Shown one piece after another: positions 1 through 64,000 of a DNA stretch of 64,000 nucleotides (position 1 is the first letter of the stretch; each line of letters opens with the position of its first letter). The notes beneath the pieces are model-generated. The model made no database searches. It saw only the letters and a list, made by a program, of their open reading frames with translations, and had not been told where the DNA came from. The translations under genes were made by a program, and so were the position numbers. The stretch is from Rhodoferax sp. (lineage in GTDB: Bacteria > Pseudomonadota > Gammaproteobacteria > Burkholderiales > Burkholderiaceae_C), in the NCBI RefSeq assembly GCF_030646845.1, contig NZ_JAUSLE010000003.1, positions 1 through 64,000 on the forward strand, read 5' to 3'.

Positions 1-527
1 GCGCCGGTCAGCGCTACAACCGCGAAACGCTGGAGGTGCTGTACAAGGGCAAGAACATCGCGCAAATTCTGGACCTCACGGTCGAAGTAGCGCATGAATA
101 TTTCAAAGCGGTGCCAACCATTGCGCGCAAGCTGCACACGCTGCTGGACGTGGGCCTGAGCTACATCCGCCTGGGGCAATCGGCCACCACGCTGTCGGGC
201 GGCGAGGCGCAGCGCGTCAAGCTGGCGCTCGAACTCAGCAAACGCGACACCGGGCGCACGCTCTACATCCTGGACGAACCCACGACCGGTCTGCATTTCG
301 CCGATATCGACCTGCTGCTCAAGGTCCTGCACCAGTTGCGCGATGCAGGCAACACCATTGTGGTGATCGAACACAACCTGGACGTCATCAAGACCGCCGA
401 CTGGGTGATTGACATGGGACCGGAGGGCGGTGCCGGGGGTGGCACGGTGGTGGGCGTGGGCACGCCGGAAGACATTGCCGCCAATCCGGCCAGCCATACC
501 GGGCGTTACCTGAAACGGCTGCTTTGA
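1..527 (+). CDS. uvrA: Excinuclease ABC subunit A, C-terminal part (5' end outside window)
   Basis: Translation has ABC signature [15 protein letters not shown] and Walker [18 protein letters not shown] typical of UvrA; the frame is open to the window edge. Confidence 0.95.
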
Positions 528-564
528 CCAACGGCTAGCGTTTGATACAGGCTGACTCGCCGCC

Positions 565-3500
565 TCAGATGGCCAGGCCGGTTGACAGCGCGTCGCCTTC
601 ATGCCGCATGGCATGCTGCCGCACAAATGTCTCGAACTGGTCCGCAGGCAAGGGCTGACTGAAAAGGTAACCCTGCACTTCGTCACAGCCCTGCTCGCGC
701 AAAAAAGCCAGCTGCCCCTGCGTCTCCACCCCTTCGGCGATGGTCTGGAATCCCAGGCTGCGCGCCAGTGCGATGATGGCAACGACGATGGCCTTGTCGT
801 CCGGGTCATCGGTGATGTCCCGGACAAAAGACTGGTCGATCTTGAGCTTGTAGACAGAGAAGCGCTTGAGGTAGCTGAGCGACGAGTAGCCAGTGCCGAA
901 ATCGTCAATCGACATGCGCACGCCGCGCTGCTGCAGGTTGTCCATGACGGCGATCGCGCCCAGCGGGTCGTTCATCGCCACGCCTTCGGTCAGCTCCAGT
1001 TCCAGGCACTGCGGCTCCAGCTTGGCCTCGGCTAGAACCTGTGTCACCAGCTCCGGCAGATTGGCATGGCGGAATTGCACGGCCGAGAGGTTGACCGCGA
1101 TTTGCTGGACCGGCAGGCCGGCATCCAGCCAGGCGCGCAGCTGGCGGGTCGCGGTCCTGAGCACCCATTCGCCTATCGGCAAAATCAGTCCGCTTTCCTC
1201 TGCAATCGGGATGAATTCCGCCGGCGACACCTGGCCCAGCGCGGGATGGCGCCAGCGCAGCAAGGCCTCCATGCCGACCACACGGCCATCATGCAGCGAC
1301 ACCTGCGGCTGATACACCACATACAGCTGCTGCAACTCCAGGGCCCGGCGCAGGCCATTTTCCAGTTGCAGGGCGCGGGCCGATTGCGCCTGCATCTGGG
1401 CGGTGAAAAAGCGAAAGGTGTTGCGGCCAGCCTGTTTGGCACGGTACATGGCGGTGTCGGCGCTCATCGACAGGGCTTCGAAGGTATTGCCGTCCGCGGG
1501 ATAAAGGGCGATGCCGATGGAACAGGTGATGGCCAGCTCCTGCTGGGCAATCTGATGCGGTTGCGCCGCAGTCTCCAGCAACTTCGTCGCCACACGCGCG
1601 GCGCCCTCCGCATCGGTACCCGTGCACAGCAGCACAAACTCATCGCCACCCACGCGGCACACCGTGTCCTCGTCACGCAGCGCAGCCTTGAGGCGCTGCG
1701 CCACCTGGATCAGCAACTCGTCGCCCACGGGATGCCCCAGCGAATCGTTCACATATTTGAATCGGTCCAGGTCCAGGAACATCAGGGCCAGCGGTTCACC
1801 GTGGCGCTGCGCATGGCTCAGGGCGGTGTCAATCCGGTCCTGCAACAGGCGGCGATTGGGCAAGCCCGTCAACGGGTCGAAATCAGCCAGCAGGTGGATG
1901 TGTGCTTCATCCTCCTTGCGCTTGCTGATGTCGGTGGCGATCCCGACATAGCTCATCACGGCCCCGCTGCGGTCGCGCAGCACGCTGATGGAGAGCCACT
2001 CCGGGTACAGGGTGCCGTCCTTGCGGCGGTTCCACAATTCGCCCTGCCACTGCCCGTGGGCTTGAATGGACGCCCACATGGATTCGTAAAAACCGGCATC
2101 GTGCCGGCCCGAAGAGAGCATGCGGGGATCGCGCCCCATGACCTCGACTTCGCTGTAGCCCGTCATCCGGCTGAAGGCCTGGTTGACGCGCACGATCTTA
2201 CGCTGACTGTCTGTGATCACGATGGCTTCACTGCCCTGCTCAAAGACCTTGGACTTCAGTTGCAGCTCCACCTCGGTCTGCTTGCGTTCAATGGTTAAGG
2301 CGGTGAGGTGCGCGGCCATCTCGATGAGGTCGATCTCATGGGGCTCGGGCATGGCCGGCGTCCGCCGGTAAATCGCAAAGGCGCCCAGCGCTCGGCTGCT
2401 GCCGTTGCGAATGGGTTCGGACCAGCACGATGCGAGGCCGGCCTTTTGAGCAAGCGCCCTGTAGTCGACCCAACAAGGATCACTGGCGATATCACCGGCA
2501 ATGACGCGCTGGCCGGTAAAGGCGGCCGTACCGCAAGAACCCGACTGCGGCCCAGTCAGCAGGCCGTCAATGGCCACACAGTAGAAATCGGGCAGGTTCG
2601 GCGCAGCGCCCAGGCGCAGGTACTGACCGTCGTCATCCAGCAGCAGAACGGAACACAGCGCGCCAGGCAGGGTCGCTTCAATCTTGAGGACGAAATCCGT
2701 GAGTATCTGCGGCAGTGGCAAGTCGCTGGTCAGGCGCTCCAGCATGAAGCGGCGCAAGACATCCATTTGCTGCGCGCGTCCCCGCGCCGCCTCGCGGTCA
2801 AAGTTCAGCAGCGCGTGGTCAATGTCGGCCGCCATTTCAAGCAGCAGGTCTTGAGCCTGCTCATCAAAGGCGTGGGCCTCGCCGGCATACACCGTGAACG
2901 CACCCGTCACCACACCGCCGCGGTGCAGGGGCAGGGCAGCGGACGCTGCCCATCCATACTCGGCGCTCAGCGCGTGCCATGGCGCCGTGATCGGATCAGC
3001 CTGATAGTCCTGGCACCAAAACGGCTGGTCATTGCGTACGGCGGTGCCGGTCGGGCCCCGGCCAAAAGGATCATCAGCAGCCACCGTGATGTGAATTTCC
3101 TGCAGATACTCAACCCCTGCTCCACACGAAGCCGCCGGCCTGACCGTTCGGCTTGACGAGTCGGTCAAGCCAATCCATGCCATTTTCATGCCCCCGTGTT
3201 CAACCGCGGCCCGGCAGATTCCCTCAAAAAGTTCCTGCTCATTCGTGCACCGCACGATGGCTTGATTGCAGGTGCTGAGTGCAGCATAGAGTCTGGCCTG
3301 GCGCAGGAGTTTGACGTCAGACTGCTGGCGTGCACGCTCTATTTCATGGAGCTGGCGCTGCGTCTGGGCCAGCCAGCCCAGCACACTGTCGCCCCTGCCC
3401 GGGGCAACGGCAATGGCCTCAGCGAAGTTGCCCCGCCCGATGCGGGCGATCTGCGCATGAAGCTCGTCCACAGAGCCACCCAGCGTGGTGCGCAGCGTCT

Positions 3501-4218
3501 TCAAGGTGCGCCAGAGGGCCAGCAGCAGGCCCAGCCCCACGAGGATGAATGCCAGGCGCAGCAGGGTGGCATGCTTCGCGGCCTCACGGACAGCCAGCAG
3601 GGTGCGCTGATCCGTCAACTCATAGAACTCGTTGAGTGGCCGCATGATGTTGGCTTTGGCCTGGTGGTAATCACCGTCATGCAGCATCTGGCTGGCCCCG
3701 ATGCGACGGGTGTCAAGATTGAGGCCCGGAGACTCAACAAGCGCCATGGCGGCAAACTCAATACGGGTGAGCGCGTCTGAGTTGGCCTTGGCTTGCGCCA
3801 ATTTGCGAAATTCATCCTCACTGAAACCGGCCTGCTGCATCATCGAGAGCAGCGCCACGCTGGAGCCGCTCCCGATCCCGGGAGGCTTGTCATCGAGCAC
3901 CACGAGGTCCCAGTAAATGCCTTCGTAATTGACCGGCCGCGGCTTCCTGCCCTCGCGGATGTCCAGGATGTCCAGGTAGTGCTGTTTGTAGACGGGATTG
4001 CCGGTGAACACATAGGTGCGAACCATGCGGGTCAGATCATCGGACGACTGGCGCAACTCGTCTGCCAGCAGGCGCGACTGGTAGCGCCGCTCATGGGCAT
4101 GGTCAATCCGCTTTTCCGAGTAGACATACACGGCAAACAAGGCGATCAGTGCGCACGTCAAGACCACCGCCAGCCGCAGGCTGCGCGAAAACGGTGATGT
4201 GGCGGTGGGGGGGGTCAT
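565..4218 (-). CDS. Membrane-anchored GAF-GAF-PAS-GGDEF-EAL c-di-GMP signalling protein
   Basis: N-terminal TM segments, GAF-like regions, PAS (ITDSQRKIVRVNQAFSRMTGYS), intact GGDEF (RVGGDEFVLL) and EAL (MEALLRW, DDFGTGYSSLSYLKRF). Confidence 0.93.
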   Translation of the reverse strand: MTPPTATSPFSRSLRLAVVLTCALIALFAVYVYSEKRIDHAHERRYQSRLLADELRQSSDDLTRMVRTYVFTGNPVYKQHYLDILDIREGRKPRPVNYEGIYWDLVVLDDKPPGIGSGSSVALLSMMQQAGFSEDEFRKLAQAKANSDALTRIEFAAMALVESPGLNLDTRRIGASQMLHDGDYHQAKANIMRPLNEFYELTDQRTLLAVREAAKHATLLRLAFILVGLGLLLALWRTLKTLRTTLGGSVDELHAQIARIGRGNFAEAIAVAPGRGDSVLGWLAQTQRQLHEIERARQQSDVKLLRQARLYAALSTCNQAIVRCTNEQELFEGICRAAVEHGGMKMAWIGLTDSSSRTVRPAASCGAGVEYLQEIHITVAADDPFGRGPTGTAVRNDQPFWCQDYQADPITAPWHALSAEYGWAASAALPLHRGGVVTGAFTVYAGEAHAFDEQAQDLLLEMAADIDHALLNFDREAARGRAQQMDVLRRFMLERLTSDLPLPQILTDFVLKIEATLPGALCSVLLLDDDGQYLRLGAAPNLPDFYCVAIDGLLTGPQSGSCGTAAFTGQRVIAGDIASDPCWVDYRALAQKAGLASCWSEPIRNGSSRALGAFAIYRRTPAMPEPHEIDLIEMAAHLTALTIERKQTEVELQLKSKVFEQGSEAIVITDSQRKIVRVNQAFSRMTGYSEVEVMGRDPRMLSSGRHDAGFYESMWASIQAHGQWQGELWNRRKDGTLYPEWLSISVLRDRSGAVMSYVGIATDISKRKEDEAHIHLLADFDPLTGLPNRRLLQDRIDTALSHAQRHGEPLALMFLDLDRFKYVNDSLGHPVGDELLIQVAQRLKAALRDEDTVCRVGGDEFVLLCTGTDAEGAARVATKLLETAAQPHQIAQQELAITCSIGIALYPADGNTFEALSMSADTAMYRAKQAGRNTFRFFTAQMQAQSARALQLENGLRRALELQQLYVVYQPQVSLHDGRVVGMEALLRWRHPALGQVSPAEFIPIAEESGLILPIGEWVLRTATRQLRAWLDAGLPVQQIAVNLSAVQFRHANLPELVTQVLAEAKLEPQCLELELTEGVAMNDPLGAIAVMDNLQQRGVRMSIDDFGTGYSSLSYLKRFSVYKLKIDQSFVRDITDDPDDKAIVVAIIALARSLGFQTIAEGVETQGQLAFLREQGCDEVQGYLFSQPLPADQFETFVRQHAMRHEGDALSTGLAI

Positions 4219-4317
4219 GAGGACATACGGAAGGAGTCTGATGTTGACAGATTATTCACCACCTGTCAGACAGAAACACCCCGGTGCGGCTGCTCGTCAC
4301 CGTGGCCCGGCTCTTCA

Positions 4318-4374
4318 TTGCTATTAATATGATAGCTATCGACGCTTATTTTACGGGGCCTACAAGCGCATTTA
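4318..4374 (+). repeat. 57-bp dispersed repeat, copy E1 (intergenic, next to eamA-1 stop)
   Basis: TTGCTATTAATATGATAGCT-ATCGACGCTTATTTTACGGGGCCTACAAGCGCATTTA; reference copy for the family. Confidence 0.85.
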
Positions 4375-4377
4375 CAT

Positions 4378-5280
4378 TCAAGTCCGGACTGGCCGGCTGT
4401 TCATCCAGGTGCGCCATCGCGGCCACAGCAGGTTCAAGGCCAGACCCCCCATCACCAGCGCTGCCGCGCCCAGCTTCCAGGCGGGCAGGCCCTCGCCCAG
4501 CCACAGGGCCGCGCCGCCCATGCCAAACAGCGGCACCAGCAGCGCCATCGGCGTGATGGTGGCGGCCGGGTAGCGCGCCAGCAGCCAGCCCCAGGCCGCG
4601 TAGCCAAACAGCGAGTTGGCCCAGGCCTGCCACGCCACGGCCGCCCAGGCGAACGCGTCAGCCCCGCGCACACCCGCTGACACCGCGTCCCACCCTTCCA
4701 CGAGGACAGAAAGCGCCGCCAGCGGCGGCACGGCAAAGAGGCTCGACCACACCACATAGGCCACCATGTTGACCCGTCCGGCTTGCCGCGCCACGATGTT
4801 GCCACCGGCCCAGGACAGCGCCGCCAGCAGTATCAGACCCAGGCCCAGCAGGGTGGTACTGCCGTCGGTATGCATCACGATGATGCCAATACCAGCGGTT
4901 GCCAATGCCAGCGCCAGCCACTGAACGCCCTGCAGCCGTTCACCCGACAGGCGCATGGACAGCCCGATGGTGAAGAACACCTGAATCTGGATCACCAGCG
5001 ACGCCAGACCCGGCGAGATGTGGCCGTTCATGGCGACAAACAGCAAGCCGAACTGGCCCACGCCGATCAAAAGTCCATAGCCGGCCAGGTTGCGCCACGG
5101 CACGTTGGGGCGCGGCAGAAAGAATATCGCGGGCAGCACGGCCAAGGCGAAGCGCAGGGTGGCAAACAGGAGCGGTGGCATATGGCCCAAAGCCAGCTTG
5201 ATCACCACGAAGTTGGTTCCCCACACCGCCACCACGGCCAGCGCCAGCAGGAAGTGCTTCAGGGAGAGCGTGCTTTTCAT
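4378..5280 (-). CDS. EamA/DMT family transporter (O-acetylserine/cysteine exporter-like)
   Basis: About 10 hydrophobic segments; VWGTNFVVIKLAL and LPRPNVPWRNLAGYGLLIGVGQFGLLFVAM are EamA-like. Confidence 0.85.
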   Translation of the reverse strand: MKSTLSLKHFLLALAVVAVWGTNFVVIKLALGHMPPLLFATLRFALAVLPAIFFLPRPNVPWRNLAGYGLLIGVGQFGLLFVAMNGHISPGLASLVIQIQVFFTIGLSMRLSGERLQGVQWLALALATAGIGIIVMHTDGSTTLLGLGLILLAALSWAGGNIVARQAGRVNMVAYVVWSSLFAVPPLAALSVLVEGWDAVSAGVRGADAFAWAAVAWQAWANSLFGYAAWGWLLARYPAATITPMALLVPLFGMGGAALWLGEGLPAWKLGAAALVMGGLALNLLWPRWRTWMNSRPVRT

Positions 5281-5312
5281 GGGCCTATTGTCGGGCAGTC
5301 AGCGCACACCAC

Positions 5313-5990
5313 TCACATCTTCCCGAGCGTGCCGCGCACCAGTGTCCTGAGCGTATCCGCCAGGAAGGGCTCAAAGTCCAGGCACATGGATTGCAGGCTG
5401 GCGTCCGCAGCGATGACCCGTGCGATCACCGGTGGTGGGTCGGCCAGCTGGGTGATGCTGATCACCAGGGCGTGGGTCTGCAGCACGAGGGTCATGGCGT
5501 CTTCAAGGCTCAAGCCCGGAATTTTGGGCGCAATGGCGGCACCCGCCTCGGTGAGCAAGTCACGCAGGAACAACTTGAAATTCCGGGCGGACGCCTCGTC
5601 AATATTGGGCTCGATCACCGTATGCAGCAGCACCAGCAGGCGGCGTAATACCGGTCGCTCGGCCAGGCTGCGCGCCACCGCGTTCGGCACGGCGCGTGCC
5701 GGCTGGGTGGAGCGCAGGCGTTTGAGTGTGAGCGTCAGGCTATCCAGCCACTGCGTCAGCTCGGCGCGCACCAACTCCAGAAACAGGGCCTCCTTGGTGG
5801 CAAAGTAAATGTAGGCCGTGCCCTTGGCCACGCCCGCCGCCTCGGCCACCCGCGCGATCGTCACGGCCTCAAAACTGGCGTGCGCGAACAGGCGCGTGGC
5901 GGCCTCGGTCAATTGCGTGCGCCGCACATCCTTGTCGGCCTGACTGCGGGCGCGCTGTTTGCTGACGAGTTTCTTTGGGGCAATGGGCAT
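5313..5990 (-). CDS. TetR family transcriptional regulator
   Basis: HTH TRLFAHASFEAVTIARVAEAAGVAKGTAYIYFATKEALF; start chosen at MPIAPKK. Confidence 0.9.
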   Translation of the reverse strand: MPIAPKKLVSKQRARSQADKDVRRTQLTEAATRLFAHASFEAVTIARVAEAAGVAKGTAYIYFATKEALFLELVRAELTQWLDSLTLTLKRLRSTQPARAVPNAVARSLAERPVLRRLLVLLHTVIEPNIDEASARNFKLFLRDLLTEAGAAIAPKIPGLSLEDAMTLVLQTHALVISITQLADPPPVIARVIAADASLQSMCLDFEPFLADTLRTLVRGTLGKM

Positions 5991-6012
5991 GGGAAAGCGT
6001 GGGCCTCGCCAG

Positions 6013-8280
6013 TCAGGTGGTGAGTGGCAGCGCGCGCTGGCGCGTGCCCGTGAGTGCAAACAGCGCATTGGCCACCGCGGGTGCCAGTGGCGGCACACCC
6101 GGCTCACCCACGCCACCCGGCGCGCGCGTGCTGGGCACGATCCAGGTCTCGACCACGGGGGCCTCGGCCAGCGTCACCATCGGGTAACTCGGGAAATTGC
6201 TCTGCTGCACCACGCCATCCTTGATGTCGATCCTGCCGTACAGGGCCGCTGTCAGGGCGAAGATCACCGCACTCTCCATCTGCTGCGCCACCGTGTTGGG
6301 GTTGACCACGGTACCGCAATCCACCGCGCAGACCACGCGGTGCACGCGCGGCTTGCCGCCGTGCAGCGAGACCTCGGCCACTTCGGCGACGATGGAACCA
6401 AAAGACTCATGCAGGGCAACACCGCGCGCACGCCCTGCTGGCAACTTGCCGCCCCATTGCGCCTTTTCGGCCGCGAGGTTGAGCACCGCGAGGTAACGCG
6501 GCGCCTCCTTGAGCAGGGCGCGACGAAACGCCACCGGGTCCTGCCGGGTCTCGAAGGCCAACTCGTCCATGAAGCCTTCCGAGAAGAAGGCGTTATGCGA
6601 GTGGCCAACCGAGCGCCAAAAGCCCACCGGCACATCCATGCGGGTGGCCACATGCGACATGTGCTGGTGGGCAAAACCGTAGGGCAGATCGAACAGGCCC
6701 TCAGACGCGGTTTTGTCCGGCATGTCGAACGGACCGGACAAGGCGGGCAAGCCGCGCGCCATCCAGCGCGGCGTGATGGCGTCCCCGGCGGACTTGATGC
6801 GCAGGCTGCTCACCGAGCCTTGCCCGTCGACTGCGGCGCGCAGGCGGGCCACATGCATCGGGCGGTAAAAGTCGTGCATGGTGTCTTCCTCACGCGTCCA
6901 TGCCAGTTGCACCGGTCGGCCGCCGCAATCCATCGCCACGCGAACAGCCTGGGCCACATAGTCGACTTCCAGACGGCGACCAAAGCCGCCGCCGAGCAGG
7001 GTAACGTGCAGGGTGACGTCGTCGATAGCAACCCCCGCCACTTTGGCAGCGACGGCGCGCGCCATCTGTGGCACCTGCGTCGGCACCCAGACCTCCACCT
7101 TGCCGTCTTTCACCTGCGCCGTGCAGTTCATGGGTTCCATGGTGGCGTGCGCCAGATAGGGGGCGCGGTAGACCGCCGCGACCACCCGCGTCGCCCCCGC
7201 TTCGGCCTGGTCGATCTCGCCCTTCTCATGGAAGGTGGAACCACTCCCTGTCTCCAGCGCGGCCAGCAGGCTGCCTTCGATCTGCTTTGAATCGAGCGCA
7301 CCCTTCGCGCGCTGCTGCCATGTCACCTCTACCGCCTGCGCGCCCTGACGGGCATGCCACGTGGTCTGGCCCACCACCGCAAAGCCGGCGGTCGACCCAA
7401 CCAGCGCCTCCAGCGGCACCAGCCGCTCCACACCAGGCAGGGCCAGCGCCGCCCTGGCCTCAATGGTCCCGGGTGTTCCGCCCAGCATGGGGCACAGGCG
7501 CACCTGGGCGAACACCATGCCCGGCAGGCGCACGTCAAGCCCAAACTGCGCGCTGCCGTTGGTCTTGGCAGGGATATCGGTGCGCAAGGCAGGCTGCCCA
7601 ACCAGCGTCCAGTCTTTGCGATTCTTGAGGATGACGTCACCCGGGGCCGTGCCCGCCGCCCCTTTGGCCAACTCACCATAGTGGGCCGTCTTGCCAGACG
7701 CATGGGACACCACGCCGTTCTCGACGGCCAGCTCCCGCAATGGCAACTGCCATTGCGCAGCGGCAGCGCCGAGCAGGCTGGCACGGGCCGTCGCAGCGGC
7801 GGTACGCAGCGGCTCCCAGGCGTCGGCCACGCTGGACGAGCCGCCGGTGGCGTTGATACCCAATTCGCGCGCGATCTTGCCCACCACCCACTCGCCCACT
7901 CTGACCTTCGCCGGCTTGTTCCCGCCCTCCGATTCCAGCGGGTGAAAGGGCAAACTCGCAACCAGCATCGCCACGTTGCCGTAAATCATGTCGGCGCCGG
8001 CCTGCTCAAGGCGCACACGCGCCAGGGGCACGTCCAGCTCTTCGGCCACCAGCATGGCCAACGCTGTGTGCACGCCCTGACCCATTTCGCTGCGCGGCAT
8101 GGCCAGCACCACGGCGCCATCAGCCGTGATCTTGATCCAGCCATTGAGCGCCACATCACCCTGTGTTGGCAGCATCAGCTCCGGCGAGCCCAGGCGCGAA
8201 CGCGCCGGCATCACGCCCCAGCCCACCACCAGTGCGCCTGTAGCGCCCAGTGCGCTCAGTATCCAGGTACGGCGCTTCAT
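6013..8280 (-). CDS. Xanthine dehydrogenase-family molybdopterin-binding subunit (isoquinoline 1-oxidoreductase beta-like)
   Basis: IorB-like motifs ([62 protein letters not shown]); N-terminal signal-like segment. Confidence 0.9.
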
Positions 8281-8729
8281 GCGGCGGCTCCGGCTGCGCG
8301 GTGAATCGCGGCGCGCACCCGCTGGTAGGTGCCGCAACGGCAGATGTTGGTCATGGCCTCGTCAATGTCAGCGTCCGTCGGCTTGGGGATCTTCTCCAGC
8401 AGCGCGGCAGCCGCCATCAGCATCCCGCTCTGGCAATAACCGCACTGCGGCACCTGCTCGGCAATCCACGCCGCCTGCAGCGCATGCGGCTGGTCCGCCG
8501 TGCCCAGGGATTCAATGGTCTGAATCTGCTTGCCCGCCACGGCGGCGACTGGCGTGACGCAGGAACGCACCGCCAGCCCATCCACCCGCACCGTGCAGGC
8601 GCCACAAGCGGCCACGCCGCAGCCAAACTTGGAGCCGGTCATGTTCAGAAGGTCGCGCAGCACCCACAGCAGGGGCATGCCGGGGTCGGCATCGGCCTGC
8701 ACCGATTTGCCGTTGATATTCAACTCCAT
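8277..8729 (-). CDS. (2Fe-2S)-binding subunit (isoquinoline 1-oxidoreductase alpha-like)
   Basis: [16 protein letters not shown] and [12 protein letters not shown]...[15 protein letters not shown]; overlaps the downstream large subunit by 4 bp. Confidence 0.93.
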
Positions 8730-8773
8730 GTGTTCTCCTGCAAAGTCACAAATGACTGCGGGTCACATAATAA

Positions 8774-8788
8774 ATGAACATCGGTCAT
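8774..8788. promoter_or_regulatory. Candidate TetR-type operator upstream of the oxidoreductase operon
   Basis: ATGAACATCGGTCAT, imperfect palindrome (ATGAnC...GnTCAT), 44 bp before the small-subunit start; a TetR gene ends the same operon. Confidence 0.4.
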
Positions 8789-8871
8789 CTATCCAGGCGA
8801 GTCTTCTTCTGACCAGGCTGAACGCGCTCCAACGATGAATGGTGACCGGCAGGCCTTGCTGCGCCCGGCAA

Positions 8872-10590
8872 TCAGGGCGCGGGCGTTATCAACGGCGAAG
8901 CGGCGAACGCCGGGGCCGGCGCGTCGCGCAACTCCCTGCGCAGAATCTTGCCCAGGTTGGTCTTTGGCAGGGGCTCGGTTCGGAACTCGACGATCCTGGG
9001 CATCTTGTAGCCGGTCAGGTGCTGGCGGCAATGCGCAAGCAAGGCCGCTTCGGTCAGCGCCGGATCGTTCCTGACCACGATGATCTTCACAACCTCGCCG
9101 GACCGCTCGTCGCGCGCGCCGATGGCCGCCACTTCCGCCACGCCCGGGTGCAAGGCCACCGCGTCCTCGATCTGGTTGGGAAAGACCTTGAAGCCCGACA
9201 CGATGATCATGTCTTTCCTGCGATCGGTGATCTTGAAGTAGCCGCGCTCGTCCATGTAGCCCATGTCGCCGGTACGCAGCCAGCCGTCAGAAGTGAACAC
9301 CTTGGCAGTCTCGTCGGGCCGGTTCCAGTAGCCGGGCATGACCTGCGGGCCCCGCACACAGATCTCGCCGACCTCGCCAGGCAGGAGTTCGTTGTCACTG
9401 TCGTCAAGAATGGTGGCCTCGGTCGACGGCACCGGGATACCGATTGTTCCAGTCCACTGCTCGATGCCCAGCGGGCTGGAGATCACGACCGGCGAGGTCT
9501 CGGTCAAACCGTAACCTTCGATGATGGTCACGCCGGTGCGCTGCTTCCAGCGCTCGGCCACCACGCGCTGCACGGCCATGCCCCCGGCGCTGGTGAGCTT
9601 CAGGGCACGGGTATCCACGTCCGCAAACTCGGGTGCATCAAGCAGCGCCCGGTACAGCGTGTTGACGCCAATGATGATCGTGAAGGGGTATTTCTTGAGG
9701 TCGTGGATGAAGGCGTGCATATCCCTCGGATTGGTCACCAGGATGGTATGCGCGCCGAACTTCATGAAGACGAGCGCGGAGGTCAGTGCGTAGACGTGGT
9801 ACAGCGGCAACGGGCAGACGAAGATCTCCTTGCCCTCCACCAGGTCACGCGCCATCCACAACGCCATCTGCTGCACATTGGCGACCAGGTTGCCATGCGT
9901 CAGCATGACGCCCTTGGCCACGCCGGTGGTGCCGCCGGTGTACTGCAGAAATGCAATGTCCCTATGGCTCAGCGGCACGTGCTGCAGTGTTTGTCCACGG
10001 CCTTCGCGCAAGGTGGCATTGAATTCGATCGCACCCGGAATCTTCCACTCCGGCACCATGTGTTTCACGTACTTGACAACCACGTTGGTCAGCAGTTCCT
10101 TGACCACCGGGAACATGTCGCCAACCTCCGTCGTGATGACCCTGAGATCCAGCGCAAGATTTTTTTCCAGCACCTGTTGCAGCGTGTGGGCAAAGTTCTC
10201 CAGCACCACGATGGCGAGCGCGCCGGAGTCCTTCAACTGGTGCTCCAGCTCGGGCACTGTGTACTGCGGATTGACGTTCACCACCACGAGACCGGCCCGC
10301 AGCACACCAAACAGCGCCACCGGGTATTGCAGCAGGTTGGGCATCATGATCGCAACCCGGTCGCCCTTGTGCAACCCCAGCGAGTTCTGCAGGTAGGCGG
10401 CAAAGTCGCGGCTGTGCTGGTCAAGCTCGGCGTAGCTCATCGACGCCCCCATGTTGCTGTAGGCCGGCAAGTCCGCAAAGCGGTCACAACTGCGTCGCAT
10501 GACCTCCCGCAACGAGGCGAACTCGTCTACATCGGCCTCGGCCGCCATCCCTGGCGGGTAGCTCGTCAACCAGAGCTTGTCCATATTCAC
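8872..10590 (-). CDS. fadD: Long-chain-fatty-acid--CoA ligase (copy 1)
   Basis: AMP-binding motif LQYTGGTTGVAKGVMLTHGN, GYGLTETSPVV, GWLRTGDMGYMDERGYFKITDRRKDMIIVSGFKVFP. Confidence 0.93.
   Translation of the reverse strand: MNMDKLWLTSYPPGMAAEADVDEFASLREVMRRSCDRFADLPAYSNMGASMSYAELDQHSRDFAAYLQNSLGLHKGDRVAIMMPNLLQYPVALFGVLRAGLVVVNVNPQYTVPELEHQLKDSGALAIVVLENFAHTLQQVLEKNLALDLRVITTEVGDMFPVVKELLTNVVVKYVKHMVPEWKIPGAIEFNATLREGRGQTLQHVPLSHRDIAFLQYTGGTTGVAKGVMLTHGNLVANVQQMALWMARDLVEGKEIFVCPLPLYHVYALTSALVFMKFGAHTILVTNPRDMHAFIHDLKKYPFTIIIGVNTLYRALLDAPEFADVDTRALKLTSAGGMAVQRVVAERWKQRTGVTIIEGYGLTETSPVVISSPLGIEQWTGTIGIPVPSTEATILDDSDNELLPGEVGEICVRGPQVMPGYWNRPDETAKVFTSDGWLRTGDMGYMDERGYFKITDRRKDMIIVSGFKVFPNQIEDAVALHPGVAEVAAIGARDERSGEVVKIIVVRNDPALTEAALLAHCRQHLTGYKMPRIVEFRTEPLPKTNLGKILRRELRDAPAPAFAASPLITPAP
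8929..10590 (-). repeat. Direct gene-length duplication, unit 1 (fadD copy 1)
   Basis: Nucleotide sequence closely matches 10750-12413 over the gene length (for example the shared block ...cagcaggttgggcatcatgatcgc...). Confidence 0.85.
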
Positions 10591-10730
10591 CTCTCCGTTT
10601 TTTGTGTGTCATTTCCCGGACACCCTTGCCGCCGGGGGAGTCTGGTGTGAGCGCTATCGTAGTCCAGCCGTCGATTGAGCCGGACCGCGCGCGGGAACCG
10701 TTCGCCCTGGAACCCCACCAAACCAGCGGA

Positions 10731-12413
10731 TCAGGACGCTGGCGCCGGCGCGTCGCGCAACTGCCGGCGCAAAATCTTGCCCAGGTTGGTTTTGGGCAGA
10801 GGCTCGGTGCGGAACTCGACAATCTTCGGTATCTTGTAGTCGGTCAGGTGCTGGCGGCAATGCGCGAGCAAGGCCGCTTCGGTCAGCGCCGGATCGATCT
10901 TGACCACGATGATCTTGACGATCTCGCCGGACTTCGCATCGGGCACGCCGATGGCCGCCACCTCGGCGACACCTGGATGCATGGCCACGGCGTCCTCGAT
11001 CTGGTTGGGAAAGACCTTGAAGCCCGAGACGATGATCATGTCTTTCTTGCGGTCGGTGATCTTGAAGTAGCCGCGTTCGTCCATGAAGCCCATGTCGCCG
11101 GTCCTCAGCCAGCCGTCAGCAGTGAACACCTTGGCGGTCTCGTCGGGCCGGTTCCAGTAGCCCGTCATGACCTGGGGGCCGCGGATGCAGATTTCACCAA
11201 CCTCGCCGACCGGAAGTTCTCTCCCATCGTCGTCAAGCACGGCCGCCTCGGTCGACGGAAACGGCATGCCAATGGTGCCGGTCCAGTCGACGATGTTCAG
11301 CGGGTTGCAGATCGCGCCGGGCGAAGTCTCGGTCAGCCCGTAGGCCTCAATGATGGGCACGCCGGTGGCCGCCTTCCAGCGTTCGGCCACCACGCGCTGC
11401 ACGGCCATGCCGCCGGCATTGACCACCTTCAGGCTGTGCAAATCGACTTCCGAAAACTCAGGCGCGTCCAGCAGCGCCCGATAGAGCGTGTTGACGCCTA
11501 TCATCACCGTAAGCTTGTGCTTCTTGAGATCGTGGATGAAGGCATGCATGTCCCTCGGGTTGGTGATCAACACGTTGTGCGCCCCGATCTTCATGAACAC
11601 AAGGCTCGAGTTCAGCGCGTAGACGTGGTACAGCGGCAACGGGCAGACGAAGATCTCCTTGCCGTCCAGCAGATCACGGGCGATCCACGCGCCTACCTGC
11701 TGCAGGTTCGCCACCATGTTGCCGTGCGACAGGACAGCGCCCTTGGCCACGCCGGTGGTGCCGCCGGTGTACTGCAGAAACGCGATGTCGCTGTGACTCA
11801 GCGGCACATGGTGCAGGGTTTGTCCACGGCCTTCGCGCAGGGTGGCATTGAATTCAATTGCGCCCGCAATCTTCCACTCCGGCACCATGTGTTTCACGTA
11901 CTTCACCACGACGTTGGTCAGCAGCTCCTTGACCACCGGGAACATGTCACCGACCTCCGTCGTGATGACCGTCAGCTTGAGCGCCGGGTTCTTCTCCAGC
12001 ACCTCCTGCAAGGTGTGGGCAAAGTTTTCCAGCACGACGATGGCCACAGCGCCCGAGTCTTTCAACTGGTGCTCCAGCTCGGGCACCGTGTACTGCGGAT
12101 TGACGTTCACCACCACCAGGCCGGCCCGCAGCACGCCAAACAGCGCCACCGGGTATTGCAGCAGGTTGGGCATCATGATCGCGACCCGGTCGCCCTTATG
12201 CAGCCCCAGCGAGTTCTGCAAGTAGGCGGCAAAGTCGCGGCTGTGCTGGTCAAGCTCCGCGTAGCTCATCGCGGCACCCATATTGCTGTAGGCGGGCAAG
12301 CTCGCAAAGCGCTCGCAACTGCTTCGCAGCACCTCCCGCACCGAACTGAATTCGTGAACATCCACCTCGGCCGGGATCCCTGGCGGGTAGTTCTTCAACC
12401 AGAGCTTATCCAT
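10731..12413 (-). CDS. fadD: Long-chain-fatty-acid--CoA ligase (copy 2)
   Basis: Same AMP-binding motifs; long blocks identical in protein sequence to the adjacent copy; start chosen at MDKLWLKNYPPG. Confidence 0.93.
   Translation of the reverse strand: MDKLWLKNYPPGIPAEVDVHEFSSVREVLRSSCERFASLPAYSNMGAAMSYAELDQHSRDFAAYLQNSLGLHKGDRVAIMMPNLLQYPVALFGVLRAGLVVVNVNPQYTVPELEHQLKDSGAVAIVVLENFAHTLQEVLEKNPALKLTVITTEVGDMFPVVKELLTNVVVKYVKHMVPEWKIAGAIEFNATLREGRGQTLHHVPLSHSDIAFLQYTGGTTGVAKGAVLSHGNMVANLQQVGAWIARDLLDGKEIFVCPLPLYHVYALNSSLVFMKIGAHNVLITNPRDMHAFIHDLKKHKLTVMIGVNTLYRALLDAPEFSEVDLHSLKVVNAGGMAVQRVVAERWKAATGVPIIEAYGLTETSPGAICNPLNIVDWTGTIGMPFPSTEAAVLDDDGRELPVGEVGEICIRGPQVMTGYWNRPDETAKVFTADGWLRTGDMGFMDERGYFKITDRKKDMIIVSGFKVFPNQIEDAVAMHPGVAEVAAIGVPDAKSGEIVKIIVVKIDPALTEAALLAHCRQHLTDYKIPKIVEFRTEPLPKTNLGKILRRQLRDAPAPAS
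10750..12413 (-). repeat. Direct gene-length duplication, unit 2 (fadD copy 2)
   Basis: See unit 1. Confidence 0.85.
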
Positions 12414-12681
12414 GTGACTGTCTCCTTTTCTGACCGCACGTGCATCCTGGACCCGACGGCGCGCCGGGAGTCCGGCGTGTTGCGGCACGCCTCAGGATGC
12501 TGACAACCGTGCAGAAAATCCAGTCTAGGAAGTGGCCGCTACGCCAGCTTGATATTTCTCAACGTCAAGCCCTGCTGGAGGCGCTTTTTTTGGCACGTTC
12601 AGGTTCAGCACTGATCGAACACCAGCCTGACGCCCGGATTTCTTTGAAAGCAGGGCACCAGCCCTCGTTGAATTTGCGTAT

Positions 12682-12701
12682 GTCGCTATCTATTCGATAG
12701 C
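12682..12701 (+). repeat. Possible 5' half-copy of the dispersed repeat (E9), abutting the DUF1501 stop
   Basis: TCGCTATCTATTCGATAGCA matches the first 20 nt (GCTAT-N7-ATAGC); the 3' part is not recognisable ungapped. Confidence 0.4.
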
Positions 12702-12702
12702 A

Positions 12703-14160
12703 TCAGAGCATAAAGCCGAGATTGACCGGGTAACCGGTTCCGCCAAAATGGCCGAGGTTGGGCAGGATGCCGGTGAGTTCACCGTCAGCCACGCCAAACC
12801 ATTTGGCCAGCGTCGCGGCGTACTGGTCTACCGAGGTACTGGGCAGCAGCCGGCCTTGCCCCACGTGCCACTGGTCTTCCGGCGCGGCGGTATTGGCGAC
12901 ACTGACCGGCGGTGGGACGCCGTAGAACGCTTTGCCGTTGACCGCACCGCCCACCACCAGGTGATGGCTGCCCCAGCCATGGTCCGAGCCGTCACCGTTG
13001 GAGGCCAGGGTCCGGCCGAAGTCGGAGGCGGTGAAAGCCGTCACCTTGTTGGCCACCCCCATCTCGACCGTGGCGTCGTAAAACGCCGTCATGGCGGCAC
13101 TCACCCGGCCCATCAAAGCGGACTGCTGCCCAACCAGGTTGTCGTGCAGGTCAAAGCCGCCCAGTGACACAAAGAACACCTGGCGCGTCGCGCCGAGCGT
13201 GGCCTGGCCCTTGATCAGGCGTGCCACCATTTTCAGCTGCTGTGCAAAGCTGTCGGTCGGAAACACCGTGGCAGGAGGCGTCAGCGCCAGGGCCGCCGTC
13301 ACCGAGCCTTCCGCATTGATGGCGCGCTGGGTGACCCGGTTGTATTCGTTTTCCAGTTTCTGGGGCCTGGCTTGCTGAATCAGGCTGTTGAGGGCGCCGC
13401 GCACTGCACTGGAGCCATAGACCGTGGGGTCTGTGGCGGGTCGGATCCGGATGGCACCGGTGGTGCTGACCTGGTACTGCAGCGCCGTGTCACCCGACAG
13501 AAAGACCGCATTGCCCGTCACCGACATGCAGGTAAACAGGGAGTTGGAGTTGCCCGACAACGCCAGGTCACCGATGTTGCCACCCCAGCCCACCTTGGAG
13601 CCCTCGGGCGAGGACGATTGCCAGATGGATTGCTGGTCATTGTGGGAAAACAATTGCGGCGGCCGCGGGTACAGGGCCCGGTTTGAATTGCTGTACTGCG
13701 CGCGCGTCAGCGGCACCACCAGCGGGCCCACGTTCAGTTGCACCGCCGCGTGGCCGGTGTTGAACAGATTGGCCACGCCACTCATGGACGGATGCAGTGC
13801 GTACTGGCGCGCCTGCCCCAGAACATCCACGGGCGCAACGGCGGGATTCAGCAGCGTGGCCGCCAGATCCGCCTTGGCCAACGCGATGCCGCCGGCCGTC
13901 TGCCCCACGCCACCGCCGCGGATGGCGCTGTACAGGTTGTAGCTGGGGTCGTCATACGTCACGACGGTATTGGCATAGTCGTTGCCACCGTACAGGAACA
14001 CGCAAACCAGTGCCTTGTAGTCAGTGGCGTCAAAAGCGGCGGCCTCACCCATGGCCGCCAGGTTCAGCGCGAGTGGCAGGGCGGTGCCGGTCAGTGCCAG
14101 CTGACCGGAACGCTTCAGAAAGGCGCGGCGGGTATGGTGTTGGGCTTGTAGTAAATGCAT
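12703..14160 (-). CDS. DUF1501 domain-containing protein
   Basis: RRAFLKRSGQLALTGTALPLALN leader, ALVCVFLYGGNDYANTVV, FTASDFGRTLASNGDGSDHGWGSHHLVVGGAV. Confidence 0.92.
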   Translation of the reverse strand: MHLLQAQHHTRRAFLKRSGQLALTGTALPLALNLAAMGEAAAFDATDYKALVCVFLYGGNDYANTVVTYDDPSYNLYSAIRGGGVGQTAGGIALAKADLAATLLNPAVAPVDVLGQARQYALHPSMSGVANLFNTGHAAVQLNVGPLVVPLTRAQYSNSNRALYPRPPQLFSHNDQQSIWQSSSPEGSKVGWGGNIGDLALSGNSNSLFTCMSVTGNAVFLSGDTALQYQVSTTGAIRIRPATDPTVYGSSAVRGALNSLIQQARPQKLENEYNRVTQRAINAEGSVTAALALTPPATVFPTDSFAQQLKMVARLIKGQATLGATRQVFFVSLGGFDLHDNLVGQQSALMGRVSAAMTAFYDATVEMGVANKVTAFTASDFGRTLASNGDGSDHGWGSHHLVVGGAVNGKAFYGVPPPVSVANTAAPEDQWHVGQGRLLPSTSVDQYAATLAKWFGVADGELTGILPNLGHFGGTGYPVNLGFML

Positions 14161-14173
14161 GTCGGGCCTTCTC

Positions 14174-15985
14174 TTATTTCTGGATCAGGTACTCGGCAGA
14201 CGCCATCACCATCAACACCGCCGCGCAGACGCGGTTGCGCTTGATGGTGCTGGAGCTGCTCGCCGTGACCGCAGTAGCGTTCAAGGCGTTGACGATGAGC
14301 GTGTGGTTGGCCGCCGACAACTGTCCGGCACACAGCAGCAGGTTAATGCGCCGCACCAGCGCTGCCGCGTCGGTGACCAAAGCCAGTTCATTGGTGTAGG
14401 CGGCGCTGATGTCGCCCGAATTCAGACCACTGGAGATGACCCCCATCATGTAATTCAGGTATCCGCCGACACTGCTTTCCGTGACGAGCTGAAACTCGGG
14501 GGCCACCACGCCGACGGTCAGCCCGGTGGATGGCGGCACATAGCCGGGCCTGAAGAAATTAAAAACCGACGGCGAGCGCAGCGGGCTTTGCCCCAGTTGC
14601 GTTCCGGCATTGCTCAAGTCAACGATCTTCCAGGCACCACTGGTGGAGTTGACGCCAAAGGTGCGCACCCATTGCACCAGCCGCAGCATCGGTTCGCGCA
14701 GCTTGCCGATTTCGGTCTGGCCCAGATTCGCCGGGTCGCGCGCTTCGTCATCCCTCAGGATGGCGGCAAAGACATACGCCAGGTCCCCACGCACCCCGGC
14801 GCCGTTGTTGATGAAGACATCCGCCACGCGCTTCACATACTGCGGGCTGGGGTTGCTGGTGACCAGCCGCTGGATCATTTGCCGGCAAAAAAATGGCGCC
14901 GTGTTGGGATGATTGAACAGCGTGTCCAGCGCGGTCTTGAGGGCGACCGCTCCCGGTGTATTGGCGGCAATGGTGGTTCCCAAAAACGTCGCCGCCAGGG
15001 TAGAGTGATTGCTGGCCGTCAGCACCATCGGCAGACGGGCAAAGGCCGTGCTACCCACCGTGCGAGTGCCGCCGCCGGTTTGGGGTATCACGGTGTTCAC
15101 GTTTTGACTTTGGTCCAGGTCGTAACCCGTGAAAACACGCGCCAGATTGCTCACGTCGCTGGCGCTGTAGCTGTCGGTCTTGTTGCCGGCACCGTCAACC
15201 TTGGCGCTGCCATCCGGATTGAGTTGGTGCAGCCCGATGGTGAACAGCTGCATCACCTCACGGGCGTAGTTTTCGTCCGGCTGGCGGCCCGACGAGTTTT
15301 CTTTCTTGTTGCCTTTGGTATTGAGGTAGTAGCCCATCGCCGGGTTCAGGGTGACGGCTTCCAGCAAGTCACGGTAGTTGCCCAGCGCATGGGCCGCCAG
15401 CGTGTCCCAGTAATGCGCCATGGCGTGGCTGCGCCAGCTGAAATCAAGCCCGCTGAGCGACACCACAAAGAACTCGGACAACGCCAGTGCCACGCGCTTG
15501 CGCAAGGGGTCAGGCGCGGTCATGAGCTGGTTCCAGACCATGTAGTCGCCGGGCGCACTGCTGTCGTAGTAATTGGCAGGATTGAGCACATCGCCATAGC
15601 CCTTGCCATTGAGCCAGTCCCAGCCCGTGGTTCCAAAAGGCAGGGCCACCTGACGCTCCAGCCAGACCGTGCAGCCGGTGGCCCGAAGCGAGGCGATCTC
15701 TGCGTCACTGGCCGAAAACTGGGCCTGCAGCAGGAAGCGCGCCGCGTCTTCATCGGTGGCCGGTGTCACATAGTTGAAGCCGGCGTTGCTCAGGCTGATG
15801 CTGGTGCCCCCCACCGGGGTGCTGGCGCCAGACGTTGAGCCGCCACCCCCACCACCGCAGGCGGCCAGCGCCGCAGCAGCCAGTGCGGCCGCCGCCGCGG
15901 CTCCGGCCGGTGAAGAAGGCTGCTCCGGCAAGGGCGCTTCAACGGCGTCCATTGCACCCACTTCGTCAACAAGGTTTTGCGTCAT
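14174..15985 (-). CDS. DUF1800 domain-containing protein
   Basis: AARFLLQAQFSASDAEIASL, ENYAREVMQLFTIGLHQLNPDG, SPSVFNFFRPGYVPP; pairs with DUF1501. Confidence 0.92.
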   Translation of the reverse strand: MTQNLVDEVGAMDAVEAPLPEQPSSPAGAAAAAALAAAALAACGGGGGGSTSGASTPVGGTSISLSNAGFNYVTPATDEDAARFLLQAQFSASDAEIASLRATGCTVWLERQVALPFGTTGWDWLNGKGYGDVLNPANYYDSSAPGDYMVWNQLMTAPDPLRKRVALALSEFFVVSLSGLDFSWRSHAMAHYWDTLAAHALGNYRDLLEAVTLNPAMGYYLNTKGNKKENSSGRQPDENYAREVMQLFTIGLHQLNPDGSAKVDGAGNKTDSYSASDVSNLARVFTGYDLDQSQNVNTVIPQTGGGTRTVGSTAFARLPMVLTASNHSTLAATFLGTTIAANTPGAVALKTALDTLFNHPNTAPFFCRQMIQRLVTSNPSPQYVKRVADVFINNGAGVRGDLAYVFAAILRDDEARDPANLGQTEIGKLREPMLRLVQWVRTFGVNSTSGAWKIVDLSNAGTQLGQSPLRSPSVFNFFRPGYVPPSTGLTVGVVAPEFQLVTESSVGGYLNYMMGVISSGLNSGDISAAYTNELALVTDAAALVRRINLLLCAGQLSAANHTLIVNALNATAVTASSSSTIKRNRVCAAVLMVMASAEYLIQK

Positions 15986-16134
15986 GGCAACATTTCCCCG
16001 AAAAAGGGGCGGAAAAGGCGAAGCCCCGAGGCTAAGTGGACCGTGCCAATTTCACCTAAGGGGCTTGCAATCTGTTACCAGGAAAAACAGTTTGGAGTTG
16101 CAAAAAAGCCACCAGATCGGTGGCCTTGCAGGGT

Positions 16135-16980
16135 CTAGGCGGGCGGTCTGGCCGCCTGCAGGAGATCCCGGGTCCTGATCGCCTCGCGCCGGGCGGCAGC
16201 GGCATAGTCTTCGCCGGACGACGCGTAGAGAATGGCGCGCGACGAGTTCACGATGATGGGCGCCACCGTTTCGCCGTTCACCCCACGCCAGCCCGCCCTG
16301 ACCGTGGCCGCGGCATCGCCGCCTTGCGCACCGACACCGGGAATCAGCAGCGGCAGGGTCGGGGCCACTGCGCGCACCCGTTCAATCTCTGCCGGATAAG
16401 TAGCGCCCACCACCAGCCCCAACTGGCCATTGAGGTTCCAGGGACCCTGCGCCAGTCGCGCCACATGCTCGTACAGCAGTGGCGCACCCTCGATGCTGGA
16501 GAGGCGCTGCGACTGCAAGTCGTCGCCGCCCGGGTTGGAGGTGCGGCACAGCAAAAATGCACCTTTGCCCTGGTACTTCAGATAGGGCTGCACCGAATCA
16601 AAGCCCATGAACGGCGACAGAGTCACTGCGTCGGCCCCATAGCGCTCGAATGCTTCAATCGCGTACTGTTCGGCCGTGCTCCCGATGTCGCCGCGCTTGG
16701 CATCCAGGATGATGGGGACCTGGGGCGCGGCACGGCGCATGTGCGCCATCAGACGCTCCAGCTGGTCTTCGGCCCGGTGTGCCGCAAAGTAGGCGATTTG
16801 CGGCTTGAAGGCAATCACCAGATCGGCGGTCGCATCCACCATCGCGGCGCAAAAGTCGTAAATCTTGCTGGCGTCACCGCGGAGTTTGGCCGGAAATTTG
16901 GTGGGCTCGGGGTCCAGCCCCACGCACAACATCGAGCCGTTTTGGCGCTCGGCGGTGCGCAGCATGTCGAGGAATGTCAT
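16135..16980 (-). CDS. pyrF: Orotidine 5'-phosphate decarboxylase
   Basis: [43 protein letters not shown]. Confidence 0.96.
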
Positions 16981-17041
16981 CCGGGTATTGTAAGAAGCGC
17001 CGCCCGGACTACGGCACCCTGGCGGCCCGGAGCGACGGGCC

Positions 17042-18010
17042 TCAAAGATCCAGCACCAGCATCGCGGTTTTGGCGCGGGAACAGCAGGGCAGGAACTGGT
17101 CGTTCGCCGCCTGCTCTTCGGGCGTGAGGTAGCTGTCCTTGTGGTCCGGCACACCTTCGAGCACCCGCGTCAGGCACGTGCCACACACACCCTGCTCGCA
17201 GGACATCATGATTTCCACGCCAGCCGCGGCCAGCGCCTTGGTGACCGTCATGTCTTTGGGTACCGTGACAATGCGGCCCGAACTGGCCAGTTTGATTTCG
17301 AAACTCGCGTCACTCTCTGACTTGACCACTTCGGCGGCGAAGAATTCGTAGTGCAGCTGACTCTCGGGCCAGCCTTGCGCACGCGCTGTGCTCAGTACCG
17401 CATCCATATAGCCCTTGGGGCCACAGACATACAGATGCACGCCGCTTTGCGGCGCTGCCAGCAACCCGGCGAGGTCCAGCTTCTGGGCCGTGGGTCCATC
17501 GTCAAAATGGAACTGCACCTGGGGCGCATAGGCGGACGACACGATGCGCTGGTAGAAGGCGGTGCGCTCGCGCGAGCGCGTGCTGTAGTGCATCTCGAAA
17601 TCAGCCCCGGTGATGGCCAGCCGCTCGGCCATGCACAGGATCGGCGTCACGCCGATGCCACCGGCCAGCAGCAGGCTGCGCCGGGCATCGTGCGCCAGCG
17701 GGAAGTGATTCTTCGGCGCACTGATCTGTAGCACCTGCCCCTCTTGCACCTGCTCGTGCATTGCCTGCGAGCCGCCGCGCGAGGCCGGGTCACGCAGCAC
17801 GCCGATCAGGTAACGGTGGGTTTCCTTGGGGTCATTGCACAGCGAATACTGGCGTGTCAGGCCACCGGGCAACTGCACGTCCACATGGGAGCCGGCAGCG
17901 AAGGCCGGCAGGGGCCCGCCATTGACCTCCACCAACTCGAAGGTGCTGATGTCCAGCGCTTCCGTGGCCTTGCGCGCCACGCGGACCGATAAAGTCGATG
18001 CATTGCTCAT
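17042..18010 (-). CDS. vanB: Vanillate O-demethylase oxidoreductase-type ferredoxin reductase
   Basis: [20 protein letters not shown]-terminal 2Fe-2[23 protein letters not shown]; next to vanA. Confidence 0.88.
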
Positions 18011-18019
18011 GGCTTGTCC

Positions 18020-19069
18020 TCAAGCACCCGCTGACGCTTTGGCCGCCTGCTCCTCGGCCATGATGCGGTTCAGAATCTTGCGCGACTGCACGCCACCGGC
18101 GTCGATGTTGAGCATGAGCAGGGCGCGCTCGGGGTAGGTCAGCAGGTTCTTCTGCTGCAGCTCCAGCATCTGGAGGTCTTCGCTGAAAATCTTGCCCTGG
18201 CCTTCGCGGATGGTGGCGGTCAGCGCTTTGTCTTTGGGGTTGAACTTGCGCGCCATGCCCCAGAAGTAGTGAATCGAGGTCTCGGTCTCCGGCGTGATGA
18301 AGTCGACCACCACGCTGTAGGCCTTGTGCTCGGCCGGTGCGTCGTAGCCGCCCTTGCCGGCATGCGCCACGCCGACTTCGATCATCACATTGCTCGGCGG
18401 TGTGAAGCGGCAAATCTGCCAGCGATCGACCGGCACGTCATCGGCCAGGTTGTTGCCGCGCAGTGCCAGCTTCCAGAACGGCGGCGGCATGATGTTGTCC
18501 ATGAAACGGCTGGTGACCACCATGTCGCCCTCAACCGTGGTCTTGCTCGGGGTCTCGTCGATTTCCTTCTGGCCGATGCTGGTGGAGTGGACGTAGGTCT
18601 CGTGCGTCAGATCCATCAGGTTGTCGATCATCAGGCGGTAGTCGCAGTTGATGTGGAACAGGCCGCCACCATACGCCCACTCGGGGTTGTCATACCACTC
18701 CAGATGCGGGATCTTGTCAGGACTGGCTTGCGCCGCATCGCCCGGCCAGACCCAGATGAAGCCGTAACGCTCGACCACGGGAAAGCTGCGGATCGCGGGG
18801 AAGCCGCGCACGCGCTGGCCCGGCATGGAAATCGTCTTGCCGTCGCAACCCATCTCCAGGCCGTGGTAGCCGCAGACCAGCTTGCCTTCGCACACATAAC
18901 CCAGTGACAAGGGCGCGCCACGGTGCGGACAGAAGTCTTCGACGGCGGCGACGCGGTTTTCTTCCCCGCGGTAGAAGACGATGCTCTCGCCGCATATCTT
19001 GCGACCCAGCGGCTTCTCGTCGATTTCATTGGGGGTGCAGGCGACGTACCACGTGTTTTTCGGGAACAT
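18020..19069 (-). CDS. vanA: Vanillate O-demethylase oxygenase subunit (Rieske)
   Basis: MFPKNTWYVACTPNEID, Rieske CPHRGAPLSLG...CGYHGLEM, DNLMDLTHETYVH. Confidence 0.92.
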   Translation of the reverse strand: MFPKNTWYVACTPNEIDEKPLGRKICGESIVFYRGEENRVAAVEDFCPHRGAPLSLGYVCEGKLVCGYHGLEMGCDGKTISMPGQRVRGFPAIRSFPVVERYGFIWVWPGDAAQASPDKIPHLEWYDNPEWAYGGGLFHINCDYRLMIDNLMDLTHETYVHSTSIGQKEIDETPSKTTVEGDMVVTSRFMDNIMPPPFWKLALRGNNLADDVPVDRWQICRFTPPSNVMIEVGVAHAGKGGYDAPAEHKAYSVVVDFITPETETSIHYFWGMARKFNPKDKALTATIREGQGKIFSEDLQMLELQQKNLLTYPERALLMLNIDAGGVQSRKILNRIMAEEQAAKASAGA

Positions 19070-19137
19070 GATGACTCCTTGTTCAATTAAAAATCCTGCG
19101 GCAGACCCTGCAGGTGGATTATTGGTCTCGACTCTAT

Positions 19138-19153
19138 ATTCAGCATGCTGAAT
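19138..19153. promoter_or_regulatory. Perfect 16-bp palindrome, candidate MarR-family operator upstream of vanA
   Basis: ATTCAGCATGCTGAAT is exactly self-complementary; it lies between the MarR stop and the vanA start. Confidence 0.6.
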
Positions 19154-19206
19154 CTCATTCATTGTACGGAATGACTATCTGCAGCGAAAGCCCAAGAACC
19201 TAGGTA

Positions 19207-19683
19207 TTAACCCTTAGTTTTGCGTCCGGCCAACTTGTCCTGGCGGTCGTTCAAATGCACGAACTTGCGCAGCAAGCGCATGAACTCCTTTTGCTCTTCC
19301 GGCTCCAGGCTGCTCATCATGCCGCGGTACATCACGTCCACGCCCGGGCGAAGCTCGAGCAGCACGTCCTCGCCGGCCGGTGTCAGAGAGAGGCGGCGCT
19401 GGCGCCGCGGCAGCACTTCGCGCAGGATCCAGCCCTTGGTTTCCAGCCGGGCCGCGATATCGGCGGTGCTCGAGGTATCTAGTGCAATCATCTGGGCCAG
19501 GGTCACCTGGTCGATGCCCGGCGTTTCATGCAAGGTGCGCAGAATGGCGTATTGAATCGGTGTGACATGCCGGCCATGGACGTCGTGAAACTTGGACACC
19601 GCAATCTGCTGCGCGCGACGGATCAGGTGGCCCGGTTCGTCGTAAAGTTCGATGGAAGGTGAAGTGTCGGCAGAGGGGGTCAT
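19207..19683 (-). CDS. MarR family transcriptional regulator
   Basis: GHLIRRAQQIAVSKFHDVHG, MIALDTSSTADIAARLETKGWI, RRQRRLSLTPAGEDVL. Confidence 0.9.
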   Translation of the reverse strand: MTPSADTSPSIELYDEPGHLIRRAQQIAVSKFHDVHGRHVTPIQYAILRTLHETPGIDQVTLAQMIALDTSSTADIAARLETKGWILREVLPRRQRRLSLTPAGEDVLLELRPGVDVMYRGMMSSLEPEEQKEFMRLLRKFVHLNDRQDKLAGRKTKG

Positions 19684-19723
19684 GGGAAGATTTTGCCCCA
19701 CGGCGGGCACGCGCAGTCCATTT

Positions 19724-22315
19724 TCACATTGGCCTTGAACTGGTCAAGTAGCGCGCGAATTCGTCCGCCGGCATGGGACGGGCAAAATAATAACCCTGTG
19801 CGCCGTCACATTGAATGCTGCGGAGTTGTTGCAGGATCTCCGGGGTTTCCACCCCCTCGGCAACGGCCTGGAGATCCAGGCTGTGTGCCATCTGGACAAT
19901 GGCTTTCACAATCGCGGCGTCGTCCGGATCTGTCGCCAGATCGCGAACAAACGACTGGTCGATCTTGAGTTTGTCGACGTCAAACCGCTTGAGATACGAG
20001 AGACTGGAATAGCCGGTGCCGAAATCGTCGATGGACAGTTTCACGCCCAGTAATTTGAGCCGCTTGACGCTGCCCAGCACCTGCTCGACATTCTGGATCA
20101 GGACGGATTCGGTCAGCTCCAGTTCCAGCAGGGAAGGCGCAAGGCCCGACAGTGCCAGGGCCTTGAGCACGGTTTGTTCCACGTGGCCGTGCCTGAACTG
20201 CACGGCCGACAGATTCACGGCTATCGCAAGCTCGGGCAAGCCGGCCGTTTGCCAGGCCATGGCCTGTCGACAGGCCTCGTGGATCACCCATTCCCCCATG
20301 GGAACGATCAGGCCGCTGTCTTCGGCAATGGAGATGAACCGCCCCGGGGATACCAGACCGAACTCCGGGTGCTGCCAGCGAATCAGCGCCTCCGCGCCAA
20401 TCACCGCGCCGCTGGCCAGGTCGATCTGGGGCTGGTAGTGGAGGATGAATTCACTTCGCTCCAAAGCGCGTCGCAGTCCATTGCGAATCACAAGGTGTTC
20501 AACCACCTCGGCATTCATTTCTTCATCAAAGAAGCGGTAGGTGTTGCGCCCCGCTTCCTTGGCCCGGTACATGGCCGTGTCGGCCTTCTTGCTCAAGGTC
20601 TCGAAATTATGCCCATCCTCGGGATAGATGGCCACCCCGATGGAGACCGATGTCGAGAGTTCGTTGCCGTCCGTATCAAACGGATCCTGCAGACGTCCCA
20701 TGATCTTGGCCAGTACCGGTGTGGTGGCATCGAGGTCGGGCAGGTCGCTCAACACGATGACGAATTCGTCGCCGCCCTGTCGGCTGATGGTGTCCGTGTC
20801 CCGAACACATTCACTCAGGCGCGACGCGACCTCCTTGAGCAGCGCATCGCCCGTGGCATGCCCCAGCGAGTCATTGATCTTCTTGAAATTGTCCAGATCG
20901 AGAAACATCAGTGCCAGCTGGGTCCCGGTGCGATCTGCATGCGCCATGGCCTGCTGCACGCGGTCCTGCAGCAGCAGGCGGTTGGGCAGCCCGGTCAGGG
21001 GATCATGGTAGGCAAGGAATTCGATTTTCTGCTCAGAGACCTTCTGCTCGGTGATGTCCGAGCCCGTGCCGCGATACCCAAGAAATACCCCGTTCTCGAA
21101 CACCGGCTTGCCGCTGATCGAGAACCATCGCAGTTGACCGGGCTGGGTCTCCATCTGGTAAACAAAGTCCTTGAAGGGCTGATGTGCTTCAAGGACTTGC
21201 CGGTGTTCCTGCAGTTGCGCTTGCGTCAAACCAACAATGGGCAATTCCCATCGCGTCTTGCCAATCGTTCTGTAGGGATGCAGCTTCGTTGGGATAAGTC
21301 CGACCGACATTTCGATGAAGCGAAAATGGGTGTCCTGCTCCCAGAACCAGTCGGATGACATTTCCGACAAGTCCCGAAATCGTGCTTCGTTGGCGCGCAG
21401 ATGGTTTTCGATTTCCTTGCGCTCGGCCACTTCCAGCATCAAGCGCGCATTGGCCTGTGCCAGTTCTTCGGTCCGCTCCCGCACCCGCTGCTCAAGCTCC
21501 CGGTGGGCGCTGGCCAGGGCCTCCTGCGCTGACTTCTTCTCACGGATGTCTTCGGTAATCCAGATCGTGCTGCGGCTGCCATCGGCCGTTGACAGTGCCT
21601 TGGCCAGATGGCGGCACCAGATCAGCACACCGTCCTTGCGGGCATTGAGCCACTCGATGTCGACCAGCTCACCGGCCGCCAGCTTCTGGCCGACCGCCTC
21701 CCCAAAACGGGCATAGTCCTGCGCATCCTTGAAGAACACTTCAGCTTTCTGACCCGTCAAGGCACCGACGGGCCAGTGCAGGATGACCTCGGCGCGCGGG
21801 TTGCAATGCACGATCCGGCCATTGCTGGTGAACATGATGCCCAGGGAGGCATTTTCGAGAATGGCCTGCTGCTTGAGCAGCACTTCCTCCAGCTCGGCCT
21901 GCGCGCGTTTTCGCTCCCCAATGTCCTCGGCAATCCAGATCGTGCCTTCAGCGGTGTTTTGCGGGTTGATGACCTTGGCACGCATGCGGCAACAGACCGT
22001 GCTGCCGTCCTTGCGACGCAACTGCATTTCACGGTCCAGCAGCGCCCCGCTGGAGAGAATGGGCGACGCAATGCGTCCTATCTCGGCATAGTCTTCTGGC
22101 GATAGATAGAACACGGAGCCGTGCTGGCCAACCAGTTCGCCCTGCGGCCAGCCAAAGATCTTCGAAAACTCGGGATTGCAATGCAGCACCCGCTGGTCGC
22201 GGCTGAACAGGATGCCGACCGAGGCATTTTCGAGAATGGCCTGGTACTCAAGCAGCGTCTGCTGGACCGAAGACAGTGGGGAGTTGCCAACGAGCGGGGT
22301 GGGCGAGTCGGTCAT
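19724..22315 (-). CDS. Multi-PAS GGDEF-EAL protein
   Basis: Tandem PAS modules (QAILENASVGILFS / QAILENASLGIMFT), RQGGDEFVIVL, GAEALIRWQHPEFG, DDFGTGYSSLSYLKRFDVDKLKID. Confidence 0.94.
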   Translation of the reverse strand: MTDSPTPLVGNSPLSSVQQTLLEYQAILENASVGILFSRDQRVLHCNPEFSKIFGWPQGELVGQHGSVFYLSPEDYAEIGRIASPILSSGALLDREMQLRRKDGSTVCCRMRAKVINPQNTAEGTIWIAEDIGERKRAQAELEEVLLKQQAILENASLGIMFTSNGRIVHCNPRAEVILHWPVGALTGQKAEVFFKDAQDYARFGEAVGQKLAAGELVDIEWLNARKDGVLIWCRHLAKALSTADGSRSTIWITEDIREKKSAQEALASAHRELEQRVRERTEELAQANARLMLEVAERKEIENHLRANEARFRDLSEMSSDWFWEQDTHFRFIEMSVGLIPTKLHPYRTIGKTRWELPIVGLTQAQLQEHRQVLEAHQPFKDFVYQMETQPGQLRWFSISGKPVFENGVFLGYRGTGSDITEQKVSEQKIEFLAYHDPLTGLPNRLLLQDRVQQAMAHADRTGTQLALMFLDLDNFKKINDSLGHATGDALLKEVASRLSECVRDTDTISRQGGDEFVIVLSDLPDLDATTPVLAKIMGRLQDPFDTDGNELSTSVSIGVAIYPEDGHNFETLSKKADTAMYRAKEAGRNTYRFFDEEMNAEVVEHLVIRNGLRRALERSEFILHYQPQIDLASGAVIGAEALIRWQHPEFGLVSPGRFISIAEDSGLIVPMGEWVIHEACRQAMAWQTAGLPELAIAVNLSAVQFRHGHVEQTVLKALALSGLAPSLLELELTESVLIQNVEQVLGSVKRLKLLGVKLSIDDFGTGYSSLSYLKRFDVDKLKIDQSFVRDLATDPDDAAIVKAIVQMAHSLDLQAVAEGVETPEILQQLRSIQCDGAQGYYFARPMPADEFARYLTSSRPM

Positions 22316-22466
22316 GGGCGGGAATTCATCATGTTCTTATATATAACCGCTCACTGCAACCAGAACCTTACAAAAACCCTGGCTCGATGCTGCGCCATCC
22401 ACTGAAATCCACCAAAGTACCGCAATCCGTGATTACCGCCTCGCCGGGCGCTGCGGATGATCGCCT

Positions 22467-23009
22467 TCACGCGACAGACCCGTAGCGCTGCAGCACCCGG
22501 TAGCGCTGCCGGGCGTCCCCCGTGGACTCCATCAGGGCATAGCCGTCGACGTGCCAGCCGAACATTGGGGGCTGCGCCGGGAGTTGCACCAACGCGGCAT
22601 GGCGGGCCAGCGTGAAATGGGGGCGGTAGGGGCGCGCCTCGGTTTTCAGGCCCAGCCGCTGCAGGGCCTGCGCCAGGCTGCGATGCAGGAGCTGAAAACC
22701 CTCAGGCACGGCGTCGGGCAGCAACACCGCCAGGCCGTGCCGCCAGAGTTCAGGTTGCCCGAAGCGCAGTTCGAACGGCGTCATGGGCACGGCCAGCCCC
22801 GATCGCAGCTCATCCAGGCGCTGGCGTGGCACGGACCCCAGGAAATGCAGCGTGATATGCCAGTCGGGCGGCGCGTAGCGCGCGGCATCGGTGTTCCACT
22901 GCCATGCATCGCTGTGCACGGCGAGCGCGGCCTGGACAGCCTCACCCGGGCACAGGGCCAGGAACAGCCGCGCGGGGTCCTGGTCGGCGGCTTGACGGCT
23001 CTGCGGCAT
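22467..23009 (-). CDS. thpR: RNA 2',3'-cyclic phosphodiesterase (2H/LigT family)
   Basis: Two H-x-T/S motifs (WHITLHFLGSVP, PHFTLARHA). Confidence 0.87.
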   Translation of the reverse strand: MPQSRQAADQDPARLFLALCPGEAVQAALAVHSDAWQWNTDAARYAPPDWHITLHFLGSVPRQRLDELRSGLAVPMTPFELRFGQPELWRHGLAVLLPDAVPEGFQLLHRSLAQALQRLGLKTEARPYRPHFTLARHAALVQLPAQPPMFGWHVDGYALMESTGDARQRYRVLQRYGSVA

Positions 23010-23034
23010 GAGCCTGGTACTTCGTTCGCCGCGC

Positions 23035-23460
23035 TCAGCGTGGGGTCTGCAATTGCCCTTGCGACACGCTGGGCGCCGGTGCAGCCGCTGGCGTATCCAC
23101 CATTTCCCGCACGCCGTCAACGAAGTACTCGGTTTCTCCAAAGCAGGAGGTGGGGATGAATCGGTGCTGCCGGTAACTGAGAACCACCCGCTTGCCGGCC
23201 AGGAGATTGATTTTCTGGGCGACGGCGTCGTCGTGCACAGTGAAGTCGAACTTGTCCGGGATAGCGCCCGGCATCGTCACCATCGCGATTTCGCCTTCCC
23301 AGGTCTTGCAGAGCCAGCCCTTTTTGGAAAACTTCTGCACATAGCCGGCGCGCTCACCCGCCGAGTAGTCCCAATGCAGCGTCAGCCAGAGCCAGCCTCC
23401 GGCGAGAAGGGCCAGGATGATCAAGGTGAGCGCAATAACGCGCAGGGCTTTCGATGGCAT
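23035..23460 (-). CDS. Conserved hypothetical, single N-terminal TM
   Basis: Codon-dense ORF with N-terminal hydrophobic helix; GKRVVLSYRQHRFIPTSCFGETEYFV. Confidence 0.7.
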   Translation of the reverse strand: MPSKALRVIALTLIILALLAGGWLWLTLHWDYSAGERAGYVQKFSKKGWLCKTWEGEIAMVTMPGAIPDKFDFTVHDDAVAQKINLLAGKRVVLSYRQHRFIPTSCFGETEYFVDGVREMVDTPAAAPAPSVSQGQLQTPR

Positions 23461-23521
23461 GCTGGTTGACTCCTGAATGTGGCGCGCTGTGTTTCTTGGT
23501 TAGGGCTGGGCTGCAAGCGCC

Positions 23522-24406
23522 CTACTGTGTCAGTTCCAGCGCCAGGCACAAATCAGCCCAGGCGCGGGCCTTGTCCTGCTGGGTGCGCAACAGGTAGCCC
23601 GGGTGGTAGCTCACCACGACCGGAATGCCGTGGTAACGGTAGATTTGCCCGCGCAGCTTGCCCAGCGGGATGCTGGCGACTTCGGGCAGGCTGCCCTGCA
23701 ACAGCGCCTGGGCGGCAAAGCGCCCCATGGCCAGAATGACTTTGGGCTGCACCAGCGCCACCTCGCGGCGCAGGTAGTTTTCACAGGCGGCGAGCTCCTG
23801 CGCGTCGGGATTGCGCACCACGGCCGGACGGCACTTGACGACGTTGGTGACATAGGCCGCGCTCGCCCTGCTGGCGGTCCCGCCACGCCGGCTGACGCCA
23901 AGGGCCTTGAGCATGTTGTCCAGCAATTGGCCGGCCTGGTCGGCGAAGGGCGCACCCTGGCGCTCCTCGGCCTCATCCGGGGGCTCACCCACCACCAGCC
24001 AGTCGGCCTGACGAGGTGCCTCGGCATCGGCAGCGCCGAACACCGGGGCCCGGCGCCCGGTGCGCAAGGCGCACGCCTGACAGTTGGCCACGGTCTGTGC
24101 CAGTGTGGGCCAATCCATGCCCGCAATGCCGTCAGACAGTCCGGCGGGCGCAACGGGTGGCGCGGGTTCGCGCCGGTCGGGCACCCGCGAATCTGGTGCC
24201 TTTGAGGCTGTAGCCCCCGTGTTTATTGCCTCAATAGCTATTATTTCGATAGCAATCGCGGCAGCCGTTTCCGTTTCCGTTTCCTCTTCACTCCCGGCTA
24301 CCTCAGCCGCGAGGCCGACATCGGCCACGGCTTCGGGCAGCCAGACGCGCACCCCCATCTCCTGCAACATGGCACGCTGGCGTTGGTCGAGGTCAAGACT
24401 CATCAA
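23522..24406 (-). CDS. Uracil-DNA glycosylase, family 4/5-like [4Fe-4S]
   Basis: CQACALRTGR, VVGEPPDEAEERQGAPFADQAGQLLDNML, VTNVVKCRP, YHPGYLLR; in tsaB-rimI-udg order. Confidence 0.9.
   Translation of the reverse strand: MMSLDLDQRQRAMLQEMGVRVWLPEAVADVGLAAEVAGSEEETETETAAAIAIEIIAIEAINTGATASKAPDSRVPDRREPAPPVAPAGLSDGIAGMDWPTLAQTVANCQACALRTGRRAPVFGAADAEAPRQADWLVVGEPPDEAEERQGAPFADQAGQLLDNMLKALGVSRRGGTASRASAAYVTNVVKCRPAVVRNPDAQELAACENYLRREVALVQPKVILAMGRFAAQALLQGSLPEVASIPLGKLRGQIYRYHGIPVVVSYHPGYLLRTQQDKARAWADLCLALELTQ
24199..24255 (-). repeat. 57-bp dispersed repeat, copy E2 (in udg, sense)
   Basis: TTGCTATCGAAATAATAGCT-ATTGAGGCAATAAACACGGGGGCTACAGCCTCAAAGG; ungapped alignment to E1. Confidence 0.85.
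24265..24284. repeat. Hexanucleotide tract (CCGTTT)x3 in udg
   Basis: ccgtttccgtttccgtttcc encodes an ETETET run next to repeat E2. Confidence 0.8.
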
Positions 24407-24881
24407 TGCATTCTCCCAGACGCAGGCTCATCACCAGCGCGTCTTCACGCTGGCCATGGACGGCGGGGTAGTAATTCTTGCGCTGGCCCACCCGGCGATA
24501 GCCCTGGGCTTCGTAGACCTGCACCGCGCGCAGGTTGCCGACCCGCACCTCCAGCCACAACCAGTCCGCGCCCTGGCCCCGGGCCCAGATCGCCAGCGCA
24601 TCCAGCATGACGCGCGCCCAGCCCTGGCCCTGGTAATCGGGCGCCACGGTGATGTTGAGCAAATGCACTTCGTCCACCCCTTTCATGGCGACGAAATAGC
24701 CGAGCAGGGTGTCATCGGCCATCAACAACTGCGCCTCGTAGCCCGACTTGAGCGCATCGAGGAAGTTGCCGAGAACCCAGGGATGGGCATACGCCACCTG
24801 CTCCACGCGCAGCACCGCTTCCAGGTTCTGCGCCGTCATGGGTTCAAACCGGGCTTCGGTCGTTTTGAGGACGGCGCTCAT
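24393..24881 (-). CDS. rimI: Ribosomal protein S18-alanine N-acetyltransferase (GNAT)
   Basis: VEQVAYAHPWVLGNFLDAL, LLNITVAPDYQGQGWARVMLD; overlaps tsaB and udg. Confidence 0.92.
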   Translation of the reverse strand: MSAVLKTTEARFEPMTAQNLEAVLRVEQVAYAHPWVLGNFLDALKSGYEAQLLMADDTLLGYFVAMKGVDEVHLLNITVAPDYQGQGWARVMLDALAIWARGQGADWLWLEVRVGNLRAVQVYEAQGYRRVGQRKNYYPAVHGQREDALVMSLRLGECIDES

Positions 24882-25594
24882 AGGGCGGCTTTCTCCGCGG
24901 CGCGCTCCAGGGTGGTCTTGGCCACTTTGTCGCGGATGTAGCGCGGCAGCGCCTGGTCGGCACGCACCGCCGCGCCAGCGGCGAGCAGGGCCGGTGCCAG
25001 CCGCAGCATGGCGGTGGCGGTGGGCAGGGCATCGACACGCTGCGCCGCGGGGGCAGACAGGCGCGCGCCATAGGCGGTAAAAACATTGCCGGCCAGCGTC
25101 CAGCCCGGCTCACACACCAGCCCTTCGGGGTGAATCAGGCGGCTGTCCCTGATCTGCGTCCAGTGCCCGTTCTTGAAGACATAGCTGCCGGCATATATTT
25201 CGTCCATGCGGGCGTCCAGCAGGGCCACCACCTGATAGTTCTGCAGCGCGGCCGCGTGCCGGGCGCGAGCCTCTTCGGCCACGCTGAGCAGGGTATCGAC
25301 CGGCACCACCTTGACCTCCGCGCCAAACGCCAGCCCCTGCGCCACGGCACAGGCGGTGCGCAAGCCGGTGAACGAGCCGGGGCCGCAGCCGAAGGCAATC
25401 GCGTCCAGTTGCCCGTATTGCAGGCCCGCCTGCGCCATCAGGCGCTGAATGGTGGGGATCAGGTTGGCCGAGGTCTGGGCGCCGCCAGGGGCGGTGTGTT
25501 GCCACACCTCGCTGGTCTGGCCCGCATCACCCAGCACGCGGCTCACGGCGACCGACATCATCTCGGTACTGGTGTCAAAGGCCAGCAGGTTCAT
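24878..25594 (-). CDS. tsaB: tRNA threonylcarbamoyladenosine biosynthesis protein TsaB
   Basis: LLAFDTSTEMMSVAV, DAIAFGCGPGSFTGLRTACAVAQGLAF. Confidence 0.94.
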   Translation of the reverse strand: MNLLAFDTSTEMMSVAVSRVLGDAGQTSEVWQHTAPGGAQTSANLIPTIQRLMAQAGLQYGQLDAIAFGCGPGSFTGLRTACAVAQGLAFGAEVKVVPVDTLLSVAEEARARHAAALQNYQVVALLDARMDEIYAGSYVFKNGHWTQIRDSRLIHPEGLVCEPGWTLAGNVFTAYGARLSAPAAQRVDALPTATAMLRLAPALLAAGAAVRADQALPRYIRDKVAKTTLERAAEKAAL

Positions 25595-25644
25595 CGCCGC
25601 ACTCCCGCGCCGGCCGGCATTGCCCGAATTTCGAAAATCATCAT

Positions 25645-25701
25645 TAAATCAGCCTCCAGCCCCCGCCACACCTGCATGAGCAGCTTCTTTTTTAATAGCA
25701 A
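25645..25701 (-). repeat. 57-bp dispersed repeat, copy E3 (supplies stop codon of eamA-2)
   Basis: TTGCTATTAAAAAAGAAGCT-GCTCATGCAGGTGTGGCGGGGGCTGGAGGCTGATTTA; ungapped to E1. Confidence 0.75.
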
Positions 25702-26680
25702 CCGGCGCTGCCGCGCGCACACCAAACAGAATGCCCATCGTCACCAGTGCCAGGCCCGCCGCCAGATTCCAGAACAGCGGCTCGCCCAAAAACAGCACCG
25801 CGCCCAATGCCGACAAGCCCGGCACCAGCGCCGTGATCATGGTGGAGCGCACCGGGCCGTAGTGCTGGATCATTTTGGTGAAGGTGATGCCGGAGATCAC
25901 CACCGAACCCCAGCCCTGAAACACGGTCTGGAACAGCACTTCGCGCAATGGGGCCGTGAACACATGACCTTGCACCACCTGCCCCAGCACCAGCGCGGCG
26001 TACACCGGCACATAGATCACAAAGGCGAAGGCGGTGATGGCGATGGTGGCGCGCACGGCATCCAGCGCATGACGGCGCGCCAGCACGCTGTAGGTCGACC
26101 AGCACAGCGCGGCCACCATGAACAGCACATCACCCTTCCAGACCTCGCCGCCGTCGAACGCCCGCAACAGGCTGGCGCCGCCCACCAGCAGGTCGCCCAG
26201 CACGATCAGGCCCAGGCCCAGAGCGCGCAGCGGCGTGATGCGGTCGTGCAGGACCAGTGCCGCCAGCAGGGCCGTCCACAGCGGCAGGCTGCCCGGCATC
26301 AGCACCGAGGCGTGCAGCGCCGGCGCAAACACAAAGCCGCTGTAGGCCAGCAGCGCATACAGCAGACCACCAAACAGGCCAACGGTGGCGGTGACCCGAA
26401 GCGACAGCGGCGACAAGCCCAGCAGCGACGACTGTCCTACCCCCAGCGCCCGGTCGCGGCGCACCAGCCACGCGCCCCAGGGCAGCAACACCAGGCTGGC
26501 GCCGACGATGCGGCAAAACGCAATGTCAAATGGCGTCAGGGTGCCGCCGCGCGCCGGGTCGGCCGAGGCGCGGGCGATCAGGATGAAGGACGTCCAGATG
26601 AGCACCGTGACGACGGCGGCGGCCAGGCCAATCGTGCGGGGTGAAAAACCCCTGGAAGAATGGCGTGAGGAAGCGTGCAT
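25649..26680 (-). CDS. EamA/DMT family transporter
   Basis: Ten hydrophobic segments; two EamA-like halves. C-terminus AIKKEAAHAGVAGAGG* is encoded by repeat copy E3. Confidence 0.86.
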   Translation of the reverse strand: MHASSRHSSRGFSPRTIGLAAAVVTVLIWTSFILIARASADPARGGTLTPFDIAFCRIVGASLVLLPWGAWLVRRDRALGVGQSSLLGLSPLSLRVTATVGLFGGLLYALLAYSGFVFAPALHASVLMPGSLPLWTALLAALVLHDRITPLRALGLGLIVLGDLLVGGASLLRAFDGGEVWKGDVLFMVAALCWSTYSVLARRHALDAVRATIAITAFAFVIYVPVYAALVLGQVVQGHVFTAPLREVLFQTVFQGWGSVVISGITFTKMIQHYGPVRSTMITALVPGLSALGAVLFLGEPLFWNLAAGLALVTMGILFGVRAAAPVAIKKEAAHAGVAGAGG

Positions 26681-26725
26681 GCCCCCATTATCCGTGGCGG
26701 ACAGCCGCGACGGGATAATCAGGGC

Positions 26726-28207
26726 ATGTCTCTACCCCATGGCCTGCTGGGCGTTTTTGCCTCCCTGGCGTGCGGCCTTGCGCTGGCCCAACAACTGCCC
26801 CCCGAAGTGGACGCGGCATTGGCCCGCGCCAAAGTGCCGCGCGATGCCGTCTCCCTGCTGGTGGTCGACGCCGAGGGCAAATCGCCGCCACGCCTGAGTC
26901 ATCGCGCCAACGTCCCCGTCAATCCGGCGTCCGTCATGAAGCTGGTGACCACCTATGCGGCGCTTGAGCTGCTGGGTCCGGCCTTCAGCTGGAGCACGCC
27001 GGTGTTTGTGGAAGGCGCGGTGCGCGACGGCACCCTGTTTGGCAACCTGTACATCAAGGGCCAGGGCGACCCCAAACTGGTGATTGAGCGCCTGTGGCTG
27101 CTGCTGCGCCGGGTGCAGGGCCTGGGCATCCACAAGATCGCCGGCGACATCGTGCTCGATCGCAGCGCGTTTGAGGCAGTCGACGCGGACCCCGCCAGCT
27201 TTGACGGCGAACCGCTGCGACCCTACAATGCCGCGCCCGACGCCCTGTTGCTCAACTTCAAATCGGTCGTGATGACCTTTGTGCCCGACCGCACGGCCAA
27301 CACCGCGCAGGTGCATTTCGAGCCACCGCTGGCAGGGGTGCAGATGCAGACGAGCGTGCCGCTGTCCAACGGGGTGAATGGCGCCAGTGCGGCCTGCGGC
27401 GATTACCGCGCCGCGCTCAAGGCTGATTTTTCTGACGCCACGCGCATCCGCTTCGGCGGCACCTACCCGGCCAGCTGCTTCGAGAAGGTCTGGTCAGTGG
27501 CTTATGCCGACCCCAGGAGTTACAACGTGCGCGCCGTGGAAGGCCTGTGGCGCGAGATGGGCGGCCAGCTGGCGGGCACGGTGCGCGACGGGCGCGTGCC
27601 CGCGCTGAACGGGGCCGCCAGGAACCCGACATTGCAGCCGCTGCTGGAGCCGGCGTTCGAGATCGCCTCGCCCACGCTGGCGGAGGTTATTCGCGACATC
27701 AACAAGTACAGCAACAACGTGATGGCGCAGCAACTGTTCCTCACGCTCAGCCTGCCCGTGCGGGGCCAGAACGGCAGCCAGACCAGTGTGGCAGCCACCC
27801 AGGAGGCTTCGCGCGAGGTGCTGCGCCGCTGGTGGACGGACCGTATCGGGTCGAACGACCTGCCCACGCTGGACAACGGCTCGGGCCTGTCGCGCAATGA
27901 ACGCATCAGCGCGCAAGCGCTGGCGCGCCTGCTGCAAACCGCCTACCGGTCGCCCCTGATGCCCGAGCTGATGTCCTCGCTGCCGATCTCGGGCGTGGAC
28001 GGCACGCTCAAGCGTGCCCGCGCCATGCCCCAGGGCAGCGCCCACCTCAAGACCGGCAGCCTGCGCGATGTCACTGCCGTGGCCGGTTATGTGCATGCGG
28101 CCAGCGGCAAGCGCTATGTGCTGGTCGCCATCGCCAACCACCCGAACGCCAACGCGGCACGCCCGGCCTTTGAGACGCTGGTAGAGTGGGTGGCCCTGGA
28201 AAACTGA
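26726..28207 (+). CDS. dacB: D-alanyl-D-alanine carboxypeptidase/endopeptidase (PBP4 family)
   Basis: SVMKLVTTYAALELLG (SxxK), YSNNVMAQQL (SxN), LKTGSL (KTG). Confidence 0.94.
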   Translation: MSLPHGLLGVFASLACGLALAQQLPPEVDAALARAKVPRDAVSLLVVDAEGKSPPRLSHRANVPVNPASVMKLVTTYAALELLGPAFSWSTPVFVEGAVRDGTLFGNLYIKGQGDPKLVIERLWLLLRRVQGLGIHKIAGDIVLDRSAFEAVDADPASFDGEPLRPYNAAPDALLLNFKSVVMTFVPDRTANTAQVHFEPPLAGVQMQTSVPLSNGVNGASAACGDYRAALKADFSDATRIRFGGTYPASCFEKVWSVAYADPRSYNVRAVEGLWREMGGQLAGTVRDGRVPALNGAARNPTLQPLLEPAFEIASPTLAEVIRDINKYSNNVMAQQLFLTLSLPVRGQNGSQTSVAATQEASREVLRRWWTDRIGSNDLPTLDNGSGLSRNERISAQALARLLQTAYRSPLMPELMSSLPISGVDGTLKRARAMPQGSAHLKTGSLRDVTAVAGYVHAASGKRYVLVAIANHPNANAARPAFETLVEWVALEN

Positions 28208-28227
28208 ACCGGGCCACTTTGCCCACC

Positions 28228-29379
28228 ATGACCCAGAACACCAAGAAACCCGTCCACTGGGCGGTTCGGCTGAACCACCAGAACCGGTCGGGCTCCTTCG
28301 TCCTGCTCTTCACCGCCATTGGCGCGCACATGGTCAGCCAAGGTTACAGTCTGCTGGCCTGGGGCCTGCTCACACTGCAGTTCCTCGTCTACCCGCACCT
28401 GATGTATTGGCGGGCACGGGGCGCGCGCGATGCCATGCAGGCTGAACTGAACAATCTGGTGATCGACTCGCTGCTGTTTGGCATCTGGGCGGCGGCACTG
28501 GCGTTCCCGGTGTGGATTACCTTCACCCTGGTCATCGGCACCACCATCACCCATGTCCTCTACCTCGGTCTACGCGGTGTTTGGCGGTCCGTCGCGGCCC
28601 TTGCTGGCGGCGCGCTGGCGACCGTGACCATTGCGGGGCTGCGCCTGTCGCCGCACACCGACGGCCTTACTACCCTGCTGTGCGTCGTGGCACTTTTGCT
28701 CTACTTGCTGGCCTTCGCCCATCTGGCCTATTTACGCACCCGCATGCTGCGCGACACACGTGAGAAGTTGCGTCTGCGCGAACAGACGCTGCATGCAGCG
28801 AACGAGGCCCTGCAGCGGCAGTTCGCCGAAATCCATGCCCTGCAAGCGCAACTGAGCGAACAAGCCAACCGCGACCCGCTCACTGGCCTGTACAACCGAC
28901 GCTACCTCGATCCCACACTGGCGCGTGAGCTGGCGCGCTGCGAGCGCGAGGGGCAGCCGCTAAGCCTGATGCTGATCGACCTCGATCATTTCAAACAGGT
29001 CAATGACAGCTATGGTCATCCGGCGGGCGACGAGGTCCTGAAGAATCTGGCGGCAATGCTGAATGAACAGGCCCGAGCCGCCGACGTGGTCTGCCGTTAT
29101 GGGGGCGAGGAATTTTTGCTGGTACTGCCCAACATGCCGGCGCACATTGCGTTGGTGCGGGCCGACCAATGGCGCGCTGCGTTTGCCGCAACGACCGTCC
29201 GGTTCGATAAATTCCAAATGCAGACTACGCTGTCTATCGGCATTGCCACGTACCCCGGCCATGGCGCGTCGGCTGAAGAACTGATCCGCCACGCCGACCG
29301 TGCCCTGTACCGCGCCAAGTCGGAAGGCCGCGACCGTGTCATGTTGTTTCAGACAGAAACCGTCGTCGCCATTACCTAA
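28228..29379 (+). CDS. Membrane diguanylate cyclase (GGDEF)
   Basis: Several TM segments, coiled coil, DPLTGLYNRRYL, RYGGEEFLLVLP. Confidence 0.93.
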   Translation: MTQNTKKPVHWAVRLNHQNRSGSFVLLFTAIGAHMVSQGYSLLAWGLLTLQFLVYPHLMYWRARGARDAMQAELNNLVIDSLLFGIWAAALAFPVWITFTLVIGTTITHVLYLGLRGVWRSVAALAGGALATVTIAGLRLSPHTDGLTTLLCVVALLLYLLAFAHLAYLRTRMLRDTREKLRLREQTLHAANEALQRQFAEIHALQAQLSEQANRDPLTGLYNRRYLDPTLARELARCEREGQPLSLMLIDLDHFKQVNDSYGHPAGDEVLKNLAAMLNEQARAADVVCRYGGEEFLLVLPNMPAHIALVRADQWRAAFAATTVRFDKFQMQTTLSIGIATYPGHGASAEELIRHADRALYRAKSEGRDRVMLFQTETVVAIT

Positions 29380-29427
29380 AAAGATTTCTGGTATGAATGA
29401 CCCAAAAACTCCCTCTTGAAACCCCCA

Positions 29428-29682
29428 ATGCCCCTCCTCGATTTCATCGGCTACTGCGCCGCCGTCCTCACCACCGCCGCCTTTGTGCCACAGGCCTGGC
29501 ACACGTTTCAAACGCGGGACGTGCGCGGCATCTCGCTGGGCATGTACAGCGTATTCACCGCCGGTGTGGCCTGCTGGCTGGTCTACGGTTTGCTGCTGGG
29601 TGCGTGGCCGATCGTGATTGCTAATTGCGTCACGCTGGCCCTGGCGGCCGCCATTCTGGTGATGAAACTGCGGTATCGCTAG
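29428..29682 (+). CDS. SemiSWEET/PQ-loop family transporter
   Basis: Short 3-TM protein with FVPQAWHTFQTRDVRGISLGMYSVFTAGVACWLVYGL. Confidence 0.88.
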   Translation: MPLLDFIGYCAAVLTTAAFVPQAWHTFQTRDVRGISLGMYSVFTAGVACWLVYGLLLGAWPIVIANCVTLALAAAILVMKLRYR

Positions 29683-29707
29683 ACGCCGCAGCGACGGGCG
29701 CCACCGG

Positions 29708-30745
29708 TCAGGCGGCCGACGCCCGTTGCAGGCGGTCACGCACCCCGTCCCACTCGGGCGTGTCGGGCGGCGTTTCGATCCAGATCAGCTTGACGCCCTG
29801 CGCATCAAAGTCGCGCAGCACCGCAAACAGCTGCTGCGCCGTGGCCGCTGCATCGTCGGGCATGCGCCGGCGCAGCACTTTGCTGGACCGGGTTGTCAGA
29901 ATGGCGCGCGAATAGGTGGCGATGACCAGGCCGGCGCCGTCAATGTCGGCCCCCAGCACGTCCAGCGCCGTCTGCAGGGCACGGGCGTCCATCAGGCGCA
30001 CCTTGGCCTTGGGCGCGTAGTGGGACTCCAGCGTGCCAGAGGCGCGTGGGGCCTGTGTGTTGTTCGTCATCAACTCCTCGTTTGACAGCACCGGCTGCCC
30101 GCACACGGCTTGCACCTGCTCGCGGGAGATGGCGCCGGGGCGCAGCAGCACCGGCACACCGCGCGTGCAGTCGATGATGGTGGACTCGATTCCCACGGCG
30201 CAGGAGCCGCCATCCAGAATCAGCAGGTCGTCGCCAAATTCACCTTGCACGTGTTTTGCCGTGGTCGGGCTGACGCGGCCAAACTGGTTGGCGCTGGGGG
30301 CGGCGAGGCCCCATACCGGCTTGTGCGGCTGCTGCGGGTTATCTCCCGGCGCCAGACAGGCTTTGAGCACGGCCTGCGCCACGGGATGCGAAGGGCAGCG
30401 AAGGCCGATGGAGTTCTGTCCACCGGCGGCGGCCGCCGCCACGCCGGCGCGGCGCGGCAGGATCAGAGTCAACGGTCCCGGCCAGAAGGCCTGGATGAGT
30501 TTCTCTGCAAAGTCGGGCACCTGGCTCGCAAAGCGCCCCACGCCGGACGCGTCCAGCACGTGCACGATCAGGGGATGGTCAGCGGGTCGGCCTTTGGCGG
30601 CAAAGATCCTGGCAATGGCGGCGTCGTTTTCAGCGTCGGCCGCCAGGCCGTACACCGTCTCGGTTGGCAAGCCCAACAGGCCACCTGCCCTTATCGTCTC
30701 TGCAGCAGCCGCTATTGATTTCGCAGCATAACCGTCCAGAATCAT
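29708..30745 (-). CDS. L-threonylcarbamoyladenylate synthase (Sua5-type)
   Basis: AGGLLGLPTETVYGLAADAEND, KGRPADHPLIVHV, GAISREQVQAVCG, C-terminal Sua5 domain. Confidence 0.93.
   Translation of the reverse strand: MILDGYAAKSIAAAAETIRAGGLLGLPTETVYGLAADAENDAAIARIFAAKGRPADHPLIVHVLDASGVGRFASQVPDFAEKLIQAFWPGPLTLILPRRAGVAAAAAGGQNSIGLRCPSHPVAQAVLKACLAPGDNPQQPHKPVWGLAAPSANQFGRVSPTTAKHVQGEFGDDLLILDGGSCAVGIESTIIDCTRGVPVLLRPGAISREQVQAVCGQPVLSNEELMTNNTQAPRASGTLESHYAPKAKVRLMDARALQTALDVLGADIDGAGLVIATYSRAILTTRSSKVLRRRMPDDAAATAQQLFAVLRDFDAQGVKLIWIETPPDTPEWDGVRDRLQRASAA
30709..30728 (+). repeat. Possible 5' half-copy of the dispersed repeat (E4, in sua5, antisense)
   Basis: CCGCTATTGATTTCGCAGCA matches only the first 20 nt; the 3' part does not align. 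Confidence 0.35.
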
Positions 30746-30759
30746 GGCTGAATCCGGAC

Positions 30760-31932
30760 TCAAAACGCCTCAAGGCCGAGACATTTGGCCGCCGCCAAAG
30801 CGGTGGCACGAACCTCGGCCACCGTGGCGCCGGTGAGGGTCAGGTGTCCCATCTTGCGGCCCTTGCTGGCCTTGAGCTTGCCGTACAGGTGCAGATGCGC
30901 GCCGGGCAGCGCCAGTACCTGGTCCCACGGCGGCGAGGCCTTATCCAGCCACAAGTCCCCCAGCAGGTTGAGCATGATGGCCGGGCTGTGCTGGCGCGGC
31001 TGCACCAGCGGCAGGCCCGCCAGGGTGCGCACCTGCAGGTCGAACTGCGAGACGTCGCAGGCGTCGACCGTGTAGTGACCGCTGTTGTGCGGACGGGGCG
31101 CCATCTCGTTGACGATCAGCGTGCCGTCCTGCAACACAAAGAACTCGACACACAGCACACCGACGTATTGCAGCTCTTCTGCTATCGATTTTGTAGCTGC
31201 AACCGCTTGTTTGGCGAGGGCTGGTGGCAGATTTCCTTCATACGCCTCGGTCACGGCCAGAATGCCCTCGCGGTGCAGGTTGAGCTGCACCGGCAGGTTC
31301 ACCATCACCCCGTCCCAACCGCGCGCCACGATCACCGAGCACTCGGCCTGCAGCGGCAGCATCTTCTCCAGCACACAGGGCGCGCCTTTGAGTTCGGCCC
31401 ACGCCGTGGCGAGCTCAGTGCGGGTTTTGACGCGCACCTGGCCTTTGCCGTCGTAGCCCAGGCGTGCCGTTTTCAGGATGCCGGGCAGCAAGTCGTCCGT
31501 CACGGCGGCGAGGTGCGCCGCCGTGTCAATCACCGCATAGGGTGCGCAAGGGACACCGCAGCGCACAAAATGCGCTTTTTCCTTGGCCCGGTCCTGCGCA
31601 ATGCCCACCGCCTCGGCGCCGGGGGCCACCGGCCGATGCGAGCCGAGTGTCATCAGGGCCGGGGCCGGCACGTTCTCGAACTCGGTGGTAATCGCCGCGC
31701 AACGCTGCATCAACTGCGCCAGGCCCTGCTCGTCGAGGTAGTCGGTCTGGATGTGGTAGTGGCTGACCAGCCCGGCCGGACTGGCGACATCGGGGTCCAG
31801 CACCGCGGTGAAGTAGCCCATCGCCTGCGCCGCCTGCACAAACATGCGGCCCAGCTGGCCGCCGCCCATGACACCCAGCGTCGTCTGCTGCCCGCTGCCG
31901 GTAGTTCCCGGCAGAATCGTTTGCCGGCTCAC
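30760..31932 (-). CDS. purK: 5-(carboxyamino)imidazole ribonucleotide synthase
   Basis: [41 protein letters not shown]. Confidence 0.95.
31179..31235 (+). repeat. 57-bp dispersed repeat, copy E5 (in purK, antisense)
   Basis: CTGCTATCGATTTTGTAGCT-GCAACCGCTTGTTTGGCGAGGGCTGGTGGCAGATTTC; ungapped to E1. Confidence 0.75.
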
Positions 31933-32423
31933 AGCAGGGGCGGCAGCGTCATGCCGCGGGCAATTTCGGTTTGCTCGGCGCGAAAGGCATCGAGCTTGGC
32001 GCGCAGGCCAGGGTCTTCGTTGGCCAGCATGGCCACCGCAAACAGGGCCGCATTGGCCGCACCGGCAACGCCGATGGCAAACGTGGCCACCGGCACCCCC
32101 TTGGGCATCTGCACGATGCTGTGCAGCGAATCCACCCCCGACAGATGCTTGGACGCCACCGGCACACCCAGCACCGGCACCGTGGTTTTGGCTGCCAGCA
32201 TGCCCGGCAGGTGAGCCGCGCCTCCGGCGCCGGCGATGATCGCCTTCAGTCCACGGCCAACGGCACCTTCCGCGTAGGCGAACATGTCATCCGGCATGCG
32301 GTGGGCCGAGACCACCCGCGCCTCGTGCGAAATGCCGAACTGTTGGAGAATATGGACTGCGTGCTGCATGGTGTCCCAGTCGGAACTGGAACCCATGACG
32401 ACGCCGATTTGAATATGTTTCAT
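31929..32423 (-). CDS. purE: 5-(carboxyamino)imidazole ribonucleotide mutase
   Basis: [46 protein letters not shown]. Confidence 0.96.
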
Positions 32424-32527
32424 AGTGTTGAGGACAGAGCTTGCCAGTGCGCTACGCTCTGCGCCTGGCATGCTGTCCCGCAGGTTGTCAGCATTGAATT
32501 TTACTAACTTACCCTGGGTTGCCCGGA

Positions 32528-33436
32528 ATGATGAACGTTACTGTTGAAAACTTTGATGCCGAGGTGGTTGCCGCCTCAATGCAAACCCCGGTCCTGGTCG
32601 ACTTTTGGGCACCCTGGTGCGGTCCCTGCAAAGTGATCGGTCCGCTGCTGGAAAAGCTGGAAACAGATTACGCCGGCCGCTTCAAGCTGGTCAAGATCGA
32701 TTCGGACCAGGAACAGGAACTCAGTCAGGCTTTTGGCATTCGCAGCATTCCCACCTGCGTGCTGATGATCGACGGCAAACCGGTGGACGGCTTCATGGGC
32801 GCGCTGCCGGAGGGCCAGATCAAGGCCTTTCTGGACAAGCACCTGCCCGCAGGCGAGGTGCTGGAGGCCGAAGTCACCAGCACGGAAGTGTCGGACGCAC
32901 CCGCTGACAACGACCCCGTCGCCATTCGTGAGGCGCTGCACCAGGCCGTGCTCAAGAACCCGGAGGACGAGAACGCCCGCTTTGACTACATCAAGCTGCT
33001 GCTGCAGGCCGGTGACATTGACGACGCCAAAGTGGCGTTTGCCCCGGTAATCGCCAAGACCGCTCAGGTGCGGCGCTTTGATTCACTGCAGCGGTGGATG
33101 AATGCTATTGATTTCGTAGCTGACCGGGCAGATTTGACGGGGGCCAATGCCGGATTTGATGCAAAAATAGCAGCCAACAAGCGCGACTTCGACGCCCGCT
33201 TTGGCAAGGCCCAAACCCTGATGGCGGCGCAGGACTGGACCGGCGCCATGGATGAGTTGCTGGAAATCCTGATGCGGGACAAAACCTGGGCCGACGAGCT
33301 GGCGCGCAAGACCTTCATCGCCATTCTGGACATCATCGAACCACCCCAGGTCAAAGTCGCCGACGGGCAGATCCCACCGGTGGACCCCACCGTGGCGACC
33401 TATCGCCGCCGCCTCAGCAGCGTGGTCCTGAGCTGA
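32528..33436 (+). CDS. cnoX: Thioredoxin-domain co-chaperone (CnoX/YbbN family)
   Basis: Thioredoxin fold with [10 protein letters not shown]-terminal TPR-like extension ([23 protein letters not shown]). Confidence 0.9.
33102..33158 (+). repeat. 57-bp dispersed repeat, copy E6 (in cnoX, sense)
   Basis: ATGCTATTGATTTCGTAGCT-GACCGGGCAGATTTGACGGGGGCCAATGCCGGATTTG; ungapped to E1. Confidence 0.8.
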
Positions 33437-33456
33437 TACCCTGACGCCCGAACCAA

Positions 33457-33501
33457 CCCGAAATCAGCTTGCGCTGGAATTCGGGCGCTGCGCCTTTTTT
33501 T
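33457..33501. terminator. Hairpin plus T-tract between convergent cnoX and purC
   Basis: CCCGAA...TTCGGG hairpin overlapping GGCGCTGCGCC followed by TTTTTTT. Confidence 0.6.
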
Positions 33502-34417
33502 AGCCGGGCTGCCCCATCAATCGCTGCATCGCTTCTTGGTATTTGGCAGCGGTCTTGGCGATCACTTCATTCGGCACGCGCGGCGCCGGTGGGGTTTTGC
33601 TCCAGGGTTTGCCGTCCACCTGAACCTGCTCCAGCCAGTCACGCACGAACTGCTTGTCAAAACTGGGCGGATTGATGCCTTCCTGGTAGCTCTCGGCGGG
33701 CCAGAACCGCGAGGAGTCGGGGGTGAGCACCTCGTCCATCAGGGTCAGCGTACCGTCGGCGTCCAGCCCGAACTCGAACTTGGTGTCGGCAATGATGATG
33801 CCTTTGGTCGCAGCAATCTCGCTGGCAGCCTGGTAGAGCCGGATGCTGATGTCGCGGATGCGGGTCGCCAGATCCAGGCCGATCATTTCTACCGTTTGCT
33901 CAAACGTGATGTTCTCGTCATGGTCACCGGCTGCCGCCTTGGCCGCCGGTGTGTAAATGGGCTCAGGCAACCTGGAGGCGTTCTTCAAGCCAGCAGGCAG
34001 CTTGACGCCACAGACCGCCTGGTTTTCCTGATACTCCTTCCAGCCACTGCCCGCCAGATAGCCGCGCACCACGGCTTCCACCGGCAAGGGTTTGAGGCGC
34101 TTGACGAGCATGGAGCGGCCCACCACCTGCGGCACCTCGGCGGGCGTCACCACGCTCTCGGGCGCTTCGCCAGTGAGGTGGATGGGGCAGATGTTCAAGC
34201 CCTGGGGGCCGAGCTTGTCAAACCAGTACAGCGCCATCTGCGTCAGCAGCGCGCCCTTGCCCGGAATAGGCTCGCCCATGATCACGTCAAACGCGCTCAG
34301 GCGGTCGCTGGCCACCATCAGGATGCGGTCGTCGCCCACGGCGTAGTTGTCACGCACCTTGCCGCGGGCGAGCAAAGGCAGGGAGGTGAGCATGGAGGTG
34401 TGCAGGGCAGCAGTCAT
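33500..34417 (-). CDS. purC: Phosphoribosylaminoimidazole-succinocarboxamide synthase
   Basis: [43 protein letters not shown]. Confidence 0.96.
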
Positions 34418-34449
34418 AGCGGGCAGTCAGAGCGTCGAGGACAGAGTGG

Positions 34450-34494
34450 AAAAAACAAAGGGCCCGCCGCGGTGCTTGCACCGGCAGCGGACCC
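34450..34494 (-). terminator. Rho-independent terminator downstream of fbaA
   Basis: On minus strand: GGGTCCGCTGCCGGTGCAAGCACCGCGGCGGGCCCTTTGTTTTTT, strong stem plus T-tract just after the fbaA stop. Confidence 0.85.
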
Positions 34495-34513
34495 TGATTA
34501 TCGCAATTTCCGG

Positions 34514-35578
34514 TCAGTGCGCGACCTGCGCCAGCTCACCCCGCGCATATTGCCCGGCCACCTCGAACAGGCTGTGGCTCTTGATCTTGCTGGCCTGGCC
34601 TTCACAGCCAAACTGAAGGTAGCGTTGCTTGCACAGTTGCTTGGCCGCTTCACGGGCGGGCTTGAGCCAGTCGCGCATGTCGAATTTGTCAGGGTTTTGC
34701 GCCATGAATTGACGCACGGCCCCGGTCATGGCCAGGCGGATGTCGGTATCGATGTTGATCTTGCGCACGCCAAACTGGATCGCCTTCTGGATTTCTTCCA
34801 CTGGCACGCCGTAGGTTTCCTTCATGTCGCCACCGAATTCACGGATGATGGCCAGCAGCTCTTGCGGCACGCTGCTGGAGCCGTGCATCACCAGATGGGT
34901 GTTGGGAATGCGGCGGTTGATTTCCTTGATGCGGTCAATCGCCAGGATGTCGCCGGTGGGCTTGCGCGTGAACTTGTAGGCGCCGTGGCTGGTGCCAATA
35001 GCGATGGCCAAGGCGTCGAGCTGGGTGCGCTTGACGAAATCGGCCGCCTGCTCGGGGTCGGTCAGCAACTGGTCACGCGTCATGGTGGCGTCGGTGCCGT
35101 GACCGTCTTCCTTGTCGCCTTTCATGGTCTCCAGCGAACCCAGGCAGCCCAGCTCGCCTTCCACCGTCACACCGACGGCGTGCGCCATGTCCACCACCTT
35201 GCGGGTGACCTCGACGTTGTAGTCGTAGCTGGCAATGGTCTTGCCGTCAGCCATCAGGGAGCCGTCCATCATCACCGAGCTGAAACCCAGATTGATGGCA
35301 CCCTGGCACACGTCCGGGCTCTGCCCGTGGTCCTGGTGCATCACCAGAGGAATATGCGGATAGGCCTCGATCGCCGCCGCGATCAAATGCTTGATGAACG
35401 CCTCACCGGCATACTTGCGGGCGCCTGCGCTGGCCTGCAGGATGACGGGTGCGCCGACCTCGTCGGCCGCCGCCATGACGGCCTGCACCTGCTCCAGGTT
35501 GTTGACATTGAAAGCCGGAATGCCGTAGCCGTTGACGGCTGCATGATCCAGCAGTTCGCGCATCGAAACGAGTGCCAT
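34514..35578 (-). CDS. fbaA: Fructose-bisphosphate aldolase class II
   Basis: [56 protein letters not shown]. Confidence 0.96.
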
Positions 35579-35674
35579 TTTGATATCCCCAGAGAAGTTG
35601 GTAACCGACTGGTAACTTGTACCTTGACCGGCGATTTTACCCCCCGGGAAGCGAGAAGCGTGGGGGCAATACCT

Positions 35675-37108
35675 TCAGGACACCCGGCAGATTTTCAGCA
35701 TGTTGGTGCCACCCGGCGCACCCATGGGCTCGCCACAGGTAATGGCATAGACGTCGCCACTCTGAACAATGCCGCGGGATTTCAGGTGGTTCTCGGCTTC
35801 AGCCAGTGCCGTGTCACGGTCGGCACTGGTGTCGATGAACAGCGGTCGCACATTGCGGTACAGCGCCATCTTGCGTTGCGTCGCCACCTTGGAGGTGAGG
35901 GCGTAAATCGGTACCTGAATCAGGTGCCGGCTCATCCACAGCGCCGTCGACCCGCTGTCGGTCATGGCCACGATCGCCTTGGCGCCCAGGTGATGGGCGG
36001 TAAAAAGCGCCCCCATGGCAATGGACTGGTCGATGCGTTTGAAGGTCTTGCCGGTGAAATCGGCTTCCAGCTTGAAGTCTTCGTAGCCTTCGGCCACATG
36101 GCAGATATTGGCCATCTCGATGACGGTTTCCAGCGGGTACTTGCCGGCCGCCGTCTCGGCTGACAGCATCACGGCGTCCGTGCCGTCCAGCACCGCGTTG
36201 GCCACATCGCTGACCTCGGCGCGGGTCGGCACCGGGTTGGTGATCATGGACTCCATCATCTGGGTCGCCGTGATCACCACCTTGTCATGTTCGCGGGCGA
36301 GCTTGATCATGCGTTTCTGCAGGGCCGGCACGGCGGCATTGCCCACCTCCACCGCCAGATCACCACGCGCCACCATGATGCCGTCGCTGGCGAGCAGGAT
36401 TTCTTCCAGTTTCGGGATCGCCTCGGCGCGCTCGATCTTGGCAATCAGCCCCGGCCGGTGCCCATACTCGGCCGCCGCCACGTTGCACAGCTGGCGGGCC
36501 ATTTCCATGTCGATCGCATTCTTGGGGAAGCTGACCGCCACATAGTCGGCCTGGAAACTCATGGCCGTGCGGATGTCGTCCATGTCCTTGGCGGTGAGCG
36601 CCGGGGCGGTCAGTCCGCCGCCCTGCTTGTTGATGCCCTTGTTGTTGGACAGCTCGCCACCCAATCTGACGGTGGTGTGCACCGCCTCGCCCTTGACGGC
36701 ATCGACCGTGATGACGATCAGGCCATCGTTGAGCACCAGCACATCGCCCGCCTTGACCTCGCTTGGCAGCGCCTTGTAGTCCAGGCCCACGGCATTGATA
36801 TCGCCCGGCTCGGTGCGCGCAGCATCCAGCACGAACTTCTGGCCGGGCTCCAGCATCACTTTGCCTTCGGCAAATTTTCCGACGCGAATCTTGGGGCCCT
36901 GCAGGTCCGCCATGATGGCCACCTCGCGGCCCACACGATGCGCCACTTCACGCACTAGACGGGCCCGGTCAATGTGGTCTTGCGCCTTGCCATGGCTGAA
37001 GTTCAGGCGCACCACGTTGACCCCCGCTCGAATCATCTTCTCCAGCAACGCAGGGTCGCTGGAGGCTGGGCCAAGGGTGGCAACGATTTTGGTGGCGCGA
37101 CGGGGCAT
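35675..37108 (-). CDS. pyk: Pyruvate kinase
   Basis: RRATKIVATLGPASSDPALLEKMIRAGVNVVRLNFSHG, VMVARGDLAVEVG, ITATQMMESMI. Confidence 0.97.
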   Translation of the reverse strand: MPRRATKIVATLGPASSDPALLEKMIRAGVNVVRLNFSHGKAQDHIDRARLVREVAHRVGREVAIMADLQGPKIRVGKFAEGKVMLEPGQKFVLDAARTEPGDINAVGLDYKALPSEVKAGDVLVLNDGLIVITVDAVKGEAVHTTVRLGGELSNNKGINKQGGGLTAPALTAKDMDDIRTAMSFQADYVAVSFPKNAIDMEMARQLCNVAAAEYGHRPGLIAKIERAEAIPKLEEILLASDGIMVARGDLAVEVGNAAVPALQKRMIKLAREHDKVVITATQMMESMITNPVPTRAEVSDVANAVLDGTDAVMLSAETAAGKYPLETVIEMANICHVAEGYEDFKLEADFTGKTFKRIDQSIAMGALFTAHHLGAKAIVAMTDSGSTALWMSRHLIQVPIYALTSKVATQRKMALYRNVRPLFIDTSADRDTALAEAENHLKSRGIVQSGDVYAITCGEPMGAPGGTNMLKICRVS

Positions 37109-37250
37109 GGGGCGGACTCCTTGTTATGAACGTTCGATTTTTACACGGAAGTGGTTACCGGCCAGCATCAGATTGAGGCGCAGAGCAACGGGCAAAAAAT
37201 GCCGTTGATAATCGCAATACCCCCTTCCATGACCGAGACAATAAGGGCCT

Positions 37251-40200
37251 ATGCGCCGAAAATTCGACTTTAGCCCACGGCAGTATGGCTGGAAACCGTT
37301 GCTCTGGACCCTCGTGATGCTTGTCAGCGGGCTGTCGTTGACAGCCTACAGCGTGCATGCCACCCGTCAACGCCTGAATGCTGAGGCGCGGTTGCAGTTC
37401 AACCGGCAATTCGACCGCCTTGAAGAGTCCGTCCGGGCCCAGTTCAACCAGCCCTTGTACGGCATACGGGGCGCCATCGGCGCGCAGGCCAGCACAGGCG
37501 TCATGCGGCGGGCCAATTTTCGAGCCTATGTGGCATCACGCGACATTGCCGCCGAGTTCCCCGGCATACGTGGCTTTGGCTACATTGAGCGCGTCATGCG
37601 CCCCGACCTCGGCCGCTTCGAGGCCGCCGAACAGGCGGACCAGGCGCCCGGCTTCGTCGTCAAGACCTCGGGTGGCGCCGACGAGATGTATGTCATCAAA
37701 TACCTGGAGCCCCAGGCTGGAAACCGCGCTGCCGAGGGACTGGACGCGGGTGCGGAGCCGATGCGACGCGAGGCGATTGAACGCGCCATCAACTCGGGCC
37801 AGCCCAGCCTCTCCGGCGCCATGACGCTGGTTCAGGACGGACGCCAGGGGGCCGGTTTTATCTACCTGGTTCCTGTTTATCGGGACGGCATAACGCCGGA
37901 CACCCCCAAGGCGCGCCGGGCGGCACTGATCGGGCTCTTCTACTCGCCGCTGGTGGCCAATGAACTGCTGCTCAATTCCACCTTTGTTGCCAATGGTGTG
38001 GTTGATTTCGAGTTGATGGACGGACTGGGTGCTGACGCGGAGACGCTGGTTTTTTCCTCGGAGAAAACAGTTGCCGCCAGCACAGGCCGGATCAGGCCTG
38101 CAGATTTCAAGGCGACGCGCGCATTTCACAAGTCACGAATTGTGCCCATCGGCGGTCGCTTCCTGACGCTGCGCGCAGGCAGCAGCGCCGTATTTGAGTC
38201 GAATCTGGATCGCATCACACCACGGCTGGTGGGCATCGGCGGTGCCGCGCTGAGCCTGCTGCTGGCCACCATCGCCTGGCTCTTGCTCGTCGGCCGTGCC
38301 CGTGCCGAGTCGCTGGTGCGTGCCAAGACCCTCGACCTGGACCGTCTGGTTGGCACACAAAAAGCGACCAATGAAGAATTGGGCAAGGCAATCCGGGAAT
38401 CACGGGCCCTGATGGAAACCATTGACCAGCATTCCATTGTTTCGATTACCGACCCGGCAGGCAACATCACCTACGTCAATGAGATGTTCAGCCGCATCAG
38501 CGGCTACAGCAGCACGGAGTTGCTCGGACAAAACCACCGCATCGTCAAGTCCGATGAACAGCCTGATGAATTCTGGACCACCATGTGGACAACGGTTTCA
38601 AGCGGCTACGTCTGGCGTGGTGTGATCTGCAACCGCACCAAGGACGGCTCCCGGTATTGGGTGGACAGCGTCATCGCGCCGTTCTTCGACGACAAGGGCG
38701 CGATTGAGAAATATGTCTCCATCCGTGCCGACATCACCGCCGCCAAGGTAGCGCAGCAGGACCTGGCGGCCGAGCGCGAACGTCTGAGCCACATCATCAC
38801 GGGCACCAATGCCGGCACATGGGAATGGAATGTGCAAACCGATGAGCTCGTCATTAACGAACGCTGGGCCGACATCATTGGTTATGCGATTCAGGAACTC
38901 GCACCCGCAAGCCGGCAGACCTGGACGAACTATTGCCATCCTGACGATCTCCAGCAAGCCACGCAGTTGCTGACACAGCACATCGAAGGTGGCCTGGGCT
39001 ATTACGACTGCGAAATGAGGATGCGCCACCGGGATGGCCACTGGGTTTGGATTCACAGTCGCGGCAAGACTTCATCCTGGACCGCGGACGGCAAACCTGA
39101 ATGGATGTCAGGCACCCACCTGGACATCTCGAAGCGCAAACAGGCCGAAGAAGACCTGCGCCGCAACAACACCGTGATGCAGAGCATTCTGGACAACATT
39201 CCGGTGGGTCTGAGTGCGTTTGACAGTGATCTCAATCTCATTGCCAAGAACCGGCTGTTTCAGACCCACCTGGACTTTCCCGATGAATTGTTCAGCGGGC
39301 CGACAACCACGTTTGAAAGCATTATCCGGTTCAATGCAGACCGCGGGGAATATGGTGAAGGTGACCATGAGGAGACCATTCAGACCATTGTCGAACGCGC
39401 CCGCCACCCCGAGCCGCACCAGTTCGAACGGGTGCGGCCCAACAGTGTGATTCTGAACGTGCGCGGCGCGCCCATGCCGGGGGGCGGATTTGTCACCACC
39501 TACACCGACATTTCCCAACGCAAACAGGCCGAAGCAGAAATTGCGCGCACCACCGCGATGCTGCAGTCCGTGCTTGATGCCGCCTCGGAGGTGGCCGTGA
39601 TCACCACCGGGCTGGACCGCACCATCACGCTGTTCAACAAAGGGGCGGAGCGCATGCTGGGCTATTCGGCCGCCGAAGTCGTGGGGCTTCATTCGGCCGC
39701 ACTGTTTTTTGACGAACAGGAAGTAGCGGCCCGTGCCGATGTCCTGTCGGTGGAGCTTGGTCGCCCGATCACGGGCTTTGCCGTCGTGACTGACGAGTCG
39801 ACGCTGGGCAGGAGGGTCGAGTGGAGCTATCTGCGCAAGAATGGGGACCGGATCACGGTGGCGCTCGTCGTCACACCACTGTTTGACACCCTTGGCGTGC
39901 GTACCGGCTACCTCGGCATCAGCCACGACATCAGCACCGAGAAAGACTATGAAAACTGGCTGCGCACCGCCATGGAAGACGCGGAAGCAGCGACGGTCGC
40001 CAAGAGCCAGTTCCTGGCCAACATGAGCCACGAAATCCGCACCCCCATGAATGCCATTCTGGGCATGCTCAAGCTGCTGCAGAACACCGAGCTGTCAGCC
40101 CGCCAGCTTGACTATGCGACCAAGACCGAAGGTGCGGCCAGATCGCTGCTGGGCTTGCTCAACGACATTCTGGACTTCTCCAAAATGGATGCCGGCAAGA

Positions 40201-42254
40201 TGGCGCTGGACCCGCAGCCCTTCCGCCTGGATGACCTGATGCGCGACCTGTCGGTCATCCTGTCAGCCAGCATCGGCAAGAAACCGCTGGAGGTGCTCTT
40301 TGACATTGACCCGGCTACTCCCAAGCTCTTGATTGGCGATTCGATGCGCTTGCAGCAGGTACTGGTCAATCTGGCTGGCAATGCCATCAAGTTTACCGCG
40401 CAGGGCGAAGTCGTCATCCAGATCAAGGTGCTCGCGCGGACCGGCCCCGACACCACGCTGCAAATCTCGGTGCGCGACAGCGGCATCGGGATTGCCCCGG
40501 AGAACCAGAAGCACATTTTCGACGGCTTTTCACAGGCGGAGGCGTCAACGACCCGCCGCTTTGGCGGTACCGGGCTGGGCTTGTCAATTTCCAGGCGGCT
40601 GGTGGAACTGATGGGTGGCGAACTGGGCCTGCACAGTGTTTTTGGGCAGGGCAGTACCTTTCACTTCACCGTCACCCTGCCCGCCACCGACCAAGTGCCC
40701 GAGGGTGCGGAGATGTCCACCTTGCGACCGCTCACGAGCCTGAACGTGCTGGTGGTGGATGACAACCCCGTGGCGCTCGAGGTGCTGGCGGCCATGGCGC
40801 GGTCCTGCGGGTGGCAGGTTGACGCCGCCGGCAGTGGGGCCGAAGCCATTCGCCTGGTCGAGGCACGCGCCAACGCCAGTCTGGCGCCTTACCAGGCCAT
40901 CTTTGTGGACTGGCAGATGCCCGACATGGATGGCTGGGAAACCTCGCTGCAAATTCGGCAGTTGGCACCGGCAGCCGGCGCCCCCATCATGGTCATGGTG
41001 ACCGCGCATGGCCGGGAAATGCTCTCGCAACGCACGCAGGACGAGCAAACGCGCCTGAATGGCTTTCTGGTCAAGCCCGTTACCGCATCCATGCTGTTTG
41101 ACGCGGTGGCCGAAGCCGGGGCAGGGCACAGCAATCTGCGTGCAGGCTCCAGATCAAAAAATGCGAAACTACAGCGCCTGGAAGGTCTGCGCTTGCTGGT
41201 GGTCGAAGACAACCTGATCAACCAGCAAGTGGCGCAGGAATTGCTGAGCGCCGAAGGCGCGCTGGTGGAACTCGCTGCCAATGGGCAATTGGGCGTTGCC
41301 GCTGTGGCCGGCGCCGACCCGCAATTTGACGCGGTGTTGATGGACCTCCAGATGCCGGTCATGGACGGCTACACCGCCACGCGCGCCATTCGCCATGAGT
41401 TGGGCCTGCTGCACCTGCCCATCATTGCCATGACGGCCAACGCCATGGCAACCGACCGGGAGGCCTGCCTCGCCGCCGGCATGAATGATCACGTGGGCAA
41501 ACCGATTGACCTGCCCCATCTGATCAGGGTGCTGCAGAACCACGTCCGCCGCACCGCCGGCACCACCGCACCGCCAGCGCTCCCCATGACGGCTGACGCA
41601 ACGCTCCCGGGCGCAGTTGCCAAAAGCCCGGCCGCTACGCTGCCTCCGGTTGACGCCGTCGACGTGGACGGGGCGCTGGAGCGACTGGGGGACAACACCG
41701 AACTGTATGCCCGCATTCTCCAGTCCTACCTGGACGAGATCCGCAGTCTGCCCGATCAACTCGACGCGTTCTTGCTCGGCGGCGACCTGGCCGGCGCAAC
41801 CCGTCTGCTGCATACGCTGAAGGGACTCTCCGCCACGGTGGGCGCCGATTATCTGGCGGCCGTCGCCAGGACTGCAGAAAGCGCGGTCAAAGATGCAGAC
41901 ACCACGCTGGCGCATGACGATCTGCGCGCCAGCTTCCGCGAGGCCGTGGCATCGACCGGTCGCATCATGAGTCAGATCGCCCAGAATTTGACCCAGCCCG
42001 CGCCAGAAGAGTCCACCGCAGCAGAACCCGCGCTGGACACTGCCCAGTGGGTGGCGGACCTTCGGGACCTGCAGAGGCTGCTCAAAAGCTCCGACATGCG
42101 CGCCCTGGACGCCCATGCGCAATTGCGCCGAATCCATGCCCATGGTGCCGCTGACGAACTCCAAGCGCTGGACGCGGGCATGGCCGCTTTTGACTTCGCG
42201 CAGGGTGTGATTCAATGCGACATCCTGATCCGGAAATTCAGCCCTTCGATCTGA
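37251..42254 (+). CDS. Hybrid sensor histidine kinase: CHASE - multiple PAS - HisKA/HATPase - REC - REC - Hpt
   Basis: CHASE-like N-terminus, PAS repeats, H-box [15 protein letters not shown]-boxes, two receiver domains ([26 protein letters not shown]), Hpt [13 protein letters not shown]. Confidence 0.95.
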
Positions 42255-42256
42255 CC

Positions 42257-43222
42257 ATGCTCTACAACGACACACCCATCGCGGGGCTGCTGGATGCCCC
42301 ACGCGGGAAACCCCGGCTGCTGGTGGTGGACGATCAGCCGATCAATATTCAGGTGATGTACCAGATCTTTGCGGCAGATTTCCAGGTGTTCATGGCCACC
42401 AATGGCGCGCAGGCACTGGCCATCTGCAAAGACAACCCGCCGGATCTGGTGTTGCTCGACGTCGTGATGCCCGGCATGGATGGCTTCGAGGTTTGCACCC
42501 TGCTCAAGGCTGATGAGGCCACACAAAACATTCCGGTGATTTTCGTTACCGCGCACAACGACGCGGCACAGGAGACCCACGGTCTGGAGGCAGGCGCCGT
42601 TGACTTCATTGCCAAACCAGTCAACCCTGCCGTGGTCCGGGCTCGGGTCAAGACGCATCTCACGTTGAAATTTCAGTCTGACATCATGCGAAAACTGGTA
42701 TTTCTGGATGGTCTGACGGGCGTCTACAACCGGCGTTATTTTGACCAGCAACTGGCGCTTGAATGGGCGCGCTCGGCACGCCATGACTCACCCCTGAGCA
42801 TTATCCTGCTCGATGTCGACTTCTTCAAACACTACAACGACCACTATGGCCATCAGGCCGGGGACGACTGTCTGAAACAAGTTGCCATGACGCTCAAGAC
42901 CTCGCTGAAGCGCCCAGCCGATCTGGTGGCGCGTTACGGCGGCGAGGAATTTATCTGCATCCTGCCTGACACGGCTTTCGACGAGGCGATGACCTTGGCG
43001 CGGCAACTGGAGCAGCAGGTCAGGGCCAGGCAAATCCCGCACGAGAAATCTGCCATCGGTCCATTTGTGACAATCAGTCTGGGGGTGGCAGCCCGATCAG
43101 AGCCGGACGTGGGCACAGAGTCTGGAGAGACGGTCAACGACAGCAACGCGCTGATTGCCTTGGCGGACGCTCGCCTGTACCGTGCCAAGAGCAGTGGCCG
43201 GGGACGGGCTTGCGGCGGCTGA
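42257..43222 (+). CDS. Response regulator with GGDEF output (PleD-like)
   Basis: LLVVDDQPINIQVMYQIF, LLDVVMPGMDGFEV, DGLTGVYNRRYFD, RYGGEEFICILP. An alternative start at 42215 would overlap the kinase gene. Confidence 0.93.
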   Translation: MLYNDTPIAGLLDAPRGKPRLLVVDDQPINIQVMYQIFAADFQVFMATNGAQALAICKDNPPDLVLLDVVMPGMDGFEVCTLLKADEATQNIPVIFVTAHNDAAQETHGLEAGAVDFIAKPVNPAVVRARVKTHLTLKFQSDIMRKLVFLDGLTGVYNRRYFDQQLALEWARSARHDSPLSIILLDVDFFKHYNDHYGHQAGDDCLKQVAMTLKTSLKRPADLVARYGGEEFICILPDTAFDEAMTLARQLEQQVRARQIPHEKSAIGPFVTISLGVAARSEPDVGTESGETVNDSNALIALADARLYRAKSSGRGRACGG

Positions 43223-43231
43223 CAGCAAGCC

Positions 43232-43615
43232 CTATTTGAGCGCGGCCTCAATCTTCGCTTGCAGGGCTTCCAGTTTGGGAGGCTTCACGATGTACCCCAG
43301 GATCCCCAGCGGCAGCGCTGCACCCAGGGTTTCCTTGCTCGCGTCGGCGCTCATGAAAATCACTTTGGTGTGGCTGACGGCCTGATTGGGCAGCCCCCGC
43401 AGCTTTTTCACAAACTCAAGACCGTCCATCGGCTCCATGTGAATGTCTGTCAGGATCAGATCGGGTCGCAGCTTGACCGCGCTGATGAGTGCGGCGCCGC
43501 CATGTTCGCATTCATGCACATCCTGAATCCCGATGCGCATCAGACTGTTTGCGACGAAGGTACGCATCAACCGATCATCGTCCACGACCAGTATTCGCGC
43601 TTTTGTAATGTTCAT
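43232..43615 (-). CDS. Single-domain CheY-like response regulator
   Basis: ILVVDDDRLMRTFVANSLMRIG, DLILTDIHMEPMDGLEFV, YIVKPP. Confidence 0.9.
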   Translation of the reverse strand: MNITKARILVVDDDRLMRTFVANSLMRIGIQDVHECEHGGAALISAVKLRPDLILTDIHMEPMDGLEFVKKLRGLPNQAVSHTKVIFMSADASKETLGAALPLGILGYIVKPPKLEALQAKIEAALK

Positions 43616-43685
43616 GGGTTTGGTTTTTTGCTATCGCGCCACTCAACCGGGGCGCCCGCTTGATTCTATGACGGCCATCGCTGCT

Positions 43686-44075
43686 TCAGCCGTCCCCTAG
43701 AGTGCCGCGATCAGACAAGTAGGACCGGATGTCCTTCAGCAAGAGAAGGAGTGCCGGCGCCAGATCGGCAAAAACAAGCTTGAACGAAGCCGCAGACTCG
43801 GTCTTGCTCAAGGCCTCCGCCCGCGTCACGTGTTCAATCAGCAGATCGTGACAAAAAATAGGCACAAATCCTTTGATGGCATGAATCAACCGGCCTGCCG
43901 CGGCCATATCACCCAGTTCAAGCTTCTGCCAGATCTTGTCAATGTCACTTCCCAGACTCTGTTCGACCATTCGCAGCAAATCGGCGGCGGCGGCCGCGTC
44001 ACCGGTATAGCCAATGGCCCGCTCGATGTCGAGATGGGTGGCTTGAGGGAAATGTTGGGGATCAACCATGCTCAC
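43686..44075 (-). CDS. Hpt domain phosphotransfer protein
   Basis: HAIKGF (HxxKG) in an all-helical ~129-aa protein next to receiver genes. Confidence 0.8.
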   Translation of the reverse strand: MSMVDPQHFPQATHLDIERAIGYTGDAAAAADLLRMVEQSLGSDIDKIWQKLELGDMAAAGRLIHAIKGFVPIFCHDLLIEHVTRAEALSKTESAASFKLVFADLAPALLLLLKDIRSYLSDRGTLGDG

Positions 44076-44223
44076 GTCATAAGACTCATTGCAGGACCAG
44101 CCTGGTATCCACGCGAATATGCACCAGGGGCAGATGGCCAGCGGCCTCGCGCGCGCGTGGTTGACCCCATGTCAAGCCAGTAGGCACGACAATCCGGTAC
44201 ACCTTCCTTAACTCGGAGATTCG

Positions 44224-44661
44224 ATGCAACCACTACGGATACTGCTGGTCGAGGACCACCCGATCAATCAGATGATCGCAACCAATCTGCTGGAAAAGAA
44301 TGGCCACAAGGTCGTTCTGGCGAAAGATGGGCAAGAGGCGGTCGACCTGTTCCCCACAGCTTCCTGGGACATGGTCCTGATGGACGTGCAGATGCCAGTG
44401 CTGGGCGGGCTCGAAGCCACGAAAATCATTCGCGCGACGGAGCCGGCAGGACAACACACCCCGATTGTCGCCATGACGGCCAACACCAGCGACGCCGACC
44501 GGGACGACTGTCTGGCCTCGGGCATGGACGACCATTTGGCGAAACCGATCAGTTCGGCAGCCTTGCTTCAGGTGCTGGCGCGCTTCGTCAATATCTCGAA
44601 TGCCGGCAAGGTCTTGCCCTCCAGCACTTCCAGAAACGCGCCGCCGCCGGTGGAGATGTAG
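44224..44661 (+). CDS. Single-domain response regulator; 3' end overlaps pgk antisense
   Basis: [59 protein letters not shown]. Confidence 0.88.
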
Positions 44662-45761
44662 CCCACCTGTTTTTCGATGCCGTACTTGGCAATCGCTGCC
44701 AGCGTGTCGCCACCGCCAGCAATGGAAAATGCGCTGGACTCGGCGATGGCGTGGGCGATCACCCGGGTGCCGTTTTCAAACGCAGGGAACTCGAACACAC
44801 CCACGGGCCCGTTCCAGACGATGGTGCCGGCGGCCTTGAGTTGCGTGGCAAGCGCCGCTGCCGTCTCGGGGCCAATGTCCAGAATCAGGTCATCGTCTGC
44901 CACATCGGTGGCGGCCTTGACGGTGGCCACGGCGTCGACCGCGAAGGTCTTGGCAGTAACCACGTCCGTCGGAATCGGAACTGCTGCGCCCCTGGCTTTC
45001 ATGGCATCCATCACGGCTCTGGCTTCTGCCAACAAATCCGGCTCAGCCAGACTTTTGCCGATCTTCAAACCGGCCGCCAGCATGAAGGTGTTGGCGATAC
45101 CGCCGCCGACGATGAGCTGGTCCACTTTATCGGCCAGGCTTTTGAGAATGGTGAGTTTGGTCGAGACTTTGGAACCGGCCACAATTGCCACCAGCGGGCG
45201 TTTCGGATTGGCAAGCGCCAGGGTGATGGCATCCATCTCGGCCGCCAGCAATGGGCCGGCACATGCCACCTTGGCGAACTGGGCGATGCCGTAGGTGGAA
45301 GCCTCGGCCCGGTGCGCGGTACCGAAGGCCTCGTGCACAAAAATGTCGCACAGGGCGGCCATCTTCTTTGCCAGTTCTTCGTTATTCTTCTTCTCACCCT
45401 TGTTGACGCGGCAGTTTTCCAGCAGCACCAGCTGGCCAGGCTGCACGCTCACGCCGTCCACCCAGTTGGCGAGGAGCGGCACGTCGCGCCCCATCAACTC
45501 GGCCAGGCGTTGAGCCACGGGCGCCAATGAGTCAGCCGGCTTGAATTCGCCCTCCACCGGGCGGCCCAGGTGTGAGGTCACCATCACGGCGGCACCGGCG
45601 TCCAGCGCCATCTGGATACAGGGAATGGAGGCACGAATGCGGGTGTCTTCTGTAATATGGCCAGCGTCGTCTTGCGGCACATTGAGGTCGGCGCGGATAA
45701 ACACACGTTTGCCGGTGACCTGGCCCTGGGCACAGAGGTCGGAGAAGCGGATGACGTTCAT
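44568..45761 (-). CDS. pgk: Phosphoglycerate kinase
   Basis: [80 protein letters not shown]. Confidence 0.97.
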
Positions 45762-45821
45762 AGAGGACCCTGACGGTTGTGAAAGTGACTGCCCGGATTG
45801 TAGAAGCGCGCTACGCCCCAA

Positions 45822-46172
45822 TTACCAGCCCAGGCCGAGATGCAGCGGCAGGTACACCGCCATGCCCGCCACAATCGTGCCCAGCACCGCTTGTCCCGCC
45901 CCCTTGCGCCAGAAAAACCAGGCGGCGCCAGCCGCAACGGCAAACAGCCGGGCGTCTTGCCAGGTGCTGATGAACTGCCCCTGCGTCATCACCATTTCAG
46001 GCACGATGACGGCAGCCAGCGCGGCAATGGGCGCATACTGCAGGCCGCGCTGGGCCCAGTGCGGCAGCGTCCATGGTTTGCTGGAAATAAAGAAGAGTGA
46101 GCGGGTGATGACGGTGATCACCGTCAGGCCGATGATGACGCCCACCGTCCACAAGTCGGTGCTGCCGCTCAT
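45822..46172 (-). CDS. azlD: AzlD family branched-chain amino acid transport subunit
   Basis: Short 4-TM protein (VITVITRSLFFI, LQYAPIAALAAVIVPEM) adjacent to azlC. Confidence 0.88.
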   Translation of the reverse strand: MSGSTDLWTVGVIIGLTVITVITRSLFFISSKPWTLPHWAQRGLQYAPIAALAAVIVPEMVMTQGQFISTWQDARLFAVAAGAAWFFWRKGAGQAVLGTIVAGMAVYLPLHLGLGW

Positions 46173-46900
46173 GCCTGACCTCGCCGGGCCAGCCGTGTTT
46201 CTTCCAGCATCAGACACAACGCGACCGCCGCCGCAATGGCCACCAGAATATTGAGCTTGAAAGGCAAGGCGAAAGCCGCCACCGCCGCGGCGCCCGCCAC
46301 CCCGGCTGAAACCCAGCGCAGCCGACTCGATGCCAACGCACACAAGACGCCCAGCAGCGCCAGGATGCCGGCAAAACCCAGGCCCCAATGGGTCGGAATG
46401 AAGTTGGCCAGCACCACGCCCAACGCGCTGCAGCCGACCCAGGCGATCCAGTTCACGCCACAGTTGCCTGCCAGATAGGCCTGCTGGGCGCGCTGTTGCA
46501 GCGCATCGCCGTCATGATGGGGGTACCGTTTGGTGAACAGGACATAGCTCAGGTCCGCCGTCAGGTAGCCGGTGACGAGGCGCTGCCACAGGGGCAGATG
46601 CATTACATATGGCCGCATGTGGGCGCTGAACACCACAAAACGCAGGTTGACGCAAAAACCGGTGGCCAAAATCACCCACATGGGCGCGCCCCCGGTCAGC
46701 AATGGGATGGCCGCCAGTTGCGAGCTGCCCGCATACACGATCGTCCCCATCAGCAGCGCCTCCACGGTGCTCATGCCGGACTTCACCATCGCCACGCCGG
46801 TCATCAAGCCCCAGGCGGCGATGCCCGGGGCTGCCGCCAGTGAGTCGAGCGCACCCTGGCGAAACTCGGGATGCCGGTAATTGGCGCGCAGAAAAAACAC
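46169..46900 (-). CDS. azlC: AzlC family ABC permease-like branched-chain amino acid exporter subunit
   Basis: PGIAAWGLMTGVAMVKSGMSTVEALLMGTIVYAGSSQLAAIPLL is typical AzlC. Confidence 0.9.
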   Translation of the reverse strand: MFFLRANYRHPEFRQGALDSLAAAPGIAAWGLMTGVAMVKSGMSTVEALLMGTIVYAGSSQLAAIPLLTGGAPMWVILATGFCVNLRFVVFSAHMRPYVMHLPLWQRLVTGYLTADLSYVLFTKRYPHHDGDALQQRAQQAYLAGNCGVNWIAWVGCSALGVVLANFIPTHWGLGFAGILALLGVLCALASSRLRWVSAGVAGAAAVAAFALPFKLNILVAIAAAVALCLMLEETRLARRGQA

Positions 46901-47871
46901 TAGTCGACGCGTTTCTTAAAGACCATGCCGGGCCGCAGATCAAAACCCCGCAGGAAGTCCGCCACGCCCAGACGTTTTGCCCCGGGGCGCTGCAATTCTG
47001 AAACGATCACTATCGAATTCATAGCTGCCACCGCAATACCTTCGGGGGCTACAGCCAGAATTGATCCAAATTCCGCGCCAGAAGGCGGTGCACCCAATCC
47101 CACGTTCGCCCCCCAAATTTTGAGCGTCTCGCCGCTCAAGGTTGCCGCCGCGCCAGGAAACGGATTGAACGCGCGAACACGCCGCGTGATCCGCTCGGCC
47201 GGTTGGGACCAGTCAATCATGGCCTCGTGCTTTTCAATTTTGTGGGCGTAGGTAACGCCGTCTATGGGTTGCGGCACCGGCTTCGGGCCACCGCGAGCCG
47301 CCAGCTCCAGGGCATCCACGATCAAACGGCCACCCAGGGCCGCCAGCTTGTCGTGCAATGTGGCGGTGGTGTCGGTTGCGGCGATCGGCAGTTTTTCCAC
47401 AAGCAGCATGTCGCCCGTGTCCAGTCCGGCGTCCATTTGCATGATGGTCACGCCGGTCTCGGTGTCACCCGCTTCAATCGCCCGGTGAATGGGTGCGGCA
47501 CCGCGCCAACGGGGCAGCAGTGAGGCGTGAATGTTGAAACAACCCAGGCGGGGTGCATCGAGCACCCACTGCGGCAGGATCAGGCCATAGGCCGCCACCA
47601 CCATCGCATCCGCCTGCGCCGCTTCAATGGCAGCACGCGCGGCTGCGGCATCCTCCGGGTATTTGCCGTCCAGCCTCAGGCTGCGCGGTTGCGCTACCGG
47701 CACGCCCATATCGAGGGCGCATTGTTTGACACTCGATGCCTGCAGCTTCATGCCGCGCCCTGCGGGTCGGTCGGGCTGGGTCAGCACGAGCGCAATCTGA
47801 AAACCAGCGGCTCGCAGACGCTCCAGCGCAACGCGGGCAAACTCGGGCGTGCCAGCGAAGATCAGCCTCAA
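46900..47871 (-). CDS. fmt: Methionyl-tRNA formyltransferase (probable TTG start)
   Basis: [38 protein letters not shown]; no ATG at the family N-terminus, TTG overlaps the def stop codon (TTGA). Confidence 0.94.
47007..47063 (+). repeat. 57-bp dispersed repeat, copy E7 (in fmt, antisense)
   Basis: TCACTATCGAATTCATAGCT-GCCACCGCAATACCTTCGGGGGCTACAGCCAGAATTG; ungapped to E1. Confidence 0.78.
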
Positions 47872-48377
47872 CGCTTTTCCTCGCGCTGCGCCTTGAGCAT
47901 TTTCGTCTTGATGCGATTGCGTTTGAGCGGCGAAAGGTATTCGACGAACACCTTCCCCATCAGGTGGTCCATTTCGTGTTGAATGCACACCGCCAGCAGG
48001 CTGTCGGCCTCGATGACAAGCGATTTGCCCGCACCGTCAAGGGCCGTGACCGTGACGGCGTCAAAACGTTCCACGCCGTCGTAGATGCCAGGCACCGACA
48101 GGCAACCTTCCTCGTTGAGGTGAGTCTCTGTGCTGGTCCAGATGATTTCAGGGTTGATGAGCACCAGCGGCTCATCGCGCTCTTCGGACACGTCAATCAC
48201 AATCAGCCGCTCATGCACATCGACCTGCGTGGCCGCCAGTCCGATGCCTTTGGCGTCGTACATGGTCTCCAGCATGTCCACAATGAGGGCCTGGGTGCGG
48301 GCGTCCACCGCCTGCACCGGTTTGGCCACCGTGTGCAGTTTCGGATCGGGAAAACAAAGAATGGGTAATAAAGCCAT
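47868..48377 (-). CDS. def: Peptide deformylase
   Basis: [47 protein letters not shown]. Confidence 0.96.
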
Positions 48378-48566
48378 GGATTCTCTTCAAAGATGTCGTT
48401 ATTTTCGCTACTTTTCGCCGGCCCGGCATGGGTCAAGGGCAGAAAACGTTGCCGAATCAAGGGCTTGAGCGCAAAATCGCGCCTAATTTATCAAGATTTT
48501 CAACGGCAAAGCACGGCTGTCGCCGCCCCCCGAACAGCCTCACTGGCATTTTCAACGCACCGAAAT

Positions 48567-49784
48567 ATGACAAAACACATGATGACGAAATCCAGAGTTG
48601 CAATGGCTGCCGTAGCGATGCTGGCTGGCACCTTGGTGGTCCTGCCGGCCTGGGCCCAAAACTTTCCGGTGACGGCGGACCAGAAGGCAACAGCGACTCA
48701 AGTCGCGCAGACGGGCGTGCCCTTGAGCGAATTGGCGGCCAATGCGCCGGATAACTACACCGTCAAACGGGGCGACACCTTGTGGGCAATATCAGGCGTC
48801 TTCCTCAAGCGCCCCTGGCGCTGGCCTGAGTTGTGGGGCATGAATCTGCAGGAAATCAAGAACCCGCACCTTATCTATCCGGGACAAATGTTGTATCTGG
48901 AGAAGAAAGACGGGCGCGCCACACTGCGCGCCAGGCAGTCGTCGGCTGCCGGGGAGCCTACCGACACCGTTCGCTTGTCACCGCGGACCCGTTACGAAAG
49001 CTTGGCCAGCGATGCCCTGCCCACATTGAAAAGCCACCTGATTGAACCCTTTCTGGCTGAACCTGTGATCGTGGACGAGAACGGCCTGAAGTCTGCGCCG
49101 CGCATTGTGGCAGCGCAGGAAGGCCGGGTGTTGCTGACCCGTGGCGACCGCGCCTACGCGCGCGGACATGGCGACGCCGTCCTGCTGGATGACCCAACCC
49201 AGAGACAGAAGCAATACCGGATATTCCGCAACGCAACACCCCTGAAAGACCCTGTTACCGGCGAAGTTCTGGGCTATGAAGCGCAATATGTGGGTCAGGC
49301 CTTGCTGGTTCGCGGTGAATCCACGCAAGAGTCCACCGGCAAGGACGGCAAACCACGCACTGACATTGTTCCAGCCACGATTGACATTGTGGGTGCCAAG
49401 GAAGAGATGCGTGTCGGCGACCGGTTGTTGCCAGAGCCCGAGCGGCAGTTGCTGAGTTACGTACCCCGTGCGCCACAGGGCACAGTGGACGCCCGCATCG
49501 TCTCGGTGTATGGCAGTGCCGTTGCCAACGCCGGGCAAAACCAGGTGGTGGTGATCAATCGCGGCACCCGGGACGGTGTGCAGAGCGGGCACGTCATGGC
49601 CATCATGAAAGACGGCGCGCGCCTGGTAGACAAGACTGACGCGGCCCGGGACGAGTTGAAATTACCAGATGAGCGCAACGGTTTGCTCATGGTGTTCCGA
49701 ACTTTCGAGAAGCTCTCCTATGCGCTGGTTCTGGAGGTCGTAGACAGCGTCAAAGCAGGCGACCGGCTGGTCAATCCACGATAA
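48567..49784 (+). CDS. LysM peptidoglycan-binding domain protein (secreted)
   Basis: Signal peptide ...AMLAGTLVVLPAWAQ, LysM YTVKRGDTLWAISGVFLKRPWRWPELW. Confidence 0.9.
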   Translation: MTKHMMTKSRVAMAAVAMLAGTLVVLPAWAQNFPVTADQKATATQVAQTGVPLSELAANAPDNYTVKRGDTLWAISGVFLKRPWRWPELWGMNLQEIKNPHLIYPGQMLYLEKKDGRATLRARQSSAAGEPTDTVRLSPRTRYESLASDALPTLKSHLIEPFLAEPVIVDENGLKSAPRIVAAQEGRVLLTRGDRAYARGHGDAVLLDDPTQRQKQYRIFRNATPLKDPVTGEVLGYEAQYVGQALLVRGESTQESTGKDGKPRTDIVPATIDIVGAKEEMRVGDRLLPEPERQLLSYVPRAPQGTVDARIVSVYGSAVANAGQNQVVVINRGTRDGVQSGHVMAIMKDGARLVDKTDAARDELKLPDERNGLLMVFRTFEKLSYALVLEVVDSVKAGDRLVNPR

Positions 49785-49818
49785 GAGCAGTTCACGCGTT
49801 GCCCAGCATCGGCGGCAG

Positions 49819-51036
49819 ATGGAGCTTGAAGAACTCGGCAGCTGGCTGCGACTGACACTCACGCCGGGTGTCGGCAATGAAAGCGCCCGCAAGTTGCTGG
49901 CGGCATTTGGGCTGCCAGACGCCGTGTTCAGGCAGTCGACGGCAGCGTTGCAGCAAGTGGTGACTCTGGCGCAGGCCACCGCCCTGCGCACCGAGCCGCC
50001 TGCCTTGGCGGCGCTGATTGACCTCACTTGGGCGTGGCTGCAGGGATCCGGAGCCGGCCAGGCGCAACGCCACATTGTGGTGTTGGGTGACGCGGACTAC
50101 CCGGCGTCACTTCTGACCATTGAGGACCCGCCGCTGATGCTGTACCTGTTGGGCGCCGGTAGATTCTCACCAGATAGCGCTCAAACTACCGCAGATATAT
50201 CGAACTCAACTGATTATTCAATAGCAAATAGTCTGGCCAACAGCATTGCCGTGGTCGGCAGCCGCAACCCCACCCCGCAAGGCGCCGCCAACGCACGGCA
50301 TTTTTCCAAAGCGATGGGGATGGCTGGCCTGACCGTGGTGTCCGGCCTGGCATTGGGTGTCGATGGCGCTGCGCACGAGGGTGCCCTGGACAGCGTAACA
50401 CCGGGTTCGAAGCGACTGGCCACTGTGGCTGTGGTGGGCACGGGACTTGACCGCGTATACCCCAAAGGTCACCTTGAGCTGGCCCACCGTATTGCCCAAA
50501 ACGGGCTGCTGATCAGCGAGTACCCGCTGGGCACGCCACCTTTGGCGGCCAACTTTCCCAATCGCAACCGAATCATTGCGGGACTGGCCCAGGGCACGCT
50601 GGTCATTGAGGCTGCCTTGAAGTCCGGCTCGCTCATCACTGCACGCCTGACGGCCGAGCAAGGCAAGGACGTTTTTGCCATTCCTGGCTCCATTCACTCC
50701 ACCCAGGCGCGCGGTTGCCACGCGCTCATCAAGCAGGGGGCCAAACTGGTGGAATCCGCGCAGGATGTGCTGGAAGAGATGAACGTCGACACCGGACCGG
50801 CGTTTGCCATTCACTCAGTAACGGGTGGCGAGGACATCGTGAGTGCGGATGGACTGTTTGACACGGAGCACGCTCTGCTGGACGCCCTCGGTTTTGACCC
50901 GGTGGGACTGGACGCTCTGCAGGCCCGCTGTGGCCTGGACACTGCCAATTTGCAGGCGCAGTTGATGGCATTGGAGCTTGACGGACTGGTCGCGCGCTTG
51001 CCCGGCGGCTTGTTTCAGCGCATGGCCGAGGCCTAA
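49819..51036 (+). CDS. dprA: DNA-processing protein DprA
   Basis: IAVVGSRNPTPQG, TVVSGLALGVDGAAHEGAL, AVVGTGLDRVYPKGH, FPNRNRIIAGLAQGTLVIEAALKSGSLITARLTAEQGKDVFAIPG. Confidence 0.95.
   Translation: MELEELGSWLRLTLTPGVGNESARKLLAAFGLPDAVFRQSTAALQQVVTLAQATALRTEPPALAALIDLTWAWLQGSGAGQAQRHIVVLGDADYPASLLTIEDPPLMLYLLGAGRFSPDSAQTTADISNSTDYSIANSLANSIAVVGSRNPTPQGAANARHFSKAMGMAGLTVVSGLALGVDGAAHEGALDSVTPGSKRLATVAVVGTGLDRVYPKGHLELAHRIAQNGLLISEYPLGTPPLAANFPNRNRIIAGLAQGTLVIEAALKSGSLITARLTAEQGKDVFAIPGSIHSTQARGCHALIKQGAKLVESAQDVLEEMNVDTGPAFAIHSVTGGEDIVSADGLFDTEHALLDALGFDPVGLDALQARCGLDTANLQAQLMALELDGLVARLPGGLFQRMAEA
50171..50227 (-). repeat. 57-bp dispersed repeat, diverged copy E8 (in dprA, antisense)
   Basis: TTGCTATTGAATAATCAGTT-GAGTTCGATATATCTGCGGTAGTTTGAGCGCTATCTG; same ungapped length, weaker identity. 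Confidence 0.6.
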
Positions 51037-51125
51037 AGCCAGAATTGGGACGGAATTGACTGCCAAGTCCAACTTGGTGGTCAACTTCATGTTTTGCGAG
51101 TCGCCATTCGCGCTATATTGGAGCC

Positions 51126-51638
51126 ATGTTTGAAGTGCTTGTCTTCGTTTACGAAAATTACTGGCGCGGCGATGCCTGCCCCGAACTGGCTCATCTGGAA
51201 CGCAAGCTGAACGCGGTGGGTTTTGATGCCGACGAAATTCAGGACGCGCTGGCTTGGCTGAACGACCTGAACTTGGCGGCCCGGGGCCTGCAGCAGCCCA
51301 CGCCTGACAATGCAGCAGGCATCAGTTCTTTGCCGCTGTCCGACGTCAAACAGTGGGCTCCATCGTCCAACAGCATGCGCGTGTACTCGGTTGCCGAGCA
51401 GAACCACCTGAGTTCAGAGTGTCTGGGATTTGTCAGTTTTCTCGAAACCGCAGGCGTGTTACCGCCACACATGCGCGAAATCGTGATCGACCGTGCGATG
51501 GCAGCTCCCGGAGACCCGGTACCGCTGGATGATCTCAAGATCATCGTGCTCATGGTCTACTGGAGTCTGGGTGAAGAACCCGATGCACTGGTGCTTGACG
51601 AATTGTGTGACGACAGTTCCAGCCGGCTGGCGCACTGA
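51126..51638 (+). CDS. smg: DUF494 family protein Smg
   Basis: MFEVLVFVYENYWRGDACPELAHLERKLNAVGFDADEIQDALAWL; directly downstream of dprA. Confidence 0.93.
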   Translation: MFEVLVFVYENYWRGDACPELAHLERKLNAVGFDADEIQDALAWLNDLNLAARGLQQPTPDNAAGISSLPLSDVKQWAPSSNSMRVYSVAEQNHLSSECLGFVSFLETAGVLPPHMREIVIDRAMAAPGDPVPLDDLKIIVLMVYWSLGEEPDALVLDELCDDSSSRLAH

Positions 51639-51649
51639 CGCTGGGCAGT

Positions 51650-54217
51650 TCAACCCAGCAGACGTTCCGGATTGGCCTCAAGCTTGACGAGTGCGTCGCG
51701 CGTGGCGCGCACCGTGAGCGTTTCCTCCTCCTGCGCCAATAGCAGGCCGGCCTGCAGATAGGCCGCCAGGCGCCCGGCCTGAATCAGGTAGCTGTGCCCA
51801 TCCGACGAAGCAAACAAATTCAGGTGTTTGCGATCACTGCGCCAAACGAATTGCACCTGAACCACCCGTCCGTTGTGGTCCAGCGTGAACCATGAGCCCA
51901 GCTGCAACTCCTGCGCCCACGCCAGCATGGCACCCGTCGGCTTGGAGCCGCCATCGGCCACGACATCGATCGTCGAGGCGTCTATGCCCAACATCATTTC
52001 AATACTCTGGGCATCGAGCGGCAGATCCCCCATGCCGTCATCGTTGACAAAGTCTTCAAGGTTCGCCAAGCGTTCCGCCATCGCCTGGATCTGCTCGGTC
52101 GGGATTGCCTGGGTCTTGGACAAAAAGGCATCCGCCAGAGTGTCGCTGACAGTCTTGATGTGCGCCTCCTGCTCAGACGGCGCCACACCGAGCAGGGTCA
52201 TGCCAGCCCGCAGTCTCTGCAGGAGCTGCGGCAAATCCTGAATCACGCGGGCCCGATCAGCGCGATTGGGCTTGGCGCTGGCGGCCCAGACCAGATCCGT
52301 TGCCGATTTTTTGAGCCCAAGAGTCTCTGGATGCTGCGGGCCTTTACGCACAGCCGCCACGGCCAGCACTTCGGCCCAGACCTTGAAGAGGAACTCGCGA
52401 ACCTCCTCTCGCACCGGAATATCCTTGAGCATGTTGCGCATTTCGATCGTGTACTGGATCGTCAGCGTTTCCTTTTCCTCCACCTGCTGGGCCACACTGA
52501 CCAGTTTTTGTGTCGAGCCTCTGCCGGTCAAAAACTGTGCCAGAAACTTCTGAAACTCGTCGTACACCAGTTGGTACACCCGCTTGCCCGTCTCCGGGTA
52601 CTGCTCGATCACCTGCACCACCCGCTTGATCTCTGTTTCAAGCGCGCTGCCGTTGATGCCGCTGGCATCAAAACCCATCACGCAGGAACCCATGCGGTCG
52701 ATCAACTGGCGCGCCGGGTGATTCAGCGTGCTGAAAAAATCCGGCTCGGCCAGCGCTACGCGCAGCACCGGCATCTGCAGGCGGGCAAACCAGACCCGAA
52801 TGCCGGGCGGGATGCGATCCTCCTGCAAAATGGCCTGAAACATCAGGGCAACGATCTCAATCGTGGCCTTTTCGCTCTTGGTTTCTGCTTTCTCCTTGAG
52901 TTCTGCGGTTCGTTGCCGCAACTCACCCGCCACCCGCGCCACACCGGCCGGGCTGTAATCTTCCATGACAGTGCCGCCGACCGAATACGCACCGACCGGT
53001 CGCGACTGCACCGCCATGGCCGCCGCCAAGGCAGGCGACGGAGGCTGATAGTGCGTTGCTTCAAAATCCGTGCCGCCCGAACCAATCAGCAGACGCTTGA
53101 GTTGTCCCAAGACCCCCTGTGCCCGACTGCGCACCCGGGCAAGCGGTGTGGTCGAAGTCATCAGTCGGGTTTCGTCCGAAGCACTGCCGTAGCCCGAGCT
53201 GTGCCGCCCAGCCGCGTGCTGTCCCTGCATGGGTGCAGCGCCAGAGCCGCTCGGCATGGCGCCTGCCGACCTGGAAGACGGCACGCCCGAAGCGCCGACT
53301 GGCCCTGCCTCGCTCCCGCCCCAGCCCAAGCGTCCCCCGAAAGCCCCCTCCGACCGGGACCCGGGCTGTCCGCCCTGACCTACGGGATCTTGGGCACCTT
53401 GTCCGCCTTGATTCGTCCGCCCTTGTGGACCCTGGCTGCCGCGGTAGCTCCCCTGATCCCCGGCATCAGCGTAATAGCCACCCGGTCCGGAGTCTCGGCC
53501 GGACTGTTTTTCGACCGGCGTCTGTCCTGACGGCGGCACAGCCGGCGGGCGAGCACGTGGCGCGGCCGACGGTACGCGCTTGACGCGATCCTTCAACTCG
53601 ATGGTCGGCAGCACACCCTGCTTGATCAAAAACTCATTGCAGCTGGCGTAGGCTTGTTTGAAACGCTCGGTCAATAGCTTATGGGCGACATCATTCACCA
53701 ATGGCCAGGAGTCGCGGGGCATGCCAGCGTTGGCCCACTGCTCGATCATTGATAGAACCGACACTTCAGGCCGAAGAATATCGTGGCCCTCCAGGTCTTC
53801 CAGTCCCTCAAGAAACTTAATGCGCACCCGCAGATCATTCAACTCGGCGCTGACTTTTTCCATCACGCCAAGTACCAGCCGCGACGCCAATATCTTGTTT
53901 TCAACCACCTCTGTGCCGACGAGTTCAAGACCGCCTTCCAGACTGTTCTTGGGAGCAGTCACAGCGGGCTTCAGCGCGGCCTGCCAGTCTTTCAAGGTAC
54001 CGTCGACCCAAGCCGCCCGATTCCGCTGATAGAAAGTCCACGCATCTCGCCGACTCTGCATTTCGCGTGAAGACGCGGCCTCGTTCATCAGGGTCGTCAG
54101 CCGCTCCTGCACCGCCGTACCCAACTCCACCATGGCACGCGAGGCATCCGCTACAAACCGCTTACGCGTCTCCTGGGCGAGCTGGACTCGTTGCGCAAAA
54201 GAGGGTTGGGTCGCCAT
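51650..54217 (-). CDS. DUF1631 domain-containing protein
   Basis: 855-aa protein with DUF1631-like C-terminal region (WFTLDHNGRVVQVQFVWRSDRKHLNLFASSDGHSYLIQAGRLAAYLQAGLL) and a long Gly/Gln/Ser-rich linker. Confidence 0.85.
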   Translation of the reverse strand: MATQPSFAQRVQLAQETRKRFVADASRAMVELGTAVQERLTTLMNEAASSREMQSRRDAWTFYQRNRAAWVDGTLKDWQAALKPAVTAPKNSLEGGLELVGTEVVENKILASRLVLGVMEKVSAELNDLRVRIKFLEGLEDLEGHDILRPEVSVLSMIEQWANAGMPRDSWPLVNDVAHKLLTERFKQAYASCNEFLIKQGVLPTIELKDRVKRVPSAAPRARPPAVPPSGQTPVEKQSGRDSGPGGYYADAGDQGSYRGSQGPQGRTNQGGQGAQDPVGQGGQPGSRSEGAFGGRLGWGGSEAGPVGASGVPSSRSAGAMPSGSGAAPMQGQHAAGRHSSGYGSASDETRLMTSTTPLARVRSRAQGVLGQLKRLLIGSGGTDFEATHYQPPSPALAAAMAVQSRPVGAYSVGGTVMEDYSPAGVARVAGELRQRTAELKEKAETKSEKATIEIVALMFQAILQEDRIPPGIRVWFARLQMPVLRVALAEPDFFSTLNHPARQLIDRMGSCVMGFDASGINGSALETEIKRVVQVIEQYPETGKRVYQLVYDEFQKFLAQFLTGRGSTQKLVSVAQQVEEKETLTIQYTIEMRNMLKDIPVREEVREFLFKVWAEVLAVAAVRKGPQHPETLGLKKSATDLVWAASAKPNRADRARVIQDLPQLLQRLRAGMTLLGVAPSEQEAHIKTVSDTLADAFLSKTQAIPTEQIQAMAERLANLEDFVNDDGMGDLPLDAQSIEMMLGIDASTIDVVADGGSKPTGAMLAWAQELQLGSWFTLDHNGRVVQVQFVWRSDRKHLNLFASSDGHSYLIQAGRLAAYLQAGLLLAQEEETLTVRATRDALVKLEANPERLLG

Positions 54218-54231
54218 ATTTCAAATTCGTC

Positions 54232-55185
54232 TCAGACTGTCGCACCCGCATTGGGGTCATTCGGGTCTTCGTCTTTCTTGGCACCGCCCTTGACCAAATC
54301 TTCGCGCTGAATGCCAAGCCACATGGCAATGGCGGCGGCCACAAACACGGAAGAATAGATGCCGAACAGAATCCCAATGGTAAGCGCCAGTGCAAAGTAG
54401 TGCAGCGTGGCACCTCCGAAAAACAGCATGGACAGCACCATGAGCTGGGTCGAACCATGCGTGATGATGGTGCGGCTAATGGTCGAGGTAATGGCACTGT
54501 CAATGATTTCCTGGCTGTTCATCTTGCGATAGCGCCGGAAATTCTCACGGATACGGTCAAAGATCACGACCGACTCATTGACCGAGTAGCCCAGTACTGC
54601 CAGCACGGCAGCCAGCACCGGCAGGGAAAACTCCCACTGGAAGAAAGCAAAAAACCCGAGAATGATGATGACGTCGTGCAAATTGGCAATGATGGCCGCC
54701 ACGGCGAATTTCCATTCAAACCGGATGGCCAGATAGATCATGATGCCGGCGATCACGAAGGCCAGCGCCTTGAGGCCGTCGGTTGCCAGCTCGTCGCCCA
54801 CCTGCGGTCCCACGAACTCGCTGCGACGCATGGTGGCAGTCGGATCTGCCGCCTTGAGCGCTGCCATCACGCGGTCACTCTGCTGGGCAGAACTCACGCC
54901 TTTTTGCACTGGCATGCGAATCAGCACGTCGCGGGCAGTGCCAAAATTTTGCACTTGCACGTCGGTCAGACCCAGCGTCGCCACCGTGCCTCGTACTGAA
55001 TTCAGATCAGCCGGTTGCGAATAGCTAACCTCCATCAAGGTACCGCCCGTGAACTCCACCGACAAATGCAAACCGCGCGTGAACAGGAAAAACACGGCCG
55101 CTACAAAAGTGATCAGCGACACGAGATTGAGAACGAGCGCATGCCGCATGAACGGAATGTCGCGTTTTATTCTGAAAAATTCCAT
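54232..55185 (-). CDS. secF: Protein translocase subunit SecF
   Basis: SVEFTGGTLMEVSY, GYSVNESVVIFDRIRENFRRYRKMNSQEIIDSAITSTISRTIITHGSTQLMVLSM. Confidence 0.97.
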   Translation of the reverse strand: MEFFRIKRDIPFMRHALVLNLVSLITFVAAVFFLFTRGLHLSVEFTGGTLMEVSYSQPADLNSVRGTVATLGLTDVQVQNFGTARDVLIRMPVQKGVSSAQQSDRVMAALKAADPTATMRRSEFVGPQVGDELATDGLKALAFVIAGIMIYLAIRFEWKFAVAAIIANLHDVIIILGFFAFFQWEFSLPVLAAVLAVLGYSVNESVVIFDRIRENFRRYRKMNSQEIIDSAITSTISRTIITHGSTQLMVLSMLFFGGATLHYFALALTIGILFGIYSSVFVAAAIAMWLGIQREDLVKGGAKKDEDPNDPNAGATV

Positions 55186-55197
55186 GACTACCTCCCC

Positions 55198-57078
55198 TTA
55201 GTTTGGCTTGATCTGAGTACCGGACTCAGGACGCCAAACCGTACCAATTGACACGCTTTTGAGCTTGTTTTGTCGACCGTACCACAAGTTAACGAGTCCG
55301 CGCGAAAAGAACACACCCGAAAACATGCTGGTCAGAATGCCAAGGACGTGCACTACGGCAAAACCGCGCACCGGCCCGGAACCGAACGTCAACAATGCCA
55401 GGCCCGCAATCAGGGTGGTGACATTGGAGTCCAGAATCGTGGCCCACGCCCGGTCGTAACCGGCATGGATGGCCGCTTGCGGCGACGCGCCATTGCGCAG
55501 CTCTTCACGCACCCGCTCGTTGATCAGCACATTGGCGTCAATCGCCATGCCCAGCACCAGCGCCATGGCGGCCATGCCGGGCAGCGTCAGGGTCGCCTGC
55601 AACATGGACAAAATCGCCACAAGTAGCAGTAGATTGACGGCCAGCGCGATGCTGGAGAACACACCGAACAGCATGTAGTACAGGCACATGAACACCGCCA
55701 CGGCAAGAAAACCGTAGGTAACGCTGTTAAACCCCTTGGCAATGTTCTCGGCGCCCAGGCTCGGGCCAATGGTCCGCTCTTCGATGATTTCCATGGGTGC
55801 AGCCAGTGAGCCGGCCCGCAACAACAAAGATGTGTCATTGGCTTCCATCGTCGTCATGCGGCCGGAAATCTGAACCCGTCCGCCGCCGATCTCGGAGCGA
55901 ATCACGGGCGCCGTCACCACTTCACCCTTGCCTTTTTCAAACAGCACAATGGCCATGCGCTTGCCAATGCTTTCGCGGGTCACATCCCTGAAAATCCGGG
56001 CACCCTTGGCGTCCAGAGTCAGGTTGACCACGGCTTCCTGTGTCTGGCTGTCAAAACCGGGCTGGGCATCCGTCAGGTTTTCGCCGGTGAGGATGACCTG
56101 CTTTTTCACGATGACGGGTTGACCGCTGCTCTCCAGAAAGCGTTCGGAACCAAAGGGCACCGCGGCACTGCCGCTCTCGGCCGCCCGGGCTTCGCTGCTT
56201 TCGTCCACCATGCGCACTTCAAGAGTGGCCGTGCGGCCCAGAATGTCTTTGGCCTTGGCAGTGTCCTGCACGCCGGGCAGTTGCACCACGATGCGATCCA
56301 GTCCCTGCTGCTGAATGACGGGCTCGGCCACGCCGAGCTCATTGATTCGATTGTGCAAGGTCGTGATGTTCTGCTTGAGCGACTGGTCCTGCACCAGGCG
56401 CGCCGCCTCGGGCTTGATGGATGCCGTCAGCTTGAATTCGGCGCCGTCCGCTGCATCGACGGTCTGCAGGTCGGCAAACTGATCCTGGATCACAGCTTTG
56501 GCTGCTGCCAGCGTCTGCGCATCGCGAAAGCGCACTTCGATCGTCTGGGCGTTGCGGCTGATGCCGCTGTGACGCACATTCTTCTCGCGCAGGCTGGTAC
56601 GGATGTCGCCGGTCAGTGATTCGGCCTTCTTGGTCAGCGCCGCCTGCATGTCGACCTGCAACATGAAGTGCACGCCGCCGCGCAAATCCAGCCCCAGATA
56701 CATGGGAAACGCGTGCAGGGAGGCCAGCCAGGCCGGTGAGCGGGACAACAGATTCAGCGCCACCACATAGCCCGCGTTGTCCGGGTCCGGAATCAGCACC
56801 CTCTGAATCGCGTCCTTGGCTTTGAGTTGCGTTTCCGTATTGTCAAAACGCGCTTTGACCGAGGTGCCATCCAGTGTGACCAGATCAGCAGCAAGGCCAG
56901 CCGCCTTCAGGGCCTCTTCAACACGCGCCTGCGTGCTGCTATCCACCTTGACGGCCACCTTGGCCGACGACACCTGCACAGCGGGTGCTTCACCAAAAAA
57001 ATTGGGCAGGGTGTACAAAACCCCCACCACCAGTGCGATCACGATGATCGCGTACTTCCATATCGGGTAACGATTCAT
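55198..57078 (-). CDS. secD: Protein translocase subunit SecD
   Basis: MNRYPIWKYAIIVIALVVGVLYTLPNFFGEAPAVQV, LGLDLRGGVHFMLQVD, ALVLGMAIDANVLINERVREELRNG. Confidence 0.97.
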   Translation of the reverse strand: MNRYPIWKYAIIVIALVVGVLYTLPNFFGEAPAVQVSSAKVAVKVDSSTQARVEEALKAAGLAADLVTLDGTSVKARFDNTETQLKAKDAIQRVLIPDPDNAGYVVALNLLSRSPAWLASLHAFPMYLGLDLRGGVHFMLQVDMQAALTKKAESLTGDIRTSLREKNVRHSGISRNAQTIEVRFRDAQTLAAAKAVIQDQFADLQTVDAADGAEFKLTASIKPEAARLVQDQSLKQNITTLHNRINELGVAEPVIQQQGLDRIVVQLPGVQDTAKAKDILGRTATLEVRMVDESSEARAAESGSAAVPFGSERFLESSGQPVIVKKQVILTGENLTDAQPGFDSQTQEAVVNLTLDAKGARIFRDVTRESIGKRMAIVLFEKGKGEVVTAPVIRSEIGGGRVQISGRMTTMEANDTSLLLRAGSLAAPMEIIEERTIGPSLGAENIAKGFNSVTYGFLAVAVFMCLYYMLFGVFSSIALAVNLLLLVAILSMLQATLTLPGMAAMALVLGMAIDANVLINERVREELRNGASPQAAIHAGYDRAWATILDSNVTTLIAGLALLTFGSGPVRGFAVVHVLGILTSMFSGVFFSRGLVNLWYGRQNKLKSVSIGTVWRPESGTQIKPN

Positions 57079-57108
57079 GATCGCGCTTATTTCGTCTGTG
57101 ATCTCTGA

Positions 57109-57441
57109 CTACTTGATGCTTCCTTTGGGCAAGACCTGCACCACAGCGCTGCGCTGGATCTGGATCTCAACGCCCGCTGCCACTTCCAGCGTTACATAGC
57201 TTTCACCCAGCTTGGCCACTTTGCCCAGCACGCCACCAGCGGTCACCACTTCGTCACCCTTGGCCAGCGCGTCGATCATCGCGCGATGCTCTTTGGTCTT
57301 TTTCATCTGTGGGCGAATCATCACGAAATAAAGCACCACAAACATCAGCACCAGGGGCAGCATGCTCATCAGTGAAGACTGCATATCGCCACCAGCGGCA
57401 GCAGCAGGAGCGGTTTGGGCAAAGGCAGAAGAAATAAACAC
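57109..57441 (-). CDS. yajC: Preprotein translocase subunit YajC (probable GTG start)
   Basis: FISSAFAQTAPA, FVVLYFVMIRPQMKKTKEHRAMIDALAKGDEVVTAGGVLGKV; upstream of secD. Confidence 0.93.
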   Translation of the reverse strand: MFISSAFAQTAPAAAAGGDMQSSLMSMLPLVLMFVVLYFVMIRPQMKKTKEHRAMIDALAKGDEVVTAGGVLGKVAKLGESYVTLEVAAGVEIQIQRSAVVQVLPKGSIK

Positions 57442-57564
57442 GGGCAACTCCACAATAAGATTGATCAGGAAAACAAGGCGCACCACCCCTATTCACACAT
57501 CGCTGTGCAAAAAACAGGCAACCCTTCATTGTATGCGGGCGCCGCGGGGCACCAGCCCAAAGCG

Positions 57565-60500
57565 TCAAGCCGATTTCTGGATGGCCTGCGGTTGACGGAA
57601 CTGGGCCAGCAACCTCGCCCAATTCTGGCGTGCAAGCTCGAGGTGACGCTTCTTCACATGCCCAAACCCCCTGATTTGCTCGGGGATACGGGCCATGTCC
57701 ACGGCCAGTTTGTATTGCTCCCTGCTGCACTCCGCTGGGCCGGTGCCACCCAGCACCCCAAGGATCTCGTCCACAGTGGCCCGGTACTCGTTGATCAGCG
57801 CACGTTCCTGCTGGCGCTCTTCGGTCCTGCCAAAGACATCCAGGGGAGTTCCCCGCAGACCCTTGAGCCGGGCCAGCACTTTGAATGCCGTCAACATGGC
57901 GGGGCCAAACTGTTGCTTCTGCAACTCCCCTTTGTCATTCTTCTTGGCCAGCAATGGCGGCGCCAGGTGGTAGTTGAGCTTGAAGTCGCCTTCGAACATG
58001 GCGTTGATTTTTGAATGAAAAGCGCCGTCCGTGTGCAGACGCGCCACTTCGTACTCATCCTTGTACGCCATGAGCTTGAAAAGATATCTGGCAACGGCTT
58101 CGGTGAGCGCCAGACTCTTCTCGCCAGCGGACTCGTCCACCGCTTTCACCTTCTGCACGAAGGTTTTGTAGCTTGCGGCGTAGGCGGCATTTTGGTAGGC
58201 GGTCAGGAACTCAACCCGTTTGGCAACCATGTCGTCCAGCGAGCTGCGTTTGGCAAACGCCACCACCTGCCCCGGGTTGACCAGCTTTTCAACGGCGGTC
58301 CGATCGTGCGCCGCCCAACGACCCCATTCAAACGCGGTCTTGTTTTGTTCCACAGCCACGGCGTTGAGTTCGATGGCTCGCATCAGTGACGCTTTTTCCA
58401 GTGGCATCCAGCCTTTTTGCCAGGCGTAGCCCAGCATCATCGGGTTGGTATAAATGCTGTCACCCATCAGCTGGGTGGCCGCTGCGTCGGCATTGAAAGC
58501 CCCAACGGAGGCCAGGCCCACGGCCTTGACCACTTCACTGACGCACGCGTCTGACGGGTTCACCCAGTCGGCGTTGGTGACAAAGGCCGCCGTCGGCGTG
58601 GCGTGTGAGTTGAGCGCCACGTGGGTGCGCCCTTCGCGCATGCGCAGCACGGTGTCCTTGGCCGCCGCCACGATGGGGTCGCAACCGATGATGAGGTCGG
58701 CCGCCGCCATGCTCACGCGGGTGGTGCGAATGTCGCCCTGGCTTGCGCCAATCAGCACGTGACTCCAGGTGGCGCCGCCCTTTTGGGCCAGGCCGCCGGC
58801 ATCCTGCGTCACGATGCCACGCCCCTCCAGATGCGCCGCCACGCCCAGCAGCTGGCCAATAGTGATGACGCCGGTGCCACCGACACCTGCGACCACGATA
58901 CCCCAGACGTTTCCATTCAAACCGTCAACTTCTGGCACCGCCGGCTCGGGCAAGACGCCCAGCTCCAGCGGCGACGGTCCCTTGGCTTTGGCCTTCTTTT
59001 TGAGTTGCCCGCCCTCCACCGTGACAAAACTGGGGCAAAAGCCTTTCACGCAGGAGTAATCCTTGTTGCAGGTGCTCTGGTTGATCTGGCGCTTGCGCCC
59101 GAACTCGGTCTCGACCGGCTCCACGCTCAGGCAGTTGGACTGCACGCCGCAGTCACCACAGCCTTCGCATACCAGCTCATTGATGACCACGCGCTTGGCG
59201 GGATCCACCAGGCTGCCCCGCTTGCGGCGGCGGCGTTTCTCGGTGGCACAGGTCTGGTCGTAGATGATGACGGTGGTGCCTTTGATCTCACGGAACTCGC
59301 GCTGAATGCGATCCAGTTCGTCGCGATGGTGCACCGCGACGCCTTCCACCAGCTTCACAGCGTCGTACTTGTCGGGTTCGTCCGTCACCACTACTATTTT
59401 GATGGCGCCTTCCGCCCGCATGCTTTGGGCGATCTGCGCAACCGAATGCCCTTCGGGCCGCTCGCCGACCTGCTGGCCGCCGGTCATGGCCACCGCGTCG
59501 TTGTACAAGATTTTGTAGGTGATGTTCACCCCGGCCGCAATGCTCTGGCGAATGGCCAGCAGCCCGCTGTGGAAGTAGGTGCCGTCGCCCAGATTGGCAA
59601 ACATGTGCTGGTCGTGGCTGAAGGGCTGCTGACCCACCCAGGGGACGCCCTCGCCACCCATCTGGGTAAAGCCCACGGTGGCACGGTCCATCCAGATGGT
59701 CATGAAGTGGCAGCCGATGCCCGCCATGGCCCGCGAGCCTTCGGGCACCTTGGTCGAGGTGTTGTGCGGGCAGCCGGAGCAGAACCAGGGTTGCCGGTCG
59801 GCCTTGACCTCAACCACCTGCATGGATCGCTCTTTGGCTTCGAGAATCGCCAGCTGGGCGTCAATGCGGGCGGCAATGTGTGCGTCCACGCCCAGCTTTT
59901 TCAGGCGCTGCGCAATGGCGCGGGCAATGATGGCAGGTGACAGGTCGGCGTTGGCGCGCAACAACGTGTTGGCCGTCGGGTTGGCCATCGACCATTCGCC
60001 GCCCGAGAAATCACCTTCAACCTCGTTGAACTTGCCCAGCACATTGGGCCGCACATCGGCGCGCCAGTTGTAAAGCTCCTCCTTGAGCTGGTATTCGATG
60101 ACCTGGCGTTTTTCTTCGATGACCAGAATCTCCTGCAGTCCGGTGGCGAATTCCCGCGTGAGCTGGGCTTCGAGCGGCCACACCACACCGACTTTGTGCA
60201 GGCGGATGCCCACCTGCTGGCAGGTCGCATCGTCCAGGCCCAGATCAATCAGGGCCTGGCGTGTGTCGCTATAGGCCTTGCCACTGGCGATCAACCCCAG
60301 GCGGTCATTCTGGCCTTCAATGACGTTGTAGTTCAGGCGGTTGGCACGTATGTAAGCCAGCGCGGCGTACCACTTGTAGTGGAACAGGCGGGCCTCTTGC
60401 TCCAAGGCGTGATCGGGCCAGCGAATATGCAGGCCACCGGGCGGCATCTCGAAATCAGTCGGGATTTTGATCTGCACCCGGTCGGGGTCGATCATGGCCG

Positions 60501-61167
60501 TGGCGCTGGATTCGACGATTTCCTGAATCGTCTTCATGCCCGCCCACACGCCCGAAAAGCGGCTCATGGCAAAGGCATGAATGCCCAGATCGAGGATCTC
60601 CTGCACCGTGGCGGGAAAGAACACGGGTGTGCCGCAGGCCTTGAAAATATGGTCGCTCTGGTGCGCGGCCGTCGAGCTTTTGGAAATGTGGTCATCGCCG
60701 GCGACCGCGATCACGCCGCCCCACGGGGTGGTGCCGGCCATGTTGGCGTGCTTGAACACATCGCTGCAGCGGTCCACGCCCGGGCCCTTGCCGTACCAGA
60801 TGCCAAAGACACCATCAAACTTGTTAGAGCCGGGCGGCGCAAAGCCCAGTTGCTGCGTGCCCCACAGGGCGGTGGCGGCCAGCTCTTCGTTGACGCCGGG
60901 CTGAAAGATGATGTTCTGCGCCTTGAGGTATTTCTCGGCCTTGACCAGCGCCTGGTCATAACCACCGAGAGGTGAGCCCCGGTAACCGCTGATGAACCCC
61001 GCCGTATTTTTGCCTGCCTGCTGATCGCGCAGGCGCTGCAGCATGGGCAGCTTCACCAGCGCCTGAACGCCACTCATGAAAGCACGACCGTAATTCAGCG
61101 AATACTTGTCATCCAGCGTCACGGTTTCAAGCGCTTTGCGGATGTGTTCAGGCAGGGGGGCGTTCAT
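57565..61167 (-). CDS. Fused indolepyruvate ferredoxin oxidoreductase
   Basis: LNYGRAFMSGVQALVKLPMLQRLRDQQAGKNTAGFISGYRGSPLGGYDQAL; TPP-domain region (CSGCPHNTSTKVPEGSRAMAGIGCHFM), CEGCGDCGVQSNCLSVEP, gamma-type domain GVGGTGVITIGQLLG. Confidence 0.93.
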   Translation of the reverse strand: MNAPLPEHIRKALETVTLDDKYSLNYGRAFMSGVQALVKLPMLQRLRDQQAGKNTAGFISGYRGSPLGGYDQALVKAEKYLKAQNIIFQPGVNEELAATALWGTQQLGFAPPGSNKFDGVFGIWYGKGPGVDRCSDVFKHANMAGTTPWGGVIAVAGDDHISKSSTAAHQSDHIFKACGTPVFFPATVQEILDLGIHAFAMSRFSGVWAGMKTIQEIVESSATAMIDPDRVQIKIPTDFEMPPGGLHIRWPDHALEQEARLFHYKWYAALAYIRANRLNYNVIEGQNDRLGLIASGKAYSDTRQALIDLGLDDATCQQVGIRLHKVGVVWPLEAQLTREFATGLQEILVIEEKRQVIEYQLKEELYNWRADVRPNVLGKFNEVEGDFSGGEWSMANPTANTLLRANADLSPAIIARAIAQRLKKLGVDAHIAARIDAQLAILEAKERSMQVVEVKADRQPWFCSGCPHNTSTKVPEGSRAMAGIGCHFMTIWMDRATVGFTQMGGEGVPWVGQQPFSHDQHMFANLGDGTYFHSGLLAIRQSIAAGVNITYKILYNDAVAMTGGQQVGERPEGHSVAQIAQSMRAEGAIKIVVVTDEPDKYDAVKLVEGVAVHHRDELDRIQREFREIKGTTVIIYDQTCATEKRRRRKRGSLVDPAKRVVINELVCEGCGDCGVQSNCLSVEPVETEFGRKRQINQSTCNKDYSCVKGFCPSFVTVEGGQLKKKAKAKGPSPLELGVLPEPAVPEVDGLNGNVWGIVVAGVGGTGVITIGQLLGVAAHLEGRGIVTQDAGGLAQKGGATWSHVLIGASQGDIRTTRVSMAAADLIIGCDPIVAAAKDTVLRMREGRTHVALNSHATPTAAFVTNADWVNPSDACVSEVVKAVGLASVGAFNADAAATQLMGDSIYTNPMMLGYAWQKGWMPLEKASLMRAIELNAVAVEQNKTAFEWGRWAAHDRTAVEKLVNPGQVVAFAKRSSLDDMVAKRVEFLTAYQNAAYAASYKTFVQKVKAVDESAGEKSLALTEAVARYLFKLMAYKDEYEVARLHTDGAFHSKINAMFEGDFKLNYHLAPPLLAKKNDKGELQKQQFGPAMLTAFKVLARLKGLRGTPLDVFGRTEERQQERALINEYRATVDEILGVLGGTGPAECSREQYKLAVDMARIPEQIRGFGHVKKRHLELARQNWARLLAQFRQPQAIQKSA

Positions 61168-61321
61168 GGGACAGGTCTCCGGATTGCAGGATTGGATCGC
61201 CTTGTGAGCGAGGGTGTCAAGAACTGCCGACCGATAGGTAGCAGCCTCTACTGAAGCGGAAAGTGTATGTCTTGAGCGCGGATATGTCTTTGCTATCTTT
61301 GCCCCGATTGTGGGAGTCCTG

Positions 61322-61335
61322 GAAAGAATCTTGCT
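61322..61335 (+). promoter_or_regulatory. Motif GAAAGAATCTTGCT, copy upstream of the indolepyruvate oxidoreductase
   Basis: Exact 14-nt match to 63845-63858 upstream of the Lrp/AsnC gene; imperfect palindrome. Confidence 0.45.
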
Positions 61336-61412
61336 CAGATGTCGAGAAAACAGGAAACGTCGTTCACCTTGATCGCTTGATCCTGAGCAAAGCGGGTCAA
61401 ATGAACGGCCCA

Positions 61413-61445
61413 ATAAAAAGCCCGGCCCCCTTGCGCGGGCCGGGC
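61413..61445 (-). terminator. Rho-independent terminator downstream of phoX
   Basis: GCCCGGCCC-ccttgcgc-GGGCCGGGC perfect 9-bp stem; minus-strand TTTTTA follows. Confidence 0.85.
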
Positions 61446-61496
61446 AACCGGCATGGCCGGATTCAACGTCGTGTTGTGATCAAACGTGTCAACGCA

Positions 61497-63689
61497 TCAG
61501 GTACCGATTCGGCCGCCATCATCCTTGGTGATGACGATGGTGGCCGAGCGCGGGCGCTTGCCAGCGCCGTAGCCGGCGTTGCTGGGCCACTGGCTGGTGT
61601 ACTTCGTCGGGTCGGCGATGTCGGCCATCTTGGTGCCTTCACCGGGATGCTGGATGTTGATGAACATCGCCTTGCCGTCGGGCGTTTCGCACAGACCGGT
61701 GATTTCGCAATCCTTGGCACCGACCAGGAAGCGCTTGAGCTTGTCGGCGCCCGGGGCCTTGCCCACAAAAGTGTCCACGCCCAGCGCGCTGCCGTCAGCC
61801 TTGGTGTAGTTCAACGTCTTCTTGGCGCCGTCGCCGACCTGGCCAGGCAGCGCCGCCAGCATCATGCAGTTGGTCACGTCGGTATAGGCGCCGTCATCGG
61901 TCTGGATCCACATGATGCCGGTCGAGGGGCTGAACACCAGGCCGTCCGGGCTGGAAAAGTCCTGCTCGTCCGTCAGGCTGGACAGGTTCACCGTGCCGGG
62001 GGCCGCGCTGGACTCGGCGCCGAACACGTACACATCCCAGGTGAAGCTAGAAGCCGCATTGCCGACCGAGTCTTCCTTGAGGCGCAGGATGTGGCCGTTC
62101 GGATTGCCCTTTTGTTCGGTCGTGCCCTTCAGATCGGTGTAGACGCGCGGGTTGGCGCTGTCGGGGGCCATCTGCGACGAACTGCTCGGCTCAAGGCGGC
62201 GGTTGCTGTTGTTGGTCAGCGTGAAATACACCTCGCCGTTGGCGATGTTGGTGGAGCACCATTCCGGGCGGTCCATCTTGGTGGCGCCGACGGCATCGGC
62301 GGCCAGGCGGGCATTTACCAGCACGTCGGCCTGGTCGGCAAAGGTGTAGCCGGCATAGCCCGCAATGGCGCTGTTGCCGATGGACAGCTCAACCCAGGCA
62401 CCCTTGCCGTCGCTGTTGAACTTCGCCACGTACAGTTTGCCGTTGTCCAGGTATTTGTCGCCCGTGGTAATGCGGTCCGCGGGGTTGGCGTCCGCCACTG
62501 CCCAGTTGGCAGCAGAGACGAACTTGTAGATGTATTCGCCACGCGAGTCGTCGCCCATGTAGACGGCCAGCGGCTGGCCAGCCACCGGCGTGCCGAAGGC
62601 TGCGCTCTCGTGAGCGAAGCGGCCGAGCGCGCTGCGCTTGCGGGCTGCCTTGTTCTTGTCATAGGCGTCCAGCTCGACGATGTAGCCCATGCTATTCATC
62701 TCGTTGCGATAGTCGTCGCTGCCGTCCACCGAGGTGCCGAGCTTGCTGTTGTTCCAGCGCGCGTACTTGTCGTCGCTGCCGCCCGACTCCCAGCCGTGGC
62801 GCGAGACGGCGCCCTGGTTACGGCCATAGCGCCTGAGCGCCGCGACGCTCTTGTCACCACGGGCCGCGTCATCGGTTGCGCTGCGGGTGAAGTACCCGGC
62901 CCAGTTCTCCTCGCCGGTCAGGAAGGTGCCCCAAGGAGTCTTGCCAGTACCGCAGTTGTTCAGCGTGCCGCGGGTCTTGGTGCCGTCGGGTGAGTACTTG
63001 GTCTTGAGCAGGGCGTTGCCGCGCGCCGGGCCGTTGATCAGGATGTTCTCGCTAAGCGCGGTGAGGCGGAAGTTGAACGCCGAATCCGGCACGGTGGACC
63101 ATTTACCGTGGCGAGCCTTCACCTCGACGACCGAGACGCCGTGAATTGCCGTTTCCTTGTCCACTTCGACGGCCGGACGCGGCAGCGTCGAGGTGCCGCC
63201 GTTGGCGTGCAGGAAGAACGAGCTGAGTTTTTCGTCGGTGGTGGCCTCGTGGTTCATCGCGATCAGGCCACGTGCGGTGGCGTTGGCGGACGGTTTGCCG
63301 TGGGTGCCGAGGCCAAACCACTCCATACCGTCGTGGTGGTCGCCCGCGCGGTTTTCAAAGTCGGTGTCGGTGCCGTCGTTCTTGTAGGCCGGGGTGGTGG
63401 CTGTGAGCGGGTCGCCCAGGGCATACAACACGCTGGCGGTGTAACCGGCAGGCACGGACACGACATCGGCCTGGCTCTTGGCCACAGCGTCAAAGCCCAG
63501 CAGGACGTCCCCGCCGCCGCAGGCCGTGGCACTCAAGCTACCCAAGCCACCAAATACGACCGTGCCCATTGTGCCAACGCTGCCGCGCAGCACGGTACGG
63601 CGACTGAGGCGGGCCTGCAGTACCGAGTCGAAGCTCGGATTGGCGCTGGTGTTGGAATTTTCGTCGTTGAAGTCGATTCGGTTTGTCAT
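61497..63689 (-). CDS. phoX: PhoX family (DUF839) alkaline phosphatase, Tat-exported
   Basis: Tat-like SRRTVLRGSVGTMGTVVFGGLGSLSATACGG; GDHHDGMEWFGLG, MNHEATTDEKLSSFF, TFLTGEENWAGYF, MGYIVELDAYD. Confidence 0.92.
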   Translation of the reverse strand: MTNRIDFNDENSNTSANPSFDSVLQARLSRRTVLRGSVGTMGTVVFGGLGSLSATACGGGDVLLGFDAVAKSQADVVSVPAGYTASVLYALGDPLTATTPAYKNDGTDTDFENRAGDHHDGMEWFGLGTHGKPSANATARGLIAMNHEATTDEKLSSFFLHANGGTSTLPRPAVEVDKETAIHGVSVVEVKARHGKWSTVPDSAFNFRLTALSENILINGPARGNALLKTKYSPDGTKTRGTLNNCGTGKTPWGTFLTGEENWAGYFTRSATDDAARGDKSVAALRRYGRNQGAVSRHGWESGGSDDKYARWNNSKLGTSVDGSDDYRNEMNSMGYIVELDAYDKNKAARKRSALGRFAHESAAFGTPVAGQPLAVYMGDDSRGEYIYKFVSAANWAVADANPADRITTGDKYLDNGKLYVAKFNSDGKGAWVELSIGNSAIAGYAGYTFADQADVLVNARLAADAVGATKMDRPEWCSTNIANGEVYFTLTNNSNRRLEPSSSSQMAPDSANPRVYTDLKGTTEQKGNPNGHILRLKEDSVGNAASSFTWDVYVFGAESSAAPGTVNLSSLTDEQDFSSPDGLVFSPSTGIMWIQTDDGAYTDVTNCMMLAALPGQVGDGAKKTLNYTKADGSALGVDTFVGKAPGADKLKRFLVGAKDCEITGLCETPDGKAMFINIQHPGEGTKMADIADPTKYTSQWPSNAGYGAGKRPRSATIVITKDDGGRIGT

Positions 63690-63751
63690 GGTGTTTTCTT
63701 TGAGGTTTCGGAGTGAACAAATGGCTGACTCACGCACGATAGGGATGCACC

Positions 63752-63791
63752 GTGACACCGACGTGAAGAAAATGTGATCGTTTTGTGACAT
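63752..63791 (-). promoter_or_regulatory. Tandem Pho box (four 11-bp-spaced units) upstream of phoX
   Basis: Minus strand ATGTCACAAAACGATCACATTTTCTTCACGTCGGTGTCAC: TCAC recurs at exactly 11-bp spacing four times; the first 18 nt match CTGTCATAAAACTGTCAC at 14 positions. Confidence 0.7.
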
Positions 63792-63844
63792 CGGGCCGAT
63801 GCAGGCCTTCTGATCTCTTTCTTTCCTTGATTACGCTAATATTC

Positions 63845-63858
63845 GAAAGAATCTTGCT
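63845..63858 (+). promoter_or_regulatory. Motif GAAAGAATCTTGCT, copy upstream of the Lrp/AsnC gene
   Basis: Within TTCGAAAGAATCTTGCTTGGAA, palindromic pattern TTCnAAnnAAnnTTnnTTnGAA, ending 14 bp before the start codon. Confidence 0.5.
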
Positions 63859-63872
63859 TGGAAAGGAACACA

Positions 63873-64000
63873 ATGGAAACACTCGACAAGTTCGACCTCG
63901 CCATCCTGAATGAACTGCAAATCGATGGTCGTCTCAGCAATGCCGAGCTCAGTGCCCGCGTGGGCCTGAGCGCGGCGCCCTGCTGGCGGCGGGTGCGGGC
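63873..64000 (+). CDS. Lrp/AsnC family transcriptional regulator (5' part, runs off window)
   Basis: METLDKFDLAILNELQIDGRLSNAELSARVGLSAAPCWRRVR. Confidence 0.93.
   Translation, partial: METLDKFDLAILNELQIDGRLSNAELSARVGLSAAPCWRRVR

Follow-up and report, generated by a model that had tools for sequence, protein, structure and literature searches.

A dispersed DNA motif of about 65 bp, read as a linker peptide in a Rhodoferax uracil-DNA glycosylase, resembles DNA-uptake sequences

In published accounts, preference for own DNA by means of dispersed sequence motifs is known only in the Pasteurellaceae and Neisseriaceae. The USS of Haemophilus influenzae and other Pasteurellaceae consists of a 9-bp core with short AT tracts and occurs 1,465-2,206 times per genome (PMC7811141, PMC1626085). 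The DUS of the Neisseriaceae measures 10-12 bp, varies in dialects, and has the pilin ComP as its receptor (PMC3630211, PMC2397512). Accounts of both report gain in situ, tolerance within genes, dialects and collective loss (PMC7811141, PMC3630211), as we describe here. REP sequences with RAYT transposases are extragenic (PMC2817692), and Rickettsia palindromic elements (RPE) are inserted blocks of ~150 bp (reviewed in PMC10969869). The Rhodoferax motif that we analysed resembles DNA-uptake sequences, yet exceeds all known ones by far in length.

The window is a stretch of 64,000 nucleotides from the genome of a Rhodoferax species. Its minus-strand ORF at 23522-24406 encodes 294 aa, is open throughout (the start codon is approximate), and by profile match is a family-4 uracil-DNA glycosylase (UDG; TIGR00758, E 6e-43, residues 109-287; also PF03167). 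Motif copy E2 lies within this gene at 24187-24259 on the minus strand, a span that includes the 24199-24255 given in an earlier note, and scores 57.4 bits with a position-specific matrix of the motif family. Read in sense and in frame, its DNA gives AIAIEIIAIEAINTGATASK in the N-terminal linker of the protein, in the context EEETETETAAAIAIEIIAIEAINTGATASKAPDSR and with CQACALRTGR ~40 residues downstream. The ORF thus bears out the earlier description of a coding, in-frame copy with this peptide in a low-complexity linker, which is also hypervariable. That E2 would be nearly superimposable on the intergenic copy E1 (4314-4386, plus strand, 64.9 bits) was an overstatement, as the two share 42 of 73 positions, with 16 of 20 shared in the left arm, which is ordinary for a family with a mean pairwise identity of 51%. 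The further claim of a peptide added to UDG is right as to length: linkers with the motif are ~25 aa longer (median 102 aa, n=16, vs 74 aa, n=28; p=0.0008, kinship ignored). It does not hold as an event specific to this UDG, as ~17 UDG loci, including those of Rhodoferax, Polaromonas and Ottowia, carry the motif at the identical place, strand and frame. The peptide is present in most UDG orthologues of repeat-carrying genomes. Elsewhere there are only remnants, such as the decayed AEVIEKRATSALASEPAARQ in the UDG of a congener (G215) whose whole genome yielded no motif copies in a pattern search. The peptides that the motif encodes in UDG orthologues differ strongly (AIEIIAIEAINTGATASK, AINKEATSAGTARAGGLND, APESIAVSAQPARAAGLKH), yet the motif scores in them stay at 45-63 bits, and the conserved object in UDG is therefore the DNA. 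Reading E2 as a local added peptide is also too small because the same motif overlays conserved proteins elsewhere without any extra peptide. E2 is real, but as a by-product of a DNA motif found throughout the genome it is no local UDG novelty; the udg product would tolerate it as a linker peptide of ~23 residues.

To describe the motif family, a 73-column matrix was trained gap-free on 1.24 Mb of the same Rhodoferax genome. It found 186 sites above 14 bits in the 1.24 Mb and none in the reversed control, where no site exceeded 10 bits. This corresponds to one copy per ~6.7 kb and, extrapolated from the 1.24 Mb, to ~650 copies in the 4.35 Mb genome, some of which may stem from the 6.5% contamination of the genome bin. 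The bin holds two mutL genes (L024 on C3 and L043 on C65), both motif-bearing at GFRGEAL, consistent with that 6.5% being contamination by a related strain. The consensus, nnanttGCTATnaAtTTnATAGCTnctngCGCAnnttnnACGgGGGCTagaGgCcnATTTnncnnnaAannnn, spans ~65 bp and holds 49.8 bits in total, with information peaks ~12 bp apart. GCTAT-N7-ATAGC, CGCA, ACGnGGGCTA and ATTT/AAA tracts follow one another in this order, with spacing that is fixed in every copy. As pairwise identity among the 164 copies above 30 bits reaches a maximum of 78% (mean 51%), the family is no recently expanded clone. No prior description of the motif was found in the open literature searched, with motif sequence fragments included as queries.

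Besides E1 and E2, the window contains a copy immediately 3' of the stop codon of a DUF1501 gene (12635-12707, minus strand, 56.6 bits) and a sense copy across the 3' end of an EamA-family gene (25633-25705, minus strand, 57.2 bits). Further copies lie within genes: antisense in purK (31175-31247, plus strand, 55.8 bits), sense in a thioredoxin/TPR gene (33098-33170, plus strand, 62.2 bits), and antisense in the C-terminal domain of fmt, encoding methionyl-tRNA formyltransferase (47003-47075, plus strand, 58.9 bits). Weak copies are found near the N-terminus of a 351-aa ORF at 29708-30763 (30661-30733, minus strand, 31.0 bits) and at 50159-50231 (minus strand, 24.7 bits). Elsewhere in the genome, motif host genes include mutL, where the motif falls on the conserved GFRGEAL region, ligA, dnaX, purL, aroE, moeA, selO and acnA. 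According to a simple gene caller, the 164 copies above 30 bits comprise 91 that are wholly genic, 25 that run across a gene edge and 48 that are intergenic. Genic copies occur on both strands with an antisense majority, and one codon phase accounts for 73 of the 91 (47 antisense, 26 sense), which we attribute to stop codons being avoided in the remaining frames. Each of the 90 genic copies that could be tested outscores all 300 synonymous recodings of its own protein, with means of 52.6 vs 3.2 bits. For E2, the recodings average 8.3 bits with a maximum of 32.9 bits, and even the weak copy at 30661-30733 exceeds all 300. This reveals a constraint on the DNA and not on the peptide. E2 is thus one copy of a dispersed duplex-DNA motif that lies on either strand, within and between genes, and is maintained at the DNA level.

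Next, we focused on how the motif came to lie within genes. In purK, the antisense copy runs through a conserved ATP-grasp helix, and orthologues align without gaps, with a net gap of ~0 at the site in 35 motif-free orthologues. Motif-bearing genomes retain the motif at 28-64 bits, whereas in motif-free genomes ordinary codons specify this helix. Accordingly, GC3 in 40 motif-bearing purK orthologues is 0.31 at the site vs 0.83 in the rest of the gene, and in 42 motif-free orthologues 0.76 vs 0.82; eight orthologues are intermediate. The thioredoxin/TPR site likewise shows no net gap in most of 42 motif-free orthologues, and differences in profile length are near zero for the motif-bearing MoeA, RlmI, AroE, HpnE, SelO and UrtB. 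In rlmD and purL, the motif occupies the same orthologous sites across many genera. The residues gained with it (+7 in rlmD, ~+5, and +11 to +14 at purL site 1) fall short of its 23 codons, and motif-less sister genomes retain the extra length. Larger gains were found in the Ottowia udg loop (~+16 to +24 aa) and, by profile length, in AcnA (~+22 aa). The gapless alignments, the gains below motif length and the length kept after loss indicate that gain proceeds by replacement plus small indels and loss by decay. The motif thus arises mainly by base replacement, with small indels in loops and linkers.

Two individual loci deserve mention. An apparent 22-aa insertion at L193:2258 was rejected as an artefact of a spurious reading frame. 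At motif site 1 of purL in G032 (L280), a different in-frame stretch, VIPAQAGIHGGAGMDSRLRGNDG, resembles another dispersed palindromic repeat.

To place the motif among relatives, we examined 301 genomes of the same GTDB family. At one mismatch or fewer, 110 of these contain it, with a few to 278 matches each, and the others have none. All plasmid matches are from Comamonadaceae, no phage record matches E1, and the strict motif pattern occurs in only three viral contigs. The core varies by genus, with ACGGGGGCT in G000, ACTAGCGCT in G263 and ACGGGCGCC in G218, and the core of G227 differs from all three. Among 59 loci around purK, none of the 32 without the purK motif has another copy, whereas 23 of the 27 with it do (Fisher p=1e-12). 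Motif loss is therefore coordinated within genomes, the whole set decaying together. A purK tree computed without the motif columns requires 16-18 changes of motif state, at least 9-10 of which are forced by well-supported branches; most are read as losses because the site is identical. Five loci titled Hymenobacter or Akkermansia (L180, L197, L202, L218, L185) have a Comamonadaceae-type purK inside the family tree and are probably mis-binned or contaminated.

Across hundreds of genes and spacers, Comamonadaceae probably keep this motif because some cellular factor recognises the DNA as such. This trans-acting recogniser would exist in the lineages that bear the motif, and in others it would have disappeared or changed its specificity. 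Tentatively, and at slightly less than an even chance, we infer that it sustains the motif, most likely through a molecular drive like that of uptake sequences. The recognition process would then be sequence-biased DNA uptake during natural transformation: fragments that match better would be taken up and recombined more often, and the motif would accumulate. Uptake bias with molecular drive would explain gain by substitution in situ, tolerance within genes, dialects and collective loss. Like uptake sequences, the motif is over-represented throughout a lineage (186 sites vs 0 in the control; 110 of 301 genomes), arises by substitution within genes (purK, thioredoxin/TPR and rlmD, with residues gained at some sites), and forms lineage dialects (G000, G263, G218 and G227).

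The motif shares with USS its dispersal in genes and spacers, a GC core with AT tracts, evolution by point mutation, lineage variants and sparser occurrence in newly acquired DNA. The AT tracts beside the core, the mode of evolution and the thinner coverage of atypical regions match published accounts of USS (PMC7811141), the depletion in atypical regions being slight and not decisive (Spearman 0.20, p=0.02). With DUS it shares family-wide occurrence, lineage dialects, genic copies confined to stop-free frames, and relatives without the motif. However, its density is below that of either, and USS in particular is shorter and much denser. Uptake motifs are short (a core of ~9-12 bp, ~30 bp with flanks), and ~65 bp with 50 bits would seem to exceed what uptake bias alone requires, which counts against the uptake model.

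In profile searches, ComEC, PilQ, a ComEA-type domain and a ComP_DUS-type pilin were present in motif-bearing and motif-free genomes alike, unlike the DUS system with its ComP. A change in receptor specificity, rather than gene loss, could be the reason that competence genes and pilins fail to track the motif. A candidate receptor is a ComP_DUS-type minor pilin (PF16732, 79.8 bits) encoded immediately after a pilY1-like ORF (L339, G000:C31:38641-38919).

In the main rival to the uptake model, a chromosome-organising protein, such as a nucleoid protein, topoisomerase or segregation factor, would bind the motif or wrap DNA there, and the motif would be selected for genome architecture. We consider this less likely than not, although a fixed length with information peaks ~12 bp apart, dispersed and near-random positions (CV of gaps 0.90), exact orthologous sites conserved over many genera, and a weak strand bias within contigs would all suit such a protein. 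However, strong strand polarity is absent, and sister species have repeatedly lost the whole set, which would not be expected of an architectural system. Sites over conserved helices of many unrelated proteins would also be costly where density alone suffices.

It is less probable still that the motif is a small mobile element of the MITE, REP or RPE type that inserts in frame, with E2 as one insertion. The high copy number and the extra residues at the udg linker (~+25), the Ottowia udg loop, purL site 1 and AcnA are as such an element would leave them. As in RPE, the repeat is read in frame inside unrelated housekeeping genes, but most copies in conserved domains add no residues here, and the sites are old and common to several genera. 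Insertion of a MITE or RPE unit would leave motif-free orthologues short by its full length, which was not found at purK, in most thioredoxin/TPR comparisons or at rlmD; the gapless purK overlay contradicts it. Near-identical copies are absent, and no target-site duplication was seen. REPs, too, number hundreds per genome and are short, imperfect palindromes, but they are extragenic, whereas more than half of the strong copies here (91 of 164) are fully genic. They would also depend on a cognate RAYT.

A RAYT transposase was rejected as the driver of the motif because its gene is a single-copy one found in motif-bearing and motif-free genomes; Y1_Tnp was found in 40 of 42 genomes independently of motif presence. 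In most of the Burkholderiaceae genomes tested (e.g., G122, G286, G072, G256 and G263; L324-L331), this single-copy, RAYT-like gene lies downstream of pilQ at a distance of ~6-8 kb. Of eight genomes inspected, three (G122, G256 and G072) have a motif copy at its stop codon, and the rest have none adjoining.

It is very improbable that the motif works on transcripts, as a structured RNA or in the manner of a terminator. The GCTAT/ATAGC inverted repeat would allow it, as would the somewhat enriched occurrence of intergenic copies between convergent genes (11 of 48 vs 44 of 370 spacers). However, the arm positions vary independently with no compensatory covariation, mutual information being confined to neighbouring positions, which points to duplex DNA as the target. 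The mostly antisense genic copies on both strands also argue against an RNA, and Rfam gave no relevant match to the motif. Chance resemblance of a low-complexity, hypervariable linker to an intergenic repeat is refuted by the 57.4 bits of E2, a score that no site of the 1.24 Mb control approaches (none above 10 bits), and by recurrence at one place in ~17 UDG loci.

Comamonadaceae may own a third, independently evolved system of sequence-specific DNA exchange. Its ~65 bp motif would be the longest bacterial self-recognition motif known, written over conserved genes by the hundred and lost more than once as a complete set; we regard this as a possibility, with rather less than even confidence. 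A third family with a several-fold longer motif would then provide an independent test of molecular-drive theory. Whatever the recogniser, a 65-bp DNA signal governs the choice of synonymous codons, and in part of residues, across hundreds of genes. It thereby affects gene annotation, analyses of codon usage and selection, and 'insertion' calls across a large environmental family. The existence of motif-bearing and motif-free sister species makes the search for the recogniser directly testable.

Two other features of the window involve duplications. An internal duplication with a 375-nt period (21514-22256) lies in an 863-aa ORF at 19724-22315, whose sequence is PAS-GGDEF-EAL-like. A 300-nt stretch is present at 88% identity in two neighbouring ORFs (8907-9206 and 10736-11035), indicating a recent duplication.
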